A DNA stretch of 64,000 nucleotides from Cupriavidus taiwanensis (lineage in GTDB: Bacteria; Pseudomonadota; Gammaproteobacteria; Burkholderiales; Burkholderiaceae): contig NZ_LT976853.1 of the NCBI RefSeq assembly GCF_900249755.1, positions 222,011 through 286,010 on the forward strand. Reading direction: 5' to 3'. The notes beneath the pieces were generated by a model that was given only the letters and a program-made list of their open reading frames with translations, was not told where the DNA came from and made no database searches. The position numbers were made by a program, and so were the translations under genes. How positions within the stretch are numbered: the stretch's first letter is position 1; each line of letters starts with the position of its first letter. Of the stretch, positions 1 to 64,000 are shown one piece after another.

Positions 1-1
1 C

Positions 2-883
2 CGCTTCCTGACCGCGATCGGCGCCGCCATCTATACGCCGCAGACCGCGGCCACGCTGCCGCTGCTGGTCAATGCGCAGACCCGCGGGCGCGCCATCAGC
101 TTTGTGTTCCTGGGCTGGAGCATTGCCAGCGTGGTGGGGGTGCCGCTGGGCACGTGGATTTCCAGCACGCTGGGCTGGCGCGTCAGCATGGCGCTGGTGG
201 GAGCGATGGCGCTGCTGGTGTCGGCGGCGGTGTGGCGCGCGCTGCCGCGCGGGCTGATGGTGCCGCCGGCCGGGCGCGAGGCCTGGGTCGCCGTGCTGCG
301 CCACAAGCCGGTGATGCTGGTGGTGCTGACCACCATGATCTCGTCGGCCGGCATGTTCACGCTGTTTACCTATATTGCCCCGCTGATGCGCGACGTCTAT
401 GGCATCAGCGGCGGCGCGCTCAGCCTGATGTTCCTGGCCTATGGCGCCTGCGGGGTGTTCGGCAACGCCATGGCGGCGTCGCGCATGGACCGGGTCACGC
501 CCAGCCGGATCGTGCAGGTGACGCTGCTGACGTCGATCACGGCGATGGTGCTGTGGCCGCTGGCGGGGCTGGGCAGCGTGGCGCTGGTGGCGCTGTTCAT
601 GCTGTGGGGCGTGGGCGGGTTTGCCACCAACAGCGCGCAGCAGGCGCGGCTGGTGCTGCTGGCGCCGTAGCGGGCCGCGGTGTCGATCTCGCTGAATTCC
701 TCGTCGATCTACCTGGGCCAGGCCGCCGGCGCCATGGCGGGCGCGGCCATCTATACGCTGGCCGGCCCCGACACGCTGCACTGGGGCGCGGCGGCGCTGA
801 TGCTGGCGGCGCTGGCGGTGTCGCAGCGCGCGCGGCTGCTGGGCTGCCGCTGGCAGCCGCCGCAAGCGGCGCAGCAGCTCTGA
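2..883 (+). pseudogene. MFS transporter, 5' truncated by the window edge and interrupted by an in-frame amber codon
   Basis: The frame is open from the left edge of the window and encodes the C-terminal half or more of a 12-helix major facilitator permease, with hydrophobic helices separated by short basic loops and a TRGRA-type loop near the start. Translation stops at a TAG at 668-670. The same frame continues without further stops to TGA at 881-883, and the continuation (RAAVSISLNSSSIYLGQAAG) is the usual MFS arabinose/sugar-efflux-type helix 11 region. A single C-to-T change (CAG to TAG) would explain the break, and homologues have Gln or another residue there. I call it a recent nonsense pseudogene; a sequencing error or strain polymorphism is the alternative. 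Substrate unknown. Confidence 0.75.
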
Positions 884-946
884 TTCCCTTCTGAAACGGG
901 CGCCGCGGCCCCGCGCCGGCGCCTTGTGAGGAACCGCACCAAGCCT

Positions 947-1014
947 TTGTCCACAGCCTTATCCGCCCCGTTATCCTCAGGGATATCCGCAGCTTATCCA
1001 CATCCCTATCCACA
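947..1014 (+). promoter_or_regulatory. Phased array of six DnaA-box-like 9-mers
   Basis: Six 9-mers related to the DnaA box TTATCCACA lie in the same orientation at 947 (TTGTCCACA), 959 (TTATCCGCC), 971 (TTATCCTCA), 983 (ATATCCGCA), 994 (TTATCCACA, perfect) and 1006 (CTATCCACA). Start-to-start spacing is 12, 12, 12, 11 and 12 bp, close to one helical turn, so all sites would face roughly the same side of the DNA. The array lies just upstream of the GTG start of the MOSC gene. It could be a DnaA titration site, a DnaA-regulated promoter, or a remnant origin element. The motif is seen directly; the function is inference. Confidence 0.6.
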
Positions 1015-1034
1015 ACCACGAAGCGGGGGCGCAC

Positions 1035-1673
1035 GTGAGCGATTCGAGACCTTGGCCGGGCCTTGCGCGTGTGCTGGCGGTCAGCCTGGGAAAGGCCATC
1101 CCGCTGGTGGTGGCGGGGGCGGGCACCGAGGCGGTGGTGCTGTCCGGCATCCGCAAGCATCCGGTCAGCACGCTACTGCACCCGCTGCGGGTCCAGGTGC
1201 AGCCGCTCGGGCTGGCCGGCGACGAGCAGGGTGACCTGACCGTGCACGGCGGGCTCGACAAGGCGGTCTACGCCTACCCGTCGGAGCACTACGCCTGGTG
1301 GAACGCCCGCCGCCGCGCCTGCGCCCAGCCCGAGTCCGGCCCGCCGCTGCCCTACGGCGCGATGGGCGAAAACCTGACGCTCGAGGGTTTGCTCGAGTCC
1401 GCGCTATGGATCGGCGACCTGGTGCGGGTCGGCACCGCGCTGCTGCGCGTGGAAGCCCCGCGCCAGCCCTGCTACAAGTTCAACGCCGCGCTGGGCTACC
1501 GCCATGCGGTGCGCGACATGGTGCAGAGCGGCTATTCCGGGGTCTACCTGAGCGTGGTGCTCAAGGGCGAGGTGCGCGCCGGCGATGCCGTGATTGTGCA
1601 GGCCGGACCACGGGAATTGTCGGTCGACAGCGTCAATCAGTGGCGCCGCGATGGCCGGCGGCAGCTTTTCTGA
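1035..1673 (+). CDS. MOSC domain-containing protein (YiiM-like)
   Basis: 212 residues, starting at GTG 1035. The protein is a stand-alone MOSC domain (MoCo sulfurase C-terminal fold). It has the family's GDEQGDLTVHGG segment (about 62-73), a GENLTLEG motif (about 111-118), W/IGD, and the conserved cysteine in APRQPC (Cys146), the expected persulfide or cofactor-binding residue. E. coli YiiM, of similar size, is linked to detoxification of N-hydroxylated base analogues with molybdenum cofactor. The gene stands alone between the broken MFS gene and the RND operon, and its promoter region holds the DnaA-box array. The substrate cannot be read from the sequence. Confidence 0.85.
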   Translation: MSDSRPWPGLARVLAVSLGKAIPLVVAGAGTEAVVLSGIRKHPVSTLLHPLRVQVQPLGLAGDEQGDLTVHGGLDKAVYAYPSEHYAWWNARRRACAQPESGPPLPYGAMGENLTLEGLLESALWIGDLVRVGTALLRVEAPRQPCYKFNAALGYRHAVRDMVQSGYSGVYLSVVLKGEVRAGDAVIVQAGPRELSVDSVNQWRRDGRRQLF

Positions 1674-1934
1674 TAATGTTTGTCTAACCATACAAGCGCC
1701 CCGCTACACACATCCCCGGCCTCCCCTGTGGCCCGGACGGCGTTTGCCGGCGCCGGGCATTACCAGATCCTTGCACCTCTGTAACGGACTGTAATACGCG
1801 GCGCTGGCTCCGGCGGGCGAAGCGCGGTACTAGTAGAGTCTTTGCGCGACACGCACCGGCAACATCTGCTGACAACATGCCGGGCGGTACACGGGGAGTG
1901 GCGCTGAAGACGCGGGGCAGAGGGTCCACACAAT

Positions 1935-3170
1935 ATGAAATCTGACAGGATCGACCAGCCCAAGGGCTTCGTCGACAGCAACTGGAGGGCGGTCGCCGGG
2001 ACCGGGCGCGGCCGCGTGTCGCCGTGGCTGGCGGTGTTGGTGGTGCTGGCGCTTGCCGGCCTGGGCTGGTTCGCATGGCGCACCTGGCTTGCCCCCAAGC
2101 CGGCGCCGAAGCCGCCGGCGGCGGCGGTGGTGGCCACCGCGCCGGTGCAGCAGGGCGACGTGCCGCTGCAGGTCTCGGCCAACGGCAATGTCACGGCGCT
2201 GTCGACCGTGGAGGTGCGGCCGCAGGTGTCCAGCACCGTGCGCACCGTCCATATCAAGGAAGGCCAGACCGTCAAGCCCGGCGACCTGCTGTTCTCGCTC
2301 GATACCCGCATGGACGAGGCCAACCTGGCCAAGGCCCAGGCGCAACTGCTGCGCGACCAGGCCGACCTGGCCGACGCCCGCCGCACGCTGGCGCGCAGCC
2401 AGGAGCTGCTGCAGCGCAATTTCATCTCGAAGAGCGCGGTCGATACCGCGCAGGCCAGGGTCGACGGCTTTGCCGCCACCGTGCGCGCCGACCAGGCCGC
2501 GATCGAGGCCAGCCGCGTGGCGGTCAGCTACGGCGCGATCCGCGCCACCATCAGCGGCCGCACCGGCGTGATCAACGCCTTCCCCGGCTCGCTGGTGCTG
2601 CCCAACAGCACCCAGCCGATGGTCACCATCGCCCAGGTGCAGCCGATCGCCGTCACCTTCAGCCTGCCCGAACGCCAGCTGGCCGCGCTGCGCGAGGCGC
2701 TGCGCGCGGGCCCGGTGCAGGTCACCGCGCAGCCCAACGACGGCAACAAGGCGCCGGTGACCGGCCGCATCAGCTTTGTCGATAACACCGTCGACCCGCA
2801 GTACGGCACCATCCGCGTCAAGGCGCAATTCGACAATGAAGAACAGCGGCTGTGGCCGGGCACCTATGCCACCGTCAGCGCCGTGGTGCAGACGTTGAAG
2901 GGCGCGCTGACGGTGCCGCCGCAGGCGGTGGTGACCGGCCCGGAAGGCCGTTTCGTCTATGTGGTGCAGCCCGACAGCAAGGTCGCGCGCGTGCCGGTGC
3001 GGGTGGTGACCACCACCGCCGCCGCCGCCGTGGTCGAGGGCGTGCAGTCCGGCGCCCGCGTGGTGGTGGAAGGCACGCAGAACCTGCGCCCCGGCGCGCT
3101 GGTGCGCGAGGCCGCGGCCCGCGGCGCCTCCGGCGCCGACGCCGCCCGCCCTGCCGCCGCGGGGCACTGA
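1935..3170 (+). CDS. RND efflux periplasmic adaptor (MdtA-like)
   Basis: 411 residues. A short cytoplasmic N-terminus is followed by one membrane anchor (about 31-48), then biotinyl-lipoyl-like halves, an alpha-helical hairpin (about 120-180, rich in A, Q, R and D heptads) and beta-barrel domains. GRTGVINAFPGSLV and a VPPQAVVTGPEGRFVYVV stretch are typical of the MdtA/MexE type of HlyD/AcrA adaptor. An Ala/Pro-rich tail closes the protein. The next gene starts 3 bp after its stop, so the two form an operon. The 260 bp upstream hold no gene and no promoter that I can name with confidence. It should bridge the permease to a TolC-type channel encoded elsewhere. Confidence 0.9.
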   Translation: MKSDRIDQPKGFVDSNWRAVAGTGRGRVSPWLAVLVVLALAGLGWFAWRTWLAPKPAPKPPAAAVVATAPVQQGDVPLQVSANGNVTALSTVEVRPQVSSTVRTVHIKEGQTVKPGDLLFSLDTRMDEANLAKAQAQLLRDQADLADARRTLARSQELLQRNFISKSAVDTAQARVDGFAATVRADQAAIEASRVAVSYGAIRATISGRTGVINAFPGSLVLPNSTQPMVTIAQVQPIAVTFSLPERQLAALREALRAGPVQVTAQPNDGNKAPVTGRISFVDNTVDPQYGTIRVKAQFDNEEQRLWPGTYATVSAVVQTLKGALTVPPQAVVTGPEGRFVYVVQPDSKVARVPVRVVTTTAAAAVVEGVQSGARVVVEGTQNLRPGALVREAAARGASGADAARPAAAGH

Positions 3171-3173
3171 GCC

Positions 3174-6100
3174 ATGACGCTCTCGGAACTCTGCATCCGC
3201 CGTCCGGTGATGACGGTGCTGCTGTGCCTGGCCGTGATCGTCACCGGCATCGTGCTGTACCCGACCATCCCGATCGCCGCGCTGCCCAGCTTCAACTCGC
3301 CGGTGATCCAGGTCACCGCGACGCTGCCGGGCGCGAGCCCGGAAACCATGGCGGCATCGGTGGCGACGCAGCTGGAAAAGCAGTTCGCGACCATCCCCGG
3401 CGTGTCGGTGATCAGCTCGTCGAACACGCTCGGCAATTCCAGCATCACGATCGAATTCAACAGCGACCGCAATATCGACGACGCAGCCGTTGACGTGCAG
3501 GCGGCGCTGTTCCGCGCGCAGCGTTCGCTGCCGATCGAGATGACCACGCCGCCGTCGTACCGCAAGGTCAACCCGGCCGACGCGCCGGTGCTGCTGCTGG
3601 CGATCAACTCGCCGGCGATGAGCCTGGCCGACCTGAACGCGTTCGGCGACAACCTGATCTCGCCCACGCTGGCGACGCTGCCGGGCGTGGCGCAGGTGCA
3701 GATCTTCGGCCAGAAGCGCTTTGCGGTGCGCGTGCGCGCGCATCCGGATGCGCTGGCCGCGCGCGGCCTGACGCTGGACGAGCTGGCCACCGCGCTGAAC
3801 CGCGCCAATGCCAACACGCCGGTGGGCACGCTCGACAGCGCACGCCAGACCCTGACCATCCAGGCCAACCGGCAGCTCACCAGTGCCGACGCCTTCCGCA
3901 ATATCATCGTCGCCAGCCAGCCCAACGGCGCGCTGGTGCGGCTGTCGGACGTGGCCGAGGTCGAGGACAGCGTCGAGACCATCAAGACCGGCAGCTGGCT
4001 CAACAACGAGCGCTCGATCGTGCTGGCCGTGCTGCGCCAGCCCGACGCCAACACCGTCGCCGTGGTCGACGCCATCCATGCCGCCCTGCCCCGGCTGATC
4101 CAGCAGATGCCCGGCTCGATCAACGTGTCGGTGGTCAACGACCGCTCGCGCTCGATCCGCGAATCGATCCATGACGTGCAGTTCACGCTGGCGCTGACGG
4201 TGGCGCTGGTGGTGCTGGTGATCTTCCTGTTCCTGCGCCGCGCCGCGGCCACGCTGATCCCGACCGTGTCGCTGCCGATCTCGCTGATCGGCACGGTGGC
4301 GCTGATGAAGGCGTTCGGCTACAGCCTGGACAACGTCTCGCTGCTGGCGATCACGCTGGCGGTGGGGCTGGTGGTCGACGATGCCATCGTCATGCTCGAG
4401 AACATCGTGCGCCATATCGAGGAAGGCGTGCCGCCGCTCAAGGCCGCGCTGGTGGGATCGCGCGAGATGGGTTTCACCATCCTGTCGATCTCGATCTCGC
4501 TGGTGGCGGTGTTTATCCCGATCTTCTTCATGCCGGGCGTGATCGGGCTGCTGTTCCATGAATTCGCCGCGGTGGTGTCGCTGTCGATCCTGGTGTCGGC
4601 GCTGGTGTCGCTGACGCTGATCCCGATGCTGTGCGCGCGCTTCCTGTCGGCCGAGAACGTGCCGGTGGACGAATCGCACCACGCCTATGGCGACCACCCG
4701 GTGGCGCAGCCGGCCGCGGCGCAGAAGCAGACGCTGGGCATGCGTTCGACGCAGTGGTTCGAAAACCTGTTCGAGTTCACGCTGCACCGCTACGCGCGCG
4801 GGCTGGACTGGTGCCTGGCGCACCGCCGCACCGTGCTGGGGGCGGCGGGCCTGACCTTCGTGCTGACCGCGGTGCTGTTCGTGGCCATCCCCAAGGGCTT
4901 CTTCCCGGAAGAAGACATCGGCCAGATCCGCGTCAACGCCGAAGGGCCGCAGGACATCTCGTTCGATGCCATGTCCGAGCGCCTGCGCGACGCGGCCGAG
5001 CGCATGCGCGCCAACCCGGCGGTCAAGAGCATCGTGGTGGCGATCGGCGGCGGGCCGTCGCCGGCCATCAACACCGGGCGCATGTTCGTCGAACTGAAGC
5101 CGCGCGGCGAGCGCGGGGCCATGCCCAGGGTGATCGAGTCATTGCGGCGCGACGTCGCCGGCGTGCCGGGCCTGGCGGTGTACTTCGCGCCGGTGCAGAA
5201 CCTGCAGCTGGGCGGGCGCCAGAGCAAGAGCCGCTACCAGTACACGCTGCAGAGCGTGAAGGCCGGGCAGCTGCAGGACGCCTCCGACCAGCTGATGGCG
5301 AAGATGCGCGCCGACAGCCTGTTCCGCGACGTCACCAGCGACTCGCAGCAGTCGGGTCTGGAAGCGCACCTGACCATCGACCGCGACAAGGCCAATGCAC
5401 TGGGCGTGCAGATGCAGGACGTGCGCACCGCGCTGTACTCGGCCTTCGGCGAGCGCCAGGTGTCGACCATCTACACGCCGATCGACAACTACTACGTGAT
5501 CCTGCAGGCGGCCGATGCCGACCGCACCGACGAAAGCGCGTTCGCCAAGCTTTATGTGCGCAGCAAGACCGGGCAGATGGTGCCGGTCTCGGCCTTCGCC
5601 ACCACCGAGCGCCGGGTCGGCCCGATCGCGGTCAACCACCAGGGGCAGCTGCCGTCGGTGACGGTGTCGTTCAACCTGGCCCCGGGCGCGGCGCTGGGCG
5701 ACGCCTCGGCGCGCATCGACCGCTACAAGCAGGAGATCGCGATGCCCAGCTCGATCTTCACCAGCTGGGGCGGCGACGCGGCCGTGTTCCAGTCGTCGCA
5801 GGCGACGCAGATCGTGCTGCTGGTCGCGGCGATCGCGGTGATCTACACGCTGCTGGGGGTGCTGTACGAAAGCTACATCCACCCGCTGACCATCCTGGCG
5901 GGTCTGCCGTCCGCGGCGGTCGGCGCGTTGCTGACGCTGTTCATCTTCAACGTCGAGCTGTCGCTGATCGCGGTGATCGGCGTGCTGATGCTGATCGGCA
6001 TCGTCAAGAAGAACGCGATCATGATGATCGACTTCGCGCTGGCGGCGCAGCGCGAACAAGGCATGACCCCGGCCAGAGCGATCCGGCAGGCGTGCCTGCT

Positions 6101-6371
6101 GCGCTTCCGGCCGATCATGATGACCACCTTCGCCGCGGTGATGGGCGCGCTGCCGCTGGCGCTGGGCCTGGGCGCCGGCGCCGAGCTGCGCCAGCCGCTG
6201 GGTTTGGCGGTGGTGGGCGGGCTGCTGTTCTCGCAGGTGATCACGCTGTTCATCACGCCGGTGATCTACCTGGCGCTGGACCGCTTCTCCGGCACCGGGC
6301 CGCTGCAGATCGACGCGGAAGGCAACCGGCTGCCGCACAAGGCGCCCGGGGAGACGGTGCGGCAGCATTGA
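3174..6371 (+). CDS. RND efflux permease (MdtB/MdtC/MuxB-like)
   Basis: 1065 residues, full length for a hydrophobe/amphiphile RND pump. Twelve membrane helices are split by two large periplasmic loops, and the TM4 proton-relay motif VVDDAIVMLENIV lies near residue 400. The sequence is of the MdtB/C subclass rather than AcrB (start RRPVMTVLLCLAVIVTG). A hydrophilic His-rich insert (SHHAYGDHP, about residues 500-508) lies in the central cytoplasmic loop. It is probably translationally coupled to the adaptor upstream. E. coli MdtABC uses two different permeases, but only one is encoded here, and no outer-membrane factor follows. It may assemble as a homotrimer and borrow the channel of the oprM locus at 25.6 kb. 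Confidence 0.9.
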   Translation: MTLSELCIRRPVMTVLLCLAVIVTGIVLYPTIPIAALPSFNSPVIQVTATLPGASPETMAASVATQLEKQFATIPGVSVISSSNTLGNSSITIEFNSDRNIDDAAVDVQAALFRAQRSLPIEMTTPPSYRKVNPADAPVLLLAINSPAMSLADLNAFGDNLISPTLATLPGVAQVQIFGQKRFAVRVRAHPDALAARGLTLDELATALNRANANTPVGTLDSARQTLTIQANRQLTSADAFRNIIVASQPNGALVRLSDVAEVEDSVETIKTGSWLNNERSIVLAVLRQPDANTVAVVDAIHAALPRLIQQMPGSINVSVVNDRSRSIRESIHDVQFTLALTVALVVLVIFLFLRRAAATLIPTVSLPISLIGTVALMKAFGYSLDNVSLLAITLAVGLVVDDAIVMLENIVRHIEEGVPPLKAALVGSREMGFTILSISISLVAVFIPIFFMPGVIGLLFHEFAAVVSLSILVSALVSLTLIPMLCARFLSAENVPVDESHHAYGDHPVAQPAAAQKQTLGMRSTQWFENLFEFTLHRYARGLDWCLAHRRTVLGAAGLTFVLTAVLFVAIPKGFFPEEDIGQIRVNAEGPQDISFDAMSERLRDAAERMRANPAVKSIVVAIGGGPSPAINTGRMFVELKPRGERGAMPRVIESLRRDVAGVPGLAVYFAPVQNLQLGGRQSKSRYQYTLQSVKAGQLQDASDQLMAKMRADSLFRDVTSDSQQSGLEAHLTIDRDKANALGVQMQDVRTALYSAFGERQVSTIYTPIDNYYVILQAADADRTDESAFAKLYVRSKTGQMVPVSAFATTERRVGPIAVNHQGQLPSVTVSFNLAPGAALGDASARIDRYKQEIAMPSSIFTSWGGDAAVFQSSQATQIVLLVAAIAVIYTLLGVLYESYIHPLTILAGLPSAAVGALLTLFIFNVELSLIAVIGVLMLIGIVKKNAIMMIDFALAAQREQGMTPARAIRQACLLRFRPIMMTTFAAVMGALPLALGLGAGAELRQPLGLAVVGGLLFSQVITLFITPVIYLALDRFSGTGPLQIDAEGNRLPHKAPGETVRQH

Positions 6372-6393
6372 GGGCGGGCGCCGGCGCCGCCAG

Positions 6394-6771
6394 CTATTCG
6401 CCCGGTTCCGCGAGGATGTCGGCAGGCACGTCGAGCGCCTGCGCCAGCCTGCGCAGCGCTGCCGCGCTGCCGGCACGCGTGCGGTTCTCGATCTGGCTGA
6501 GATACGGCTTGCTCAGGCCCGCGGCCCGGGCCAGCGCATCCTGCGTCAGCCGCCGGTAGTTGCGCCACGCCTTGACCGGGTGGTCGCCGGCCAGTTCGGC
6601 GTCGAGCACGGCGGCCGGCACGCGCCAGCCGTCGTCCTGTTCCACCGCGGCGTCAAACAGGGTGACGTCGTCGCTGGCTTCGATCAGGTGCTGGACGCGT
6701 TCCCAGACCTCGATGGGGACCACGGCAAATTCGCGGCGGCCGTCGCGCTGGATGAATTGGATGTCGGTCAT
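6394..6771 (-). CDS. XRE-family antitoxin of a RelE-type toxin-antitoxin pair
   Basis: 125 residues. The N-terminal 60 residues (MTDIQFIQRDGRREFAVVP) form a toxin-wrapping segment rich in acidic residues. A Cro/C1 helix-turn-helix follows at about 66-118 (RRLTQDALARAAGLSKPYLSQIE). It starts inside the toxin stop codon (ATGA, 4-bp overlap), so the order is toxin first and antitoxin second, as in higBA-like systems. The protein should neutralise the toxin and repress the shared promoter. It converges on the RND permease gene, with 22 bp between the two stops. The paired arrangement makes the call good; the exact subfamily is uncertain. Confidence 0.85.
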   Translation of the reverse strand: MTDIQFIQRDGRREFAVVPIEVWERVQHLIEASDDVTLFDAAVEQDDGWRVPAAVLDAELAGDHPVKAWRNYRRLTQDALARAAGLSKPYLSQIENRTRAGSAAALRRLAQALDVPADILAEPGE

Positions 6772-7025
6772 TGGTAGGCACTCCCTCGCGGACAGACCGC
6801 CACCACGAGGATGACAAGTCGGCCGTCTTCAATCTGGTACAGCACGCGCCAATCTCCAACCCGCAGCCGGTAGCCGGGCCGTCCGGCGAGCCGGCTCGCG
6901 TTCGGATTGGGAGCGTACGGATTGCTGGCAAGCATGTCGAGCTTCGCCCGGATGGTTGCCGCGACATTCCGTGGCATCGCCTTCAAGGCCTGCGCCGCCT
7001 GCTTGGTAAATTCGATGGCATGCAT
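6768..7025 (-). CDS. RelE/ParE-superfamily toxin
   Basis: 85 residues, the usual size for the family. It starts with MHAIEFTKQAAQALKAMP and carries the RelE core segments RLAGRPGYRLRVGDWRVLY (about 45-63) and a C-terminal beta strand VILVVAVCPRG. RelE-type toxins are ribosome-dependent mRNA endonucleases, while ParE relatives poison gyrase. The GDWRVLY motif favours the RelE branch. Start ATG at 7023-7025 was chosen because it gives the canonical N-terminus; longer in-frame starts would add non-family sequence. A perfect inverted repeat about 30 bp upstream may be the operator. Whether the pair is active is unknown. Confidence 0.85.
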   Translation of the reverse strand: MHAIEFTKQAAQALKAMPRNVAATIRAKLDMLASNPYAPNPNASRLAGRPGYRLRVGDWRVLYQIEDGRLVILVVAVCPRGSAYQ

Positions 7026-7052
7026 GCATGGTAGTGCGTTGCTAACTTCGAT

Positions 7053-7067
7053 GCAAACAAAGTTTGC
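7053..7067. promoter_or_regulatory. Inverted repeat upstream of the toxin-antitoxin pair, candidate operator
   Basis: GCAAAC-AAA-GTTTGC is a perfect 6+6 inverted repeat, 28 bp upstream of the toxin start. The size and position fit an autoregulatory operator bound by the XRE antitoxin or the toxin-antitoxin complex. No better repeat is visible between the toxin and the ChaN-like gene. Confidence 0.45.
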
Positions 7068-7276
7068 TAAACAGACGGCTTCCGACCCGGACGCGTCCCG
7101 CTCAGCCAGCAACATGCCATCCATGTGGTAGCGGCACCACATCCTATGCGTGAAGCGCATTCCGATGGGGCCGGCACGGAAGGGCCTGTCCGGGAGCAAC
7201 CGGGGCCGATGTGGGCGAGAATCTGGTCGACGTGCGCCGGCGCCGGCCACGGCAACGAGATAAAGGAAACCGCGTG

Positions 7277-8113
7277 ATGCCATTGCGCTTGTGCGCCGCC
7301 GCCATGCTGGCCGCGGCGGCTGCTTTGCTCACCGCCGGCTGTGCCGCGCCGCGGCCAGCGCCCGCGACGGTCAGCGCCGCCTTCGCCGGCAAGCCGTACG
7401 TGCTGCTGGGCGAGGTGCACGACAACGCCGCCGGCCAGCAGCAGCGGCTCGACGCGCTGACCCGCGCGGTCGCGCAAGGCTGGCGCCCGGCCATCGCCAT
7501 GGAGCAGTTCGACCGCGAGCGCCAGGCCGATATCGACCGCGCCAGGCGCGAGCGCCCGCGCGACGCCGACTACCTGATCGCACAGGCCGGCGGCGGCGCG
7601 TGGCAGTGGCCGCTGTACCGGCCGGTGGTGGCGCTGGCGCTGCGGTACGACCTGCCGCTGGTCGCGGCGAACCTGTCGCGCGCCGACGCGGGCAAGATCG
7701 TGCGCGGCGGGCTGGACCGGCTGTTTTCCGCGGACGAGCGGCAGCGGCTGGGACTGACCGGCGCGTTGCCACCGGACCTGGTCGCGGCGCAGACCGCGGT
7801 GCTCGACCGCGGCCACTGCGGCAATTTCCCCAAGGCGATGCTGCCCGGCATGCTGGCGGCACAGGCCGCGCGCGACGCGGTGATGGCGCAGGCGTTGCGG
7901 CCTTATGCCGCGCGCGGCGCGGTGCTGATCGCGGGGAATGGGCATGTGCGGCGCGATATCGGCGTGCCGCGCTGGCTGGCCGGCGATGCCGGCATGGTGG
8001 TCAGCGTGGGCTATGTGGAAAGCGCGCCGGCTGATGGCGAGTTCGACCTGGCGGTGGTGGTGCCGGCGGTCGAGCGCAAGGATCTTTGCTTGCAGGCGAA
8101 GCCGGGGGGGTGA
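7277..8113 (+). CDS. ChaN-family (haem-binding) lipoprotein
   Basis: 278 residues. A lipoprotein signal peptide ends in the lipobox LLTAGC (Cys22), giving an envelope lipoprotein. The body has the family's opening motif VLLGEVHDN (about 43-51), AMEQFDRERQ, a DLPLVAANLSR segment and GHVRRDIGVPRWL near the C-terminus. ChaN relatives (Campylobacter ChaN and others) bind cofacial haem as dimers and are associated with iron acquisition; the family is also called DUF399. ATG 7277 was chosen because it begins the signal peptide and follows AAAGGAAA; GTG 7274 is equally possible. No iron genes adjoin it, so its role here is open. Confidence 0.8.
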   Translation: MPLRLCAAAMLAAAAALLTAGCAAPRPAPATVSAAFAGKPYVLLGEVHDNAAGQQQRLDALTRAVAQGWRPAIAMEQFDRERQADIDRARRERPRDADYLIAQAGGGAWQWPLYRPVVALALRYDLPLVAANLSRADAGKIVRGGLDRLFSADERQRLGLTGALPPDLVAAQTAVLDRGHCGNFPKAMLPGMLAAQAARDAVMAQALRPYAARGAVLIAGNGHVRRDIGVPRWLAGDAGMVVSVGYVESAPADGEFDLAVVVPAVERKDLCLQAKPGG

Positions 8114-8220
8114 GGGGTTTTTTTGGGGCGGTTGCCATGGACGCGCCGGCCCTCTCCCCCGCCCCTACCCAGTAACCTTCGCTAAGTCTTGATCTTGTTA
8201 GTGTCACCAAAAAAGACCAC

Positions 8221-8343
8221 CGTCATTCCCGCGAAAGCGGGAACCCAGTGACTTTGAGAAGCGCTTGCGCTTCAAAGACACTGGGTCCCCGCCTACGCGG
8301 GGACGACGTGTCGGTTACGAGGAGCAATTCGGCATGGGCCAGC
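8221..8343. repeat. REPIN-like palindromic repeat, family A, copy 1
   Basis: Two GC-rich hairpins (TTCCCGCGAAAGCGGGAA and TCCCCGCCTACGCGGGGA) stand in inverted order around a central GAAGCGC/GCGCTTC dyad, so 8221-8308 forms one imperfect palindrome with arms of about 43 bp. A further 35 bp (GTGTCGGTTACGAGGAGCAA and on) is also shared with copy 2 at 16 kb. It lies downstream of the ChaN-like gene, within a 562-bp gap before tctC. Confidence 0.85.
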
Positions 8344-8418
8344 GCCTCCACGAAGTCCCGCCCGCCCACACGCCAACCTGCCACCATCCACGTAAACCCC
8401 GACCCCATCTCCCCCCAT

Positions 8419-8479
8419 TTGACAGCCTTTTGACAGTTTCCCCCGCCTAGAATCCGCCCCAAGGCCGGAACTTCCGGCC
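8419..8479 (+). promoter_or_regulatory. Tandem TTTTGACAG-like repeats and a dyad upstream of tctC
   Basis: Two TTGACA hexamers, in the contexts ATTTGACAG and TTTTGACAG, occur 11 bp apart at 8419 and 8430. They are followed by TAGAAT at 8448 and a dyad GGCCGGAA-C-TTCCGGCC at 8463-8479. Neither hexamer has ideal spacing to the TAGAAT (23 or 12 bp), so this may be an activator-dependent promoter with an operator, not a plain sigma-70 promoter. The remaining 200 bp to tctC are GC-rich and hold no gene. Confidence 0.3.
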
Positions 8480-8675
8480 CGACGTTCAGCAAAAGTCCAA
8501 GAACAGTCCCGGCCAGCCCTCGCCGCGCCGGACAGGAGACAAGCCCGGTGCCCGCGCGATTGCGCGCGCGCCCGGCCCGCATCCCGTCCCGCAACGCCAG
8601 GCTCGCCGGAACGCCCGGGTCGGATCGCGGCAGCCGTGCAGGCAAGCGATCACCGGTATTACCAAGGAGACCGCC

Positions 8676-9644
8676 ATGCGCCGTACCTATTTCCGCTTCG
8701 CCCATGCCGTGATGGCATCCGCCACCCTTGCCGCCGCTGCCGTGGCCGCGCCTGCGTTCGCGATGGACAACGTCAAGGTCATGATCGGCGCCAATCCCGG
8801 CGGCGGCTTCGACCAGACCGGCCGCTCGCTGGGCGCCGCGATGATTGCCGCGGGCCAGGCCAAGGCCGCTTCGTACGACAACAAGGGCGGCGCCGGCGGC
8901 ACCATCGCGCTGACCCAGTTCGTCAACACCGACAAGGGCAATCCCAATGCGCTGATGGTGGTGGGCGCGGTGATGGTCGGCGCGATCGAGACCAACAAGC
9001 CGCCGGTCACGCTGAAGAACGCTACCCCGATCGCGCGCCTGTTCGCCGACACCATGGTCATCACCGTGCCGGCCAGCTCGCCGATCAAGTCGGTCAAGGA
9101 CCTGACCACGCAGCTGAAGGCCAACCCGGGCAGCGTCAGCTGGGGCGGCGGCTCCAAGGGCTCGATCGACCATATCCTGGCCGGACTGGTCGCCAAGGAA
9201 AGCGGCGTCGACCCGAAGAAGGTCAACTACGTGCCGTTCCAGGGCGGCGGCGAAGCCTCGGCCTCGATCATGGGCGGTCACGTGACGGTGGGCATCGCCG
9301 GCGTGTCGGAGTTCCTGCCGTTTATCAAGAGCGGCAAGATGCGCGCGCTGGCGGTCACCTCCAAGGACCGTGTCGCCGATATCCCGACGCTGAAGGAGCA
9401 AGGCGTCAACGTCGAGATCTATAACTGGCGCGGCGTGTACGGCGCGCCGGGCACCACGCCGGAACAGCGCAAGGCCATGATCGATGCGGTGGTCAAGGCC
9501 ACCGAGAGCAAGGCCTGGAAGGAGACGCTGCAGAAGAACGACTGGACCCCGTTCCTGCTGACCGGCGACGAGTTCGGCAAGTTCGTCGACAGCGAATCGG
9601 TCCGCCTGGGCGGCACGCTGCGCGAACTGGGCGTGGCCAAGTAA
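8676..9644 (+). CDS. tctC: Bug-family tricarboxylate-binding periplasmic protein (TctC)
   Basis: 322 residues with a cleavable Sec signal (ending ...AAPAFA). The mature protein has the two-lobed Bug/TctC fold: an N-terminal VKVMIGANPGGGFDQTGR loop, YDNKGGAGGTIA, an SWGGGSKGSIDHI stretch and VPFQGGGEA. These proteins bind carboxylates such as citrate in the periplasm. It is the first gene of tctC-tctB-tctA, so it is the receptor of that transporter and not an orphan Bug protein. A good AAGGAG lies just before the start. The ligand cannot be told from the sequence; the GGGFDQTGR loop differs from the usual PGGxxD form in Bug paralogues. Confidence 0.9.
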   Translation: MRRTYFRFAHAVMASATLAAAAVAAPAFAMDNVKVMIGANPGGGFDQTGRSLGAAMIAAGQAKAASYDNKGGAGGTIALTQFVNTDKGNPNALMVVGAVMVGAIETNKPPVTLKNATPIARLFADTMVITVPASSPIKSVKDLTTQLKANPGSVSWGGGSKGSIDHILAGLVAKESGVDPKKVNYVPFQGGGEASASIMGGHVTVGIAGVSEFLPFIKSGKMRALAVTSKDRVADIPTLKEQGVNVEIYNWRGVYGAPGTTPEQRKAMIDAVVKATESKAWKETLQKNDWTPFLLTGDEFGKFVDSESVRLGGTLRELGVAK

Positions 9645-9756
9645 CACGGCTGGCGCGCCGGCTTCGGCCCCCGCAATACGGCCTTAACGCACCCTCTAGC
9701 TTTACCTGTCGTGCCTGCCGACGCCGCCGGTGATCCCGGCGGCCGGAAACACGGCG

Positions 9757-9812
9757 CGGGGCCCGGTGTCCACCTGCGATACCGAAGACAACAACATTGT
9801 CACCGGGCCCCG
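9757..9812. terminator. Long stem-loop between tctC and tctB
   Basis: CGGGGCCCGGTG (9757-9768) pairs perfectly with CACCGGGCCCCG (9801-9812) across a 32-nt loop. No U-run follows. It lies in the 244-bp gap between tctC and tctB. It probably stabilises the tctC message or lowers read-through, so that the binding protein is made in excess of the membrane subunits. Confidence 0.5.
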
Positions 9813-9888
9813 CCGCCGCGCGGGCAGCATCCGCCAGCGTCGCGCATGCCAGCCCCCGCGGCTGGGCGACCATGGCCAAGGAGTCTCC

Positions 9889-10362
9889 ATGAAACCCTCG
9901 CACCTCGCCATCGGCATTGCCGTGCTGGCGCTCTCGCTGTTCTTCTTCCTCGGGCTGTCCGGTATTTCGGGCGACGAGGGCTATGCCGGCCTGTCGCCGC
10001 GCTTCGTGCCCACGCTGGTGGCGGTCGGCCTGGCCGTATGCGGCGCGCTGCTGACCTGGCAGGGCGTGCGCGGCGGTTTCCGCAACATGCCGGAAGAGGA
10101 TGCCGAGCTGCCCAACGCGCCGCACAACTTCGGCGGCTTCCTGTGGGTCGCCGCGGGCCTGGTGCTGAACATGGCGCTGATCGGCACGCTCGGCTTCGTG
10201 CTGGCATCGACGCTGCTGATGGTGTGCGTGGCGCGCGGCTACGGCAGCCGCCGCATCGTGCGCGACGCGATCATCGGGCTGTGCATCACGGTGCCGATGT
10301 GGGCGCTGTTCGAATTCCTGCTCGGCATCAACCTGCCGCTGCTGCCCATCGCCGGCTTCTGA
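9889..10362 (+). CDS. tctB: Tripartite tricarboxylate transporter small membrane subunit (TctB)
   Basis: 157 residues with four hydrophobic segments (about 8-25, 40-60, 85-103 and 125-150), the topology of TctB. It supports the large subunit TctA in secondary, ion-driven uptake of the ligand delivered by TctC. ATG 9889 was chosen because AAGGAG precedes it and the peptide starts [15 protein letters not shown]; an upstream extension would be hydrophilic and unlike the family. tctA follows after 28 bp with its own AAGGAG. Confidence 0.88.
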
Positions 10363-10390
10363 GCCCGCCCGTCCCGCAAGGAGTCTTCGC

Positions 10391-11905
<1,515 letters not shown>

Positions 11906-12019
11906 TCCGCGTTAGCATGCGGTAGTCTCTCCCGGGGCCCGGCGCCAGCGCGCGCGGGCCTCTTGCTTTTCCTCCGTCAAAAACAACAAGCGCCGGCGCC
12001 CGCGCCAGGCCGCTGCCTC

Positions 12020-13078
12020 ATGTCTCTTGCCGCCAACCGCTGGCCGGCCGCGGTGCCCACGCTGGCACTGGGGCTGGCCGCCGCCCTGCTCTGCACCCTG
12101 CTCAATACCCCGCTGCCGTGGATGATCGGCCCGCTGCTGGCCGTGGCCGCCGCGCGCATGTGGGGCGCCGACCTGCGCGCGCCGGCGCAGGCGCGCAATG
12201 CCGGCCAATGGGTCATCGGCGCCTCGCTCGGGCTGTATTTCACGCCGGACGTGGTGGCGCGGCTGGTGGAATACCTGCCGTACATCGTCGCCGGCTCGCT
12301 GTTCGCGCTGGCGCTGGGCGTGGGCGGCGCGCTGCTGCTGCGGCGGACCACCGGGGTCGCGTTCAAGACCGCGTTTTTCTCCACCGCGATCGGCGGCGCC
12401 TCGGAGATGGCCAACCTGGCCGAGCGCAACGGCGCGCGCATCGACCAGGTCGCGGCGGCGCATTCGCTGCGCGTGCTGATGGTGGTGGTGACGGTGCCGG
12501 CGATCTTCCAGTACGGCGGCATCCATGGGCTCGATCCGTATATCCCAGGACCGCGCGTGGTCAGCGCGCCCGGGCTGGTGGCGCTGGTGGCGATCACGCT
12601 GGGGGTGGCGCTGCTGGTGAAGCGGCTGAACATGCCCAACCCGTTCGTGATCGGCACGCTGCTGGCCGCGGCGGTGCTGACCGCGTGCGGGATCGAGCTG
12701 TCGGCCATCCCCACCTGGATGAGCCGGGCCGGCCAGCTGCTGATCGGGGTGTCGCTGGGGGTGCGCTTCTCGCGCGAGTTCCTGCACACCGCGCCGCGCT
12801 TCCTGTCGGGCGTGGCGCTGTACACCGTGCTGGCGCTGGTGGTGTCGGCGCTGTTCGGGTGGGGGCTGTCGGCGCTGTCGGGCGCGCACCCGGCCACGGT
12901 GATCCTGGGCACGACGCCGGGCGGCATCGCCGAGATGTGCATCACCGCCAAGGTGCTGGAGGTGGGGGTGCCGCTGGTGACCGCCTTCCACGTGATCCGG
13001 ATGGCGTTCGTGGTGCTGGCCACCGGGCCCCTGTATCATTGCCTCAAACATCGCGTCGCGCCGGAGGAGACGGAATAG
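12020..13078 (+). CDS. AbrB-family (COG3180) membrane protein
   Basis: 352 residues, about ten helices arranged as two similar halves, each containing a P-W-M-I-G-P-type motif (LPWMIGPLLAVAAARM near residue 32, and PNPFVIGTLLAAAVLT in the second half) and a GTTPGGIAEM motif near residue 295. The family (Pfam AbrB, often labelled ammonia monooxygenase or putative regulator) is an uncharacterised transporter-like family despite its name. ATG 12020 starts at the first family-conserved residues; a longer reading from TTG 11963 has no support. Its position after tctCBA suggests a link to carboxylate transport. Confidence 0.82.
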   Translation: MSLAANRWPAAVPTLALGLAAALLCTLLNTPLPWMIGPLLAVAAARMWGADLRAPAQARNAGQWVIGASLGLYFTPDVVARLVEYLPYIVAGSLFALALGVGGALLLRRTTGVAFKTAFFSTAIGGASEMANLAERNGARIDQVAAAHSLRVLMVVVTVPAIFQYGGIHGLDPYIPGPRVVSAPGLVALVAITLGVALLVKRLNMPNPFVIGTLLAAAVLTACGIELSAIPTWMSRAGQLLIGVSLGVRFSREFLHTAPRFLSGVALYTVLALVVSALFGWGLSALSGAHPATVILGTTPGGIAEMCITAKVLEVGVPLVTAFHVIRMAFVVLATGPLYHCLKHRVAPEETE

Positions 13079-13150
13079 CGGTCCGCCACAGGACCGCCAT
13101 TCGACCACCATTCGACCGCCATGGCGCGGCCAGCCAGAACAAGGAGCCTC

Positions 13151-13564
13151 ATGCCCGAAGCCCTGACCCTTGCCGACATCGACGCCACGCTCGAGCGCGT
13201 GCTGGCGCCGTGGGTGCGCCAGCTCGGCCTGCGCGCCGAAGCGGTCGATGCCCAGGGCGTGACGCTGCGCCTCCCTTTCAGCGAATCGTTCCGCCATGCG
13301 GGCGGCGTGGTCTGCGGCCAGGTGCTGATGTCCGCCGCCGATACCGCCATGATCATCGCCGTGGCCAGCGCGCTGGGCGAGTTCCGGCCGATGACCACGG
13401 TGACGCTGACCACCAACTTCATGCGCCCGGTGATCGACGGCGACGTGCTGGTGCGCGCCAACGTGCTGCGGCTGGGCAAGACCGTGGTGTTCGGCGAGAT
13501 CGAGCTGACCGGCACCGACGGCAAGCTGGCGGTGCAGGCCACCACCACCTACGCGCTGCTCTGA
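13151..13564 (+). CDS. PaaI-type hotdog-fold thioesterase
   Basis: 137 residues with a single hotdog domain. SFRHAGGVVCGQVLMSAADTA carries the HxGGxxxG..D pattern of the PaaI/4-hydroxybenzoyl-CoA thioesterase group, followed by TTVTLTTNFMRPV. It should hydrolyse an acyl-CoA in the cytoplasm. Start ATG 13151 has AAGGAG 10 bp upstream. The patatin-like gene follows after 15 bp, so the two are probably co-transcribed. Substrate unknown. Confidence 0.85.
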   Translation: MPEALTLADIDATLERVLAPWVRQLGLRAEAVDAQGVTLRLPFSESFRHAGGVVCGQVLMSAADTAMIIAVASALGEFRPMTTVTLTTNFMRPVIDGDVLVRANVLRLGKTVVFGEIELTGTDGKLAVQATTTYALL

Positions 13565-13579
13565 CGCGCGCCAGATCCC

Positions 13580-14476
13580 ATGCCTTGCGGCCACGCCCAT
13601 CCCTTCGACCAGGTCGTCTTTGCCGGCGGCGGCAACCGCTGCTGGTGGCAGGCGGGCTGGTGGGACACGGTCGCGCCCGAACTGCAGCTGCGCCCGCGCG
13701 TGATCGCCGCGATCTCGGCCGGCGCGGCCACTGCCTGCATGGTCTATGCGCACGACTCGCACCAGACCATGGACTACTACCGCGCGGTGCTGGCCAGCAA
13801 CCGCCGCAACGCCTACTGGGGCAACCTGCTGCGCAACGAGCGCGTGTTCCCGCACTACGGCATCTACCGCACCGCGCTGCTGAGCATCTTTGCCGACGGG
13901 CGCCTCGCGCAGCTGCAGCAGGCGCCCGAGATCCGCATCGGCGTGGCGCATATCCCGCGCTGGAGCGGTCCGCGCCTGGCGGTGGCCGCGGGCCTGCTGG
14001 CCTACAACATCGACAAGCACGTGCTCAAGACGCTGCACCCGCGGCTGGGGCGCAAGCTGGGCTTCCGCCCCGAGTTCGTGCGCGCGCAGGACTGCGCCTC
14101 GGCCGACCAGCTGGCCGACCTGCTGCTGCAGTCGGCGTCGACGCCACCGTTCACGCCGGTGCTGCGCCGCGACGGCCGCCCGGTGCTGGACGGCGGGCTG
14201 GTCGACAACGTGCCGGTCGACGCGCTCGATGCCGCGCCCGGCAATGTGCTGGTGCTGGTCACGCGGCTGTACCCGCGCCCGCGCCGTTTCGTGCTCGAAC
14301 AAGGCGGCCAGCGCCGCCTGTACCTGCAGCCTTCGCAGCGCGTGCCGATCTCGAGCTGGGACTACACCCGGCCCGATGCCATGACGCACGCCTATGAACT
14401 GGGCCGCCGCGACGGGGAAACTTTCCTGCGCGAGTGGCCGTCGATCCTGAATACCGAACTGCGGCCCGCTGCCTAG
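13580..14476 (+). CDS. Patatin-like phospholipase
   Basis: 298 residues. Elements of the patatin catalytic dyad are present: the glycine-rich oxyanion loop FAGGGNRCWW (about 14-23), the nucleophile elbow AISAGA (Ser about 49, with Ala in place of the first Gly of GxSxG), and the Asp motif LDGGLVDNVPVD (about 201-212). It probably hydrolyses acyl esters of lipids at the inner face of the membrane. No signal peptide is seen. The unusual elbow and the NRCWWQAG helix start make substrate prediction unsafe. It sits between the thioesterase and gor. Confidence 0.78.
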   Translation: MPCGHAHPFDQVVFAGGGNRCWWQAGWWDTVAPELQLRPRVIAAISAGAATACMVYAHDSHQTMDYYRAVLASNRRNAYWGNLLRNERVFPHYGIYRTALLSIFADGRLAQLQQAPEIRIGVAHIPRWSGPRLAVAAGLLAYNIDKHVLKTLHPRLGRKLGFRPEFVRAQDCASADQLADLLLQSASTPPFTPVLRRDGRPVLDGGLVDNVPVDALDAAPGNVLVLVTRLYPRPRRFVLEQGGQRRLYLQPSQRVPISSWDYTRPDAMTHAYELGRRDGETFLREWPSILNTELRPAA

Positions 14477-14543
14477 TTTCCGTTGTGCCGGCGCTGGCCT
14501 GATGATTGTCGATGCGGCCCGCGTGCCGCGACAGGAGGCATGG

Positions 14544-16031
14544 ATGAGCAAGCGCCAGACAACCGTATCCACCCCGCAGCAGGCCAGCGCGCCGCGGCGC
14601 GCGCGCGAGGTCAGCGCGGCGCCACCGGTGCAGCAGGTGCCGCGCGCGCGCCGCGGCCGCGCCCGGCGCCAGGACAAGCTGCGCGAGGCCGACCTGGTGG
14701 TGATCGGCGGCGGCTCGGCCGGCGTGGCCTGCGCACGGCGCGCGGCGGCGCACGGCGCGCGCGTGATCCTGGTCGAGCGCGACGCCATCGGCGGCACCTG
14801 CGTCAACCGCGGCTGCGTGCCCAAGAAGATGCTGTCGTACGGCGCCTCGTGGTCGGCCATCCTGTCGGGGTGCCTGTCGCATACCGGCGGGCACGAGGAC
14901 TGGCGCGATGCCATCGTGCGCGTCAACGCCGAGGTCGCGCGGCTGAACGTGGGCTACACCCAGCGCCTGACCGAGTCCGGCGTCGAAGTGCTGCAGGGCG
15001 AGGCGCGGGTCACCGGCGCCGAGGAAGTCTGCATCGGCGACGAGACCATCCATGCGCACCGCATCCTGATCGCCACCGGCGCGCGCCCGCGCACGCTCGA
15101 CGTGCCCGGCGGCGACCTGGCCGCCAGCTCCGACGACGTCTTCACCTGGCAGAGCCTGCCCGCGTCGGTCGCCGTCATCGGCGGCGGCTATATCGGCGTG
15201 GAGCAGGCCTCGATCCTGTCGCGCTATGGCGTCAAGGTCGACCTGATCGTCGCCGGCGACCGGCTGCTGCCGCATTTCGACCACGACATCGGCGCCGCGC
15301 TGGCCGACGCGCTGACCGCGCGCGGCGTGCGGCTGCACCTGAACGCGCGCGTGCACCTGCTGAGCCAGGCCAACGGCGCGGTCGAAGTCTGCTACCAGCC
15401 TACCAACGACCCGGGCCGCGCCGGCCAGACCGAGTCCGTGCGCGCGCAGGCGGCGCTGGCGGCGATCGGGCGCATCTCCAATGTGCAGGGCCTGGGTCTG
15501 GAAGCGCTGGGCGTGGCCTTCGGCGAGCGCGGCGGCATCCGCGTCGACCGCCAGTTCCGCAGCAACGTGCGCAGCATCTATGCGCTGGGCGATGCTATCG
15601 ACGGCCTGCACCTGACCCCGGTGGCGACCGCGCAGGGCCGCTGGCTGGCCGACCGCCTGTTCGGGCGGCGCGGCGAACGCGCGGATTTCGATTTCGTCCC
15701 CACCGCGGTGTTCTGCGAGCCCGCCATCGGCGCGGTGGGGCTGACCGAGGCCCAGGCCATCGAGGCGGCCGGCAAGCCCGAGCGCATCCGTACCGTGATC
15801 AAGCGCTTTGTCTCGCTGGAGCATCGCTTTGCCGGCACGCCGCACCAGTCGGTGTTCAAGCTGGTGCTCAACGCGCGCAGCGGGCGCGTGCTGGGCGCGC
15901 ACCTGATGGACAACGCCGCGCCGGAGATCGTGCAGACGCTGGCGGTGGCGTTGAGGCTGGGGGTGCGCGAGTCGCACTTGCAGACGACGGTGCAGGTGCA
16001 TCCCACGGTGGCGGAAGAATTGTTCGGGTAG
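14544..16031 (+). CDS. gor: Glutathione reductase-like pyridine nucleotide-disulfide oxidoreductase
   Basis: 495 residues. It has the FAD motif DLVVIGGGSAGVACARRAA, the redox-active disulfide CVNRGCVPKK (Cys86/Cys91), the NAD(P)H motif AVIGGGYIGVEQAS, and the dimer-interface end HPTVAEELFG with the catalytic His. The first 50 residues are an extra Arg/Ala-rich tail not found in E. coli Gor. ATG 14544 follows AGGAGG at 14533-14538; a start at 14502 would add 14 residues. The enzyme reduces glutathione disulfide, or a related disulfide, with NADPH in the cytoplasm. The gene converges with the two-component system, separated by repeats. Confidence 0.85.
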   Translation: MSKRQTTVSTPQQASAPRRAREVSAAPPVQQVPRARRGRARRQDKLREADLVVIGGGSAGVACARRAAAHGARVILVERDAIGGTCVNRGCVPKKMLSYGASWSAILSGCLSHTGGHEDWRDAIVRVNAEVARLNVGYTQRLTESGVEVLQGEARVTGAEEVCIGDETIHAHRILIATGARPRTLDVPGGDLAASSDDVFTWQSLPASVAVIGGGYIGVEQASILSRYGVKVDLIVAGDRLLPHFDHDIGAALADALTARGVRLHLNARVHLLSQANGAVEVCYQPTNDPGRAGQTESVRAQAALAAIGRISNVQGLGLEALGVAFGERGGIRVDRQFRSNVRSIYALGDAIDGLHLTPVATAQGRWLADRLFGRRGERADFDFVPTAVFCEPAIGAVGLTEAQAIEAAGKPERIRTVIKRFVSLEHRFAGTPHQSVFKLVLNARSGRVLGAHLMDNAAPEIVQTLAVALRLGVRESHLQTTVQVHPTVAEELFG

Positions 16032-16061
16032 CGCGTTTCGCCACGCGCCCGGTTTTCTCAC

Positions 16062-16081
16062 CTCTCCCGCTTGCGGGAGAG
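16062..16081. repeat. Solitary family-B hairpin (CTCTCCCGC/GCGGGAGAG)
   Basis: A perfect 9-bp-arm palindrome identical to the outer hairpins of family B, 30 bp after the gor stop. Only one half of the usual pair is present. It may serve as a stability element or terminator for gor. Confidence 0.7.
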
Positions 16082-16087
16082 TAGCCC

Positions 16088-16212
16088 GCACGCTGGCCAT
16101 GCCGACTTGCTCACAGTCACCGACACGTCGTCCCCGCGTAGGCGGGGACCCAGTGTCTTTGAAGCGCAAGTGCTTCTCAAAGTCGCTGGGTTCCCGCTTT
16201 CGCGGGAATGCC
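16088..16212. repeat. REPIN-like palindromic repeat, family A, copy 2
   Basis: Same element as at 8.2 kb but in the opposite orientation. The conserved palindrome spans 16126-16212 and the shared flank (CTGGCCATGCCGACTTGCTC) spans 16088 onward. It lies between the convergent gor and sensor kinase genes, a typical REPIN position. No gene occurs in 16032-16241. Confidence 0.85.
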
Positions 16213-16241
16213 GGTGGCCTTTGATTTGTTGGTGGCACTGA

Positions 16242-17705
16242 CTACCCGCCAACCGGCAACCTCAACACCGCCCGCACCCCGGTGCCCTGCGCCCCCTCCC
16301 CCAACTCCACCGTCCCCCCGAACCGCGCCGCCATCTCCCGCGAAATCGCCAGCCCCAGCCCCGAGCCGGGCTGCGCATTCCCCACCCGCCGGTAGAACCG
16401 CGCAAAGACCTTCTCGCGTTCTTCAGCCGGGATGCCGGGCCCATCGTCCTCGACCACCAGGCAGGCGTGATCGCCCGCACGCGTCGCCGACAGCGTGATG
16501 CGGCTGCCGCGCGGCGAGTACTGGATCGCGTTGTGGACCAGGTTGGCGAGCGCCTCGCGCAGCAGCGCGGGATCGGCGCGCACCGGCAGCGCCAGCCCCG
16601 GCACCGGCTCCCAGCCGAAGTCCTGCTGCTTGCCGCGTGCCAGCGGCAGGTAGTCCAGCGCCACCTGCTCGGCGACGGTGACGGCGTCGATCAGGTCGAG
16701 GCCTTCGCCGGCCTCGCCGGGCTGCGCGGCGTCGCCGTGGTGCTGGCGTACCCGCGCCAGCGCCAGCAGCTGGTTGGTCAGCCGCGCGGCCTGCTCCAGC
16801 TGGGTGACGATGCCGCCCACGGCTTCGCCGGCGGCCGCGCGCGCGGCTTCGGGGTCGGGGGCGGGGGCGTTGAGCTGGCGCTGGGCGTACTCGGCCTGGG
16901 TCTTGAGGATGGCCAGCGGCGTGCGCAGCTGGTGCGCGGCATCGGCGATGAACTGCGCCTGCGACTGCGCCATCGCGGCCGAGCGCGACACATGCAGGTT
17001 GACCGCATCGACCAGCGGGCGCACCTCGGCGGGCACGCGCTCGAACGCGAGCGGGGTCAGGTCCTCGGGCGAGCGCGCCTCGACGTCGTCGCGCACGCGC
17101 GCCAGCGGGCGCAGCACGTAGCTGACGCCAAGCACCAGGATGGCGGCGCTCAGCACGATCAGCAGCAGGTCGCGCGCCAGCGCGCTGCGCCACACCGAGC
17201 CGATCAATGCGCTGCGCGGCTCGGCGGTTTCGGCCACCTGGATGATCACGCGCATGCGCGCGTCGGGCCGGTACACCGGCCGCGCCATCGCGGCAATGCG
17301 CACCGCCTCGCCCCGGTATTCGGCGTCGTAGAAGCGCGGCTGGTTGTTGACCAGCGGGCCGCGCGGCAGCGGCAGGTCGTTGTAGCCGGTCACGGTCTCG
17401 ACCTGGCCGGCGCGCTCGGTCGAGACGCGGTAGAACACATGGGTCTGCGCCGCGGTCTCGAAGATCTCCATGGCGGCGTCGGGCAGCGTCAGCTGGACGT
17501 TGTCGCCGGCCATGCCGATGGCATTGTCGATGGCTCGGATCGAGCCGTAGAGCGAGCGGTCGTAGGCGGTGTTGGCGGCGTCGCGCAGGGTGCCGTAGGT
17601 CAGCCAGGTGTCGATCGCCATCATCGCGGCGAGTGCAGGCAGCAGCAGCAACAGCAGTTGCCGGCGCAGGCTGCCGCGGCGCCACAGCAGCACCGGGTGC
17701 CGCAT
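16242..17705 (-). CDS. TctE-like sensor histidine kinase
   Basis: 487 residues. Two membrane helices (about 15-35 and 180-198) enclose a periplasmic sensor domain of the 2CSK_N/TctE type. HAMP-like sequence follows, then the H-box AHQLRTPLAIL (His258), N-box NLVHNAIQYSP, and G boxes DDGPGIP and GSGLGLAI. It phosphorylates the response regulator whose gene lies immediately upstream (1 bp between regulator stop and kinase start). Relatives sense tri- or dicarboxylates. The tctCBA operon is 4 kb away on the other side of gor, and an ABC binding protein is divergently encoded next door, so either may be a target. Confidence 0.88.
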   Translation of the reverse strand: MRHPVLLWRRGSLRRQLLLLLLPALAAMMAIDTWLTYGTLRDAANTAYDRSLYGSIRAIDNAIGMAGDNVQLTLPDAAMEIFETAAQTHVFYRVSTERAGQVETVTGYNDLPLPRGPLVNNQPRFYDAEYRGEAVRIAAMARPVYRPDARMRVIIQVAETAEPRSALIGSVWRSALARDLLLIVLSAAILVLGVSYVLRPLARVRDDVEARSPEDLTPLAFERVPAEVRPLVDAVNLHVSRSAAMAQSQAQFIADAAHQLRTPLAILKTQAEYAQRQLNAPAPDPEAARAAAGEAVGGIVTQLEQAARLTNQLLALARVRQHHGDAAQPGEAGEGLDLIDAVTVAEQVALDYLPLARGKQQDFGWEPVPGLALPVRADPALLREALANLVHNAIQYSPRGSRITLSATRAGDHACLVVEDDGPGIPAEEREKVFARFYRRVGNAQPGSGLGLAISREMAARFGGTVELGEGAQGTGVRAVLRLPVGG

Positions 17706-17706
17706 C

Positions 17707-18381
17707 TCAGCCCTTCGCCTCCGGCTCCAGCAGGTAGCCGAAGCCGCGCAGCGTGACGATGGTGACCCCGTGCCCGGCCAGCTTCTTGCGCAGCCGGTAG
17801 ACCAGCACCTCGATCGCATCGGGCGAGACGTCGGCGTCGAGCGAGAACACCTTGTCGAGCAGCTGCGCCTTGGTCAGCGGCTGGCCGCTGCGGGCCAGCA
17901 GTGCGCCCAGCAGGGTCGATTCGCGCGGCGTCAGCGCCAGCGGCGCGCCGCCCAGCGTGAAGCTGCGGGTCTCGCCGTCGAATACCAGCGTGCCGCACTG
18001 CAGGCGCGGATGCGCGCGCCCGCGGCTGCGGCGGATCAGCGCCAGCAGCCGGGCTTCCAGCTCGGCGATGGCAAAGGGCTTGGGCAGGTAGTCGTCGGCG
18101 CCCAGGTTCAGGCCGCGCACGCGCTCGTCCAGCGTGTCCTGCGCGGTCAGGATCAGCACCGGGGTGCGGTCGTCGCGCGCGCGCATCGACTTGAGCACGG
18201 CCAGCCCGTCCTTGCCGGGCAGGCGCAGGTCGAGCAGCACGGCGTCGTATTCCTCGGCCTGCAAGCGTGCCTCGGCCTGCAGGCCGTCGGCGACGTGCTC
18301 GATCACAAAGCCGCCCTGCTCCAGCGCGCGGGCCACCCAGCGTGCCAGTTCGACTTCATCCTCCACCAGCAGGATGCGCAT
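17707..18381 (-). CDS. OmpR/PhoB-family response regulator (TctD/QseB-like)
   Basis: 224 residues. The receiver domain has phospho-acceptor Asp51 (LLDLRLPGKDG), the acidic pair VEDE at the N-terminus, Thr79 region TA and Lys101 (DDYLPKPF). A winged-helix DNA-binding domain follows (TPRESTLLGALL to VYRLRKKL and TLRGFGYLL). It is the first gene of the two-gene regulator-kinase operon. The 175-bp region shared with the divergent binding-protein gene is its likely control region. Confidence 0.92.
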   Translation of the reverse strand: MRILLVEDEVELARWVARALEQGGFVIEHVADGLQAEARLQAEEYDAVLLDLRLPGKDGLAVLKSMRARDDRTPVLILTAQDTLDERVRGLNLGADDYLPKPFAIAELEARLLALIRRSRGRAHPRLQCGTLVFDGETRSFTLGGAPLALTPRESTLLGALLARSGQPLTKAQLLDKVFSLDADVSPDAIEVLVYRLRKKLAGHGVTIVTLRGFGYLLEPEAKG

Positions 18382-18486
18382 GCCGGTCTCCTCCTGTGCC
18401 GGTTCGGTCCATGTTCGGTCGCAGCCGCGCAAAACGCCCGGAAAAACCGGGGGCCGCACCGATGGAGCGCGCCCGCCGCGGGCGCC

Positions 18487-18492
18487 TATAAT
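18487..18492 (+). promoter_or_regulatory. Candidate -10 box for the ABC binding-protein gene
   Basis: A perfect TATAAT stands 65 bp before the GTG start in an otherwise very GC-rich region. No good -35 hexamer is found 16-18 bp upstream, which would fit an activator-dependent promoter, for example one using the divergent response regulator. Confidence 0.4.
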
Positions 18493-18556
18493 ACCCTCGC
18501 CCCGCCGGTCCCGGCGCGCGCAACGCTTCCACCGGCAGATCCCTCCGTCCCGCATC

Positions 18557-19738
18557 GTGTCCCCGCGTCCGTCCCAGCCGTGCCAGTCCGCTTGTGCCGC
18601 GCCCGCCTCGGCGCAACGCCGCCGCCTGCTGGGCGCCGCCGCGTTGTCGGCGGCATGGCCGCTGCATGCCCAGTCCAGGCCGCCGGCACCGCCGCCGGGG
18701 TATCCGTCCGGGTATGACGCGACCATTGCCGGCGCGCTGCGCGAAGGCATGGTCACGGTGTACGCGTCGACCGACCTGGACGTGGCACGGCCGCTGATCA
18801 CGGCATTCGAGGCGCGCTATCCCGGCATCCGCGTGCACTACCAGGACCTCAACACGGTCGAGCTCAACCAGCGCTTCCTGGCCGAGACCGCGGCGCTGTC
18901 CGGTCAGCCCCCTGGCCCCGGAGCAGCTTTTGCCGACGTGCTGTGGAGCACCGCCATGGACCTGCAGATCAAGCTGGTCAACGACGGCCATGCGCAGCGC
19001 TACGCCTCGCCCGAGCGCGCCGGCCTGCCGGGCTGGGCGGTGTGGCGCGACGAGGCCTGGGGCACCACCTTCGAGCCCGCGGTGATCGTCTACAACCGCC
19101 ACCACCTGGCCGGCATGCGCCCGCCGCGCAGCCGCAGCGGCCTGGCGCGGCTGCTGCAGGAGCATGCGCCGCGCTGGCACGGCAAGGTGGTGACCTATGA
19201 CGTGGAGCGTTCGGGGGTGGGCTACCTGCTGGCGCAGCAGGACGCGCGCATGGGCAGCGAGTTCTGGTACCTGGCGCAGGCGCTGGGCCGGGCCGGGGTG
19301 CAGCTGTCGGCATCGACCGCGGAGATGATCGAACGCATCGCCAGCGGCGAGCTGGTGATGGGCTACAACCTGCTGGGGTCCTATGCCTTGTCGCTGATGC
19401 AGCGCGGCGCGGCCATCGATGTGATCGCGCCGAGCGACTACACGCTGGTGATGTCGCGCGTGGCCTTTATCGCGCGGCGTGCGCCGCGGCCCAATGCGGC
19501 GCGGCTGTGGCTGGACTACCTGCTGTCGCGCGAGGGCCAGGCGCTGCTGGCCAAGTCGACCTCGCAGCTCTATACCATCCGCACCGATACCGACAGCGTG
19601 CATACGGCCGCGGCGCTGTCGGAGCGGCTCGGCTACGCGCTCAAGCCGATCAGCGTCGGCCCGGGCCTGCTGGCGGCGCAGGACGGCATGCGCAAGCGCG
19701 CGTTCCTGGCGCGCTGGCGCGAGGCCATGCGCGGCTAG
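18557..19738 (+). CDS. ABC transporter substrate-binding protein, iron/FbpA-like class
   Basis: 393 residues if started at GTG 18557. A Tat-like export signal (QRRRLLGAAALSAAWPLHA) precedes the mature chain, which opens VTVYASTDLDVARPLITAFE, the classic start of class-II (ferric ion/spermidine/thiamine) binding proteins. ELVMGYNLLGSYAL and RLWLDYLLSREGQALLAKS are also family-like. No ABC permease or ATPase follows. In Burkholderiales, such orphan binding proteins next to a TctD/TctE pair may act as the periplasmic input of the sensor. The start codon is uncertain because no ATG precedes the signal peptide. Confidence 0.75.
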   Translation: MSPRPSQPCQSACAAPASAQRRRLLGAAALSAAWPLHAQSRPPAPPPGYPSGYDATIAGALREGMVTVYASTDLDVARPLITAFEARYPGIRVHYQDLNTVELNQRFLAETAALSGQPPGPGAAFADVLWSTAMDLQIKLVNDGHAQRYASPERAGLPGWAVWRDEAWGTTFEPAVIVYNRHHLAGMRPPRSRSGLARLLQEHAPRWHGKVVTYDVERSGVGYLLAQQDARMGSEFWYLAQALGRAGVQLSASTAEMIERIASGELVMGYNLLGSYALSLMQRGAAIDVIAPSDYTLVMSRVAFIARRAPRPNAARLWLDYLLSREGQALLAKSTSQLYTIRTDTDSVHTAAALSERLGYALKPISVGPGLLAAQDGMRKRAFLARWREAMRG

Positions 19739-19762
19739 CGCCGGTCATAGCCCCGGCGGGGC

Positions 19763-20506
19763 TCAGGGCACCAGGTCGGGGGTATCGAGGCCGCCGTCCT
19801 GCACCCCGGCGCAGACCTGCCGGCATAGCGTGGACAGTTCCTGGTCCAGCTCGGCCATCGGCCGCGGCACGTAGCCGTGGCGCAGCGCCGGGGAAAACTT
19901 CAGGGTGTCGATGAAGGCGTCGGACAGGCGCTCGGCGTTGGCGTCGAGGTCGAAGTCCTGCGGCGAGAACAGCCAGTGCGCCAGCACCCCGCCCACCGCG
20001 GCGTGGAAGGCGTTGACGGCGAGGTCCAGGTCCAGGTCGGCGGGCAGCTGGCCGCGCTCCAGCGCCAGGCGCAGGTGCTCGCGCATCTTGACCAGCCCTT
20101 CCTGGTGCGACTGGCGCTGGCGCTCGAAGATGGCGCCGTTGTCCTGCACCATTTCGCACTTGTGGAAGATGATCTCGAAGACCCGGCGCCAGCGCGGGTT
20201 GACCACGGTCTGGCGCATCACATAGGCGCAGATGTCGCGGATGCCGCCGAGCGGGTCTTCCTGGCGCGCCAGCCGTTCCGGCTCGCACAGCGCCTCGACC
20301 GGCAGGTGGACACGGTCGCACATGGCGGCGAACACGTCGCTCTTGTTCTTGAAGTGCCAGTAGATCGCGCCGCGGGTGACCCCCGCCGCCTCGGCAATGT
20401 CGGCCAGCGACGGGCGTGCCACGCCGCGGGCGTGGAACACGGCTTCGGCCGCGTCGAGTATCCGGTGGCGCGTTTCAAGCGCCTCTTCCTTGGTGCGTCT
20501 GACCAT
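19763..20506 (-). CDS. acrR: TetR/AcrR-family repressor of the efflux operon
   Basis: 247 residues. The N-terminal helix-turn-helix is typical of AcrR/TtgR (RRTKEEALETRHRILDAAE, then LADIAEAAGVTRGAIYWHFK at about 34-53). A drug-binding C-terminal domain of the AcrR type follows. It is divergent from acrA-acrB-oprM, the classical arrangement. The operator lies 320 bp upstream of its start, inside the acrA promoter. Start ATG 20504-20506 gives the standard MVRRTKEEA N-terminus; the longer reading adds a non-conserved Pro/Arg-rich stretch. Confidence 0.9.
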   Translation of the reverse strand: MVRRTKEEALETRHRILDAAEAVFHARGVARPSLADIAEAAGVTRGAIYWHFKNKSDVFAAMCDRVHLPVEALCEPERLARQEDPLGGIRDICAYVMRQTVVNPRWRRVFEIIFHKCEMVQDNGAIFERQRQSHQEGLVKMREHLRLALERGQLPADLDLDLAVNAFHAAVGGVLAHWLFSPQDFDLDANAERLSDAFIDTLKFSPALRHGYVPRPMAELDQELSTLCRQVCAGVQDGGLDTPDLVP

Positions 20507-20826
20507 GATTGTCTCTGGTGCCGGCGGCATGACGCGATGAAGCCGCCATGGCCAGCCTTGTTGGTTCTCCCCGGGGTGCGGACGCTGGGCTGCCGCACGG
20601 GCCGGCGCTCGCGCCGGCGGGTCGTTGTCGTCACATGTCAATGGGGTTGCAGCTTGCGAGCCGACACGACGGCGCGCATCCTAACCCGAGCCGGCGGTTC
20701 GCGCCGTGATCCCGGGCGGGTGGAACGCATTTCGTACCGATCCGCTCTCTGGAGCGGCATGGTCTTGCGCCTTGTCGTGCCTTTGCGCGCAGGTTGTGCG
20801 CCGAAAGGCCCTCCCGCAACATCAAC

Positions 20827-20856
20827 TTAACATACATGCTTGAATGTATATATAAT
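20827..20856 (+). promoter_or_regulatory. acrA promoter with embedded AcrR-type operator
   Basis: -35 TTAACA (20827-20832) and perfect -10 TATAAT (20851-20856) are 18 bp apart. The spacer holds the dyad ACATACAT-GCTTGA-ATGTATAT (20830-20851), very like the ACATACAT...AATGTAT operator of E. coli acrR-acrAB as I recall it. Bound repressor would occlude both hexamers. Transcription would start near 20863, leaving a leader of about 255 nt before acrA. The rest of the 614-bp intergenic region between acrR and acrA shows no gene. Confidence 0.8.
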
Positions 20857-21120
20857 ACGCGCTTGCCCGGCATTCGGCCAGCCGCCCACTGTGACCTACC
20901 CAGCACGGCGGGCAATCCTGCCGCAGGCCAGCCGGTCAATTTATCCAGTCGTTACATAAAAGCCACCGTTCGTCGCAATCGTCACCGCGACGCCGCGATT
21001 TGTGGCTAGCATCACGCTTTTGTCCGCCGCAAACCACGCGGCGCGCTGTGTCGTTTCCGTTTGTCTGATGACAGTTCGGGGCAATGCGGCAAATCTCAAA
21101 TTGCCATCATGGGGTTATCG

Positions 21121-22371
21121 ATGAGGAAGTCCCAACGTATCCGTTGCGTTGCTGCCTATGCACTAGCGGCGCTGTCAGCCGTGGCGCTTGTTGCCTGCGG
21201 CGACAAGAAGGCCGAAGGCGGCGCCCCGCCGCCGCCCGAAGTGGGCGTGGTCACCGTGACGCCGTCGCCGGTCGCCGTCGTCAATGAACTGCCGGGCCGC
21301 CTCGAAGGCGTGCGCACGGCCGAAGTGCGCGCGCGCGTCGAAGGCATCGTGCTGTCGCGCAACTACACCGAAGGCGGCGAAGTGAAGGCCGGCCAGGTCA
21401 TGTTCCGCATCGATCCCGCCCCCTACCAGGCCGAGCTGGCCTCGGCCCAGGCCGCGCTGCAGCGTGCCGAGGCCAACGCCGTGTCGGCGCGGCTGAAGGC
21501 CGACCGCTACAAGCCGCTGGTGGCCGTCAATGCGGTCAGCAAGCAGGAGTACGACGACGCCGTCGCCGCCGCCGGCCAGGCCAATGCCGACGTGGCCTCG
21601 GCCAAGGCCGCGGTGCGCACCGCCCAGATCAACCTGGGCTACACCACCGTGACCGCACCGATCAGCGGCCGCGCCGGCCGCGCGCTGGTGACCGAGGGCG
21701 CGCTGGTGGGCAAGGGCGAGGCCACCAAGCTGGCGCTGGTGGAACAGGTCGACCCGATGTGGGTCACCTTTACCCAGCCCGCCTCCGAGGTCACGCGCCT
21801 GCGCCGCGCGATCGAGTCCGGCGCGGTCAAGGGCATGAACGGCGGCGCCAAGGTGCACCTGTTCGTCGAGGACGGGCGCGAGTATGCGCAGACCGGCAAG
21901 CTGCTGTTCTCCGACATGACGGTCGACCCGACCACCGGCGCGATCACGCTGCGCGCGCAGTTCCCCAACCCGAACCGCGAGCTGCTGTCGGGCACCTTCG
22001 TGCGCGTGAAGATCGAGCAGGGCGTCGACGAGAACGCCCTGACCGTGCCGCAGCGCGCGCTGATCCGCGGCGCCCAGGGCGCCACCGTGATGGTGGTCGG
22101 CGCCGACGGCAACGTCGCGGCGGTGCCGGTCAAGGCGCCGCAGGCGATCGGCGACCGCTGGATCGTCACCGAAGGCCTGAAGGGCGGCGAGAAGGTGATC
22201 GTCGAGGGCCTGCAGAAGGTCAAGGTGGGCGCGCCGGCCAAGGCCGTGCCGTTCGTGCAGGCCGGCGCCTCGGCACCGGCCGCGACCCCGGCCGCGGCTT
22301 CCGCCGCTCCCGCCTCGGCGCCCAAGGCCGAAGCGAAGCAGGAAGCCAGCGCCGAGGGCAAGCAAGGCTGA
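21121..22371 (+). CDS. acrA: RND efflux periplasmic adaptor lipoprotein (AcrA/MexA type)
   Basis: 416 residues. The signal peptide ends in lipobox VALVAC (Cys26). Lipoyl-like halves (RLEGVRTAEVRARVEGIVL), a helical hairpin with Ala-rich repeats (about 100-165), TAPISGRAGRALVTEGALV and a beta-barrel follow, then an Ala/Pro/Glu-rich tail. ATG 21121 is preferred because it gives a compact lipoprotein signal; ATG 21109 is possible. It links the AcrB-like pump to the OprM-like channel. First gene of a three-gene operon. Confidence 0.92.
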   Translation: MRKSQRIRCVAAYALAALSAVALVACGDKKAEGGAPPPPEVGVVTVTPSPVAVVNELPGRLEGVRTAEVRARVEGIVLSRNYTEGGEVKAGQVMFRIDPAPYQAELASAQAALQRAEANAVSARLKADRYKPLVAVNAVSKQEYDDAVAAAGQANADVASAKAAVRTAQINLGYTTVTAPISGRAGRALVTEGALVGKGEATKLALVEQVDPMWVTFTQPASEVTRLRRAIESGAVKGMNGGAKVHLFVEDGREYAQTGKLLFSDMTVDPTTGAITLRAQFPNPNRELLSGTFVRVKIEQGVDENALTVPQRALIRGAQGATVMVVGADGNVAAVPVKAPQAIGDRWIVTEGLKGGEKVIVEGLQKVKVGAPAKAVPFVQAGASAPAATPAAASAAPASAPKAEAKQEASAEGKQG

Positions 22372-22440
22372 ACACCGCCGGGCCGCGACGGCTGACGCCA
22401 GCCGCGGCACACAGGGCTAGACAAAGAGGGAGCCAGTCTT

Positions 22441-25400
22441 ATGGCCAAGTTTTTTATCGACCGGCCGGTGTTCGCGTGGGTGCTCGCGCTGATCATCGTG
22501 CTGGGCGGCATATTGTCGATCCTGCAGTTGCCGATCGCGCAATATCCGAACATCGCCCCGCCGACGATCTCGGTCACCGCCACCTATCCGGGTGCGTCGG
22601 CCAAGACGCTGGAGGATTCCGTCACTTCGGTGATCGAGCAGGAGCTTAACGGCGCCCCCAACCTGCTCTACTACAGCTCCACCAGCGAGTCGTCTGGCCT
22701 GGCCAGCATCACCATCGCCTTTGCGCCGGGCTCGAACGTCGACCTGAACTCGGTCGAGGTGCAGAACCGCCTGAAGCGCGTGGAAGCGCGCCTGCCGGCG
22801 GAAGTGCGCCAGCAGGGCGTGCGCGTCGACAAGGCCGGGAACAACTACATGATGTTCCTGACCGTGTCGTCCAAGTCCGGCACGGCCAGCGCGATCCAGC
22901 TCGGCAACTACGTCTCGGCGCAGGTGATCGACTCGATCCGCCGCGTGCCCGGCGTCGGCCAGGCCGACCTGTTCGGCACCGAGTACGCGATGCGGATCTG
23001 GCTGGACCCGGCCAAGCTGACCGGCTACAACCTGACCCCGACCGACGTCACCGCCGCGGTGGGCGAGCAGAACATCCAGGTCGCCGTGGGCGAGCTGGGC
23101 GGCACGCCGTCGCCCAAGGGCACCGAGCTCAACGCCACCGTCACCACCGAAAGCCGGCTGACCACGCCGGAGCAGTTCGGCAACATCCTGCTGCGCACCA
23201 ACCCCGACGGGTCGTCGGTGCGCATCAAGGACGTCGGCCGCGTGGAACTGGGCGGCGCCGACTACTCGACCCAGGCCCGCACCAACGGCAAGCCGTCGGC
23301 CGCCATCGCCATCAAGCTGGCCCCGACCGGCAATGCGCTGGCCACCGCCACCGCGGTGCGCGCCAAGATGGAAGAGCTGGCCAAGAACTTCCCGGCGGAC
23401 TACGAGTACTCGGTGCCGTACGACACTTCGGCCTTCGTCAAGATCTCGATCGAGGAAGTGATCAAGACCCTGCTCGAAGCCGTGGTGCTGGTGTTCCTGG
23501 TGATGTACCTGTTCCTGCAGAACTTCCGCGCGACCATCATCCCGACGCTGGTGGTGCCGATCGCGCTGCTGGGTACGTTCGGCGCGCTGCTGGCATTCGG
23601 CTTCTCGATCAACGTGCTGACCATGTTCGGCATGGTGCTGGCCATCGGTATCCTGGTGGACGATGCCATCGTGGTGGTCGAGAACGTCGAGCGCATCATG
23701 AGCGAGGAAGGACTCTCGCCACGCGAAGCGACGCGCAAGGCCATGGGCCAGATCACCGGCGCCATCGTCGGCATCACGCTGGTGCTGACCGCGGTGTTCA
23801 TCCCGATGGCGTTCTTCTCGGGCTCGGTGGGCAACATCTACCGCCAGTTCTCGCTGTCGCTGATCGCCTCGATGGCGTTCTCGGCGCTGCTGGCGCTGAC
23901 GCTGACCCCGGCGCTGTGCGCGACGCTGCTCAAGCCGGTCGAGGCCGGCCACCACCATGAGAAGAAGGGCTTCTTCGGCTGGTTCAACCGCACCTTCGCC
24001 ACGGCGTCGACCGGGTACCAGGGCGTGGTCGCGCGCATCCTCAAGCGCAGCGGCCGCTACCTGATCATCTACGCGGTCATCATCGCCGGCGTGGTGGTGC
24101 TGTTCCAGCGCCTGCCGTCGTCGTTCCTGCCCGATGAAGACCAGGGCTACATGATCACCGTGGTGCAGCTGCCCAACGGCGCGACGCAAGACCGTACCAT
24201 CGGCGTGCTCAAGCAGATCGAGGACTACTACCTGCAGAAGGAAAGCAAGGTGGTGGACCAGATGATCACGGTGGCGGGCTTCTCGTTCTTCGGCCGCGGC
24301 CAGAACGGCGGTATCGCGTTCGTGCGCCTGAAGGACTGGAAGGAGCGCACCGGCGACGGCGAGACCGCGCAGGACCTGGTCGGCCGTGCCTTCGGCGCGC
24401 TGTCGTTCATCAAGGACGCGATCATCTTCCCGCTCAACCCGCCGGCGATTTCCGAGCTGGGCAACTCCTCGGGCTTCGACTTCCGCCTGCAGGACCGCAC
24501 CGGCCAGGGCCACGCCAAGCTGATGGAAGCGCGCAACATGATGCTCGGCATGGCCGCGCAGAGCCCGGTGCTGATGGGCGTGCGCCCGGAAGGCCAGGAA
24601 GACGCGCCGCAGCTGCAGATCGACATCGACCGCGAGAAGGCCAAGGCGCTGGGCGTCACGGTGGCGAGCATCAACTCGACGCTGTCGATCGCGTTCGGCT
24701 CCAACTACGTCAACGACTTCATCTATGAAGGCCGCGTGCGCAAGGTGATCGTGCAGGCCGAGGGCGCCGACCGCCGGCTGCCCGACGACCTGACCAAGCT
24801 GCGCGTGCGCAACAGCAACGGCGACATGGTGGCGTTCGCGGCGTTCGCGACCTCCAAGTGGGTGATGGGCTCGCCGCGCCTGGAGCGCTACAACGGCATG
24901 CCGGCGGTCAAGCTGGCGGGCCAGGCCGCGCCGGGCCGCAGTACCGGTGAAGCCATGCGCGTGATGGAAGAGAACTTCGCCAAGCTGCCGCCGGGCTTCG
25001 GCTTCGAGTGGTCCGGACAGTCGTACGAAGAACGCCTGGCCGGCTCGCAGGAACCGATCCTGTACACGCTGTCGCTGATCATCGTGTTCCTGTGCCTGGC
25101 CGCGCTGTACGAGAGCTGGTCGATCCCGTTCTCGGTGCTGCTGGTGGTGCCGCTGGGCGTGCTCGGCGCGCTGCTGGGCGTGACGCTGCGCGGCATGCCC
25201 AACGACGTGTACTTCAAGGTGGGCCTGATCGCGACCATCGGCCTGTCGGCGAAGAACGCCATCCTGATCGTGGAATTCGCCAAGGACCTGCAGGCGCAGG
25301 GCAAGGGCCTGATCGAGGCCACGCTGGAAGCGGTGCACCTGCGCTTCCGCCCGATCCTGATGACGTCGATGGCGTTCATCCTGGGCGTGCTGCCGCTGGC

Positions 25401-25593
25401 GATCGCCAGCGGCGCGGGCTCGGGCAGCCAGCGCGCCATCGGTACCGGCGTGATGGGCGGGATGATCACGGCCACGGTGCTGGCGATCTTCCTGGTGCCG
25501 GTGTTCTTCGTCGTGGTGCGCAAGCGCTTCAAGGGCAGTGCTCGCCAGCGCATGCTGGACCAGAAGTGGCACGACCCCCAAGAGGAAATCTGA
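22441..25593 (+). CDS. acrB: RND multidrug efflux permease (AcrB/MexB type)
   Basis: 1050 residues, matching AcrB/MexB. N-terminus [21 protein letters not shown]4 motif [18 protein letters not shown] (about 400-417) with the proton-relay Asp pair; the porter segment [18 protein letters not shown]; and TM10-12 segments [15 protein letters not shown] with the conserved Lys. It is a trimeric inner-membrane drug/proton antiporter. The 69-bp gap to acrA contains AGGGAG. It lies 2 bp from oprM, so the two are probably translationally coupled. Confidence 0.96.
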
Positions 25594-25595
25594 AC

Positions 25596-27080
25596 ATGAC
25601 CAAGACTCTGACCACACTGCTGCTGGTGGCCGGCGTTCTGACGGGGTGCACGCTGGCCCCCCACTATGACCGCCCTGCCCCGCCGGTGGCAGACAGCTTC
25701 CCGACGGCGCCCGACGGCTACGCCACCGCCGAGGTGAAGAGCGGCGAGACGCGCCGCGCCGCCGACATCGGCTGGCGCGAGTTCTTCCGCGACCCGCGCC
25801 TGCAGGCGCTGATCGCGACCTCGCTGGAAAACAACCGCGACCTGCGCACCGCGGCGCTGCGCATCGAGGAAGCGCGCGCGCTGTACCAGGTGCAGCGCGC
25901 CGACCTGCTGCCCACGGTCAACGCCAATGCCGGCTACACCCGCGCCCGCACCACCGCTGCCCAGTCGGCAACGGTGCTCGGCCAGCCCGGCGTCACCGAG
26001 GTCTACGAAGCGGGCCTGGGCATCTCGTCGTACGAGCTCGATTTCTTCGGGCGCGTGCGCAGCCTGTCCAATGCCGCGCTGGCGCAGTACTTCGCCACCG
26101 AAGAGGCGCGCCGCTCGGCGCAGATCTCGCTGGTCTCGGAAGTGGCCAAGGCCTACCTGGCCGAACGCGCCTACGCCGAGCAGTACGAGCTGGCGCGCGA
26201 CACCCTGAAGGCGCGCGAAAGCACCTACGGGCTGGCCAAGCAGCGCTTCGAGGCCGGCGCCACCTCGGCGCTGGACCTGCGCGACAACGAGTCGCTGGTG
26301 GCGCAGGCACGCGTGGCCGCGGCGCAGCTGGCACGCCAGCGCGCGCAGGCGCACAACGCGCTCGAAGTGCTGGTGGGCAAGCCCATCGGCACCATCGAGA
26401 ACCTGCCCGAGCCGATGCGCCTGTCGGACGAGCGCATCATCAGCGATATTCCGGCGGGGCTGCCGTCGGACCTGCTCGAGCAGCGTCCCGATATCCGCCA
26501 GGCCGAGCAGCAGCTGCTGTCGGCCAACGCCAATATCGGCGCGGCGCGCGCGGCGTTCTTTCCGCGCATCACGCTGACCGCCAGCGGCGGCAGCATCAGC
26601 CCGACCTTCTCCGGGCTGTTCGATGCCGGCACGCGCGCCTGGTCGTTCGCGCCGCAGCTGGTGCTGCCGATCTTCGACTTCGGCCGCAACCTGTCCAACC
26701 TGGACCTGGCCAACGTGCGCAAGAACATCCAGGTCGCCAACTACGAGAAGACCATCCAGACGGCCTTCGCGGAAGTGGCGGATGCGCTGGTGGCGCGCGG
26801 CACGCTGGAAGACCAGGTCACCGGCCAGCAACAGGTGCGCGACGCCGAGGCCGCGCGCTACGAGCTGTCGCGGCTGCGCTTCCGCAGCGGCGTGGCCAGC
26901 TACCTGGACGAGCTCGACGCGCAGCGCCAGCTGTTCACCGCGGAACAGGCGCTGGTGCAGGCTCGGCAGCTGCGGCTGAACAATGCGATCGATCTGTACC
27001 GGTCGCTGGGCGGCGGGTTGCAGGAGAGCAGCGCGGTGGCACAGCAGGCGCCGGCTGGGCAAGGCGTGGTAACGCAGTAG
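25596..27080 (+). CDS. oprM: RND efflux outer-membrane lipoprotein (OprM type)
   Basis: 494 residues. Lipobox VLTGC (Cys18) and two repeats of the outer-membrane factor fold, each with a long alpha-helical hairpin: RDLRTAALRIEEARALYQV and later PDIRQAEQQLLSANANIGAARA with the family FFPRI segment. It forms the trimeric exit duct. The final 30 codons are more G-ended than the rest of the gene. The operon is closed by repeats and a terminator. Confidence 0.95.
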   Translation: MTKTLTTLLLVAGVLTGCTLAPHYDRPAPPVADSFPTAPDGYATAEVKSGETRRAADIGWREFFRDPRLQALIATSLENNRDLRTAALRIEEARALYQVQRADLLPTVNANAGYTRARTTAAQSATVLGQPGVTEVYEAGLGISSYELDFFGRVRSLSNAALAQYFATEEARRSAQISLVSEVAKAYLAERAYAEQYELARDTLKARESTYGLAKQRFEAGATSALDLRDNESLVAQARVAAAQLARQRAQAHNALEVLVGKPIGTIENLPEPMRLSDERIISDIPAGLPSDLLEQRPDIRQAEQQLLSANANIGAARAAFFPRITLTASGGSISPTFSGLFDAGTRAWSFAPQLVLPIFDFGRNLSNLDLANVRKNIQVANYEKTIQTAFAEVADALVARGTLEDQVTGQQQVRDAEAARYELSRLRFRSGVASYLDELDAQRQLFTAEQALVQARQLRLNNAIDLYRSLGGGLQESSAVAQQAPAGQGVVTQ

Positions 27081-27102
27081 CGCAGCATCGCTTGCCGAGG
27101 GT

Positions 27103-27231
27103 TTGCTCCCCTCTCCCGCTTGCGGGAGAGGGGCCGGGGGTGAGGGCCGGGCGCTGGCAATTGCGACGGCCTGTACTTCGTCGACGCTCCCCGCCCTCAC
27201 CCCAACCCTCTCCCGCAAGCGGGAGAGGGAG
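27103..27231. repeat. REPIN-like palindromic repeat, family B, copy 1
   Basis: Outer hairpins CTCTCCCGCTTGCGGGAGAG and CTCTCCCGCAAGCGGGAGAG stand in inverted order around GGGGTGAGGGC...GCCCTCACCCC arms and a 45-bp core. The element sits between convergent oprM and the ompW-like gene. The core is inverted relative to copies at 41.7 and 54.1 kb. Confidence 0.85.
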
Positions 27232-27260
27232 TACACAATCGGTAGTTGGAGGGATAAGAG

Positions 27261-27285
27261 CCAGTGGTTTCGCCACTGGTTTTTT
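27261..27285 (+). terminator. Rho-independent terminator of acrAB-oprM
   Basis: CCAGTGG-TTTCG-CCACTGG followed by TTTTTT. The U-run lies on the plus strand only, so it ends the efflux operon. It is 6 bp from the stop of the opposing OmpW-like gene. Confidence 0.8.
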
Positions 27286-27291
27286 CGCCCC

Positions 27292-28131
27292 TCAAAACTT
27301 ATACGAAGCCGCCAAAAAGAACACCAGCGGATTCGGCTCCAGCTTCGTCTTCGAGGTCGACAGCACGGTCCCGTTGGCCGCCTTGATCGTCATCGTCGAC
27401 GTGGTCTTCAGCGGGATATACGTCACCGCCGCCGTCAGCCCCCAATGCTCGTCGAAGTTATACGTGCCGCCGACATTGAATACCGGCGCCCACGACGACG
27501 ACGCATCGGCGCTGACCGAAGTCGGCCCCGGAATGCCCGCCCCCGCCGCCAGGATCGCGCCGAGGTTGTTGTTGACCGAGCTGGCGAAGGCCGGATTGAC
27601 TTCGATGTTGGTAAAGAAGTTGTACGAGACCCCGACCCCCAGGAACGGCCGGAAGCGCGTGCCGGGCTCGAGGAAGTGGTACTGCACCATCGCCGCCGGG
27701 CTCCACTGGCGCGCCTTGGTGACGATCGGGTTCAGCGACGGGTCGCCCAGGCTCTGGCGGCCGAGCGCGCCGGCCGGGCCGGGCGGGATCAGCTCGCCGT
27801 GGCCATAGAGCTTGAACTCGGGCGGGATGCCGCCCACCGCGGTAATCGCGATATGGTCGGTGACGAAGTGGCTGAAGGTCAGCCCCAGCGTATCGGCGTT
27901 GGACGACGAGATGCTGCTGCCCGGCGCGGTGAAGCTCGACGGCAGCCCGAGCGGGTAGTTGATCGGCACGTCCAGCAGCGAGGTGGTGAGCGGGTCGCTC
28001 TGGCCATGGGTCTGGATATGGAACCAGCCGGCCGATACCACGTTGTCGCCCTTCTTCTGGGCGTGGGCAGGCAGGGCGAGGCTGGCCAGCGCGGCCAGCC
28101 CCAGCGCAAGCGTCAGGCGCAAGGTCTTCAT
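27292..28131 (-). CDS. OmpW/AlkL-family outer membrane protein
   Basis: 279 residues, longer than E. coli OmpW (about 212). A 24-residue Sec signal (ending LPAHA) is followed by alternating beta strands, the segment FRPFLGVGVSYNFF (about 155-170), YNFDEHWGLTAAVTYIPL and a C-terminal aromatic residue (ASYKF). OmpW/AlkL proteins form 8-strand barrels with a lateral hydrophobic gate and admit alkanes and other hydrophobic molecules. Its place at the end of the BVMO/GMC catabolic block makes uptake of the hydrophobic substrate its likely job. Longer extracellular loops account for the extra length. Confidence 0.85.
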   Translation of the reverse strand: MKTLRLTLALGLAALASLALPAHAQKKGDNVVSAGWFHIQTHGQSDPLTTSLLDVPINYPLGLPSSFTAPGSSISSSNADTLGLTFSHFVTDHIAITAVGGIPPEFKLYGHGELIPPGPAGALGRQSLGDPSLNPIVTKARQWSPAAMVQYHFLEPGTRFRPFLGVGVSYNFFTNIEVNPAFASSVNNNLGAILAAGAGIPGPTSVSADASSSWAPVFNVGGTYNFDEHWGLTAAVTYIPLKTTSTMTIKAANGTVLSTSKTKLEPNPLVFFLAASYKF

Positions 28132-28207
28132 GTTGTGTCCCCGGTCAGTGAAGTCACTGGTGATGCATTGGTGGAAGCGCCGGGGCTGCGATGGCCCCGG
28201 GCCGGCT

Positions 28208-29482
28208 TTATTGCACGAATGCGCCGACGGTGAAGTACGGGCCGCTGTCGCGCTGCTCCAGGAAGCCGAACACGCCGCCGGTGAACATCAGCTTGCCGGT
28301 CGGCGCCGAACCGGCGGGCGCCTCGCGGCGCGAGGTGCGCACCACGCCCGGCACCTGCTGCGAGAAGTCCAGCCGGTACGGAATCGCCAGCGACGCATCG
28401 GACGGCCGGAACGGATCCATCATGGTCGCGGCGGCGCCCACCAGCGCGGTCACGCGGTAGTTGAAGTTGCTGTCGACGCCGACGTATTCGCCATTGACCG
28501 TGCCCTCGGTGACCGCCACGGCGGGCGCCATCATGCCGATGCCGATCTCGTCGTCGGCCCCCAGCGGGCCGTTGGCGAGCGAGTCATTGGCATAGCCGAC
28601 GCGGATCATGATCGGCACCAGCTGGCCGCGCAGCTTGCCCACGATCAGGTAGGCCTTGCCGAGCGTGCTGCCCAGCGTGGGCGGCTGGCTCTCGGCCTTG
28701 TAGTTGGTCGACAGCAGCGCGCCGCTCGCCTGCGGCACGAAGTTGTTGCCCTTGCGCTCGCAGGTGTTGGTGGCGTTGTCGCACACGGTGAACGAGCCGT
28801 CGGCGGCGAGCGCCATGCGGTAGTCCTGCGCCACCAGCTGGAACTGCTTGGACGGCACCTCGTGGAAGCCGGTGCCGTGGTATTGCCCGGCGATCTTCGA
28901 CAGGTCGGTCTCGGTCTGCGCGAAGCCGATGAACTGGAAGTACGGGAAGGTGGTGTCGGGCACCGCCCCGGCGCCGAGCACGCCGTTGAACTGGATGCGC
29001 GCGCCGGGGATGGTGCCGCCCGCCACGCCTTCGCCGACGAAGAGCTTGGCCGGGCGGTTCGGGTCGAGGCTGGCGCCGCTCAGCTCGAACGCGCACTGGT
29101 TCAGCTTCTCGGTGGGCAGGCCGGTCTCGGCCTTGAGCGAGCCGCGCATCACGTTGAGGCCGTTGGTGGGGTCGCTGCGCGTGGGCTGCACGGTGCCGGT
29201 CTGGCGCGGCACCGACGAATCCAGGAAGGTCACCTGCCAGGTCATGCGGGTGGTGTCGATCTGCACCTTGACCAGTTCGCCGGAGCCGGTGCCGCCGGTG
29301 AAGGTGGTGTTGTAGTCGAGCGCTGCGGGGCACAGGCGCGTCTGCGCGGCGGTGGGCGTGGCCGGGGCATCGTCGCCGCCGCCGCCACCGCCACAGGCGG
29401 CAAGCAGCGCGGCGGCGGCCACGGCCAGCGTGCGCGCCGGCACGGTCGACGGGCGCGGCAGGGTCATTCGATGGGGCTGCAT
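28208..29482 (-). CDS. Hypothetical surface lipoprotein (possibly DUF2957 family), paralogue 1
   Basis: 424 residues. Signal peptide with lipobox LLAAC, followed by a flexible poly-Gly/Asp stretch and then a secreted domain starting LCPAALDYNTTFTGGTGSGE. It contains AKLFVGEGVAGGTIPGARI, TTFPYFQFIGFAQTETDLS and a Cys pair (CDNATNTCE). It is a clear paralogue of the next gene: LCPAALDY-TTFTGG, F-FAQTETD, GNN and LVVGKL-G-LVP segments are shared. I think it belongs to the Burkholderiaceae lipoprotein family DUF2957, but that is from memory. Function unknown; the location suggests handling of a hydrophobic substrate at the cell surface. ATG 29467 is an alternative start. Confidence 0.75.
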   Translation of the reverse strand: MQPHRMTLPRPSTVPARTLAVAAAALLAACGGGGGGDDAPATPTAAQTRLCPAALDYNTTFTGGTGSGELVKVQIDTTRMTWQVTFLDSSVPRQTGTVQPTRSDPTNGLNVMRGSLKAETGLPTEKLNQCAFELSGASLDPNRPAKLFVGEGVAGGTIPGARIQFNGVLGAGAVPDTTFPYFQFIGFAQTETDLSKIAGQYHGTGFHEVPSKQFQLVAQDYRMALAADGSFTVCDNATNTCERKGNNFVPQASGALLSTNYKAESQPPTLGSTLGKAYLIVGKLRGQLVPIMIRVGYANDSLANGPLGADDEIGIGMMAPAVAVTEGTVNGEYVGVDSNFNYRVTALVGAAATMMDPFRPSDASLAIPYRLDFSQQVPGVVRTSRREAPAGSAPTGKLMFTGGVFGFLEQRDSGPYFTVGAFVQ

Positions 29483-29517
29483 GGCTTTGTCTCCTTGGTT
29501 TTTTTTCTGCGCTGCGA

Positions 29518-30873
29518 TCAGGGCGCCGCCAGCACGCCCACGCGGAAGACCGGGTTGGCGCCGCCGGTGCCTGACAGATGGCTGAACACGCGGCCGCTGG
29601 CGATCAGCGCGCCGGTGATGCCGCTGTTGTCGGTGGTGGTCACCATGCCCGCCGCGGCCTGGGTGAAGTCGAGCTGGAAGCCGCCGGTCTGGTTCATCGT
29701 CATCGGGTCGAGCAGGTCGACGCGCGCGCCCTTGACCAGCGACGCGGTGTAGGCAAAGTCGCTGCCCGAGCCGATATAGCCGCCGTCGAGCTGGCCGCTG
29801 GCAACGTTGGCTGCCGGCGCCATCAGCGCGAGCCCCGATTCGTCGTCGACATTGACCGTCAGCGGCAGCAGCGAGATCTGCGCGTAGCCGGTGCGCACCA
29901 GCAGCGGCACCAGCGCGCCGTCGAGCTTGCCCACCACCATCAGCCCCTTGGCGCGGCTGGCGTTATTGGCGGTGATGGCCTGGCCCTGGAACGACGGATA
30001 GCGGCGGCTGCCGTCGGCATTGCTGCTTTCGAACGCGCCGTCGGCGCTGCGCAGCTTCCAGTTGTTGCCGGTGCTGCGGCAGCTGCCGCTCGCGGTGGTG
30101 CAGCTGCCGTCGGCGTTGAGCGTCTCGGTCGTCTGCGCGGTGGCGGGCGTGAAGTGGCTGGAGGCGGTCAGCGCGCCGCCGGACGGTACCTGGTGGTAGC
30201 CCAGCAGGTTGTAGGTGCCGGCCACGCGGGTGAAGTCGGTCTCGGTCTGCGCGAACGCCAGCACCGGGTAGAACGGGAAGGTGGTGGCCGGGATCGTCCC
30301 CAGGCCGAGCACGCCCGGGTACGAGATGGTGGCGCCCGGAATGCCGCCGCCCACTACGCCGTTGCCGAGGAAGATCACCGGCGGTCTGGCGCTGTCGATG
30401 TTGGCCTGCGACACGCCGTCCGATGCCGTCGCGGTCTGCAGCGCCACCGCGCAGCGGTTCTGCTCGGCGGTCGGCAGCGAGGTCAGGTTGGCGAAGGTGC
30501 CGGTGAAGGTCACGCCCGCGCGCGTCGGGCTGACGCTGCCGGGCTGCTTCGGCACCGGGGACTCGATGATCTCGAGCTGATACGTGCGCGCCGCGGTATC
30601 GAAGCGCAGCTTCACCAGCTCGCCCGCGCCGGAGCCGCCGGTGAAGGTGGTGCCGTAGTCCAGCGCCGCCGGGCACAGCGACCCGGGCGGGCCGCCGATG
30701 GTGACCGGCCCCTGCGCCGGGCACGTGCCCGTGTCCGCGCATTGCGGCGGCGCCTGCGTGCCGGCGCGCGGCGCGTCGTCATCGCCGCCGCCGCCACCGC
30801 AGCCGGCCAGCGCCGCGGCAACACTCACCCCTGTCACAACCAAAGTCCTGCGCCAAAGCCTCGACATGGTCAT
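29518..30873 (-). CDS. Hypothetical surface lipoprotein (possibly DUF2957 family), paralogue 2
   Basis: 451 residues, 35 bp upstream of its paralogue. Lipobox AALAGC, then a Gly/Asp linker, then LCPAALDYGTTFTGGSGAGE, a core ending in strands, and PPVIFLGNGVVGGGIPGATI. Like paralogue 1 it has TTFPFYPVLAFAQTETDFT and a disulfide-sized Cys spacing (CTTASGSC). The start ATG 30871-30873 gives a normal signal (MTMSRLWRRTLVV); longer readings run into non-coding sequence. The pair arose by tandem duplication followed by strong divergence. Function unknown. Confidence 0.75.
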   Translation of the reverse strand: MTMSRLWRRTLVVTGVSVAAALAGCGGGGGDDDAPRAGTQAPPQCADTGTCPAQGPVTIGGPPGSLCPAALDYGTTFTGGSGAGELVKLRFDTAARTYQLEIIESPVPKQPGSVSPTRAGVTFTGTFANLTSLPTAEQNRCAVALQTATASDGVSQANIDSARPPVIFLGNGVVGGGIPGATISYPGVLGLGTIPATTFPFYPVLAFAQTETDFTRVAGTYNLLGYHQVPSGGALTASSHFTPATAQTTETLNADGSCTTASGSCRSTGNNWKLRSADGAFESSNADGSRRYPSFQGQAITANNASRAKGLMVVGKLDGALVPLLVRTGYAQISLLPLTVNVDDESGLALMAPAANVASGQLDGGYIGSGSDFAYTASLVKGARVDLLDPMTMNQTGGFQLDFTQAAAGMVTTTDNSGITGALIASGRVFSHLSGTGGANPVFRVGVLAAP

Positions 30874-31024
30874 TGCCTGTCTCCTGTTCTTGCTGGCGAC
30901 CCCGGTTTTGCGGATCGTTGGTCCGGCTCTGCGTCCGGATCCTGTCGTGTGCGGCGACTGTCGCCGCGCGCGGGTTTCAGCGTCAATAGAGCGGCCGTTC
31001 CAAACAGGCGGCCGCTGTGCCGCA

Positions 31025-31945
31025 TCAGAAGCGGTACTCCGGATTGGCCGGGTCGAACACCGCGGCCTCGAAGGTCTTGCGCACCAGCTTGTCGAACACG
31101 ATCTTCTCGACCATGTTGCCGTCGGCATCCCACGCGGTTTCGACGCGGATATACGGGTGCTTCAGGTCCAGCATCAGCTGCACGCGCTTGGCGTAGTACT
31201 GCGGCGCGCCGGCAGGCAGGTCCCAGGTCAGCGCCACCATGCGCACGCCCTGCTCCTGCACGATCTCGGCCTTGCCGTATTTCTCGGACAGGCCGGCGGC
31301 GCGCAGCGACTTCGCGTCGCGCTCCAGCATCGACAGCACGTACTGGAAGCCCAGGTCGCGCACGGTATGGTTGGACTGCGAACGCGCCAGCGAACCATCC
31401 AGCGCGATCCACATCGAGGTGAAGCCCAGCACGCCGCCCAGGTGGCCGTACATCTCGTCCTTGCGGCGGGTCTCGTCATAGAGGATTTCCTGGCCCGCCT
31501 GCGCGCCGCCGGGCAGCCACTTGGCATAGAGCTGGCGCGGCGCATGGCGGTAGCGGATCTGCATCTTCGCGGGCTGCTCCTGCCACTGGCCGTTGAGCCG
31601 TTCCTGGCGCGACATCCAGTATTCGTATTCGGGATAGCGGTTCATCTCGGCGCGCGCCCATTTCAGCAGCGCATCGGGCTGCAGCGCCTGGAACACGGCC
31701 AGCACCTGCGCGTCGGGCAGGCGCGCCAGCTCGCCGCTGGCGACCTGGCGCGAGAACAGCGCCGCCTGCTGCGCCGACGGCAGGCCGTCATACGGCGTGC
31801 CCGCGGCGGTGGGGGCGCTGGCCGGCTGGGCCATGGCCGCGGGCGGCAGCGCCAGCGGCGCGGCCAGCAAGCCGATGACGGCGCCGGCAATGGCGGCAAG
31901 GCGGTGCAATTTGATCGATGGCGGGATCGGTGCTTGGATCGACAC
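31025..31945 (-). CDS. Exported DUF1571-like protein
   Basis: 306 residues from GTG 31945, which follows a strong GAGGAGG. A Sec signal (ending PPAAMAQ) precedes a helical region (LPSAQQAALFSRQVASGEL) and a beta-rich domain with MQIRYRHAPRQLYAKWL, GQEILYDETRRKDEMYGHLGG and KRVQLMLDLKHPYIRVE, resembling LolA/DUF1571 lipoprotein-carrier-like proteins. It may carry a hydrophobic molecule through the periplasm. It is read in the same direction as the two lipoproteins and ompW-like gene, probably as one operon. Confidence 0.7.
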   Translation of the reverse strand: MSIQAPIPPSIKLHRLAAIAGAVIGLLAAPLALPPAAMAQPASAPTAAGTPYDGLPSAQQAALFSRQVASGELARLPDAQVLAVFQALQPDALLKWARAEMNRYPEYEYWMSRQERLNGQWQEQPAKMQIRYRHAPRQLYAKWLPGGAQAGQEILYDETRRKDEMYGHLGGVLGFTSMWIALDGSLARSQSNHTVRDLGFQYVLSMLERDAKSLRAAGLSEKYGKAEIVQEQGVRMVALTWDLPAGAPQYYAKRVQLMLDLKHPYIRVETAWDADGNMVEKIVFDKLVRKTFEAAVFDPANPEYRF

Positions 31946-32136
31946 GGCAGCTTCCTCCTCAAGACAGGCACAGCGAACAAGGCCACCGCGGCGCCGGCGG
32001 GCATGCCGGACGGGCGCACGGAGGCAACGGGCCGGTACGCGCTACGCGGTACGCGGCCTCGCTGGGTGGATCGACGGTTCAGGTTGCGTGAGCGCGGCGG
32101 CGCCGTGCCGGCGGTAACCGGCCGCGGCGCGCACCG

Positions 32137-33120
32137 CTATGTCCTGGTGCGCATTCGCATCCAGTCATCCAGCGGGTTGCTGGGAAAGCTCACGGTGTGC
32201 TCGCGCGCGCGCACCGGCACGCTGGTCACGGCGGCGCGCTTGGTGCCCGCATTGCGCACGGTGCGTGCGCTGGTGCGGGCCTTGCCCAAGGCGGCGGCGG
32301 CCTGGCTGGCCGCGTCGCCCATGCTGGCCGCAAGCGCGGCCACGCTGGCATCCGGGTCATCGGCGGGCTGCGCCGACGCACTGCCGGCGCGCTGCCCGCT
32401 CTGCTGCTGCTGCTGTTGTTGCTCCCCCAGCTCGAACACCGACTGCAGCGCCGACAGTTCGTCCGCACCGGGCTGCGCCACGTTCAGCACGGCCTCGACC
32501 ATCGCGGTGAGCTGCGCCAGCACGTGCGCGTCGCTCATCTGCCGGCCCTGCGTGAACGCGGGCAGCAGGCTGGTCAGTTCCTCGCCGGCGAGCACGCCGG
32601 CCAGCGCCTTGAGCGCGAACTGCAGCCGCCAGCCCAGCTCCTGCCGCGGCAGTGAAGGGATGGCGCGCGCGAAGGCGTCGAAGAAGCGCCCGTACACCGG
32701 GGCATAGTGCTCCAGCAGGTAGTGCTGGATAAAGGGCGAGGTATCGGAATACACGCGCCCCAGCAGCCGCAGGAACGACGGCCCGCCCACCGCAGGGTCG
32801 CGCGCCATCTGCAGCGCGGGCACGAACAGCGCGCCCATCACGTGTTCGCAGCGAATGCCGTGGCCGGGCCAGCGCGCTTCGCACGCGTCGAGCAGCGCCA
32901 GGCGCCGCGCGTTGAGCGGGTCCAGGCGCCGACTCAGCACGGCGTGCATCATGATGTCCTTGCTGCGGAAGTGGTAGTTCACCGCGGCCAGGTTGACGAT
33001 GGCGCGCGACGTGACCTGCCTGAGCGAGGTGGCTTCGTAGCCGACCTCGGTGAACAGCTTTTCCGTGGCGTCGAGAATCCGGGCCTTGGTGTCTCCTGCC
33101 GAGCTTTTGCCGGTCTTCAT
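32137..33120 (-). CDS. TetR-family regulator with a long low-complexity C-terminal tail
   Basis: 327 residues, much longer than usual (about 200-220). The helix-turn-helix at 12-58 (KARILDATEKLFTEVGYEAT, then VNLAAVNYHFRSKDIMMHAV) resembles PsrA-type fatty-acid-responsive regulators. The ligand domain extends to about 225, followed by EQQQQQQQSG and a hundred-residue Ala/Ser/Arg tail ending RMRTRT. The start ATG 33118-33120 was chosen because it begins right before the HTH. It is upstream of the DUF1571/lipoprotein/ompW genes and could control them. The 191 bp to the DUF1571 gene and the 275 bp to the GMC gene show no other gene. Confidence 0.82.
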   Translation of the reverse strand: MKTGKSSAGDTKARILDATEKLFTEVGYEATSLRQVTSRAIVNLAAVNYHFRSKDIMMHAVLSRRLDPLNARRLALLDACEARWPGHGIRCEHVMGALFVPALQMARDPAVGGPSFLRLLGRVYSDTSPFIQHYLLEHYAPVYGRFFDAFARAIPSLPRQELGWRLQFALKALAGVLAGEELTSLLPAFTQGRQMSDAHVLAQLTAMVEAVLNVAQPGADELSALQSVFELGEQQQQQQQSGQRAGSASAQPADDPDASVAALAASMGDAASQAAAALGKARTSARTVRNAGTKRAAVTSVPVRAREHTVSFPSNPLDDWMRMRTRT

Positions 33121-33395
33121 GGGGGCGCTTCTCTCTTCTGTACCGCGATAAACCCCTGTGCAATTCGCTACGCTGTCTGCTCCCTGCTCTGGCGGCATAC
33201 GGATGCTTGAAACAGCTGTACGAAGCCTATCCACGGCTTCGGGCGTTTCACAAGACCTGAATTGGAAGGGACATTCTAAAAGCGCATGTTGTGTGGGGAA
33301 TCGCACCACATTGTCCGCCGCGCCATGCAGCGGGCACGCTGGCCGCATGCCTGCGCAGCCAGACAACCGCGGCGTGCCGGCAACGCGCGAATCCA

Positions 33396-34991
33396 TCATG
33401 ACGTGAGGTTTCGCGCCAGCGCGTCGGCATTCTGCGCGGTCAGCGCGAACACCGACAGCTGCGGATTCGCGCCAATGCTGGTCGGGAACACCGAGCCGTC
33501 GAACACCGACAGGTTGGCCAGCTGGTGATGGCGGCCGCGGCTGTCGACCACGCCGCCGCGCGGGTCGTCGCTCATGGCGCAGCCGCCCATCAGGTGCGCG
33601 GTAAACAGCGCGGTGCGGAACGGCTTGAGCGGCAGCCGCATGATGGCCTCGCGCGCTTCGGGCCAGCTGCGGTATTCGATGGCATCGAGGTGCGCGGGCC
33701 GCACGCGTTCGGCACCGGCGGCGAACTGCGCCTGCGCCATGCTCAGCCACGCGCGCCGCACGCCATCCCAGGCGTAGTCGTTCATCTCGTAGTCCAGCAG
33801 CGGGCTGCCGTCGGATGCCAGGCGCACGCGCCCGCCCGGGCTTTCCGGCACGAAGCCGTCGCGCAGCAGCGCCAGCATGGCGTTGGTGTGCGGCAGCTGC
33901 GCCATATCGCGGCGCAGCGCCTCGCCCACGCCGTTGACCACGCCCGCGCTGATGCCCGGGAACATTGGCGGCACCTCAAGCTTGTAGCCCATCGGCCCGG
34001 TCGCGCCGTGCTGCCACTGGAAGTGGTCGGAGGCGATCGACTGCGGCGCGCCATAATAAGGATCAATGCGCTCCGGCATTTTTGCAATGGTGATATTCAC
34101 CGGATGGATAAACGTGCGCAGACCCAGCCGCTGATGCGGGTCCGGCACGCGCGAGCGCAGCAGCAACGCCGGCGTGTTGATGGCGCCGCCGGCGGCGATC
34201 ACATGCCGGGCGCGCACCACCACGCCGATGCCCGTCGGGGTATAGCCGTCCGCGCCCAGCGCCTCGCCGGTGACCGAGCGCACGCGCTTGCCGTCATGGT
34301 CCAGCGTGCGCACGCGCACCCGGTGCACCAGCGTTGCCCCGCTGGCCAGCGCGGCGGGAATGGCCGAGACCAGCATCGACTGCTTGGCGTTGACCGGACA
34401 GCCGAAGCCGCAATAGCCCGAATTCCAGCAGCCCTTCACGTTGCGCGGGATCACGTGCCATTCCCAGCCCAGCGTGTCGCAGCCGCGCCTGAGCACGTCG
34501 TTGTTGGGATTGGGCGCCAGCGCCCATGGGGCGATGCCCAGGCGCGCTTCCACCTGCTGGAACCACGGCGCCATCTCGGCCTCGCTGTGGCCGGTGACGG
34601 CGTGGTGCGCGGCCCAGTGCGCCAGCGTCTGCGGCGGCGTGCGGAAGCTGGACGACCAGTTGACCGTGGTGCTGCCGCCCACCGCGCGCCCCTGCAGGAT
34701 GGCGATGGCGCCGTCGGCCGTGGTGCGCGCGGCGGCCTCCTGGTACAGCTCGCGGTAGGCGCGGTTCTCGTCCATGTCGCGGAAGCTGTCCGAGGTGCGC
34801 AGCGCGCCCTCTTCCAGCAGCACCACGCGCAGGCCGGCGCGGCTGAGCGCTTCGGCGCTGATGCCGCCGCCCGCGCCGCTGCCGACGATGACGACGTCGG
34901 CATCGAGCGTGCGCGGGGTGGTGAAGGTTGCCGCGTCCAGTACCTTCCAGCCGGCGGCGATGCCGGCATCGTAGAGATTGTCGATGGCCAT
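33396..34991 (-). CDS. GMC-family FAD-dependent oxidoreductase
   Basis: 531 residues. The Rossmann FAD motif VVIVGSGAGGGISAEAL is at about 33-49. The GMC segments GGSTTVNWSSSFRTP (about 120), the second signature AGGAINTPALLLRS (about 255) and the active-site region HLMGGCAMS with the C-terminal NPQLSVFALTAQNADALA are present. These enzymes oxidise primary or secondary alcohols, sterols or sugars. The N-terminal DNLYDAGIAAGWKVLD resembles long-chain alcohol and cholesterol-type dehydrogenases. It is 6 bp from the upstream Tat-exported small subunit, so the two probably act as a complex coupled to the respiratory chain. Confidence 0.88.
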   Translation of the reverse strand: MAIDNLYDAGIAAGWKVLDAATFTTPRTLDADVVIVGSGAGGGISAEALSRAGLRVVLLEEGALRTSDSFRDMDENRAYRELYQEAAARTTADGAIAILQGRAVGGSTTVNWSSSFRTPPQTLAHWAAHHAVTGHSEAEMAPWFQQVEARLGIAPWALAPNPNNDVLRRGCDTLGWEWHVIPRNVKGCWNSGYCGFGCPVNAKQSMLVSAIPAALASGATLVHRVRVRTLDHDGKRVRSVTGEALGADGYTPTGIGVVVRARHVIAAGGAINTPALLLRSRVPDPHQRLGLRTFIHPVNITIAKMPERIDPYYGAPQSIASDHFQWQHGATGPMGYKLEVPPMFPGISAGVVNGVGEALRRDMAQLPHTNAMLALLRDGFVPESPGGRVRLASDGSPLLDYEMNDYAWDGVRRAWLSMAQAQFAAGAERVRPAHLDAIEYRSWPEAREAIMRLPLKPFRTALFTAHLMGGCAMSDDPRGGVVDSRGRHHQLANLSVFDGSVFPTSIGANPQLSVFALTAQNADALARNLTS

Positions 34992-34997
34992 GTCGGG

Positions 34998-35603
34998 TCA
35001 GGCGTGCAGCGCCTGGTAGACGGCCGCGTTGGGGCCGGGATAGCCGCTGCCGGCCCACGCGGCCGGCAGCGCGTAGTAGCCCACGCTGACGAGCTTGACC
35101 AGCACCACCGCGCCGGCATTGAGCGTGGCCAGCCGGCTGGCGCGCCAGCGCGCCAGAAAGGCCTGCGCCTGCGCCGGGGTGGCGGCGCTCCAGTCCTGGC
35201 GGATGCCGGTCAGCGCCCAGCGCAGCGGCATGCTGGCCAGCAGGCCGAACAGCTTGCGCAGCTCGGCCTGCGCGCCCGCGCCCATCGCGGCGCAGGTGGC
35301 GTCGATATTGCGCAGCGCGTCCTGCTCAAGGGTCTGCCGGCGCGTTGGCGCGGCCTCGGCCAGTTCGGTGACGATGGCCGGCAGCAGCGCGCGGAACATC
35401 GCCACGTCGTCCGGGCGCAGGAACGCCATGCCGGCCTGCGGCGCGGGATCGGCGGACGAGCAGCCGGCCAGCGACGGCACCAGCGCGGCACACGCCAGCG
35501 CGGCGGAAAAGCCCAGGCCCACCTTGAGGAAGCCGCGCCGTGTCAGCGCGTGCAGCGCATCGGCATCGGCCACCCCGCGGTGGTGATGAGGGTTGGGGCG
35601 CAT
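34998..35603 (-). CDS. Tat-exported small subunit of a GMC dehydrogenase (gluconate 2-dehydrogenase subunit 3-like)
   Basis: 201 residues. The twin-arginine motif TRRGFLKVG (21-29), a hydrophobic stretch and a lipobox-like SLAGC (Cys48) imply export in folded form, possibly as a lipoprotein. The helical body (FRALLPAIVTELAEAAPTRR, ending with GYPGPNAAVYQALHA) is like the gamma/hitch-hiker subunit of FAD-GMC sugar and alcohol dehydrogenases. The GMC protein lacks its own signal and would be carried out by this partner. Divergent from the AraC regulator, sharing a 110-bp control region. Confidence 0.78.
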   Translation of the reverse strand: MRPNPHHHRGVADADALHALTRRGFLKVGLGFSAALACAALVPSLAGCSSADPAPQAGMAFLRPDDVAMFRALLPAIVTELAEAAPTRRQTLEQDALRNIDATCAAMGAGAQAELRKLFGLLASMPLRWALTGIRQDWSAATPAQAQAFLARWRASRLATLNAGAVVLVKLVSVGYYALPAAWAGSGYPGPNAAVYQALHA

Positions 35604-35713
35604 CTTGTCTCCTTGCGTCAGGCTCTTGGTTTCGGTCTGGTGTGCGGGCGGGCAGGCCCGCATTGACGCTACCCGGAGTTTGGATAAAGATCGGTGCCCG
35701 GTCTTGATCCCGC

Positions 35714-36814
35714 ATGACAGGTGATTTGATGCCACGCGCCAACCCGTCCGATGGCGGTGCCAGTGGTACGCAAGCTGGCACCGCGCTGGGCACCGCATCG
35801 GGCACTGTCTCGCTCGCCTACCTTCGCGCCGTGCTCGACCACGGCGCGCGCCAGGGCATTGCCCCGGCCGAGCAGCTGCGCGCCGTCGGCGTGCCGCCGG
35901 AAGTGTTGCGCGAGACCGGATCGCAGACCGCCACGCGCATTCCCGGCGCGGCCTACCTGGCGCTGCTGGACTGGCTGGAGCATGCCACCGGCGATGCCGA
36001 TGTCGGCCTGCGCGCCGGCGCCGCCTTCGCGCCGCGCCACTATGCCGAGATGGGCTACGTGGTGCTGACCACGCCCACCGTGCGCGACGCCATCGTGCAG
36101 GGCATCCGCTATGAAGTGCTGGCCAACGATATCGGCGCCACCCGCCTGGCCGAAACGCCGCAGGCCGCCTGCATGGCGTGGGAAGCGCGGCATGGGACGC
36201 TGTCGCGCCATGCGCACGAGCTGCACATGGCCACGTGGGTGGTGTTCGCGCGCTGGCTGATCGGCAGCCAGCATGTGGCGACGCAAGTCGAGTTTCCGCA
36301 CGCCGCGCCCGCCGATACCCGGCTGCATGCCGAAGTGTTCGGCTGCCCCGTGGTCTTCAACGCCGGGCGCCATGCCATGCATATCGAACGCGCCTTGCTC
36401 GACCTGCCATCGCTGCAGGCCGATGCCGGCATGCAGGCGCAGATGACGCGCATCGCCGACTCGCAGTTGCAGCAGATCGTTCCCGCGGGCGCCGACGCGC
36501 TGGCACAGGCGCGCGCCTGCATCCGCGCGCGGCTGCCGCAGGGCGACGTGCCGATCGCCGACGTCGCCGCGCAACTTGGCCTGCCGGTGCGCACGCTGCA
36601 GCGACGGCTGCAGGCGCAGGGCATCAGTTATTCACAGCTGGTGGATAACGTGCGCCACGCGCTGGCGCGACAGTACCTGGCCGAGCCCGGCCTCAGCCTG
36701 GCGCAATGCGCGATGCGGCTCGGCTATTCCGAACAGAGCGCGTTCACCCATGCGTTCAAGCGCTGGACCGGTGAAACGCCGCATGGCTGGCGCCGCAAGG
36801 CCCGGACGCCGTAA
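35714..36814 (+). CDS. AraC-family transcriptional regulator (OruR/ArgR-like)
   Basis: 366 residues. The N-terminal Arabinose_bd/DUF-type domain (LRAVLDHGARQGIAPAEQLR, GDADVGLRAGAAFAPRHY and YVVLTTPTVRDAIVQGIRY) is followed by a double helix-turn-helix at about 270-360 (VAAQLGLPVRTLQRRLQAQG and ARQYLAEPGLSLAQCAMRLG...SAFTHAFKRWTGETP). Regulators of this form activate catabolic operons. It lies between the GMC and BVMO transcription units and is the obvious candidate to control both. ATG 35729 is an alternative start. Confidence 0.88.
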   Translation: MTGDLMPRANPSDGGASGTQAGTALGTASGTVSLAYLRAVLDHGARQGIAPAEQLRAVGVPPEVLRETGSQTATRIPGAAYLALLDWLEHATGDADVGLRAGAAFAPRHYAEMGYVVLTTPTVRDAIVQGIRYEVLANDIGATRLAETPQAACMAWEARHGTLSRHAHELHMATWVVFARWLIGSQHVATQVEFPHAAPADTRLHAEVFGCPVVFNAGRHAMHIERALLDLPSLQADAGMQAQMTRIADSQLQQIVPAGADALAQARACIRARLPQGDVPIADVAAQLGLPVRTLQRRLQAQGISYSQLVDNVRHALARQYLAEPGLSLAQCAMRLGYSEQSAFTHAFKRWTGETPHGWRRKARTP

Positions 36815-37072
36815 CGCGCGTTTGTTGCGCGCGCGCCTTCGTCATCGGCGAAGCCCGTAAAAAATCCTGAGGTTTCAAACGCGCGCGGCGATCCCCCGCC
36901 GCAAGGGGCGATGCCGCCTGTTGCCGTCGTTTGATGTGCGCCAGGCGCCGCTGGAAAACCACAAAAATTAGAACCATCCTTCGATTCACGGCATTGACCA
37001 CCCCGGCCGCGCTTTCTACGATGACATCCATCAATGTCACAATAAACACTGTCGTAACGGTGAGGAGCGCGC

Positions 37073-38686
37073 ATGAATGCACCCGCGGAGTTGCCGCCGC
37101 AGCTGGCAGCGCAGGCAAAGCCGGCACAGCCGACCCGGCAGCCGGCACCCCCTGCCCCCGAGCACACCGACATCGCCATCATCGGCAGCGGCTTTGCCGG
37201 CCTGGGCATGGCGATCCGGCTGCGCCAGCGCGGCGAGCACGATTTCCTGGTGTTCGAGAAGGCCGGCTCGGTCGGCGGCACCTGGCGCGACAACCACTAT
37301 CCCGGCTGCGCCTGCGATGTGCAGTCGCACCTGTATTCGTTTTCCTTCGCGCCCAACCCGGACTGGTCGCGCATGTTCTCGACCCAGCCGGAGATCCGCG
37401 CCTACCTGGAACACTGCACCGACCGCTTCGGCCTGCGCCCGCACCTGCGGCTGCACCATGAACTGCGCCACGCCGCGTGGGACGAGTCCGCGCAGCTGTG
37501 GCGGCTGCAGATGGCCGACGGCAAGGAGGTGCGCGCGCGCGTGCTGGTGTCAGGCATGGGCGGTTTGAGCCGGCCTGCGTATCCCGATATCCCGGGGCTG
37601 GACACGTTCGAAGGCGAATGCTTCCACTCGCAGCACTGGAACCACGCCTATGCGCTGCGCGGCAAGCGCGTGGCGGTGATCGGCACCGGCGCCAGCGCGA
37701 TCCAGTTCGTGCCGCAGATCGCGCCGCAGGTGGCGCAGTTGGACCTGTACCAGCGCACCCCGCCGTGGATCATGCCCAAGCCCGACCGCGAGGTCAGCGC
37801 CGCCGAGCGCTGGCTGTTCCGCCGCCTGCCGTTCACGCAGACGCTGGTGCGCACCGGCATCTACTGGATGCTGGAGTCGCGCGTGCTGGGCTTCGTGCTG
37901 CATCCGAAGATCATGAAGGTGGTGGAGCGCGTCGCGCGCCGCCATCTGGCACGGCAGGTGCGCGACCCCGCGCTGCGCGCGGCGCTGACGCCGGACTACA
38001 CCATCGGCTGCAAGCGCGTGCTGATCTCCAACGACTACTACCCGGCGCTCACGCGCGACAACGTCGGCGTGGTCACCACCGGCATCGCCCGCGTCGAGCG
38101 CGACGCGGTGGTGCTGCGCGATGGCACGCGCCGGCCGGCCGACTGCATCATCCTCGGCACCGGCTTCCATGCGACCGACCCGCTGCCGCGCGGCGTGATC
38201 GCCGGCATCGGCGGCGTCGACCTGGTCGATGCGTGGCGCGACGGCGCGCAGGCCTACCTGGGCACCACCGTCGCGGGCTTCCCCAACCTGTTCTTCGTGG
38301 TCGGCCCCAACACCGGCCTGGGGCACAGCTCGATGGTGTTCATGATCGAGTCGCAGGTGGCGTATATCGCCGACGCGCTGCGCCAGATGCGCCGCGCAGG
38401 CGTGCAGGCGGTGGACGTGCGCGAGCCGGTGCAGCGCCGCTTCAACGACAAGCTGCAGGCCCGGCTGGGCCATGCGATCTGGTCCGCCGGCGGCTGCGCC
38501 AGCTGGTACATCGACCCGCGCAGCGGCCGCAACACCACGCTGTGGCCGGGCTTCACCTGGCAGTTCCGCCGCGCCACCGCCAGCTTCCGCATGACCGACT
38601 ACGACCTGTACCCGGTGCGGCACGCGTTGCCGGACGAGAACGCGCTGCAGCCATCGGCGGACATCGCCACCGCCGCCCGCGCGTGA
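37073..38686 (+). CDS. Flavin-containing Baeyer-Villiger-type monooxygenase
   Basis: 537 residues. FAD motif IAIIGSGFAGLGMA (about 34-47), the characteristic SVGGTWRDNHYPGCACD (about 74-90), the BVMO fingerprint FEGECFHSQHWN (about 178-189; the usual residue after W is P or D, here N) and the NADPH motif AVIGTGASAIQ (about 202-212). It inserts an oxygen into a ketone to give an ester, or hydroxylates a chain, using NADPH and O2. A 258-bp upstream region with AT-rich stretches (36960-36970) is its control region. The downstream SDR, hydrolase and possible di-iron oxygenase fit an alcohol-ketone-ester-acid route. Confidence 0.9.
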   Translation: MNAPAELPPQLAAQAKPAQPTRQPAPPAPEHTDIAIIGSGFAGLGMAIRLRQRGEHDFLVFEKAGSVGGTWRDNHYPGCACDVQSHLYSFSFAPNPDWSRMFSTQPEIRAYLEHCTDRFGLRPHLRLHHELRHAAWDESAQLWRLQMADGKEVRARVLVSGMGGLSRPAYPDIPGLDTFEGECFHSQHWNHAYALRGKRVAVIGTGASAIQFVPQIAPQVAQLDLYQRTPPWIMPKPDREVSAAERWLFRRLPFTQTLVRTGIYWMLESRVLGFVLHPKIMKVVERVARRHLARQVRDPALRAALTPDYTIGCKRVLISNDYYPALTRDNVGVVTTGIARVERDAVVLRDGTRRPADCIILGTGFHATDPLPRGVIAGIGGVDLVDAWRDGAQAYLGTTVAGFPNLFFVVGPNTGLGHSSMVFMIESQVAYIADALRQMRRAGVQAVDVREPVQRRFNDKLQARLGHAIWSAGGCASWYIDPRSGRNTTLWPGFTWQFRRATASFRMTDYDLYPVRHALPDENALQPSADIATAARA

Positions 38687-38741
38687 CGCGCGCAAGCCCA
38701 GATTCCACCCAGAACCACGACACACCGGAAGGAGACCGGAC

Positions 38742-39632
38742 ATGAAGGACTTCCGCAACAAGGTTGCCGCGATCACCGGCGCCGGCTCGGGCATCGGCCG
38801 TGCGCTGGCGCTGGCGCTGGCACGCGAGGGCTGCCAGCTGGCGCTGTCGGACCGCAACGAGGCCGGGCTGGCGCAGACCGCGGCGCAGGCCATGGCCGCG
38901 GCGCCGCATGCCCGTATCACGCAGCACACCGTGGATGTGGCCGACCGCGCCGCGGTGTACGCGTGGGCCGCCGCGGCCGCTGAGGCCCACGGCCGCGTCA
39001 ACCTCATCGTCAACAACGCCGGCGTGGCGCTGTCCAGCACGGTCGAGGGCATGAGCTACGACGACCTGGAATGGATCATCAGCATCAACTTCTGGGGCGT
39101 GGTGTACGGCACCAAGGCCTTCCTGCCGTACCTGAAGGCCAGCGGCGACGGCCACGTGGTCAATACCTCGAGCATCTTCGGCATCTTCGCCCAGCCCGGC
39201 ATGGGCGCCTACAACGCCAGCAAGTACGCGGTGCGCGGCTTTACCGAAGCGCTGCGGCAGGAGCTGGACCTGATGGACTGCGGCGTGTCGGCCACCACCG
39301 TGCATCCCGGGGGCATCAAGACCAATATCGCGCAGGCCAGCCGCGTCTCGGCCAGCGTCAACGGCTTCCTGGTGCGCGACGCGCAGCACGGCAAGGACGA
39401 GTTCGAGAAGTTCTTCATCACCTCGCCCGACAAGGCCGCGCGCGTGATCCTGGAGGGCGTGCGGCGCAACCGCCGGCGCGTGCTGATCGGGCCCGATGCC
39501 TACGCCGCCGATGCCATGGCGCGGCTGCTGCCCGCCGCTTACCAGTCGCTGGTGGTGCGCGAGACGCGCCGCAAGCGCGATCTGGGCAACGTGGTGGCGC
39601 CCGCTTCGGTGGGCCAGGGAGAACGCCCGTGA
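38742..39632 (+). CDS. Short-chain dehydrogenase/reductase
   Basis: 296 residues. TGAGSGIG (12-19) binds NAD(P), NNAG follows at about 90, and the catalytic Ser/Tyr/Lys are in TSSIFG and YNASK (about 157-161). The C-terminal 60 residues are longer than minimal SDRs, as in many SDRs found next to BVMO genes. It would interconvert an alcohol and a ketone, delivering the BVMO substrate or handling its product. An AAGGAGA lies 7 bp before ATG 38742. Its stop overlaps the GTG of the next gene (GTGA). Confidence 0.92.
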   Translation: MKDFRNKVAAITGAGSGIGRALALALAREGCQLALSDRNEAGLAQTAAQAMAAAPHARITQHTVDVADRAAVYAWAAAAAEAHGRVNLIVNNAGVALSSTVEGMSYDDLEWIISINFWGVVYGTKAFLPYLKASGDGHVVNTSSIFGIFAQPGMGAYNASKYAVRGFTEALRQELDLMDCGVSATTVHPGGIKTNIAQASRVSASVNGFLVRDAQHGKDEFEKFFITSPDKAARVILEGVRRNRRRVLIGPDAYAADAMARLLPAAYQSLVVRETRRKRDLGNVVAPASVGQGERP

Positions 39633-40588
39633 ACCGCCTGGCGATGGAAGCGGACGCGGCGCTGCTGGCGCCGCCCGGCGCGCTCACGCGCTGGTTCGGG
39701 CAGGGCCGCGTGGGCCTGTTCAGCCTGTCGCGCGCCACGCTGGCGCAGCGCCATGCGCTGCCGGCGTCGCGCTGGGTGCGCGTGCTCGATGCCATGGTCC
39801 ACTACACCGACGAAGGCCCCGCCGACGGCGAGGTCCTGGTGCTGATCCACGGCTTCGGCGCGTCGCTGCATACGTGGCAGGGCATCGTGCCGGCGCTGGC
39901 GCAACGCTATCGCGTGCTGCGGCTGGACCTGGCCCCGTTCGGACTGACCGGGCCGCTGCGCGACGCGCGCGGGCGCATCGAGACCATGGACGTGCACCGC
40001 TACCGCGACTTCATCGATGCCTTCCTGGCCGCGGTGAACGTGCGCCGCGCCAGCATCGTCGGCAATTCGCTGGGCGGGCTGATCGCTTGGGACCTCGCGG
40101 TGCGCAGGCCGAATGCGGTCGACAAGCTGGTGCTGATCGATGCCGCCGGCTTCCCGATGAAGCTGCCCATCTACATCGACCTGTTCCGCCATGCGCCGGT
40201 GCGCTGGTCGGCGCCGTGGCTGCTGCCCGAGTGCATCATCCGCGCCGCCACGCGCGACGTCTACGGCGATGCCTCACGCGTGCCGGAAGCCACCTTCCGC
40301 CGCTACGTCGACTTCTTCTATGCCGAAGGCAGCCGCGAGGCCGTCGGCAAGATGGTGCCGAAGCTCGACTTCGCCCAGCTCGACACCCACCTGCTCGGCA
40401 GCGTGCGCGCGCCGACGCTGGTGCTGTGGGGCGAGCGCGACCGCTGGATTCCGCCCGCGCACGCGCAGGCCTTTGCCGAACGCATTCCCGGCGCGCAGCT
40501 GCGCCGCCATGCCGGCCTTGGCCACGTGCCGATGGAAGAAGACCCGCAACGCGTGGCCGCGGACCTGCTGCCCTTTCTGGCTCAATGA
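39629..40588 (+). CDS. Alpha/beta hydrolase
   Basis: 319 residues from GTG 39629, chosen because it overlaps the SDR stop by 4 bp. Oxyanion motif LIHGFGASLHTW (about 71-82), nucleophile elbow VGNSLGGL (Ser about 146), acid in WGERDRWIPP and His in GLGHVPMEEDP form the catalytic triad. It would hydrolyse the ester made by the BVMO to an alcohol and an acid. It is tightly packed in the operon, and the downstream gene begins within or just after its stop. Confidence 0.9.
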   Translation: MNRLAMEADAALLAPPGALTRWFGQGRVGLFSLSRATLAQRHALPASRWVRVLDAMVHYTDEGPADGEVLVLIHGFGASLHTWQGIVPALAQRYRVLRLDLAPFGLTGPLRDARGRIETMDVHRYRDFIDAFLAAVNVRRASIVGNSLGGLIAWDLAVRRPNAVDKLVLIDAAGFPMKLPIYIDLFRHAPVRWSAPWLLPECIIRAATRDVYGDASRVPEATFRRYVDFFYAEGSREAVGKMVPKLDFAQLDTHLLGSVRAPTLVLWGERDRWIPPAHAQAFAERIPGAQLRRHAGLGHVPMEEDPQRVAADLLPFLAQ

Positions 40589-40611
40589 GCCTGCCATCCA
40601 AGGAGACCGCC

Positions 40612-41487
40612 ATGATGCCAGTCCGCCGCGACGTGCATCCCCACCTGCCGCCTGAGCGCATCTGCGACTGGCACGAGCGGGGCCGACACGTCACCCATTT
40701 CCTCAACACGCTGTCCATCTTCTTCCCCGCCGGCGAACGCTTTTTCATGGACAGCGTGCGCAACTACCGCGACCAGGTAAAGGACCCCGAACTGAGCCGC
40801 GCCATCGCCGGCTTTATCGGCCAGGAGGCGATGCACACGCGCGAGCACATTCTCTACAACCGGCTGATGGAAGACGCCGGCCTGCCCGCCGCGGCGCTGG
40901 ACCGCGCGGTGTGGAAGCTGCTGGACCTGCTGCGCAGGATCCTGCCCCAGTCCTGGCAGCTGGCGCATACCATCGCGCTGGAGCACTACACCGCGATGCT
41001 GGCCGACGGCGTGCTGAAAGACGCGCGCCACCTCGGCGCGGAGTCGCAGACCGGCTACCGGCAGGTGTGGACCTGGCACGCGCTCGAAGAAACCGAGCAC
41101 AAGGCGGTGGCCTACGACGTCTGGAACACCGTGATGAAGCCCGGCCCTTACCGCTACTTCGTGCGCACCTTCACCATGCTGACCACCACGGTGACGTTCT
41201 GGGCCATGGTGTTCGTGTTTCATCTCGCACTGGTGATGGGCGACAAGGGCTGCCGCAACAAGCTGAGCGGATTCGGCAGCGCGCTGCGCTTCCTGTGGGT
41301 GTCGCCCGGCGCGCTGCCGCGCATGATCCCGGAGTGGCTCAGCTACTTCCGCCCCGGCTTCCATCCGTGGGACGACGACAACCGCGCCGAACTCGCGCGC
41401 ATCGACCCGCTGGTCCGGGAAATCGAAGACACCGCGCGCGCCGCCGGGGTCTCCACGCGGGCGCCGTCGCTGCGGGGGACGGCATGA
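40612..41487 (+). CDS. PF10118-type 'metal-dependent hydrolase' with a ferritin-like di-iron ligand pattern; candidate oxygenase
   Basis: 291 residues. Databases usually call this family metal-dependent hydrolase, but the visible ligands are E42 (PAGERFF), E72xxH75 (QEAMH), E124 (LEHYTA) and E160xxH163 (ETEH). This is the E...ExxH...E...ExxH pattern of ferritin-like di-iron carboxylate proteins, with 30, 52 and 36 residue gaps. A hydrophobic segment at about 184-210 could anchor it in the membrane. ATG 40612 has AAGGAGA upstream; ATG 40585 overlapping the hydrolase stop would add nine residues. The rubredoxin gene overlaps its stop by 4 bp, pointing to an electron-transfer partner. Family assignment by recall; di-iron function is inference. 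Confidence 0.8.
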
Positions 41488-41648
41488 CCATCTGGCAGTG
41501 CCGTATCTGTGGATTCGTCTATGAAGAAGCGCTCGGCATGCCCGAGCACGGCATCGCGCCCGGCACACCGTGGGGCGCGGTCCCGCCGGAATGGAGCTGC
41601 CCGGACTGCGGCATGGCGAAAGCGGATTTCGACATGGTTGCGGTATAG
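41484..41648 (+). CDS. Rubredoxin
   Basis: 54 residues, a normal rubredoxin. Two metal-binding knuckles, CRIC (Cys6/Cys9) and CPDC (Cys39/Cys42), hold a single Fe atom, and W30/W37 and F48 form the aromatic core. It overlaps the preceding gene by ATGA, so it is translated with it. Rubredoxins pass electrons to di-iron oxygenases such as AlkB, and the partner upstream has a di-iron ligand set. No rubredoxin reductase gene lies nearby. It is the last gene of the BVMO operon. Confidence 0.95.
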
Positions 41649-41716
41649 GCGGGGGGGTGAGGTGGACGATGGCTGAGGCCGTTCGCGAGCTGAGGCCCTT
41701 CACAATCTGAGGGCTT

Positions 41717-41850
41717 AGCTCCCCTCTCCCGCGTGCGGGAGAGGGGGTGGGGGTGAGGGCCGGTGTGTCCGCGAAGTCGAAGCCTGCGGTATGCCAGCGC
41801 CTGCCCTCACCCCCTGCCCCTCTCCCGCAAGCGGGAGAGGGGAGCAAACC
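41717..41850. repeat. REPIN-like palindromic repeat, family B, copy 2
   Basis: CTCTCCCGC/GCGGGAGAG hairpins at both ends and a core (GAAGCCTGCGGTATGCCAGC) closely matching the copy at 54.1 kb. It lies between the convergent rubredoxin and MerR genes. Confidence 0.85.
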
Positions 41851-41859
41851 GCCAGCGTG

Positions 41860-42696
41860 CTAGGGCTTTGCGGGCCCCCCACCCTCCTCATCATGCAAAT
41901 GCTCGATGATCGCCGCCACCCTGTCCCCCAGGTACTTGTTGGCCGAGATCTCCAGCGCCCGCATCATCTCCGTCTCTGCCATCACCAGCGCCAGCGGGCG
42001 GATGCGCCACAGGATGTCCACCAGCCGCGGCACGTCCTGCGGCGGCGGCAGCTTGCCTTCGCCGAAGCGGTCCAGCTCGCGCACCACGGTGGCGACGATC
42101 TGGTCCGAGACCGCCTGGAAGTGCCCGCGTGACTGCGCGATGATCTCCAGCACGTCTTCCAGCGCAAAGCCCGCGTGCGCGATCTCCGCGCCCGCGGCCA
42201 GCGCGCGCGGGCTGCGGGCCAGGTAGCCCAGCCCGTCAGGTTCCAGCAGCCCCAGCGAGATCGCCTTGGCCAGCGCCGGGCGCGAGATCGCGCGGCCGAA
42301 CAGCCGCGCCAGCGCCAGGTAGGAATAGTGGCGCGGGGTCTCGTTGGTCCACGGGCTGCTGATCGCGGTTTCCAGTCCCAGGATCGAGCGCAGGTCGTGG
42401 CCTTCGACGATGGCCTTGAGCAGCTCGGTGATATTGGCCAGCGTGTAGCCGCGCGCCAGCAGGTGGTGGATCAGCTTGAGCCGCCCCAGGTGCGCCTGCG
42501 TGTAGATGCCGACCCGGCCGCGCCGCTGCGGCGGGTCGATCAGGCCGCGGTCCTGGTACGAGCGCACATTGCGCACCGTGGTGCCGGCCGCGCGCGCCAG
42601 TTCGTCGATGGTGTATTCCGGGGCGGGCGGCGCGCCGGAGGCGGCGGACCCCGGGCGGGGCGAAGACGGAGGTTGGCGGCGCCGGGTCAGTGTCAT
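41860..42696 (-). CDS. MerR-family transcriptional regulator
   Basis: 278 residues, large for the family. A disordered Pro/Ser-rich head (1-27) is followed by the winged HTH (YTIDELARAAGTTVRNVRSY, then DRGLIDPPQRRGRVGIYTQA) at about 28-95, and a 180-residue helical effector domain with no metal-binding Cys pattern. Its stop faces the BVMO operon, and it is divergent from the LysR gene with 95 bp between starts. It is probably a regulator of a metabolic gene; the target is unknown. The start ATG 42694-42696 was chosen because no closer start precedes the HTH without shortening it. Confidence 0.82.
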   Translation of the reverse strand: MTLTRRRQPPSSPRPGSAASGAPPAPEYTIDELARAAGTTVRNVRSYQDRGLIDPPQRRGRVGIYTQAHLGRLKLIHHLLARGYTLANITELLKAIVEGHDLRSILGLETAISSPWTNETPRHYSYLALARLFGRAISRPALAKAISLGLLEPDGLGYLARSPRALAAGAEIAHAGFALEDVLEIIAQSRGHFQAVSDQIVATVVRELDRFGEGKLPPPQDVPRLVDILWRIRPLALVMAETEMMRALEISANKYLGDRVAAIIEHLHDEEGGGPAKP

Positions 42697-42791
42697 GCGA
42701 AAAATTCTAACCGAGGAACGCGGCGCGCAAAGTGGCGCCGGCTTTTGCCGATAATGCAGGCATTGCCCCCACCTCTGACTGCCCGCTCTCC

Positions 42792-43760
42792 ATGCATATC
42801 CGCTGGCTCGAAGACTTCGTCTGCCTGGCCCAGGCCGGCAGCCTCGCGCGCGCCGCCGAGCTGCGCAACGTGACCCCGCCCGCCTTTGGCCGGCGCATGC
42901 AGGCGCTGGAGGTCTGGGCCGGCGCCCCGCTGATCGACCGCAGCGCCTTCCCGGTGCGGCTGACCGCCGAAGGGCGCCAGTTCCTGGAGGCCGCGCAGAG
43001 CGCGCTGCGCACGCTCGACGACACCCGCCTGGCACTGCGCGCCGCGCACCGCGCCGACGCCAGCACGGTGACCATCGCCACCGGCAAGACGCTGGCGCGC
43101 TCGATGGTGCCGGCGTGGCTGGCGGGGCTGCGCGAGGCGCTGCGCCATGACCCCGCGGCGGCCGGCTTCCGCACCCGCCTGTCGACCTTCCCGATGCACG
43201 ACGCGCTGGCGATGTTCGTCGAGGGCGATGCCGACTTCCTGCTGTGCTACAGCCCGCCCGACCTGCCGGTGATGCTGGACGACGCGCGCTACCAGTTCCA
43301 CCTGGCCGGCGTCGAGCGGCTGGTGTGCGTCAGCGCCGCCGACGCGCGCGGCGCGCCGCTGCACCGGCTGGGGACGGGCAAGAACACGAGCAAGACTGCG
43401 GGCAAGACCGCAGCCAGGCCGGTGCCGATGATCGCCTACGCCGAGACCCTGACGCTGGGCCGCATGGTCAACCAGGAGATCGCACGCCGCAAGCTGGCGC
43501 CGCGGCTGGACGTGATCGCGGTCAGCGACTTTGCCGAGTCGGTGCACGAGATGGTGCGCCAGCGCATGGGCCTGGCGTGGCTGCCGGCGCGGCTGATTGC
43601 CGACGACCTGCGCGACGGCCGGCTGGTGCGCGCCATCGCCGCCCCGCGTGATGAAGACGGCGGCGACCTCGCGCTCGATATCCGCCTGTACCGTCCGCGC
43701 GCGCCGATGCGGCCGCTGGCCGAGGCGTTCTGGCAGGCGGCGGTGCGGGCATCGCGCTGA
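42792..43760 (+). CDS. LysR-family transcriptional regulator
   Basis: 322 residues. The N-terminal HTH (WLEDFVCLAQAGSLARAAEL, then NVTPPAFGRRMQALE) is at about 5-40. The remainder is a periplasmic-binding-protein-like effector domain (DFLLCYSPPDL, VSAADARGAPLHRL). An insert of Lys/Thr/Ala (GKNTSKTAGKTAA) near residue 205 is unusual. It precedes a Bug gene in the same direction, and an inverted repeat before that gene fits its binding site. It likely responds to an organic acid. Confidence 0.9.
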   Translation: MHIRWLEDFVCLAQAGSLARAAELRNVTPPAFGRRMQALEVWAGAPLIDRSAFPVRLTAEGRQFLEAAQSALRTLDDTRLALRAAHRADASTVTIATGKTLARSMVPAWLAGLREALRHDPAAAGFRTRLSTFPMHDALAMFVEGDADFLLCYSPPDLPVMLDDARYQFHLAGVERLVCVSAADARGAPLHRLGTGKNTSKTAGKTAARPVPMIAYAETLTLGRMVNQEIARRKLAPRLDVIAVSDFAESVHEMVRQRMGLAWLPARLIADDLRDGRLVRAIAAPRDEDGGDLALDIRLYRPRAPMRPLAEAFWQAAVRASR

Positions 43761-43788
43761 TCCGTCCCCCGGGTTGCCATTGCCGCCA

Positions 43789-43803
43789 TTGCCAAATCGG
43801 CAA
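43789..43803. promoter_or_regulatory. LysR-type binding site upstream of the Bug gene
   Basis: TTGCC-AAATC-GGCAA is a perfect inverted repeat of the T-N11-A form recognised by LysR regulators, 88 bp before the Bug start. Additional TTGCCA half-sites lie at 43774 and 43810. Confidence 0.55.
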
Positions 43804-43890
43804 CCGCGGTTGCCAAAGCCGCACGCCGCGCTGGTCGCGCGCTTCTAACATCGGTCCACAATCATTATTCCGGGACCCCGAGCCAAGACC

Positions 43891-44877
43891 ATGAAGACCA
43901 CCCTGCGCGCGGCCGCTGCCGCACTCTGCCTTGCCGCTTCCACCGGCGCCGTTTCCAGCGCCGCCGCCGCCACCGCCAACTGGCCCGCCAAGCCGATCAC
44001 GCTGGTGGTGGGCTACACCGCCGGCGGCAGCGTCGACCTGGTGGCCCGCACCATCGCGCCGGAACTGGGCAAGCGCCTGGGCCAGAGCGTGGTGATCGAA
44101 AACCTGGGCGGCGCCGGCGGCACCATCGGCGCGGCCAAGGTGGTCAAGGCCGAGGCCGACGGCTACACCCTGCTGATGGGCTCGGGCAGTGAAGTGTCGA
44201 TCGCGCGCCTGACCAACCCGGCGGTGCGCTACGACGGCGAGAAAGACCTGGCGCCTGTGACCTTCGTCGGCACCCAGCCGATGGTGCTGGTCGGCAAGCC
44301 CGGCCTGCCGGCCAAGAACGCGGCGGAACTGATTGCGCTGGCCAAGGCCCAGCCGGGCAAGCTGTCGTATGCGTCGTCAGGCGTCGGCACTCCGCTGAAC
44401 CTGGCCGGCGAGCTGATCAAGCAGCAAGGCCAGGTCAATATCACCCATGTGCCGTACAAGGGCGCTTCCGCGATGGCGACCGACCTGCTCGGCGGACAGA
44501 TCGACCTGGCGGTGATGGTGCTGTCGTCGGCGCTGCCGCATATCCAGGCCAATCGCGTGCAGGCCTACGGCGTGACCGGCGCCAAGCGCTCGCCGGTGGC
44601 GCCGAACGTGCCCGCGCTGGCCGAGACGCCCGCGCTCAAGGGCGTCGACATGGGCGTGTGGTTCGGCCTGATGGGGCCGGCCGCGTTGCCCAAGCCGGTG
44701 GTCGAGCGGCTGGATACGGAGATGCAGGCCGTGCTGGCCATGCCGGACGTGAAGAAGAAGCTGGCCGAGGCCGGCGTGGAAGTGGCGCCCGCCAATCCGG
44801 CGCAGTTCGGCAGCTTTATCAGGCGCGAGACCGGGCGTTATCGGACCATTGTGCAGACGGCGGGGATTCAGCAGTAA
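43891..44877 (+). CDS. Bug-family periplasmic binding protein (orphan)
   Basis: 328 residues with a Sec signal (ending VSSAAAA). Canonical Bug motifs are present: ITLVVGYTAGGSVDLVARTIA, VVIENLGGAGGTIGAAKV, LSYASSGVGTPLNLAGELI and VPYKGASAMATDLLGGQ. No TctA or TctB follows. Orphan Bug proteins are numerous in Cupriavidus and Bordetella; many bind carboxylates or amino-acid derivatives. The next gene, an aspartoacylase-like amidohydrolase, suggests an N-acylated amino acid or a related amide as ligand. Regulated by the LysR protein upstream, by inference. Confidence 0.9.
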   Translation: MKTTLRAAAAALCLAASTGAVSSAAAATANWPAKPITLVVGYTAGGSVDLVARTIAPELGKRLGQSVVIENLGGAGGTIGAAKVVKAEADGYTLLMGSGSEVSIARLTNPAVRYDGEKDLAPVTFVGTQPMVLVGKPGLPAKNAAELIALAKAQPGKLSYASSGVGTPLNLAGELIKQQGQVNITHVPYKGASAMATDLLGGQIDLAVMVLSSALPHIQANRVQAYGVTGAKRSPVAPNVPALAETPALKGVDMGVWFGLMGPAALPKPVVERLDTEMQAVLAMPDVKKKLAEAGVEVAPANPAQFGSFIRRETGRYRTIVQTAGIQQ

Positions 44878-45008
44878 GCGAGATGGCGAGGCGGTGTCGC
44901 TCCTGCGCGCGCCCAGCGCCCGCAGCACCGCAGTCCTCACCAAACCGACCTCAAAACACTGACCCGGCAGGCACCGACCTGCCAGGCACCCTGAACGCAC
45001 CCACTCCC

Positions 45009-45986
45009 ATGACCCACCAGCCCACCACACCCCTCGACGCCTACCCCGTCGACGTCGCCTTCCCCGACATCCGTCCCTACGCCGCCGGCAACACCGGCAT
45101 CCCCTACCTGTACACCTTCGACAGCGGCCAGCCCGGCCCGCACGTGATGGTCAACGCGCTGACCCACGGCAACGAGGTCTGCGGCGCCATCGCCGTCAAG
45201 GCGCTGCTGGACCACGGCCTGCGCCCGCGCCGCGGCCGCCTGACGCTGGCCTTTGCCAACGTCGACGCGTACCACCGCTTCGATCCCGCCGCGCCGGATG
45301 CGTCGCGCTTCGTCGACCAGGACTTCAACCGCGTCTGGACCGCGAAGGTGCTGGATGACGCCGGGCTCGACTCATCCGAGCTGCGCCGCGCGCGCGCGAT
45401 GCGGCCGGTGATCGATACCGTCGACCTGCTGCTGGACCTGCATTCCATGCATGAGAAGAGCCGGCCGCTGATCGTCTCCGGTCCGCTGGACAAGGGCATC
45501 GCCCTGGCGCGCGCGCTCGGCGCGCCGGCCGATGTGATCGTCGACGAAGGCCACCCGGAAGGCCGCCGCATGCGCGACTACGATGGCTTCGGCGACGCCG
45601 CCAGCGCGCGCAACGCGCTGCTGATCGAATGCGGCCAGCACTGGGAGCCGGCCGCGGTGACGGTGGCGCAGGACAGCACCGCGCGCTTCCTGCTGCATGC
45701 CGGCATCGTCACGGAAAGCGACCTGCCGGCCGGCTGGCTGCTGCCGCTGCCCGCCACGCAGCGCGTGGTGCGCGTGACCGAGCCGGTGGTGGCCACCAGC
45801 ATGGACTTCCGCTTTGCCGGCCCCTACACCGGGCTGGAGACCTTTACCGAGGCCGGGACCGTAATCGGCTGGCGCGACGGCGAGCCGGTGGTGACGCCGT
45901 ATCCGGATTGCGTGCTGGTGATGCCGTCGCTGCGCCAGCTGCGCCCGGGCGTGACCGTGGTGCGCCTGGGCCGGCTGGAGCGCTGA
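45009..45986 (+). CDS. Succinylglutamate desuccinylase/aspartoacylase-family protein
   Basis: 325 residues. Zinc ligands of the M14-like AstE/AspA family are visible: THGNE (His53, Glu56) and DLHSMHE (His about 146), with LIECGQHWE (about 200) carrying the catalytic Glu region. The C-terminal part is beta-rich. It would hydrolyse an N-acyl amino acid or similar amide in the cytoplasm. ATG 45009 was chosen as the first start before family sequence; the 130-bp gap to the Bug gene holds no other feature. Confidence 0.85.
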   Translation: MTHQPTTPLDAYPVDVAFPDIRPYAAGNTGIPYLYTFDSGQPGPHVMVNALTHGNEVCGAIAVKALLDHGLRPRRGRLTLAFANVDAYHRFDPAAPDASRFVDQDFNRVWTAKVLDDAGLDSSELRRARAMRPVIDTVDLLLDLHSMHEKSRPLIVSGPLDKGIALARALGAPADVIVDEGHPEGRRMRDYDGFGDAASARNALLIECGQHWEPAAVTVAQDSTARFLLHAGIVTESDLPAGWLLPLPATQRVVRVTEPVVATSMDFRFAGPYTGLETFTEAGTVIGWRDGEPVVTPYPDCVLVMPSLRQLRPGVTVVRLGRLER

Positions 45987-46074
45987 CCCGGGTACGCTGC
46001 GCCGGGCGCGGCTGCGCCCGGCAGGATGCTGCGCACAGAGACATGGCGCGGCCCTCCGGTTGACTGCGGATTGG

Positions 46075-46620
46075 CTAGGCGGCCGGCGCGGCGCCCGTGC
46101 CCGCGGGCGGCGGGGGCGGCGGCAGCATGCCGGGGAACAGCTGCTCGACCAGTTCATCGAGCTTGGACGACGGCTGCACGAAGTTGCTCAGGTTCAGCCC
46201 GCCCGCGCTGCGGTTGGCGTTGTAAATCGCCTTGCCGACCCGGTCGCCATTGAGAAACACCGTGATATCGGCGTTGTTCAGGTAGGCGTTCCAGTACCAG
46301 GCGCCGCGCGCGTTGTACAGCGCCACCATCGGGCACGCCGCGATCGAGGTCTGCGCCTGCAGCACCTTCACCTCGAAATTGCGCCGCCGCAGCGACGACA
46401 GGAAATCCTCGACAAAGTCATTGCCGCTGACCGGGTTCACCACCACGCACAGCAGCGTGCCGTTGGCGCCGTAGTTGCCGAGCGGGCCGCCGCCGGCCGG
46501 CATCTGGAACGCGACAGCGGGATCGGTGTGGTCAAGGCGGTCGACCGGCGTCACGGCCTGGTAGGTCGAGCAGGCGCTCAGCAGCAGGCCCGCGCAGGCC
46601 GCCAGCAGTGCATGGTTCAT
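46075..46620 (-). CDS. Small lipoprotein, possibly Sbal_3080 family
   Basis: 181 residues from ATG 46618-46620. Lipobox LLLSAC (Cys15-17) and a mature domain with LCVVVNPVSGNDFVEDFLSS, a Cys, and WYWNAYLNNADITVFLNGD, ending in Pro/Ala-rich sequence. I think it matches the Sbal_3080 lipoprotein family, by recall only. Two small genes for exported proteins lie upstream in the same direction. No function can be proposed. Confidence 0.65.
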   Translation of the reverse strand: MNHALLAACAGLLLSACSTYQAVTPVDRLDHTDPAVAFQMPAGGGPLGNYGANGTLLCVVVNPVSGNDFVEDFLSSLRRRNFEVKVLQAQTSIAACPMVALYNARGAWYWNAYLNNADITVFLNGDRVGKAIYNANRSAGGLNLSNFVQPSSKLDELVEQLFPGMLPPPPPPAGTGAAPAA

Positions 46621-46762
46621 GGAATGTCCTGGATGGCTGGGCGGCGCGCCATGGCAAGGCGCATTGGCCACCGCATACCCTCATACTGTAGGCGCCGGCT
46701 CGCCGATCCAATCGGCCAAACAGAAGCGCAAAACGCCCGCTTCTGGCGCGGCGGATGGCGCC

Positions 46763-46963
46763 TCAGCCGCCCGCGCCGCCCTGCGCCAGCCGACCCACCA
46801 GCACCAGGCACAACGCCGCCAGGCAGACCCCGACCACCGCCACCTGCACGCGCGTCACGGGTTTGCCGCCGAACAGCGTCTGGCTGAGCCAGCCGGGCGA
46901 GATCACGCCGACAACGGTAGCCACCAGGATCAGGATGGCAAGGACGGACAGCACGGATTGCAT
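46763..46963 (-). CDS. Small two-helix membrane protein
   Basis: 66 residues: MQSVLSVLAILILVATVVGV, a loop WLSQTLFGGKPVTR, a second helix VAVVGVCLAALCLVLVG and a Gly-rich tail. It has a hairpin topology. It starts at ATG 46961-46963, 33 bp before the gene upstream ends. Function unknown; a small membrane protein is plausible because both helices are clear, but I found no family match. Confidence 0.6.
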   Translation of the reverse strand: MQSVLSVLAILILVATVVGVISPGWLSQTLFGGKPVTRVQVAVVGVCLAALCLVLVGRLAQGGAGG

Positions 46964-46995
46964 GGCTTGGAACTCCGGAATCGTCGCGGCCGCGC

Positions 46996-47577
46996 TCAGT
47001 TGGCGCCGCCGCGCAGCAGGCAGTCGCGCAGCAGCGGCATGCCGTCGGTCAGGCCGGCGCCGTTGCACTCCAGCGCCACCTTCTGGCCGCGCCGCACCAT
47101 GGTGGCGCGCGCTTCCACTTCACACTCGCGCCCGGCCGGGCCGCAGATCTGGCGCGGCAGCAGCAGCGCGCGCACATTGGTGCCCGGGTCGTTGGTGCGG
47201 ATATCGACAAAGACCTGCTCGCCCTCGCGGCGGATGCCGCTGGCAACGCCTTCGACGATCAGGTACTGGTTCAGGTAGCGGCGGTCGGCCTGGGCCGGGT
47301 TGTCGCGGTACGCATTCAGCAGCGCGTCGGCCTGCAGTTGCGGCAGGCGGTCGGCGGGACGCTGCGGGTCGATGCTGACCGGGTCCAGCGTGCCGTTGCG
47401 CGGCACGCCGCGCACCTCGCTGGCCGGCACCGCGCTGGCGGCGGCCTGCGCTTCGTCCTGCGCCTCGGGCACTGCGCCGCCGACATCGTCGCGGCGGTCA
47501 TTGCCGGCAAACCACAACATGCCAAGGACAGCCACGGCGACGATGGCAATAAGGATCTGCTGGGTGCGGTTCAACAT
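46996..47577 (-). CDS. OB-fold (tRNA_anti-like) membrane-anchored protein
   Basis: 193 residues. An N-terminal membrane helix (about 7-23) is followed by a disordered acidic/Ala linker and a domain from about 75 onward: LLNAYRDNPAQADRRYLNQ, VEGVASGIRREGEQVFVDI and a strand-rich C-terminus with three Cys (CGPAGREC, CNGAG). The YLNQ...VEGVVxxI pattern is that of the OB-fold tRNA_anti-like family seen in exported proteins. Function unknown; probably a periplasmic nucleic-acid or sugar-binding domain. Confidence 0.65.
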   Translation of the reverse strand: MLNRTQQILIAIVAVAVLGMLWFAGNDRRDDVGGAVPEAQDEAQAAASAVPASEVRGVPRNGTLDPVSIDPQRPADRLPQLQADALLNAYRDNPAQADRRYLNQYLIVEGVASGIRREGEQVFVDIRTNDPGTNVRALLLPRQICGPAGRECEVEARATMVRRGQKVALECNGAGLTDGMPLLRDCLLRGGAN

Positions 47578-47613
47578 CGGGAAGGTCCTGCTTCAGTGAA
47601 AGCGAAAGGCGGA

Positions 47614-48859
47614 TTATGCGCCCTGCCTGCCGCAAAAGCCCGCAATCGCCGCCACCGCGTGCTCGACGCCGCGCTCCGCGGCCACCGCGCGGCCCAGCGT
47701 GGCGGCGCGTTCGCGCGTGGCCGGCTGCTCGGTGAAGGCGATCATCGATGCCAGCCGCGCGGCATCGATCTTGTGCCCGGCGACATGCCGCGGCGCCACG
47801 CCCAGCGCCGCCAGCCGGCCCGCCCAGAAGAACTGGTCGCCCGCGAACGGCAGCACGATCGACGGCACACCCGCCGCCGCCGCCGCGTGCGTGGTCCCCG
47901 CCCCGCCGTGATGGATGGCCGCGGCCACCCGCGGCAGCAGCCAGTCATGCGGCGTGGCGCCGATCACATGGAAATTGGCCGGCAGCGCCGCCACGTCGAT
48001 GCCGCTCCAGCCCGGATAGAACAGCGCGCGCCGGCCATCGACCGCCTGCACCAGCGCCGACCCCACCTTGTGCCGGTCAAAGCCCGCCATGCTGCCGAAA
48101 CCGATATAGAGCGGCGCCTCGCCCGCGGCCAGGAAGTCGCGCAGCGGCGCGTCCGGCTGCCAGTCCGGCTGTGGCGGCAGGGTCCAGGCGCCGGTCACCA
48201 GCCAGTCGCCATGCCAGTCCGCCGGGCGCGGCACCAGGTGAGGCGACATCGCATACAGCGTCGGAAACGCCGCCCACATCGCCCTTGCGCGCCGGCACCC
48301 CGAACAGCCTGGACCGCGCCGCATTGGTCGCCTTGCGGAACATGCGCCACAGCACGAAGTTGATCAGGTGATGGCTGGCGCGGTTGGCCCACCCCGGCAT
48401 CCTGACCGGCGGCAGCAGCGCCGACGGAAACGCCCGCGTCGGCGAGATCGGGAACATGCCCGCGCCGATCACCGGCTTGCCCAGCTGCTCGCCCACCGAC
48501 AGCGCCACATACGCCGTCAGCCCCGAGAACACGATCGCATCCGCATCGCGCGCCGCGCCAGCCAGCTGCGCCATCCACGCCTCGGTGTTGTCCTCGGCAA
48601 TGCGCCCGAACGCGCGCGTGGCCTCGGCCACGTTGCCGCCCTCGGTCATCAGCTTGTGCAGCGCGCCGCCGGGCGCCAGCGTCTGCTGGATATCGCCGGC
48701 CATGGGCGCGAACGGGATGCCGTGCTCGAGAGCCAGCGGCGCGGCCGAGCGTTCGCCCAGCATCTGCACGTCATGGCCGGCTTCGCGCAGGCCCAGGGCG
48801 AGGGCGACGATGGGGCGGCAGTCGCCCTGGGTGCCGAAGGTGATGAGGGTCAGGCGCAT
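47614..48859 (-). pseudogene. UDP-glucuronosyl/glycosyltransferase (GT1-like), frameshifted
   Basis: The N-terminal half (from ATG 48857-48859; MRLTLITFGTQGDCRPIVAL) and the C-terminal half (ending at 47614; with IHHGGAGTTHAAAAAGVPSI, the nucleotide-sugar binding motif) are in different frames that overlap near 48270-48300. One base in the forward-strand run GCCCTTG (48282-48284) is surplus: removing one C joins the frames as PARKAMWAAFPTLYAMSPHL. Homologues are one continuous protein of about 415 residues that transfers a sugar to a lipid or small molecule. It is a recent frameshift or a sequencing error. Confidence 0.75.
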
Positions 48860-49030
48860 TTTTCTGGGACTTGCTATGCCTTGGTATCAACCTGCTATTA
48901 GCGTGCTATTAACCATCCAGACCTGGCTTGGTCGATATAGGGTATTGATTCATATAGGGTTTTTGGGCTATATGCGCTTCGCGAGTGATTTCCCCACCAG
49001 ATATGGGCAGGTTTGGTCGATAGAACTGCC

Positions 49031-50668
49031 TTACGGTCCGACGCGGTACCGGCGCCATCTACGCTCGCCAGCAAAGCTGACCTCCCCTTGGGCAATCAGC
49101 CCGTCCAGCACACGCTTGACCTGCCTGATATGGATTTCCCCGCCGATCCGATGATGGATATCGCCGATGGAGGACAGCGGGTACCTGCGCAAGTCCTCCT
49201 GGATGAGTGCGGCAAGGCGGTGTGGCTCGATCCGTTTCAGGGTAGTACCGACAGGGAACTGCAGGCTCCGAAGCAGTTCCGGTGCGACAAAGTAGCGCGT
49301 GGCCTGGGTGCGTCCTGCCCGATGGACAATGCCGCAGTTGATAAGCCGCGAAATCCAGGGATGTAGCGCTTCCGTTCCGGGCAACTCCAGTGTCGAAGCA
49401 AGCTCTCGCGCCGTCAGTGCGTCATGCTGGGCGAGCAGGCCCAACGTGATGCGTTCACGTTGCGTGAGCTGGTATGCCTGGTCAGCCTTGGCGAGGAAGT
49501 CGACCACCTCAGGCTTGAGTATGCGGCGGTGCACGGTGACCTGTACCCGATCAAAGGACTCCAGCACTTCTGGCAGGGGCCGGCCTTGCGAAAGCAGGAT
49601 CTCGTAGATCTTGTCGAAGCCACTGCCTTCCCGCTCCATCAATTTGAGATCGTGGAACAAGCGTGCAAGATGCTCATTGCGGCGAACCGTGGTGTGCAAG
49701 ACGTTCTGAGGCGTGACACCGAGTGGCAAGGGGCCTGGATTAACAATCTCAAGCCGTTCCGGATGCAAGTTCAGGAAGATGTCGCCTCGCTGGGTATAGG
49801 GGCGATGAACCAGAGCATTGACCAGCAATTCGCGAATCACCACCTCGTCGAAGGCAGGAAGCTGTTGCCGATACAGGCCGTCTGGCAATTCGTAGTGTTC
49901 GCGGAAATCCGGAACTTCTGACCAGACGCTGTCGATCAGCGCCATAGGACTCTGCGTGTGATCGTCCCACACCAGCTTGTTGACCTTTTTCTCGTGCGCG
50001 TCGAACTTGATGAACTGTATGACCGGTGCCGAGCCGAGTTGTGCGCGGTGGTGCTGGCGACCTAAGCAGAGGATGCCGAGATGGGTCAGATACGGGCCGC
50101 GGGCAAGCTGGTAATGATCCAGCGTTTCGTCGGCGGTTTTCTCCTTGATTGACGGCTTGACGCGATCGGAGGCGCGCAAGGCAGCGATCAAGCGCTCACA
50201 CAGTACCGGGTCCACCTCAGCGCGCGGTATCTGCAGTGTGGTCAGGGTTTCCCACGGTAGTGCTGCGCGCTCGGACGCCAGCCGCACTACCTCTTCACCG
50301 ACCAGCGGCCTGCATTGATCCGCGATGCGAAGGTAATAGCGGCCGTCTGTGGTCGAGGCGATCGAGGCGGAGCGCGGAATCGCCAGGTCAATGTACTGCC
50401 CGCCATTTTGTGCGGTCACTACCGCAGGGAGGACAGAGACATTGACGGTCAACTCCGAGAGCTTACGCCGCAGCAGGTCAGGCAGCTCAGGTGCAATGCG
50501 CTGCCCGGCTGGCGGTTCGCTGTGGTTGTCCTCGATGCCGATGTGCAGGTGTCCGCCGGTGGCGTTGGCAAATGCAACGCAATCCTTGGCGAGGTTTTGC
50601 CAGTCAGTCGCCTTGCCCGATACGGCGCGCAGTGACTTGTTGTCAAGCAGCTGTCCTTCCTGGCTCAC
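49031..50668 (-). CDS. AlbA_2 (Schlafen-like) and ATPase-domain transcriptional regulator, atypical composition
   Basis: 545 residues from GTG 50666-50668, which follows GGAGAG and gives the family start SQEGQLLDNKSL; TTG 50701 would overlap mnmE. The N-terminal AlbA_2 domain has LAKDCVAFANATGGHLHIGI (about 25-44). A GHKL-like ATPase segment follows (RELLVNALVHRPY and LEIVNPGPLPLG, about 280-320), then winged-helix repeats at the C-terminus. The gene uses more A/T-ending codons than its neighbours. Relatives occur on mobile elements and as regulators beside defence or metabolic genes. The native target is unknown. Confidence 0.8.
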   Translation of the reverse strand: MSQEGQLLDNKSLRAVSGKATDWQNLAKDCVAFANATGGHLHIGIEDNHSEPPAGQRIAPELPDLLRRKLSELTVNVSVLPAVVTAQNGGQYIDLAIPRSASIASTTDGRYYLRIADQCRPLVGEEVVRLASERAALPWETLTTLQIPRAEVDPVLCERLIAALRASDRVKPSIKEKTADETLDHYQLARGPYLTHLGILCLGRQHHRAQLGSAPVIQFIKFDAHEKKVNKLVWDDHTQSPMALIDSVWSEVPDFREHYELPDGLYRQQLPAFDEVVIRELLVNALVHRPYTQRGDIFLNLHPERLEIVNPGPLPLGVTPQNVLHTTVRRNEHLARLFHDLKLMEREGSGFDKIYEILLSQGRPLPEVLESFDRVQVTVHRRILKPEVVDFLAKADQAYQLTQRERITLGLLAQHDALTARELASTLELPGTEALHPWISRLINCGIVHRAGRTQATRYFVAPELLRSLQFPVGTTLKRIEPHRLAALIQEDLRRYPLSSIGDIHHRIGGEIHIRQVKRVLDGLIAQGEVSFAGERRWRRYRVGP

Positions 50669-50685
50669 CGACGCGCTCTCCGCAT

Positions 50686-52113
50686 TTACTTCCCAATACA
50701 AAACCGCGTAAAAATCGTCCCCAGCAAATCATCGCTGGTGAACTCGCCGGTAATGCTGTTCAGGTGCTCCTGCGCCAGCCGCAGTTCTTCGGCGAACAGG
50801 TCCAGCGCCTGCGCCTGGCGCTCGCTTTGCTCGGTGGCCACGTCCAGGTGGGATTGCGCCTGCCGCAGCGCGGTCAGGTGGCGTTCGCGCGCGAGGAAGG
50901 TGCCTTCGTTGCCGGGCTGCCAGCCCACCAGCCGCAGCAGCTCGCGGCGCAGCAGTTCGATGCCGGCGCCGGTGCGGGCCGAGATCCAGATCTCGGTCGG
51001 GTTGGGGCCGTTGGCGGCGACCACGTGCGGGCGGTTGCCGCCGAACATGACCTCGCCCACCGCGGGCGCCTTGTCGATCTTGTTGACGATGCGAACGATC
51101 GGCGAACCCGGCGGCAGCTGGCCGCTGAGCTTGTCGTCGATGGCGTCGTCGATCTCGGACAGGCCGTGCAGCAGGTAGTCGGTGGCGTCGACCAGGTGCA
51201 GCACGATATCGGCGCGGCGGATGGCCTCCCAGGTGCGTTCGATGCCGATGCGCTCGACTTCGTCGGCGGCGTGCTCGCGCAGGCCGGCGGTGTCGATGAT
51301 ATGCAGCGGGATGCCGCCGATCTGGATGGTCTCGCGCACGCGGTCGCGGGTGGTGCCGGGGATCGGCGTGACGATGGCCAGTTCCGCGCCGGCCAGCGCG
51401 TTCAGCAGCGACGACTTGCCCACGTTGGGCTGGCCCGCCAGCACCACCGACAGCCCCTCGCGCAGCAGCGCGCCCTGGCGCGCCTGCGCCAGCACCGCGG
51501 CCAGTTCGGTGCGGATCGCGGCAAGCTGGCCGCGCGCGTCGGATTGTTCCAGGAAATCGATCTCTTCCTCGGGGAAGTCCAGCGTGGCCTCCACCAGCAT
51601 GCGCAGGTGGATGAGCTTGTCGACCAGCCGGCGGATGGCGTTGGAGAACTCGCCCTCCATCGAGCGCGCGGCGGAGCGTGCCGCGGCCTCGGTGCTGGCT
51701 TCGATCAGGTCGGCCACGGCCTCGGCCTGGGCCAGGTCGAGCTTGTCGTTGAGGAAGGCGCGGCGGGTGAACTCGCCGGGCTCGGCCAGGCGCAGGCCGA
51801 TGCCGTCGCCGGCCTGCAGGCAGCGCGTCAGCAGCATCTGCATCACCACCGGGCCGCCGTGGCCCTGCAGCTCCAGCACTTCCTCGCCGGTATAGGAGTT
51901 GGGCGCCGGGAAATACAGCGCCAGGCCGTGGTCGATGACCTTGCCGTTGCCGTCGAGAAACGGCAGGTAGGTGGCGTGGCGCGGCTTCAGTGCCTGGCCG
52001 CAGACGGCGCGCATCACGGGGCCGACATCGGGGCCGGACACACGCACCACGCCGATGCCGCCGCGTCCGGGCGCGGTGGCGATGGCGGCAATGGGAAGCT
52101 GGGGAGCAGTCAT
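50686..52113 (-). CDS. mnmE: tRNA modification GTPase MnmE
   Basis: 475 residues, full length. The N-terminal tetrahydrofolate-binding domain ([20 protein letters not shown]) is followed by the G domain: G1 [10 protein letters not shown]3 DTAGLRE, G4 NKID; and the C-terminal end FCIGK with the invariant Cys. With MnmG it modifies the wobble uridine of several tRNAs (cmnm5U). In most Burkholderiales it directly follows yidC; here CHAD and tam lie between. It forms part of the minus-strand origin cluster. Confidence 0.97.
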
Positions 52114-52207
52114 GGCGGTATTGTCGCAGATCGGGTGCGGTTGGCGTGGCACGCGCGCGGGCGCGCCGGGGTACGCGGTAAGCGGGCCGCCATGGCTGGC
52201 GGGCGGG

Positions 52208-53023
52208 TCAGCTGGCGCCGGGCAGCCGCGGCGCATCGTCCGGCATCGCCTGCGCGCTCAGGCAGTCGGCCATCAGGCGGCGCGCGACGATGCCGTCGAC
52301 CAGTCGGCCCAGCCTGGCCTGCCGCTTGACCAGCTTGCGATGCAGGCGTCTGGTATAGCGCGCCGGCAGCACCGGCGCCAAGGCCTCGATCACGTAACGC
52401 AGCCGCTTGCCGGCGATGCGGTGCGCGTGCACGGCGGCGGGATCGCCCTGGCGCGCGCGCTTCGCCAGCACGCGCAGCTGCTTGCGGCCGCGGCGCACGC
52501 GCCGGCGCGCGAACGGCGCCAGGCGGGCATCGTCGCCGCGGGCGCGGGCGGCAAGCTGCGCCAGGTGCGCCAGGTCGCGATGCAGCGCGGGCAGCGGCCA
52601 GTCGCGGTAAGTGGCCAGTGCCGCCAGCATCGCTTCGCGCGCGGCGTCGCGGCGCTGCCCGGCGGTGTCGGCGACGGCGGCCAGTACCGTGTCGTGCGGC
52701 TCCTGTTCGCGCGCCGGGCCGATGGTCTCGGCCAGGAACACGTCCCAGTCGCGCACTGCACTGGTGGCGCGCGCCAGCGTGCGCAGGTCGCGCTTCCAGC
52801 GCTCGCGCTCCTGCCGCGGCAAGGCCGGGCCCAGCGCCCACACCACCGCGCGCGCCTGGCGCAGCGCGATGCGCAGCTGGTGCAGGTCTTCCGGGTCGTC
52901 GCGGTGCTGCAGCGAGTCCAGGCACGCGTCGATGCGCGCCAGGCTGGCTTGCGCCAGCGCGGCAAAGGCAACGGCGGGCCGCGTCTTGCGGCGCAGTTTG
53001 GGGGACTTGGCGTCGGCGTTCAT
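52208..53023 (-). CDS. CHAD domain-containing protein
   Basis: 271 residues, entirely alpha-helical and very Arg/Ala-rich. Conserved His/Arg pairs line the domain: [14 protein letters not shown] (about 47-60), [20 protein letters not shown] (about 76-95) and [15 protein letters not shown] (about 201-215). CHAD proteins bind inorganic polyphosphate and target to polyphosphate or PHB-associated granules in related species. No CYTH domain is attached. Role in this organism is unknown. Confidence 0.88.
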
Positions 53024-53233
53024 GGGCGGTCTGCATGCGGTCAGGCGCGCACGCGGGACGCGGATGCCTTCAGTGTAGGCGACAGCACGCGCGGGGGCGG
53101 CATGCGGCGTTCAGGCCGCTTCGGCGGTGGACCGGGCCGGCCCTTCACGCTGCAATGCGCGGATGTGCAGATGTGCCGGGCCCCAGCGCCCGCCTTTCGC
53201 GGGAATCTCGCCACCAGCCCGCGTCATCCGGCT

Positions 53234-54004
53234 TCAGCGCGTCGCCACGATAAACAGCCGCGGGAACGGCAGCAGCACCGAACCGTCCGGCAGCGCCGGG
53301 TACGCGTTGGCGATCTCGGTCTGGTAGCGCGCCAGGTAGGCGGCCCGCTCGGCCTCGTCCAGCGGCTGCAGGAACGGGCGCAGCCCGCTGCCCTTGAACC
53401 ACTCCACCACCGCGGCCGGGCCGCCGGCCAGCGGATGGTGGTAAGTGGTCAGCCATACGTCCACGCGCTGGCACAGCGGGCGCAGCAACTCGTAGTACCA
53501 GCGCGCCGGCGCGCGCTCGGCGCGGGCCTTGCTGGCCGCCGCCAGCTTGTCGGCCCACGGGCCTTCGGCCGCGACCCGGCGCATCAGCTGGTGCGCTGGT
53601 TCTTCCAGGTTGTCCGGCATCTGCACGGCGAGCGTGCCGCCTGCTGACAGCTTCGATACCAGCTTTGGGAACAGGCTGGCGTGGTCCGGCAGCCATTGCA
53701 GCACGGCGTTGGCGAGGATCACGTCGAACGGCCCGGCATCGTCCCAGGCGCCGATATCGGCCACGCGAAACTGCACGTCGGGCAGGCGCTTGCGCGCGGC
53801 GTCGATCATGTCCTGCGAGCTGTCCAGCCCGGTCACCGATGCACCCGCATAGCGCGCCAGCAGCACCGCGGTGGAGTTGCCGGGGCCGCAGCCGATATCC
53901 ACCGCGCTGCGCGCGATCTCGTTGGGAATGGCCGCCACCAGGTCGCGGACCGGGCGGGTGCGTTCGTCTTCGAAGGCGACGTATTGGTGGGCGGACCAGC
54001 TCAT
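53234..54004 (-). CDS. tam: Trans-aconitate 2-methyltransferase
   Basis: 256 residues. Class-I SAM methyltransferase with motif I VDIGCGPGNSTAVLLARY (about 38-55), motif II LDSSQDMIDAAR, FDVILANAVLQWLPDH and the Tam-type end region PFPRLFIVATR. The sequence WSAHQYVAFEDERTRPVRDL at the start is the family signature. The enzyme methylates trans-aconitate, an inhibitor of aconitase formed spontaneously from citrate-cycle intermediates. Nothing but 210 bp of GC-rich sequence separates it from the CHAD gene. Confidence 0.93.
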   Translation of the reverse strand: MSWSAHQYVAFEDERTRPVRDLVAAIPNEIARSAVDIGCGPGNSTAVLLARYAGASVTGLDSSQDMIDAARKRLPDVQFRVADIGAWDDAGPFDVILANAVLQWLPDHASLFPKLVSKLSAGGTLAVQMPDNLEEPAHQLMRRVAAEGPWADKLAAASKARAERAPARWYYELLRPLCQRVDVWLTTYHHPLAGGPAAVVEWFKGSGLRPFLQPLDEAERAAYLARYQTEIANAYPALPDGSVLLPFPRLFIVATR

Positions 54005-54082
54005 GGGGGCTCCTGGTGTTGAGGCAGGCCAGTAGGATACGCCTGCGGCAATACGCTTGCCGTAGCCAACGCCGCTTGAACA

Positions 54083-54201
54083 AGGCTCCCCTCGCCCGCT
54101 TGCGGGAGAGATGGAGATTCCACGAAGTGAAGCGCGTCGGTATGCCAGCGCCTGCCCTCACCCCCGGCCCCTCTCCCGCAGGCGGGAGAGGGGAGCAAAC
54201 C
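54083..54201. repeat. REPIN-like palindromic repeat, family B, copy 3
   Basis: Hairpins at both ends (first one CCCGCTTGCGGG with a mismatch) around a core GAAGCGCGTCGGTATGCCAG. It lies between tam and the yidC terminator. Confidence 0.8.
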
Positions 54202-54226
54202 GCCAGCATGCGAAACCACAAACAAA

Positions 54227-54250
54227 AAGCCCGGCATCACTGCCGGGCTT
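54227..54250 (-). terminator. Rho-independent terminator of the yidC operon
   Basis: AAGCCCGGCA-TCAC-TGCCGGGCTT, 10-bp perfect stem, preceded on the plus strand by AAAAA, so the minus-strand transcript ends in a U-run. It lies 44 bp beyond the yidC stop. Confidence 0.9.
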
Positions 54251-54293
54251 CATGGTTACCGCATCGATTTGCCGAAATCAGGCAATCCGGCGA

Positions 54294-55961
54294 TCAGCTC
54301 TTGGCCACCACCGCCGTCTTGCCCTTGCCCAGCATCCGGTTGATCTGCCATTGCTGCGCGATCGACAGGATGTTGTTCACCACCCAGTACAGCACCAGGC
54401 CGGCCGGGAAGAAGAAGAACATCACCGAGAACACCAGCGGCATGATCGTCATCACCTTGGCCTGCACCGGGTCCGGCGGGGTCGGGTTCAGCTTGGTCTG
54501 CACGAACATCGACACGGCCATCACGATCGGCAGGATGTAGAACGGATCCGGCACCGACAGGTCATGGATCCAGCCCAGCCACGGCGCGCCGCGCATTTCC
54601 ACCGACGACAGCAGCACCCAGTACAGCGCGATGAACACCGGGATCTGGATCACGATGGGCAGGCAGCCGCCCAGCGGGTTGACCTTCTCGGTGCGGTACA
54701 GCGCCATCATCTCCTGGTTCATCTTCTGCGGGTCGCTCTTGTAGCGCTCGCGGATCGACGTCATGCGCGGCTGCAGGTCCTTCATCTTGCCCATGGACTT
54801 GTAGCTCGCCGCCGACAGCGGGAAGAACACCAGCTTGATCAGCACGGTCAGCGCGATGATCGACCAGCCCCAGTTGCCGAGGAACCCATGCAGCTTCTCC
54901 AGCAGCCAGAACAGCGGCTTGGCCAGGATGGTCAGCCAGCCATAGTCCTTCACCAGCTCCAGGCCCGGGGCGACCTTCTCGAGCATGTGCTCTTCCTGCG
55001 GGCCGGCGAACAGGCGCGCATCGGTGCTCACCGTCGCGCCCGGGGCTACTTCGCCCAGCGGCTGCTGGATGCCCACGCGGTACAGGTGCGGATCGATCTG
55101 CTGCACGTAGAAGCTGCGCTCCTTGCCGGTCTGCGGAATCCAGGCCGAGGCAAAGTAGTGCTGCACCATCGCCACCCAGCCGTTGTTGGCGGCGGCCGGC
55201 ACGGTGGCCTTGCCCTTGGCAATGTCTTCGAAATCGATCTTGTGGTACTTGTCGGCGTCGGTATAGACGGCCGGACCGGTGAAGGTGCTGTAGAACTGCG
55301 ATTGCTCGACCTTGCTGCCGTCGCGCGCCAGTTCCAGGTACAGCGTCGGCGAGACCGGCGCGGTGCCCGCGTTGGTCACGTCGAACTTGCTGTCGACCAC
55401 GTAGCTGCCCTTGCGGAAGGTGTAGGTCTTGACCAGCTTCACGCCGCTCTTTTCGGCGCTCAGCACCACCTGCAGCTGCTCGGCGCCATCCAGCGTGCGC
55501 GGGCCCGGCGCGGCGGTGAACACCGTGGTGTGGTTGGGCAGGTCGCCGCCGATCAGGCCCGAGCGGGCCATGTAGGTGCGCACGTTGTCGCGCTCGAACA
55601 GCACCACCGGCTTGCCGTCCTTCTCTTGCTCCTTGAGCAGCTCCAGGCGCGACACGATGCCGCCGGCGGTGTCGATCTCGGCGCGCACCGTGTCGGTGGT
55701 CACCACGATCTTCTCGCCGCTGGGCTGGGCCGCGGCCTGCGGCGCGGCGCCTGCGGCCGGCGCGGCAGCGCCCGGCTGGACGTTGGCCTTGGGCACGTCG
55801 CCCTGGGCGGCCGCGCCGCTGGCGGCGGGCGCCGAAGCGGCCTGTTGCGTCGTGCTCGGGAAGAACATCGACGCATGGCCGTTGGCGCGCTGCCAGTTGT
55901 CGTAGAGCAGCACGAGGGACATCGAGAAGATGACCCAGAGGATGGTGCGTTTGATATCCAT
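54294..55961 (-). CDS. yidC: Membrane protein insertase YidC
   Basis: 555 residues. An N-terminal helix (about 5-22), a 330-residue periplasmic domain that includes an Ala/Pro-rich linker, and five C-terminal helices including [20 protein letters not shown] and [20 protein letters not shown]. The positively charged groove Arg is in the first C-terminal helix. YidC inserts proteins into the inner membrane alone or with SecYEG. It is the last gene of the rpmH-rnpA-yidD-yidC series. Confidence 0.97.
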
Positions 55962-55982
55962 GTCTGGCTGTGGTCGGAAAAA

Positions 55983-56315
55983 TCAGGGTCTGGGCAGACG
56001 GATCGCCACGGGCGCATGGCCCGCGGCGGCATGGACGGAACGGTCCGACGGCGTGGGTGATCCGTGCGGTCCAGTGTCCGGCCTGGCAGTGTCGTCAGCT
56101 TCCGTGCCCGGCACGGGATCATACCCGCCTTGGGCGAAAGGATGGCAGCGGCACAGCCGGCAGGCGGCCATCCAGCTGCCGCGCGCGGCGCCATGATGGA
56201 CGATGGCGTCGCGGGCGTAGTCGGAACAGGTCGGCAGGAAGCGGCACTGCGAGCCCAGATACGGGCTGAGGGCGATCTTGTAGATGCGCAGCAGGGCTAG
56301 CAGGATTGGCTTCAT
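55983..56315 (-). CDS. yidD: Membrane protein insertion efficiency factor YidD
   Basis: 110 residues. The conserved core is [34 protein letters not shown] and [18 protein letters not shown], with the three family Cys. The 35-residue C-terminal tail ([16 protein letters not shown]...) is an extension. The protein is an amphipathic inner-membrane factor that helps YidC-dependent insertion. It starts 10 bp after rnpA ends and lies 21 bp before yidC. Confidence 0.95.
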
Positions 56316-56325
56316 GGCGGGGCGG

Positions 56326-56790
56326 TCAGGCTGGCTGGCCTGGTGGCTGGCTTGGCGAGGGGCTTGCCGGTGGTGCCGCGGTGGGCGGCGCCGCGGGCGA
56401 GCCAGGCGGCGCGGGCGGCGGCAGTGGCCTGGCCGCTACCTCGAGCAGGGCGGCGATTTCCGCCGCGCATGCCCTTCGGACCGCCGCGCGCGTGGCAAAT
56501 TCCGCGCGCGGAAACTTCGCCTGCAGGCGCAGCAGCACGTCGCGCCCCGCCAGCTGCTCGCGGCGCTGGCGGAACAGCTCGCGCGCCATGCGCTTCACCA
56601 GGTTGCGCTCGGCGGCGCGCGGCGCGAACTTCTTGCCCACCACCACGCCAAGACGGCCTTCCGGCCGGTCATTGGCGCGTACATAGAGCACGAAATGGGT
56701 GCTGCGCCGCCGGGGCCGCAAAGCAAAAACGGATGAAAACTCATCCGTCTTTGTAAGCCTCGCGGCTTTGGGGAAGGCATGGGCTGACAC
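56326..56790 (-). CDS. rnpA: Ribonuclease P protein component
   Basis: 154 residues if started at GTG 56788-56790. The RnpA core [38 protein letters not shown] and [15 protein letters not shown] contains the RNR-like RNA-binding box. The C-terminal 30 residues are a Pro/Ala-rich extension that is specific to this lineage. The gene encodes the protein cofactor of RNase P, which matures tRNA 5' ends. Start uncertain: no ATG lies near the core and the ribosome site is poor. It lies 172 bp downstream of rpmH. Confidence 0.93.
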
Positions 56791-56962
56791 GCTGGGTGAC
56801 ACTGGCAAGCGCTGGCGAATAAGACTGCTGGCGCAAAGCGGCGCCCTGCGGCAAGCTGCCGGCCGACCTGAAGCCGGGGCGGTGGGCGTTGACGGCTGCG
56901 CGGCACGGCTGCGGTACGCTGCAGCCGGCGCCGGGCGCGCCGTCAGGCCGGTCGCCCGGGCC

Positions 56963-57097
56963 TCAGATGGCCAGGCGCTTGCGGCCCTTGGCGCGGCGAG
57001 CGTTGATGACGGCACGGCCGCCGCGGGTCTTCATGCGCACGCGGAAACCGTGGGTACGCTTGCGGCGGGTAACGGAAGGTTGGTAGGTACGTTTCAT
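56963..57097 (-). CDS. rpmH: 50S ribosomal protein L34
   Basis: 44 residues, starting [20 protein letters not shown] and ending [11 protein letters not shown], the canonical L34 sequence. It is a highly basic protein of the large ribosomal subunit, transcribed away from oriC with rnpA. The first 850 bp upstream hold the origin and no other gene. Confidence 0.98.
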
Positions 57098-57439
57098 GTT
57101 GCACTCTCTGGTTGATCTTGGCTCGCCCGACTCCGGCCGGTGCCGGGGTGCCGTGGCCGCCGCGTATGGTTCGCATGGGGCTGCCGCTGGCAAGACACTG
57201 CAGCGGCGCTACCGACGTTCATGACGATTCTGGTTCTGTCTTTGCTGCCGGCCGAAGGGCGCGCGCTGCAGGCGGGGTAGCCTGTGGGCGCGGACGGCAC
57301 GGACAGGCCAGACCCGGCGATGCGCATACGTGATCCCCTGCCGCATCGCAGAACCCGCCATTTAAACGATTTTCCGCGGCGCTGTCAAGGCGGAAGTCTG
57401 TGTGCGACGGCACAATTGCCACATCGCCACGAAGCCCGT

Positions 57440-57650
57440 GGTGCGCCATTGTCCACAACAGCCAGTGGGTAACCCAGAGTGCCCTGAAGCCCACCTCTAC
57501 CGCAGCCATCCACAGGCGAAGTCTCTGTTTTGCCTGAAAATTTGCCCCTTTCAGCCCCCCGCAAAGCCGCGCCGCAGCACGGGTTGTGCACATCAATCCA
57601 CTGCATTTGCACAAGTTGTCCACAGACTTATCCTTTGTGGATAACTCCGG
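57440..57650. other. Chromosomal replication origin region (oriC) with DnaA boxes
   Basis: Between rpmH and dnaA. DnaA-type 9-mers are at 57449 (TTGTCCACA), 57506 (CCATCCACA), 57584 (TTGTGCACA), 57616 (TTGTCCACA), 57628 (TTATCCTTT) and a perfect reverse box at 57636-57644 (TGTGGATAA). 57616 and 57628 are 12 bp apart. A relatively AT-rich stretch at 57525-57545 is a candidate unwinding element. The flanking genes are transcribed away from it on both sides. The remainder of 57098-57947 shows no gene. Confidence 0.85.
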
Positions 57651-57817
57651 GGCGGGGGTACAATCCGGGTCCAAACACAACACGGGCTGCGTGGCGCAGG
57701 CGCAACCCGGGCCCCCACCGCGGCAGCGCATGACTTTACGCACGCCAGTGCGGCGAACCGGAGAGGTTCGCTGGCGGCTGCATGGCATGCCGCGGCGGCC
57801 TCCACCGTAGCCATTGG

Positions 57818-57833
57818 CGGGAATCGATTCCCG
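57818..57833. promoter_or_regulatory. Perfect 16-bp palindrome in the dnaA leader
   Basis: CGGGAATCGATTCCCG is a perfect 16-bp dyad 115 bp before the dnaA start. It could be an operator for a dimeric regulator of dnaA or a transcript hairpin. I recognise no known site. Confidence 0.5.
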
Positions 57834-57947
57834 ATAAAGTCCCAATGCACGGTCGAGCCGGCCCGGATTTCGCGGTGCATACGCCGCCCGTGGCGTACCC
57901 AGGCCGCTGGATCAGCGGCGCCGGGTGCGATTACTCAACAACAAACA

Positions 57948-59720
57948 ATGCAAGATTTCTGGCAGGCGGCAGCCGCGCAACTCGAGCGCGAGCTGACGCC
58001 GCAACAGTTCAAAACGTGGATCAAGCCGCTGGCGCCCGTTGCGTTCGATGAGGACACGCACGCGCTGCGCATTGCCGCGCCCAACCGTTTCAAGCTTGAC
58101 TGGGTCAAGAGCCAGTTTTCCGGGCGCATCACCGCACTGGCCTGCGAGTACTGGGAAGCGCAGGTCAGCGTCCAGTTCGTGCTGGATCCCGCCGCGTCCG
58201 GTCGTGCCGCCGCCTATATGCAGCCGGCGCAGCCCGGCATGGGCCCGGGCGGCATGGACAGCCACGCAGCCCCGGGTACGGGCATGGGCGGCTATCCCGG
58301 CGCCCAGCCTGGCGCCCATCCGATGGGCGGCCAGCCTCCGTTTGCCATGCCCGGCCAGCCGGGCCAGCCCGGCTATGGCGAGTATCCCACCGCGGCCGCG
58401 TACGGCATGGGCCAGCCGCAATACGGCAACCCCGCCGGCATGCCGTCGGCAGCGCCGGTGCCCGCGGGCGCACGCGGCCAGGGCCCGGGCATGGGTGGCC
58501 AGCATCCGGGCCAGCACCCCGGCCAGCATCATCCGCAGCACGGCGCCGACCTGGGCGAGATCGACGTGGTCCACATGGACCCCGCCGAAGCCAGCGCCCG
58601 CTCCTACCGCGCACCGCAGCAGTCCCAGCACCCGCATGCCGGCATGGGCAACGGCGCCACGCCGATGCCCGGCCACCAGCCCAGCGACACGGTGCACGAG
58701 CGCTCGCGCCTGAACCCGATCCTGACCTTCGACAACTTCGTCACCGGCAAGGCCAACCAGCTGGCGCGCGCCGCCGCGATCCAGGTCGCCAACAACCCCG
58801 GCAAGTCCTACAACCCGCTGTATCTCTATGGCGGCGTCGGCCTGGGCAAGACCCACCTGATCCACTCCATCGGCAACCACATGCTGATGGAGAACCCGCG
58901 CGCGCGCATCCGCTACATCCACGCCGAGCAGTACGTGTCCGACGTGGTCAAGGCCTACCAGCGCAAGGCGTTCGACGAGTTCAAGCGCTACTACCACTCG
59001 CTGGACCTGCTGCTGATCGACGATATCCAGTTCTTCTCCGGCAAGAACCGCACGCAGGAAGAGTTCTTCTATGCCTTCGAGGCCCTGATCGCCAACCGGG
59101 CGCAGGTGATCATCACCAGCGATACCTACCCCAAGGAAATCACCGGCATCGACGACCGCCTGATCTCGCGCTTCGATTCCGGCCTGACCGTGGCGATCGA
59201 GCCGCCCGAGCTGGAAATGCGCGTGGCCATCCTGATGAAGAAGGCCGCCGCCGAGAACGTCAACGTGCCGGAGGAAGTCGCCTTCTTCGTCGCCAAGCAC
59301 CTGCGCTCCAACGTGCGCGAGCTGGAAGGCGCGCTGCGCAAGATCCTGGCGTTCAGCAACTTCCACGGCAAGGACATCACCATCGAGGTGACGCGCGAAG
59401 CGCTGAAGGATCTGCTGACCGTGCAGAACCGCCAGATCTCGGTCGAGAACATCCAGAAGACCTGCGCGGATTTCTACAACATCAAGGTCGCTGACATGTA
59501 TTCGAAAAAGCGGCCTGCCAATATTGCCCGGCCGCGCCAGATCGCGATGTACCTGGCCAAGGAGCTGACGCAGAAGAGCCTGCCGGAGATCGGCGAACTC
59601 TTCGGCGGCCGCGACCACACCACCGTGCTGCACGCCGTGCGCAAGATCGCCGACGAACGCAGCAAGGATGCGCAGCTCAACCATGAGCTGCACGTGCTGG
59701 AGCAGACGCTCAAGGGCTAA
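57948..59720 (+). CDS. dnaA: Chromosomal replication initiator DnaA
   Basis: 590 residues, longer than the 467 of E. coli. Domain I at 1-85 ([20 protein letters not shown]); domain II at about 86-240 is a long Gly/Pro/Met/Gln/His-rich linker; the AAA+ domain has Walker [10 protein letters not shown] (about 293-301) and Walker B LLLIDDIQ; domain IV has the DnaA-box-binding motif [15 protein letters not shown] near the C-terminus. DnaA opens oriC and autoregulates. It reads away from the origin. Confidence 0.98.
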
Positions 59721-59781
59721 GTACCGGGCCTGCGCGCCGGCTGGAACGAGGCGTCGGCGAAGGCGCGAGCGCAACAACGCC

Positions 59782-59874
59782 CGTCATCCCCGCGAAGGCG
59801 GGGATCCAGTGACTTTTTGTCCCCCGCCGGGGGACTTCTAAAGACGCTGGGTTCCCGCCTCCGCGGGAACGACG
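59782..59874. repeat. REPIN-like palindromic repeat, family A, copy 3, between dnaA and dnaN
   Basis: CGTCATCCCCGCGAAGGCGG and its mate around GTTCCCGCCTCCGCGGGAAC, with a different central loop (CCCCCGCCGGGGG). It is more diverged than copies 1 and 2. It lies within the 499-bp gap between dnaA and dnaN, an unusual place. No gene is in the gap. Confidence 0.8.
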
Positions 59875-59896
59875 GAGTAGAAGCCGTTTTTGAAGG

Positions 59897-59953
59897 GCCA
59901 GCCCCGCCGGGCTGGCATACTGTAGGGTGCGCGCCACGGACATCCCGTGGCGC
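59897..59953. other. Two perfect hairpins in the dnaA-dnaN gap
   Basis: GCCAGCCC-CGCC-GGGCTGGC (59897-59916) and GCGCCACGG-ACATC-CCGTGGCGC (59931-59953). Neither has a U-run. They may slow or end transcription from dnaA, or shape the dnaN leader. Confidence 0.5.
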
Positions 59954-60103
59954 CTGGGGAATTAACGTCAGCGTCGCCGGGGCAAGTGTCCGGAAAGTGG
60001 CCACTGATAAGGCTTTGCGGTGAGTCGGGACGGGATGGCAAGAACGGTTTGCGCCAGCGTGGCTTTTTGGGCACAGCTGGCCTGCCTGCCGGTCCCGCCC
60101 CGC

Positions 60104-60133
60104 TTCACCGCAGCGGCTTATCCTTGGTACAAT
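60104..60133 (+). promoter_or_regulatory. Candidate dnaN promoter
   Basis: -35-like TTCACC (60104-60109), 18-bp spacer, -10-like TACAAT (60128-60133), about 85 bp before the dnaN start. The match is moderate. A separate dnaN promoter is expected because repeats and hairpins separate it from dnaA. Confidence 0.4.
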
Positions 60134-60219
60134 GGCATATTAACTCCTTGATTCCTAAGTGAATTTGGAGTTGTTTGCGTTCTGCGGTCGCCGACTACAA
60201 ACGACGAAGGATAAATTCA

Positions 60220-61335
60220 ATGCAATTGGTCAAAACCTCGCGAGACAACCTGCTGCGTCCGCTGCAAATCGTGAGCGGCATCGTGGAGCGCCGCCACACC
60301 CTCCCGATCCTGGCCAACCTGCTGATTCGCAAGTCCGGGTCGAACGTATCCTTCCTGTCGACCGACATCGAAATCCAGATCACCACGCATGCCGAATGCG
60401 GCGTCGGCAGCGACAGCGTGGCCACCACCGTGGCCGCGCGCAAGCTGCTGGACATCCTGCGTGCCATGCCCGACGGCGACGTGGCCCTGTCGCTCAACGA
60501 CAAGCGCATGACCGTGCAATCCGGCAAGAGCCGCTTTGCCCTGCAGACGCTGGCCGCCGAAGAATTCCCGACCGTCGCCGAAGCCAGCGAGTTCAACGCC
60601 AGCGTCAGCCTGCCGCAGAAGACCTTCAAGCACCTGCTGGCGATGGTCCACTTCGCCATGGCGCAGCAAGACATCCGCTACTACCTGAACGGCATGCTGC
60701 TGGTGGTCGAAGGCAAGAAGGTCATGGCAGTCGCCACCGACGGCCACCGCCTGGCCTACTGCGGCGTGGAACTGGAACAGGAAGCCAGCGGCGTGGGCGC
60801 GCGCCAGGAAGTCATCATCCCGCGCAAGACCATCCTGGAACTGCAGCGCCTGCTCGAAGACAACGACGATCCGGTGCAGGTGCAGCTGGCCGCCAACCAG
60901 GTCAAGTTCACCTTCGCCAATATCGAGCTGATCTCCAAGCTGGTCGAAGGCAAGTTCCCCGACTTCCAGCGCGTGATCCCGAAGGGCTACAAGAACGCCT
61001 TCGCGATCGACCGCGTGCAGCTGCAGCAGGCGCTGCAACGCACCGCGATCCTGACCACCGACAAATTCAAGGGCGTGCGCTGCATCCTCGACACGCACAT
61101 GCTCAAGATCAGCTCCACCAACGCCGACCAGGAAGAGGCGCAGGAAGAGCTGGAACTCGATTACTCGGGCGACGCGCTCGATATCGGCTTCAACGTGACC
61201 TACCTGCTCGACGTGCTTGCCAACCTCAAGACCGAGCAGGTGCAGGTCAGCCTCGGCGACTCGAATTCGAGTGCGCTGATCACCGTGCCGGACGACGACA
61301 ACTTCAAGTACGTCGTCATGCCGATGCGCATCTGA
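60220..61335 (+). CDS. dnaN: DNA polymerase III sliding clamp, beta subunit
   Basis: 371 residues, the normal length. Three clamp domains with MQLVKTSRDNLLRPLQIVSG at the start, HTLPILANLLI, ATDGHRLAYCGV in domain II and the C-terminal YVVMPMRI, the conserved tail of the protein-binding cleft. The homodimeric ring tethers polymerase III to DNA. ATG 60220 follows GAAGGA 10 bp upstream. A terminator-like hairpin follows. Confidence 0.98.
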   Translation: MQLVKTSRDNLLRPLQIVSGIVERRHTLPILANLLIRKSGSNVSFLSTDIEIQITTHAECGVGSDSVATTVAARKLLDILRAMPDGDVALSLNDKRMTVQSGKSRFALQTLAAEEFPTVAEASEFNASVSLPQKTFKHLLAMVHFAMAQQDIRYYLNGMLLVVEGKKVMAVATDGHRLAYCGVELEQEASGVGARQEVIIPRKTILELQRLLEDNDDPVQVQLAANQVKFTFANIELISKLVEGKFPDFQRVIPKGYKNAFAIDRVQLQQALQRTAILTTDKFKGVRCILDTHMLKISSTNADQEEAQEELELDYSGDALDIGFNVTYLLDVLANLKTEQVQVSLGDSNSSALITVPDDDNFKYVVMPMRI

Positions 61336-61451
61336 TGATCCGGTAATAGGACCTGTGCCAAAACCAGCGCAGCCAGCAACCGGAGCAGCAAACGGCACGC
61401 TACGACAGCCGGCCCCGGCCGGAACGTCCAGGGGATGACCATCCCGCCGCG

Positions 61452-61495
61452 GGGGCAGGATCGTTACGACGATCCGCCCCTTTTGCCGTTTTTAG
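61452..61495 (+). terminator. Rho-independent terminator downstream of dnaN
   Basis: GGGGCAGGATCG (61452-61463) pairs with CGATCCGCCCC (61470-61480) with one bulged A and a TTACGA loop, followed by TTTTGCCGTTTTTAG. It lies 117 bp after the dnaN stop and 93 bp before gyrB, so gyrB should have its own promoter. Confidence 0.75.
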
Positions 61496-61498
61496 TAA

Positions 61499-64000
<2,502 letters not shown>

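Follow-up and report, generated by a model that had tools for sequence, protein, structure and literature searches.

The protein encoded by the PF10118 gene of Cupriavidus taiwanensis, carried in databases as a “metal-dependent hydrolase,” is with high confidence a ferritin-like protein with a di-metal site, and the label “hydrolase” is almost certainly wrong. The best single mechanism, to which somewhat better than even confidence is given, is that of a di-iron oxygenase acting in a Baeyer-Villiger monooxygenase (BVMO) pathway with rubredoxin as the electron donor. The gene (876 bp, 291 amino acid residues), for a predicted ferritin-like di-metal enzyme, is located at 40612..41487 on the + strand of the window, the whole stretch of 64,000 nucleotides analyzed. 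A further in-frame ATG is present at 40585; AAGGAG precedes 40612, and close relatives, as aligned with the window protein, start at positions corresponding to 40612 or 40615. The product matched Pfam PF10118 (Metal_hydrol) with 282.9 bits (cut-off 33.2), and this was the only Pfam family detected at E up to 0.1.

The translation includes E42, E72-A-M-H75, E124, and E160-T-E-H163. E42 and E72 are 30 residues apart, and E124 and E160 are 36 apart; residues and gaps agree with those originally given. The codons on the + strand are at 40735..40737 for E42 (the first predicted ligand), 40822..40836 for Q71-E72-A-M-H75 (the QExxH motif), 40981..40983 for E124 (predicted ligand), and 41077..41100 for H156-A-L-E159-E160-T-E-H163 (the HxxEExxH motif, in which H156 is a candidate third histidine ligand). 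By shuffling the window protein, a loose form of the six-residue pattern was obtained in 158 of 20,000 sequences, and the loose pattern plus a histidine four residues before the glutamate in seven of 20,000. Conservation, originally proposed as a check, is a stronger test of the six-residue pattern than shuffling. In the alignment A1 of 52 rows, composed of the window protein, 28 of the 29 non-self loci from an HMM search over 249 genomes, and 23 of the 120 listed phmmer proteins, all six residues are invariant (52/52), as are Q71, H79, H125, H156, E159, E162, and D169, and the spacing of four residues between H156 and E160 is kept in every row. Among 201 rows that overlap with A1 (the window protein, 120 phmmer proteins, and 80 wider loci), E42, Q71, E72, H75, E124, H156, E159, E160, and H163 are all intact in 200, the sole exception being P0019 with Q at position 156. 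The agreement of the 80 wider loci is partly built in, because one of the two patterns by which they were found was WHAxEExEH.

The distant members were represented by all 18 full-length matches below 220 bits among those listed (105-216 bits against the A1 profile). Four matches that are fragments or fall below the cut-off were left out, namely G131, G686, and the two halves of a gene in G680. The six ligand residues are conserved in 18/18 also in this set, together with H156 and E159, and position 71 alone varies, being Q in nine members and E in nine. In the mostly divergent alignment A4 of 22 rows (17 of these 18 members plus five others), the invariant columns are the six E/H positions, H156, and E159, and no more. 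In a family that has retained E, ExxH, E, and HxxEExxH but no other residues, these are most readily understood as a metal site. The low-scoring members in which the first motif reads EExxH and not QExxH are L225-L228, L236-L239, and L242, and their chemistry may be different from that of the QExxH members.

Two AlphaFold models of PF10118 proteins (pLDDT 95 and 89) were compared with known structures by VIA-align, and for each the matches among the 50 rows listed were di-metal ferritin-like proteins only. The structural matches include R2lox, R2, stearoyl-ACP desaturase, and aldehyde-deformylating oxygenase. These rows hold no hydrolase, an absence that does not itself exclude one. In the predicted model, E42 is on helix 25-50, E72 and H75 on helix 59-88, E124 on helix 113-136, and E160 on helix 147-162, with H163 just beyond the helix end. 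The prediction is thus a ferritin-like helical bundle with the ligands on four helices. The fold is, as modeled, common to ribonucleotide reductase (RNR) R2, R2lox, and the soluble methane monooxygenase hydroxylase, all of which hold the same E/ExxH/E/ExxH ligand pattern as PF10118. A PDB sequence search gave no meaningful direct match to the protein, and NCBIfam has no model matching it, the matches over A1 being scattered, weak, and each from a single member. That PF10118 is indeed a metal-dependent hydrolase, the name used by Pfam and NCBI, is extremely improbable: for it speak the family name and, in the accessible part of PMC8960859, the placement of a PF10118 group among candidate proteases (if the members are oxygenases, an example of how searches trusting the name may go astray), and against it stand the E/ExxH/E/HxxEExxH residues as the sole invariant set, the di-metal carboxylate fold in both models, and the homology to AurF. 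The same three lines support the original prediction of a ferritin-like di-metal protein in place of a hydrolase.

The homology to AurF was found by several comparisons. An AurF search of 150 genomes detected PF10118 genes, by overlapping coordinates, in three genomes (E 1.7e-5 to 6.2e-4), all below the AurF cut-off. Pfam AurF (PF11583) weakly matched 14 of the 52 A1 members (E up to 1; best 9.2e-6), and the three members with bit scores listed were under the cut-off (best 25.5 vs 29.6); three of the 22 A4 members were matched at E up to 0.1. The window protein itself gave no match to Pfam AurF, and no scanned PF10118 member was seen to reach its cut-off. L153, an AurF-like protein just under the AurF cut-off, matched both families (1.8e-6 and 0.0071). 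When 29 diverse PF10118 rows were aligned by HHalign with the five-row L153 group, 198 columns were aligned (P 8.6e-4), and E42, E72, H75, E124, H156, E159, E160, and H163 were each paired with the same residue, E or H, in L153. Other HHalign runs against mixed AurF sets (A2, fdoA, and fdoB) were out of register or insignificant; of two further runs, a global one aligned just two columns, and a local one, in register, gave P 0.28.

In its accessible part, PMC12101540 describes for AurF a site of three histidines and four carboxylates, including H139, E196, and H230, with D135 and D226 as hydrogen-bond partners, and for CylC homologues the motifs QExxH and HxxDExxH; most di-iron hydroxylases are stated there to have two histidines, the three-histidine mode being termed largely unique to N-oxygenases. 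A figure legend in PMC6783550 gives Glu102, Glu137, His140, Glu198, His225, Glu229, and His232 for the AzoC model. As far as these descriptions go, the order of the PF10118 residues, E42, Q71-E72xxH75, E124, and H156xxE159-E160xxH163, is the same as that of AurF and AzoC. H156 is likely the third histidine ligand, at the AurF-type position, because the residue order agrees with the AurF, CylC, and AzoC sites. The original prediction had likened the protein to RNR R2 and methane monooxygenase; this holds for the fold and the six-ligand pattern, but by its site, with the third conserved histidine four residues before the glutamate of the last ExxH added to the R2, R2lox, and methane monooxygenase pattern (by the published part cited), PF10118 is nearest to AurF/CmlI and CylC/NocO and not to plain RNR R2 or methane monooxygenase.

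The likeness to AurF/CmlI (PF11583) lies in this histidine, and the differences, in the residues described in that source, are Q or E instead of Asp before the first ExxH and E159 in place of Asp226. With CylC/NocO, which come from other organisms and another gene context and are likened here by the published motif descriptions accessible, PF10118 has in common the nine-position set, made up of QExxH, the last motif with a histidine at minus three from its acidic residue, and another two glutamates, but E159 (HxxEExxH) takes the place of Asp (HxxDExxH), and E124 is invariant while the equivalent glutamate of CylC/NocO is reported in the accessible part of PMC12101540 as not absolutely conserved and likely no ligand. 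NocO catalyzes chlorination of an aliphatic acyl chain with ferredoxin, ferredoxin reductase, and NADPH (PMC12101540, same part). A di-iron enzyme other than a C-H hydroxylase, i.e. an AurF-like N-oxygenase, a CylC-like halogenase, or an acyl-chain desaturase or oxidase, is accordingly an alternative to be weighed, and an unlikely one. It accords with the third histidine of HxxEExxH as in AurF and CylC, with Q71 matching the CylC/NocO glutamine (both by the published parts), with the AurF cross-matches in Pfam, and with the stearoyl-ACP desaturase and aldehyde-deformylating oxygenase matches; the aspartate that the published CylC/NocO set shows at E159 argues against it, and the neighboring genes for SDR, BVMO, and an esterase-like protein fit C-H hydroxylation better.

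These neighbors form a tight run on the + strand, in the order BVMO, SDR, alpha/beta hydrolase, PF10118, and rubredoxin. The first gene, at 37073..38686, encodes a Baeyer-Villiger/FMO-like flavin monooxygenase (PF00743, 56.6 bits), the second, at 38742..39632, a short-chain dehydrogenase/reductase (SDR; PF00106, 162 bits), and the third, at 39629..40588, a Pfam-identified alpha/beta hydrolase with a putative GTG start overlapping the SDR stop by 4 bp. The gene for an AraC-family regulator (PF12625, PF12833) is located upstream of the run at 35714..36814 on the + strand, and a MerR-family regulator (Pfam), the start of which is not fixed, faces it from downstream at 41860..42630 on the - strand. 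The window genome (5.95 Mb) has one PF10118 gene, three rubredoxin genes, and three FMO-like genes over the cut-off.

The setting beside a BVMO, proposed from the window alone, proved to be recurrent. SDR and alpha/beta hydrolase genes are upstream of PF10118 in 30/30 Cupriavidus loci, a MerR homologue is downstream in 26/30 (two of the four misses being near contig ends), and in related genera 17 of the 23 loci have BVMO and SDR just upstream. Of the 80 wider loci, 35 have a BVMO-like gene (at least 80 bits), 40 an SDR gene, and 25 a MerR gene, and 23 show the gene order BVMO-SDR-PF10118; the nearest BVMO was within 3 kb in 35/35 loci and the nearest SDR in 39/40. BVMO and SDR are the recurrent partners of PF10118. 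A Pfam scan of the 61 nearest open reading frames in 32 of the 80 loci gave, within the 25 commonest of 61 families listed, AraC five times, FMO-like four, alpha/beta hydrolase and MerR three each, and SDR two; the frames were longest-frame calls, which can miss genes or take wrong-strand frames. A PF10118 member on a Mycolicibacterium plasmid is associated with SDR, flavin oxidoreductases, and alpha/beta hydrolase, one on a Mycobacterium plasmid is near acyl-CoA ligase, alcohol dehydrogenase, and R2lox, and that of Acinetobacter radioresistens pAR3 (L170) is near P450, ferredoxin, flavoprotein, and thioesterase genes. One Marinobacter member had no neighbors of SDR, flavin, P450, or acyl-CoA type, and the stretch around one further member carried no annotation. 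The L170 gene sits between Tn3-like transposases.

In the textbook order of such gene sets, hydroxylation comes first, followed by oxidation of the alcohol, Baeyer-Villiger oxidation, and finally hydrolysis of the ester, and apart from PF10118 there is no hydroxylase among the five genes of the run. Under the proposed mechanism, E42, E72, H75, E124, E160, and H163 together with H156 would hold two irons, and the reduced di-iron center would bind O2 and insert oxygen into a C-H bond of a likely hydrophobic substrate, with electrons probably delivered from the rubredoxin encoded behind it. This hydroxylation would be the first oxidation, at the head of a probable Baeyer-Villiger pathway: the SDR would convert the alcohol to a ketone, and the BVMO the ketone to an ester or lactone, to be opened by the alpha/beta hydrolase. 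A di-metal protein that takes no part in O2 catalysis in the pathway, such as an R2lox-like protein or one for iron or peroxide handling, with the rubredoxin serving a peroxidase-type, rubrerythrin-like reduction, is improbable; R2lox and R2 are among the structural matches and Pfam Rubrerythrin weakly matched 4/52 A1 members, but AurF scores better as a relative and the linkage to BVMO and SDR is tight. A wider form of the oxygenase mechanism is offered tentatively, with less than even confidence: the whole of PF10118 may consist of unrecognized AurF/CylC-type three-histidine di-iron oxygenases acting on unactivated C-H bonds of lipids or hydrocarbons, the protein here being a rubredoxin-coupled hydroxylase that opens subterminal BVMO degradation.

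The rubredoxin gene (41484..41648 on the + strand; 54 amino acid residues) matched Pfam PF00301 with 70.5 bits (cut-off 23), and its two CxxCG clusters are CRICG and CPDCG. Its ATG begins at 41484, one base ahead of the PF10118 stop (41485-41487), so that the two genes share the 4 bp ATGA at 41484-41487, as originally described. In the Cupriavidus set of 30 loci, taken from 43 listed matches (40 genomes), a linked rubredoxin is present in 14, of which 13 are intact, and absent from 16. The remaining copy, that of L195, has one of four cysteines changed to glycine, an apparent decay in one Cupriavidus genome. A linked rubredoxin was found in 0/23 loci of related genera of the same family (1.4 kb downstream searched), and in one of the 80 wider loci, 66 of which span at least 16.6 kb; this one (L034) encodes a PF10118 protein 98% identical to that of the window. 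In the phylum sample, a rubredoxin neighbor was found in two of 30 loci, the window locus and that of G015, a genome of the same class by kinship, in which AraC, PF10118 (25% identical), and rubredoxin are accompanied on the opposite strand by genes for SDR and an FMO-like protein, all five Pfam-confirmed; counted from the first base of the PF10118 stop, the rubredoxin start is 4 or 16 nt away. Conversely, no PF10118 gene was found within flanks of up to 1.5 kb at the 29 non-self rubredoxin loci most like that of the window. The expectation that the rubredoxin neighbor is conserved across the family was therefore not borne out, and a conserved family partner it is not, being missing from most loci across all sets.

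Where present, the linked rubredoxin is under purifying selection (pN/pS 0.22, uncorrected, as the ratio of means over 78 pairs). On the PF10118 tree, the linkage requires four changes with L195 counted as absent, and, depending on the root, presence in the Cupriavidus ancestor followed by losses would be the simplest account. That the operon carries the rubredoxin as a small, unrelated gene which is not the partner of PF10118 is somewhat unlikely. Its absence from most loci, the at least two rubredoxin genes in each of the 30 Cupriavidus genomes, and the missing cysteine of L195 speak for such a passenger; the 4-bp overlap fixed in all 13 intact copies, the low pN/pS, and the same pair in distant G015 beside AraC, SDR, and FMO-like genes speak against it. 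Because the linkage is patchy and the genomes hold other rubredoxins, the rubredoxin may plausibly be a dedicated donor, though an optional one, and in strains without the linked gene another of their rubredoxins could serve. With this neighbor at hand, electron transfer can be assayed in a defined system at once.

AlkB belongs to the membrane fatty-acid-desaturase family with histidine boxes. The PF10118 protein gave no fatty-acid-desaturase match in the Pfam scan and is of a different family, and what it may have in common with AlkB and AlkG is rubredoxin-fed di-iron oxidation; in its two CxxCG clusters the window rubredoxin resembles AlkG2, as described in the accessible part of PMC8918992. 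A hydrophobic helix behind the ligands, from which membrane association had been proposed, is present in the window protein (model helix 179-210; best 19-residue Kyte-Doolittle mean 1.85). A mean of at least 1.6 at this place was found in only 27 of the 52 A1 members, and a membrane enzyme is unsupported as a property of the family.

The family is large. One phmmer search gave 5,206 similar proteins (7,999 candidates scored), and the best 120 of these all have PF10118, their source names being mostly “metal-dependent hydrolase” and otherwise uncharacterized. Of the 249 genomes sampled in the phylum, 39 have a PF10118 gene, with up to nine copies in one, and the family occurs also in relatives of Alcanivorax and Marinobacter and on Acinetobacter (matches in 56 plasmid records) and mycobacterial plasmids. 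In the literature searched, of partial coverage and with few subscription papers, PF10118 was named in one paper, and no description of it as a di-iron enzyme and no mention of COG3687 or UCP07580/PIRSF007580/IPR016516 were found. If this whole family consists of di-iron oxygenases, a great many oxidation enzymes have gone unnoticed, and the three-histidine site, described so far in the accessible literature mainly for N-oxygenases (PMC12101540), would extend to an apparently catabolic family.

Some additional features were noted in and around the window. At 33396-35666 on the - strand are the genes for a GMC oxidoreductase and a small companion, transcribed away from the AraC gene; the companion has a twin-arginine-like stretch by eye and no credible Pfam match, and homologues of both are near the operon in loci L034 and L035. 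The rubredoxin and MerR genes converge, and in the space between them an inverted repeat, long and imperfect, was recognized by eye at 41717-41850; in the Cupriavidus loci L185 and L191, without rubredoxin, other repeat-rich DNA occupies this site. The window genome also encodes a second, separate ferritin-like protein, L157 (C1:392222-392584, - strand), which matched Pfam FA_desaturase_2 with 31.4 bits, over the cut-off of 22.7, and AurF and Rubrerythrin weakly.
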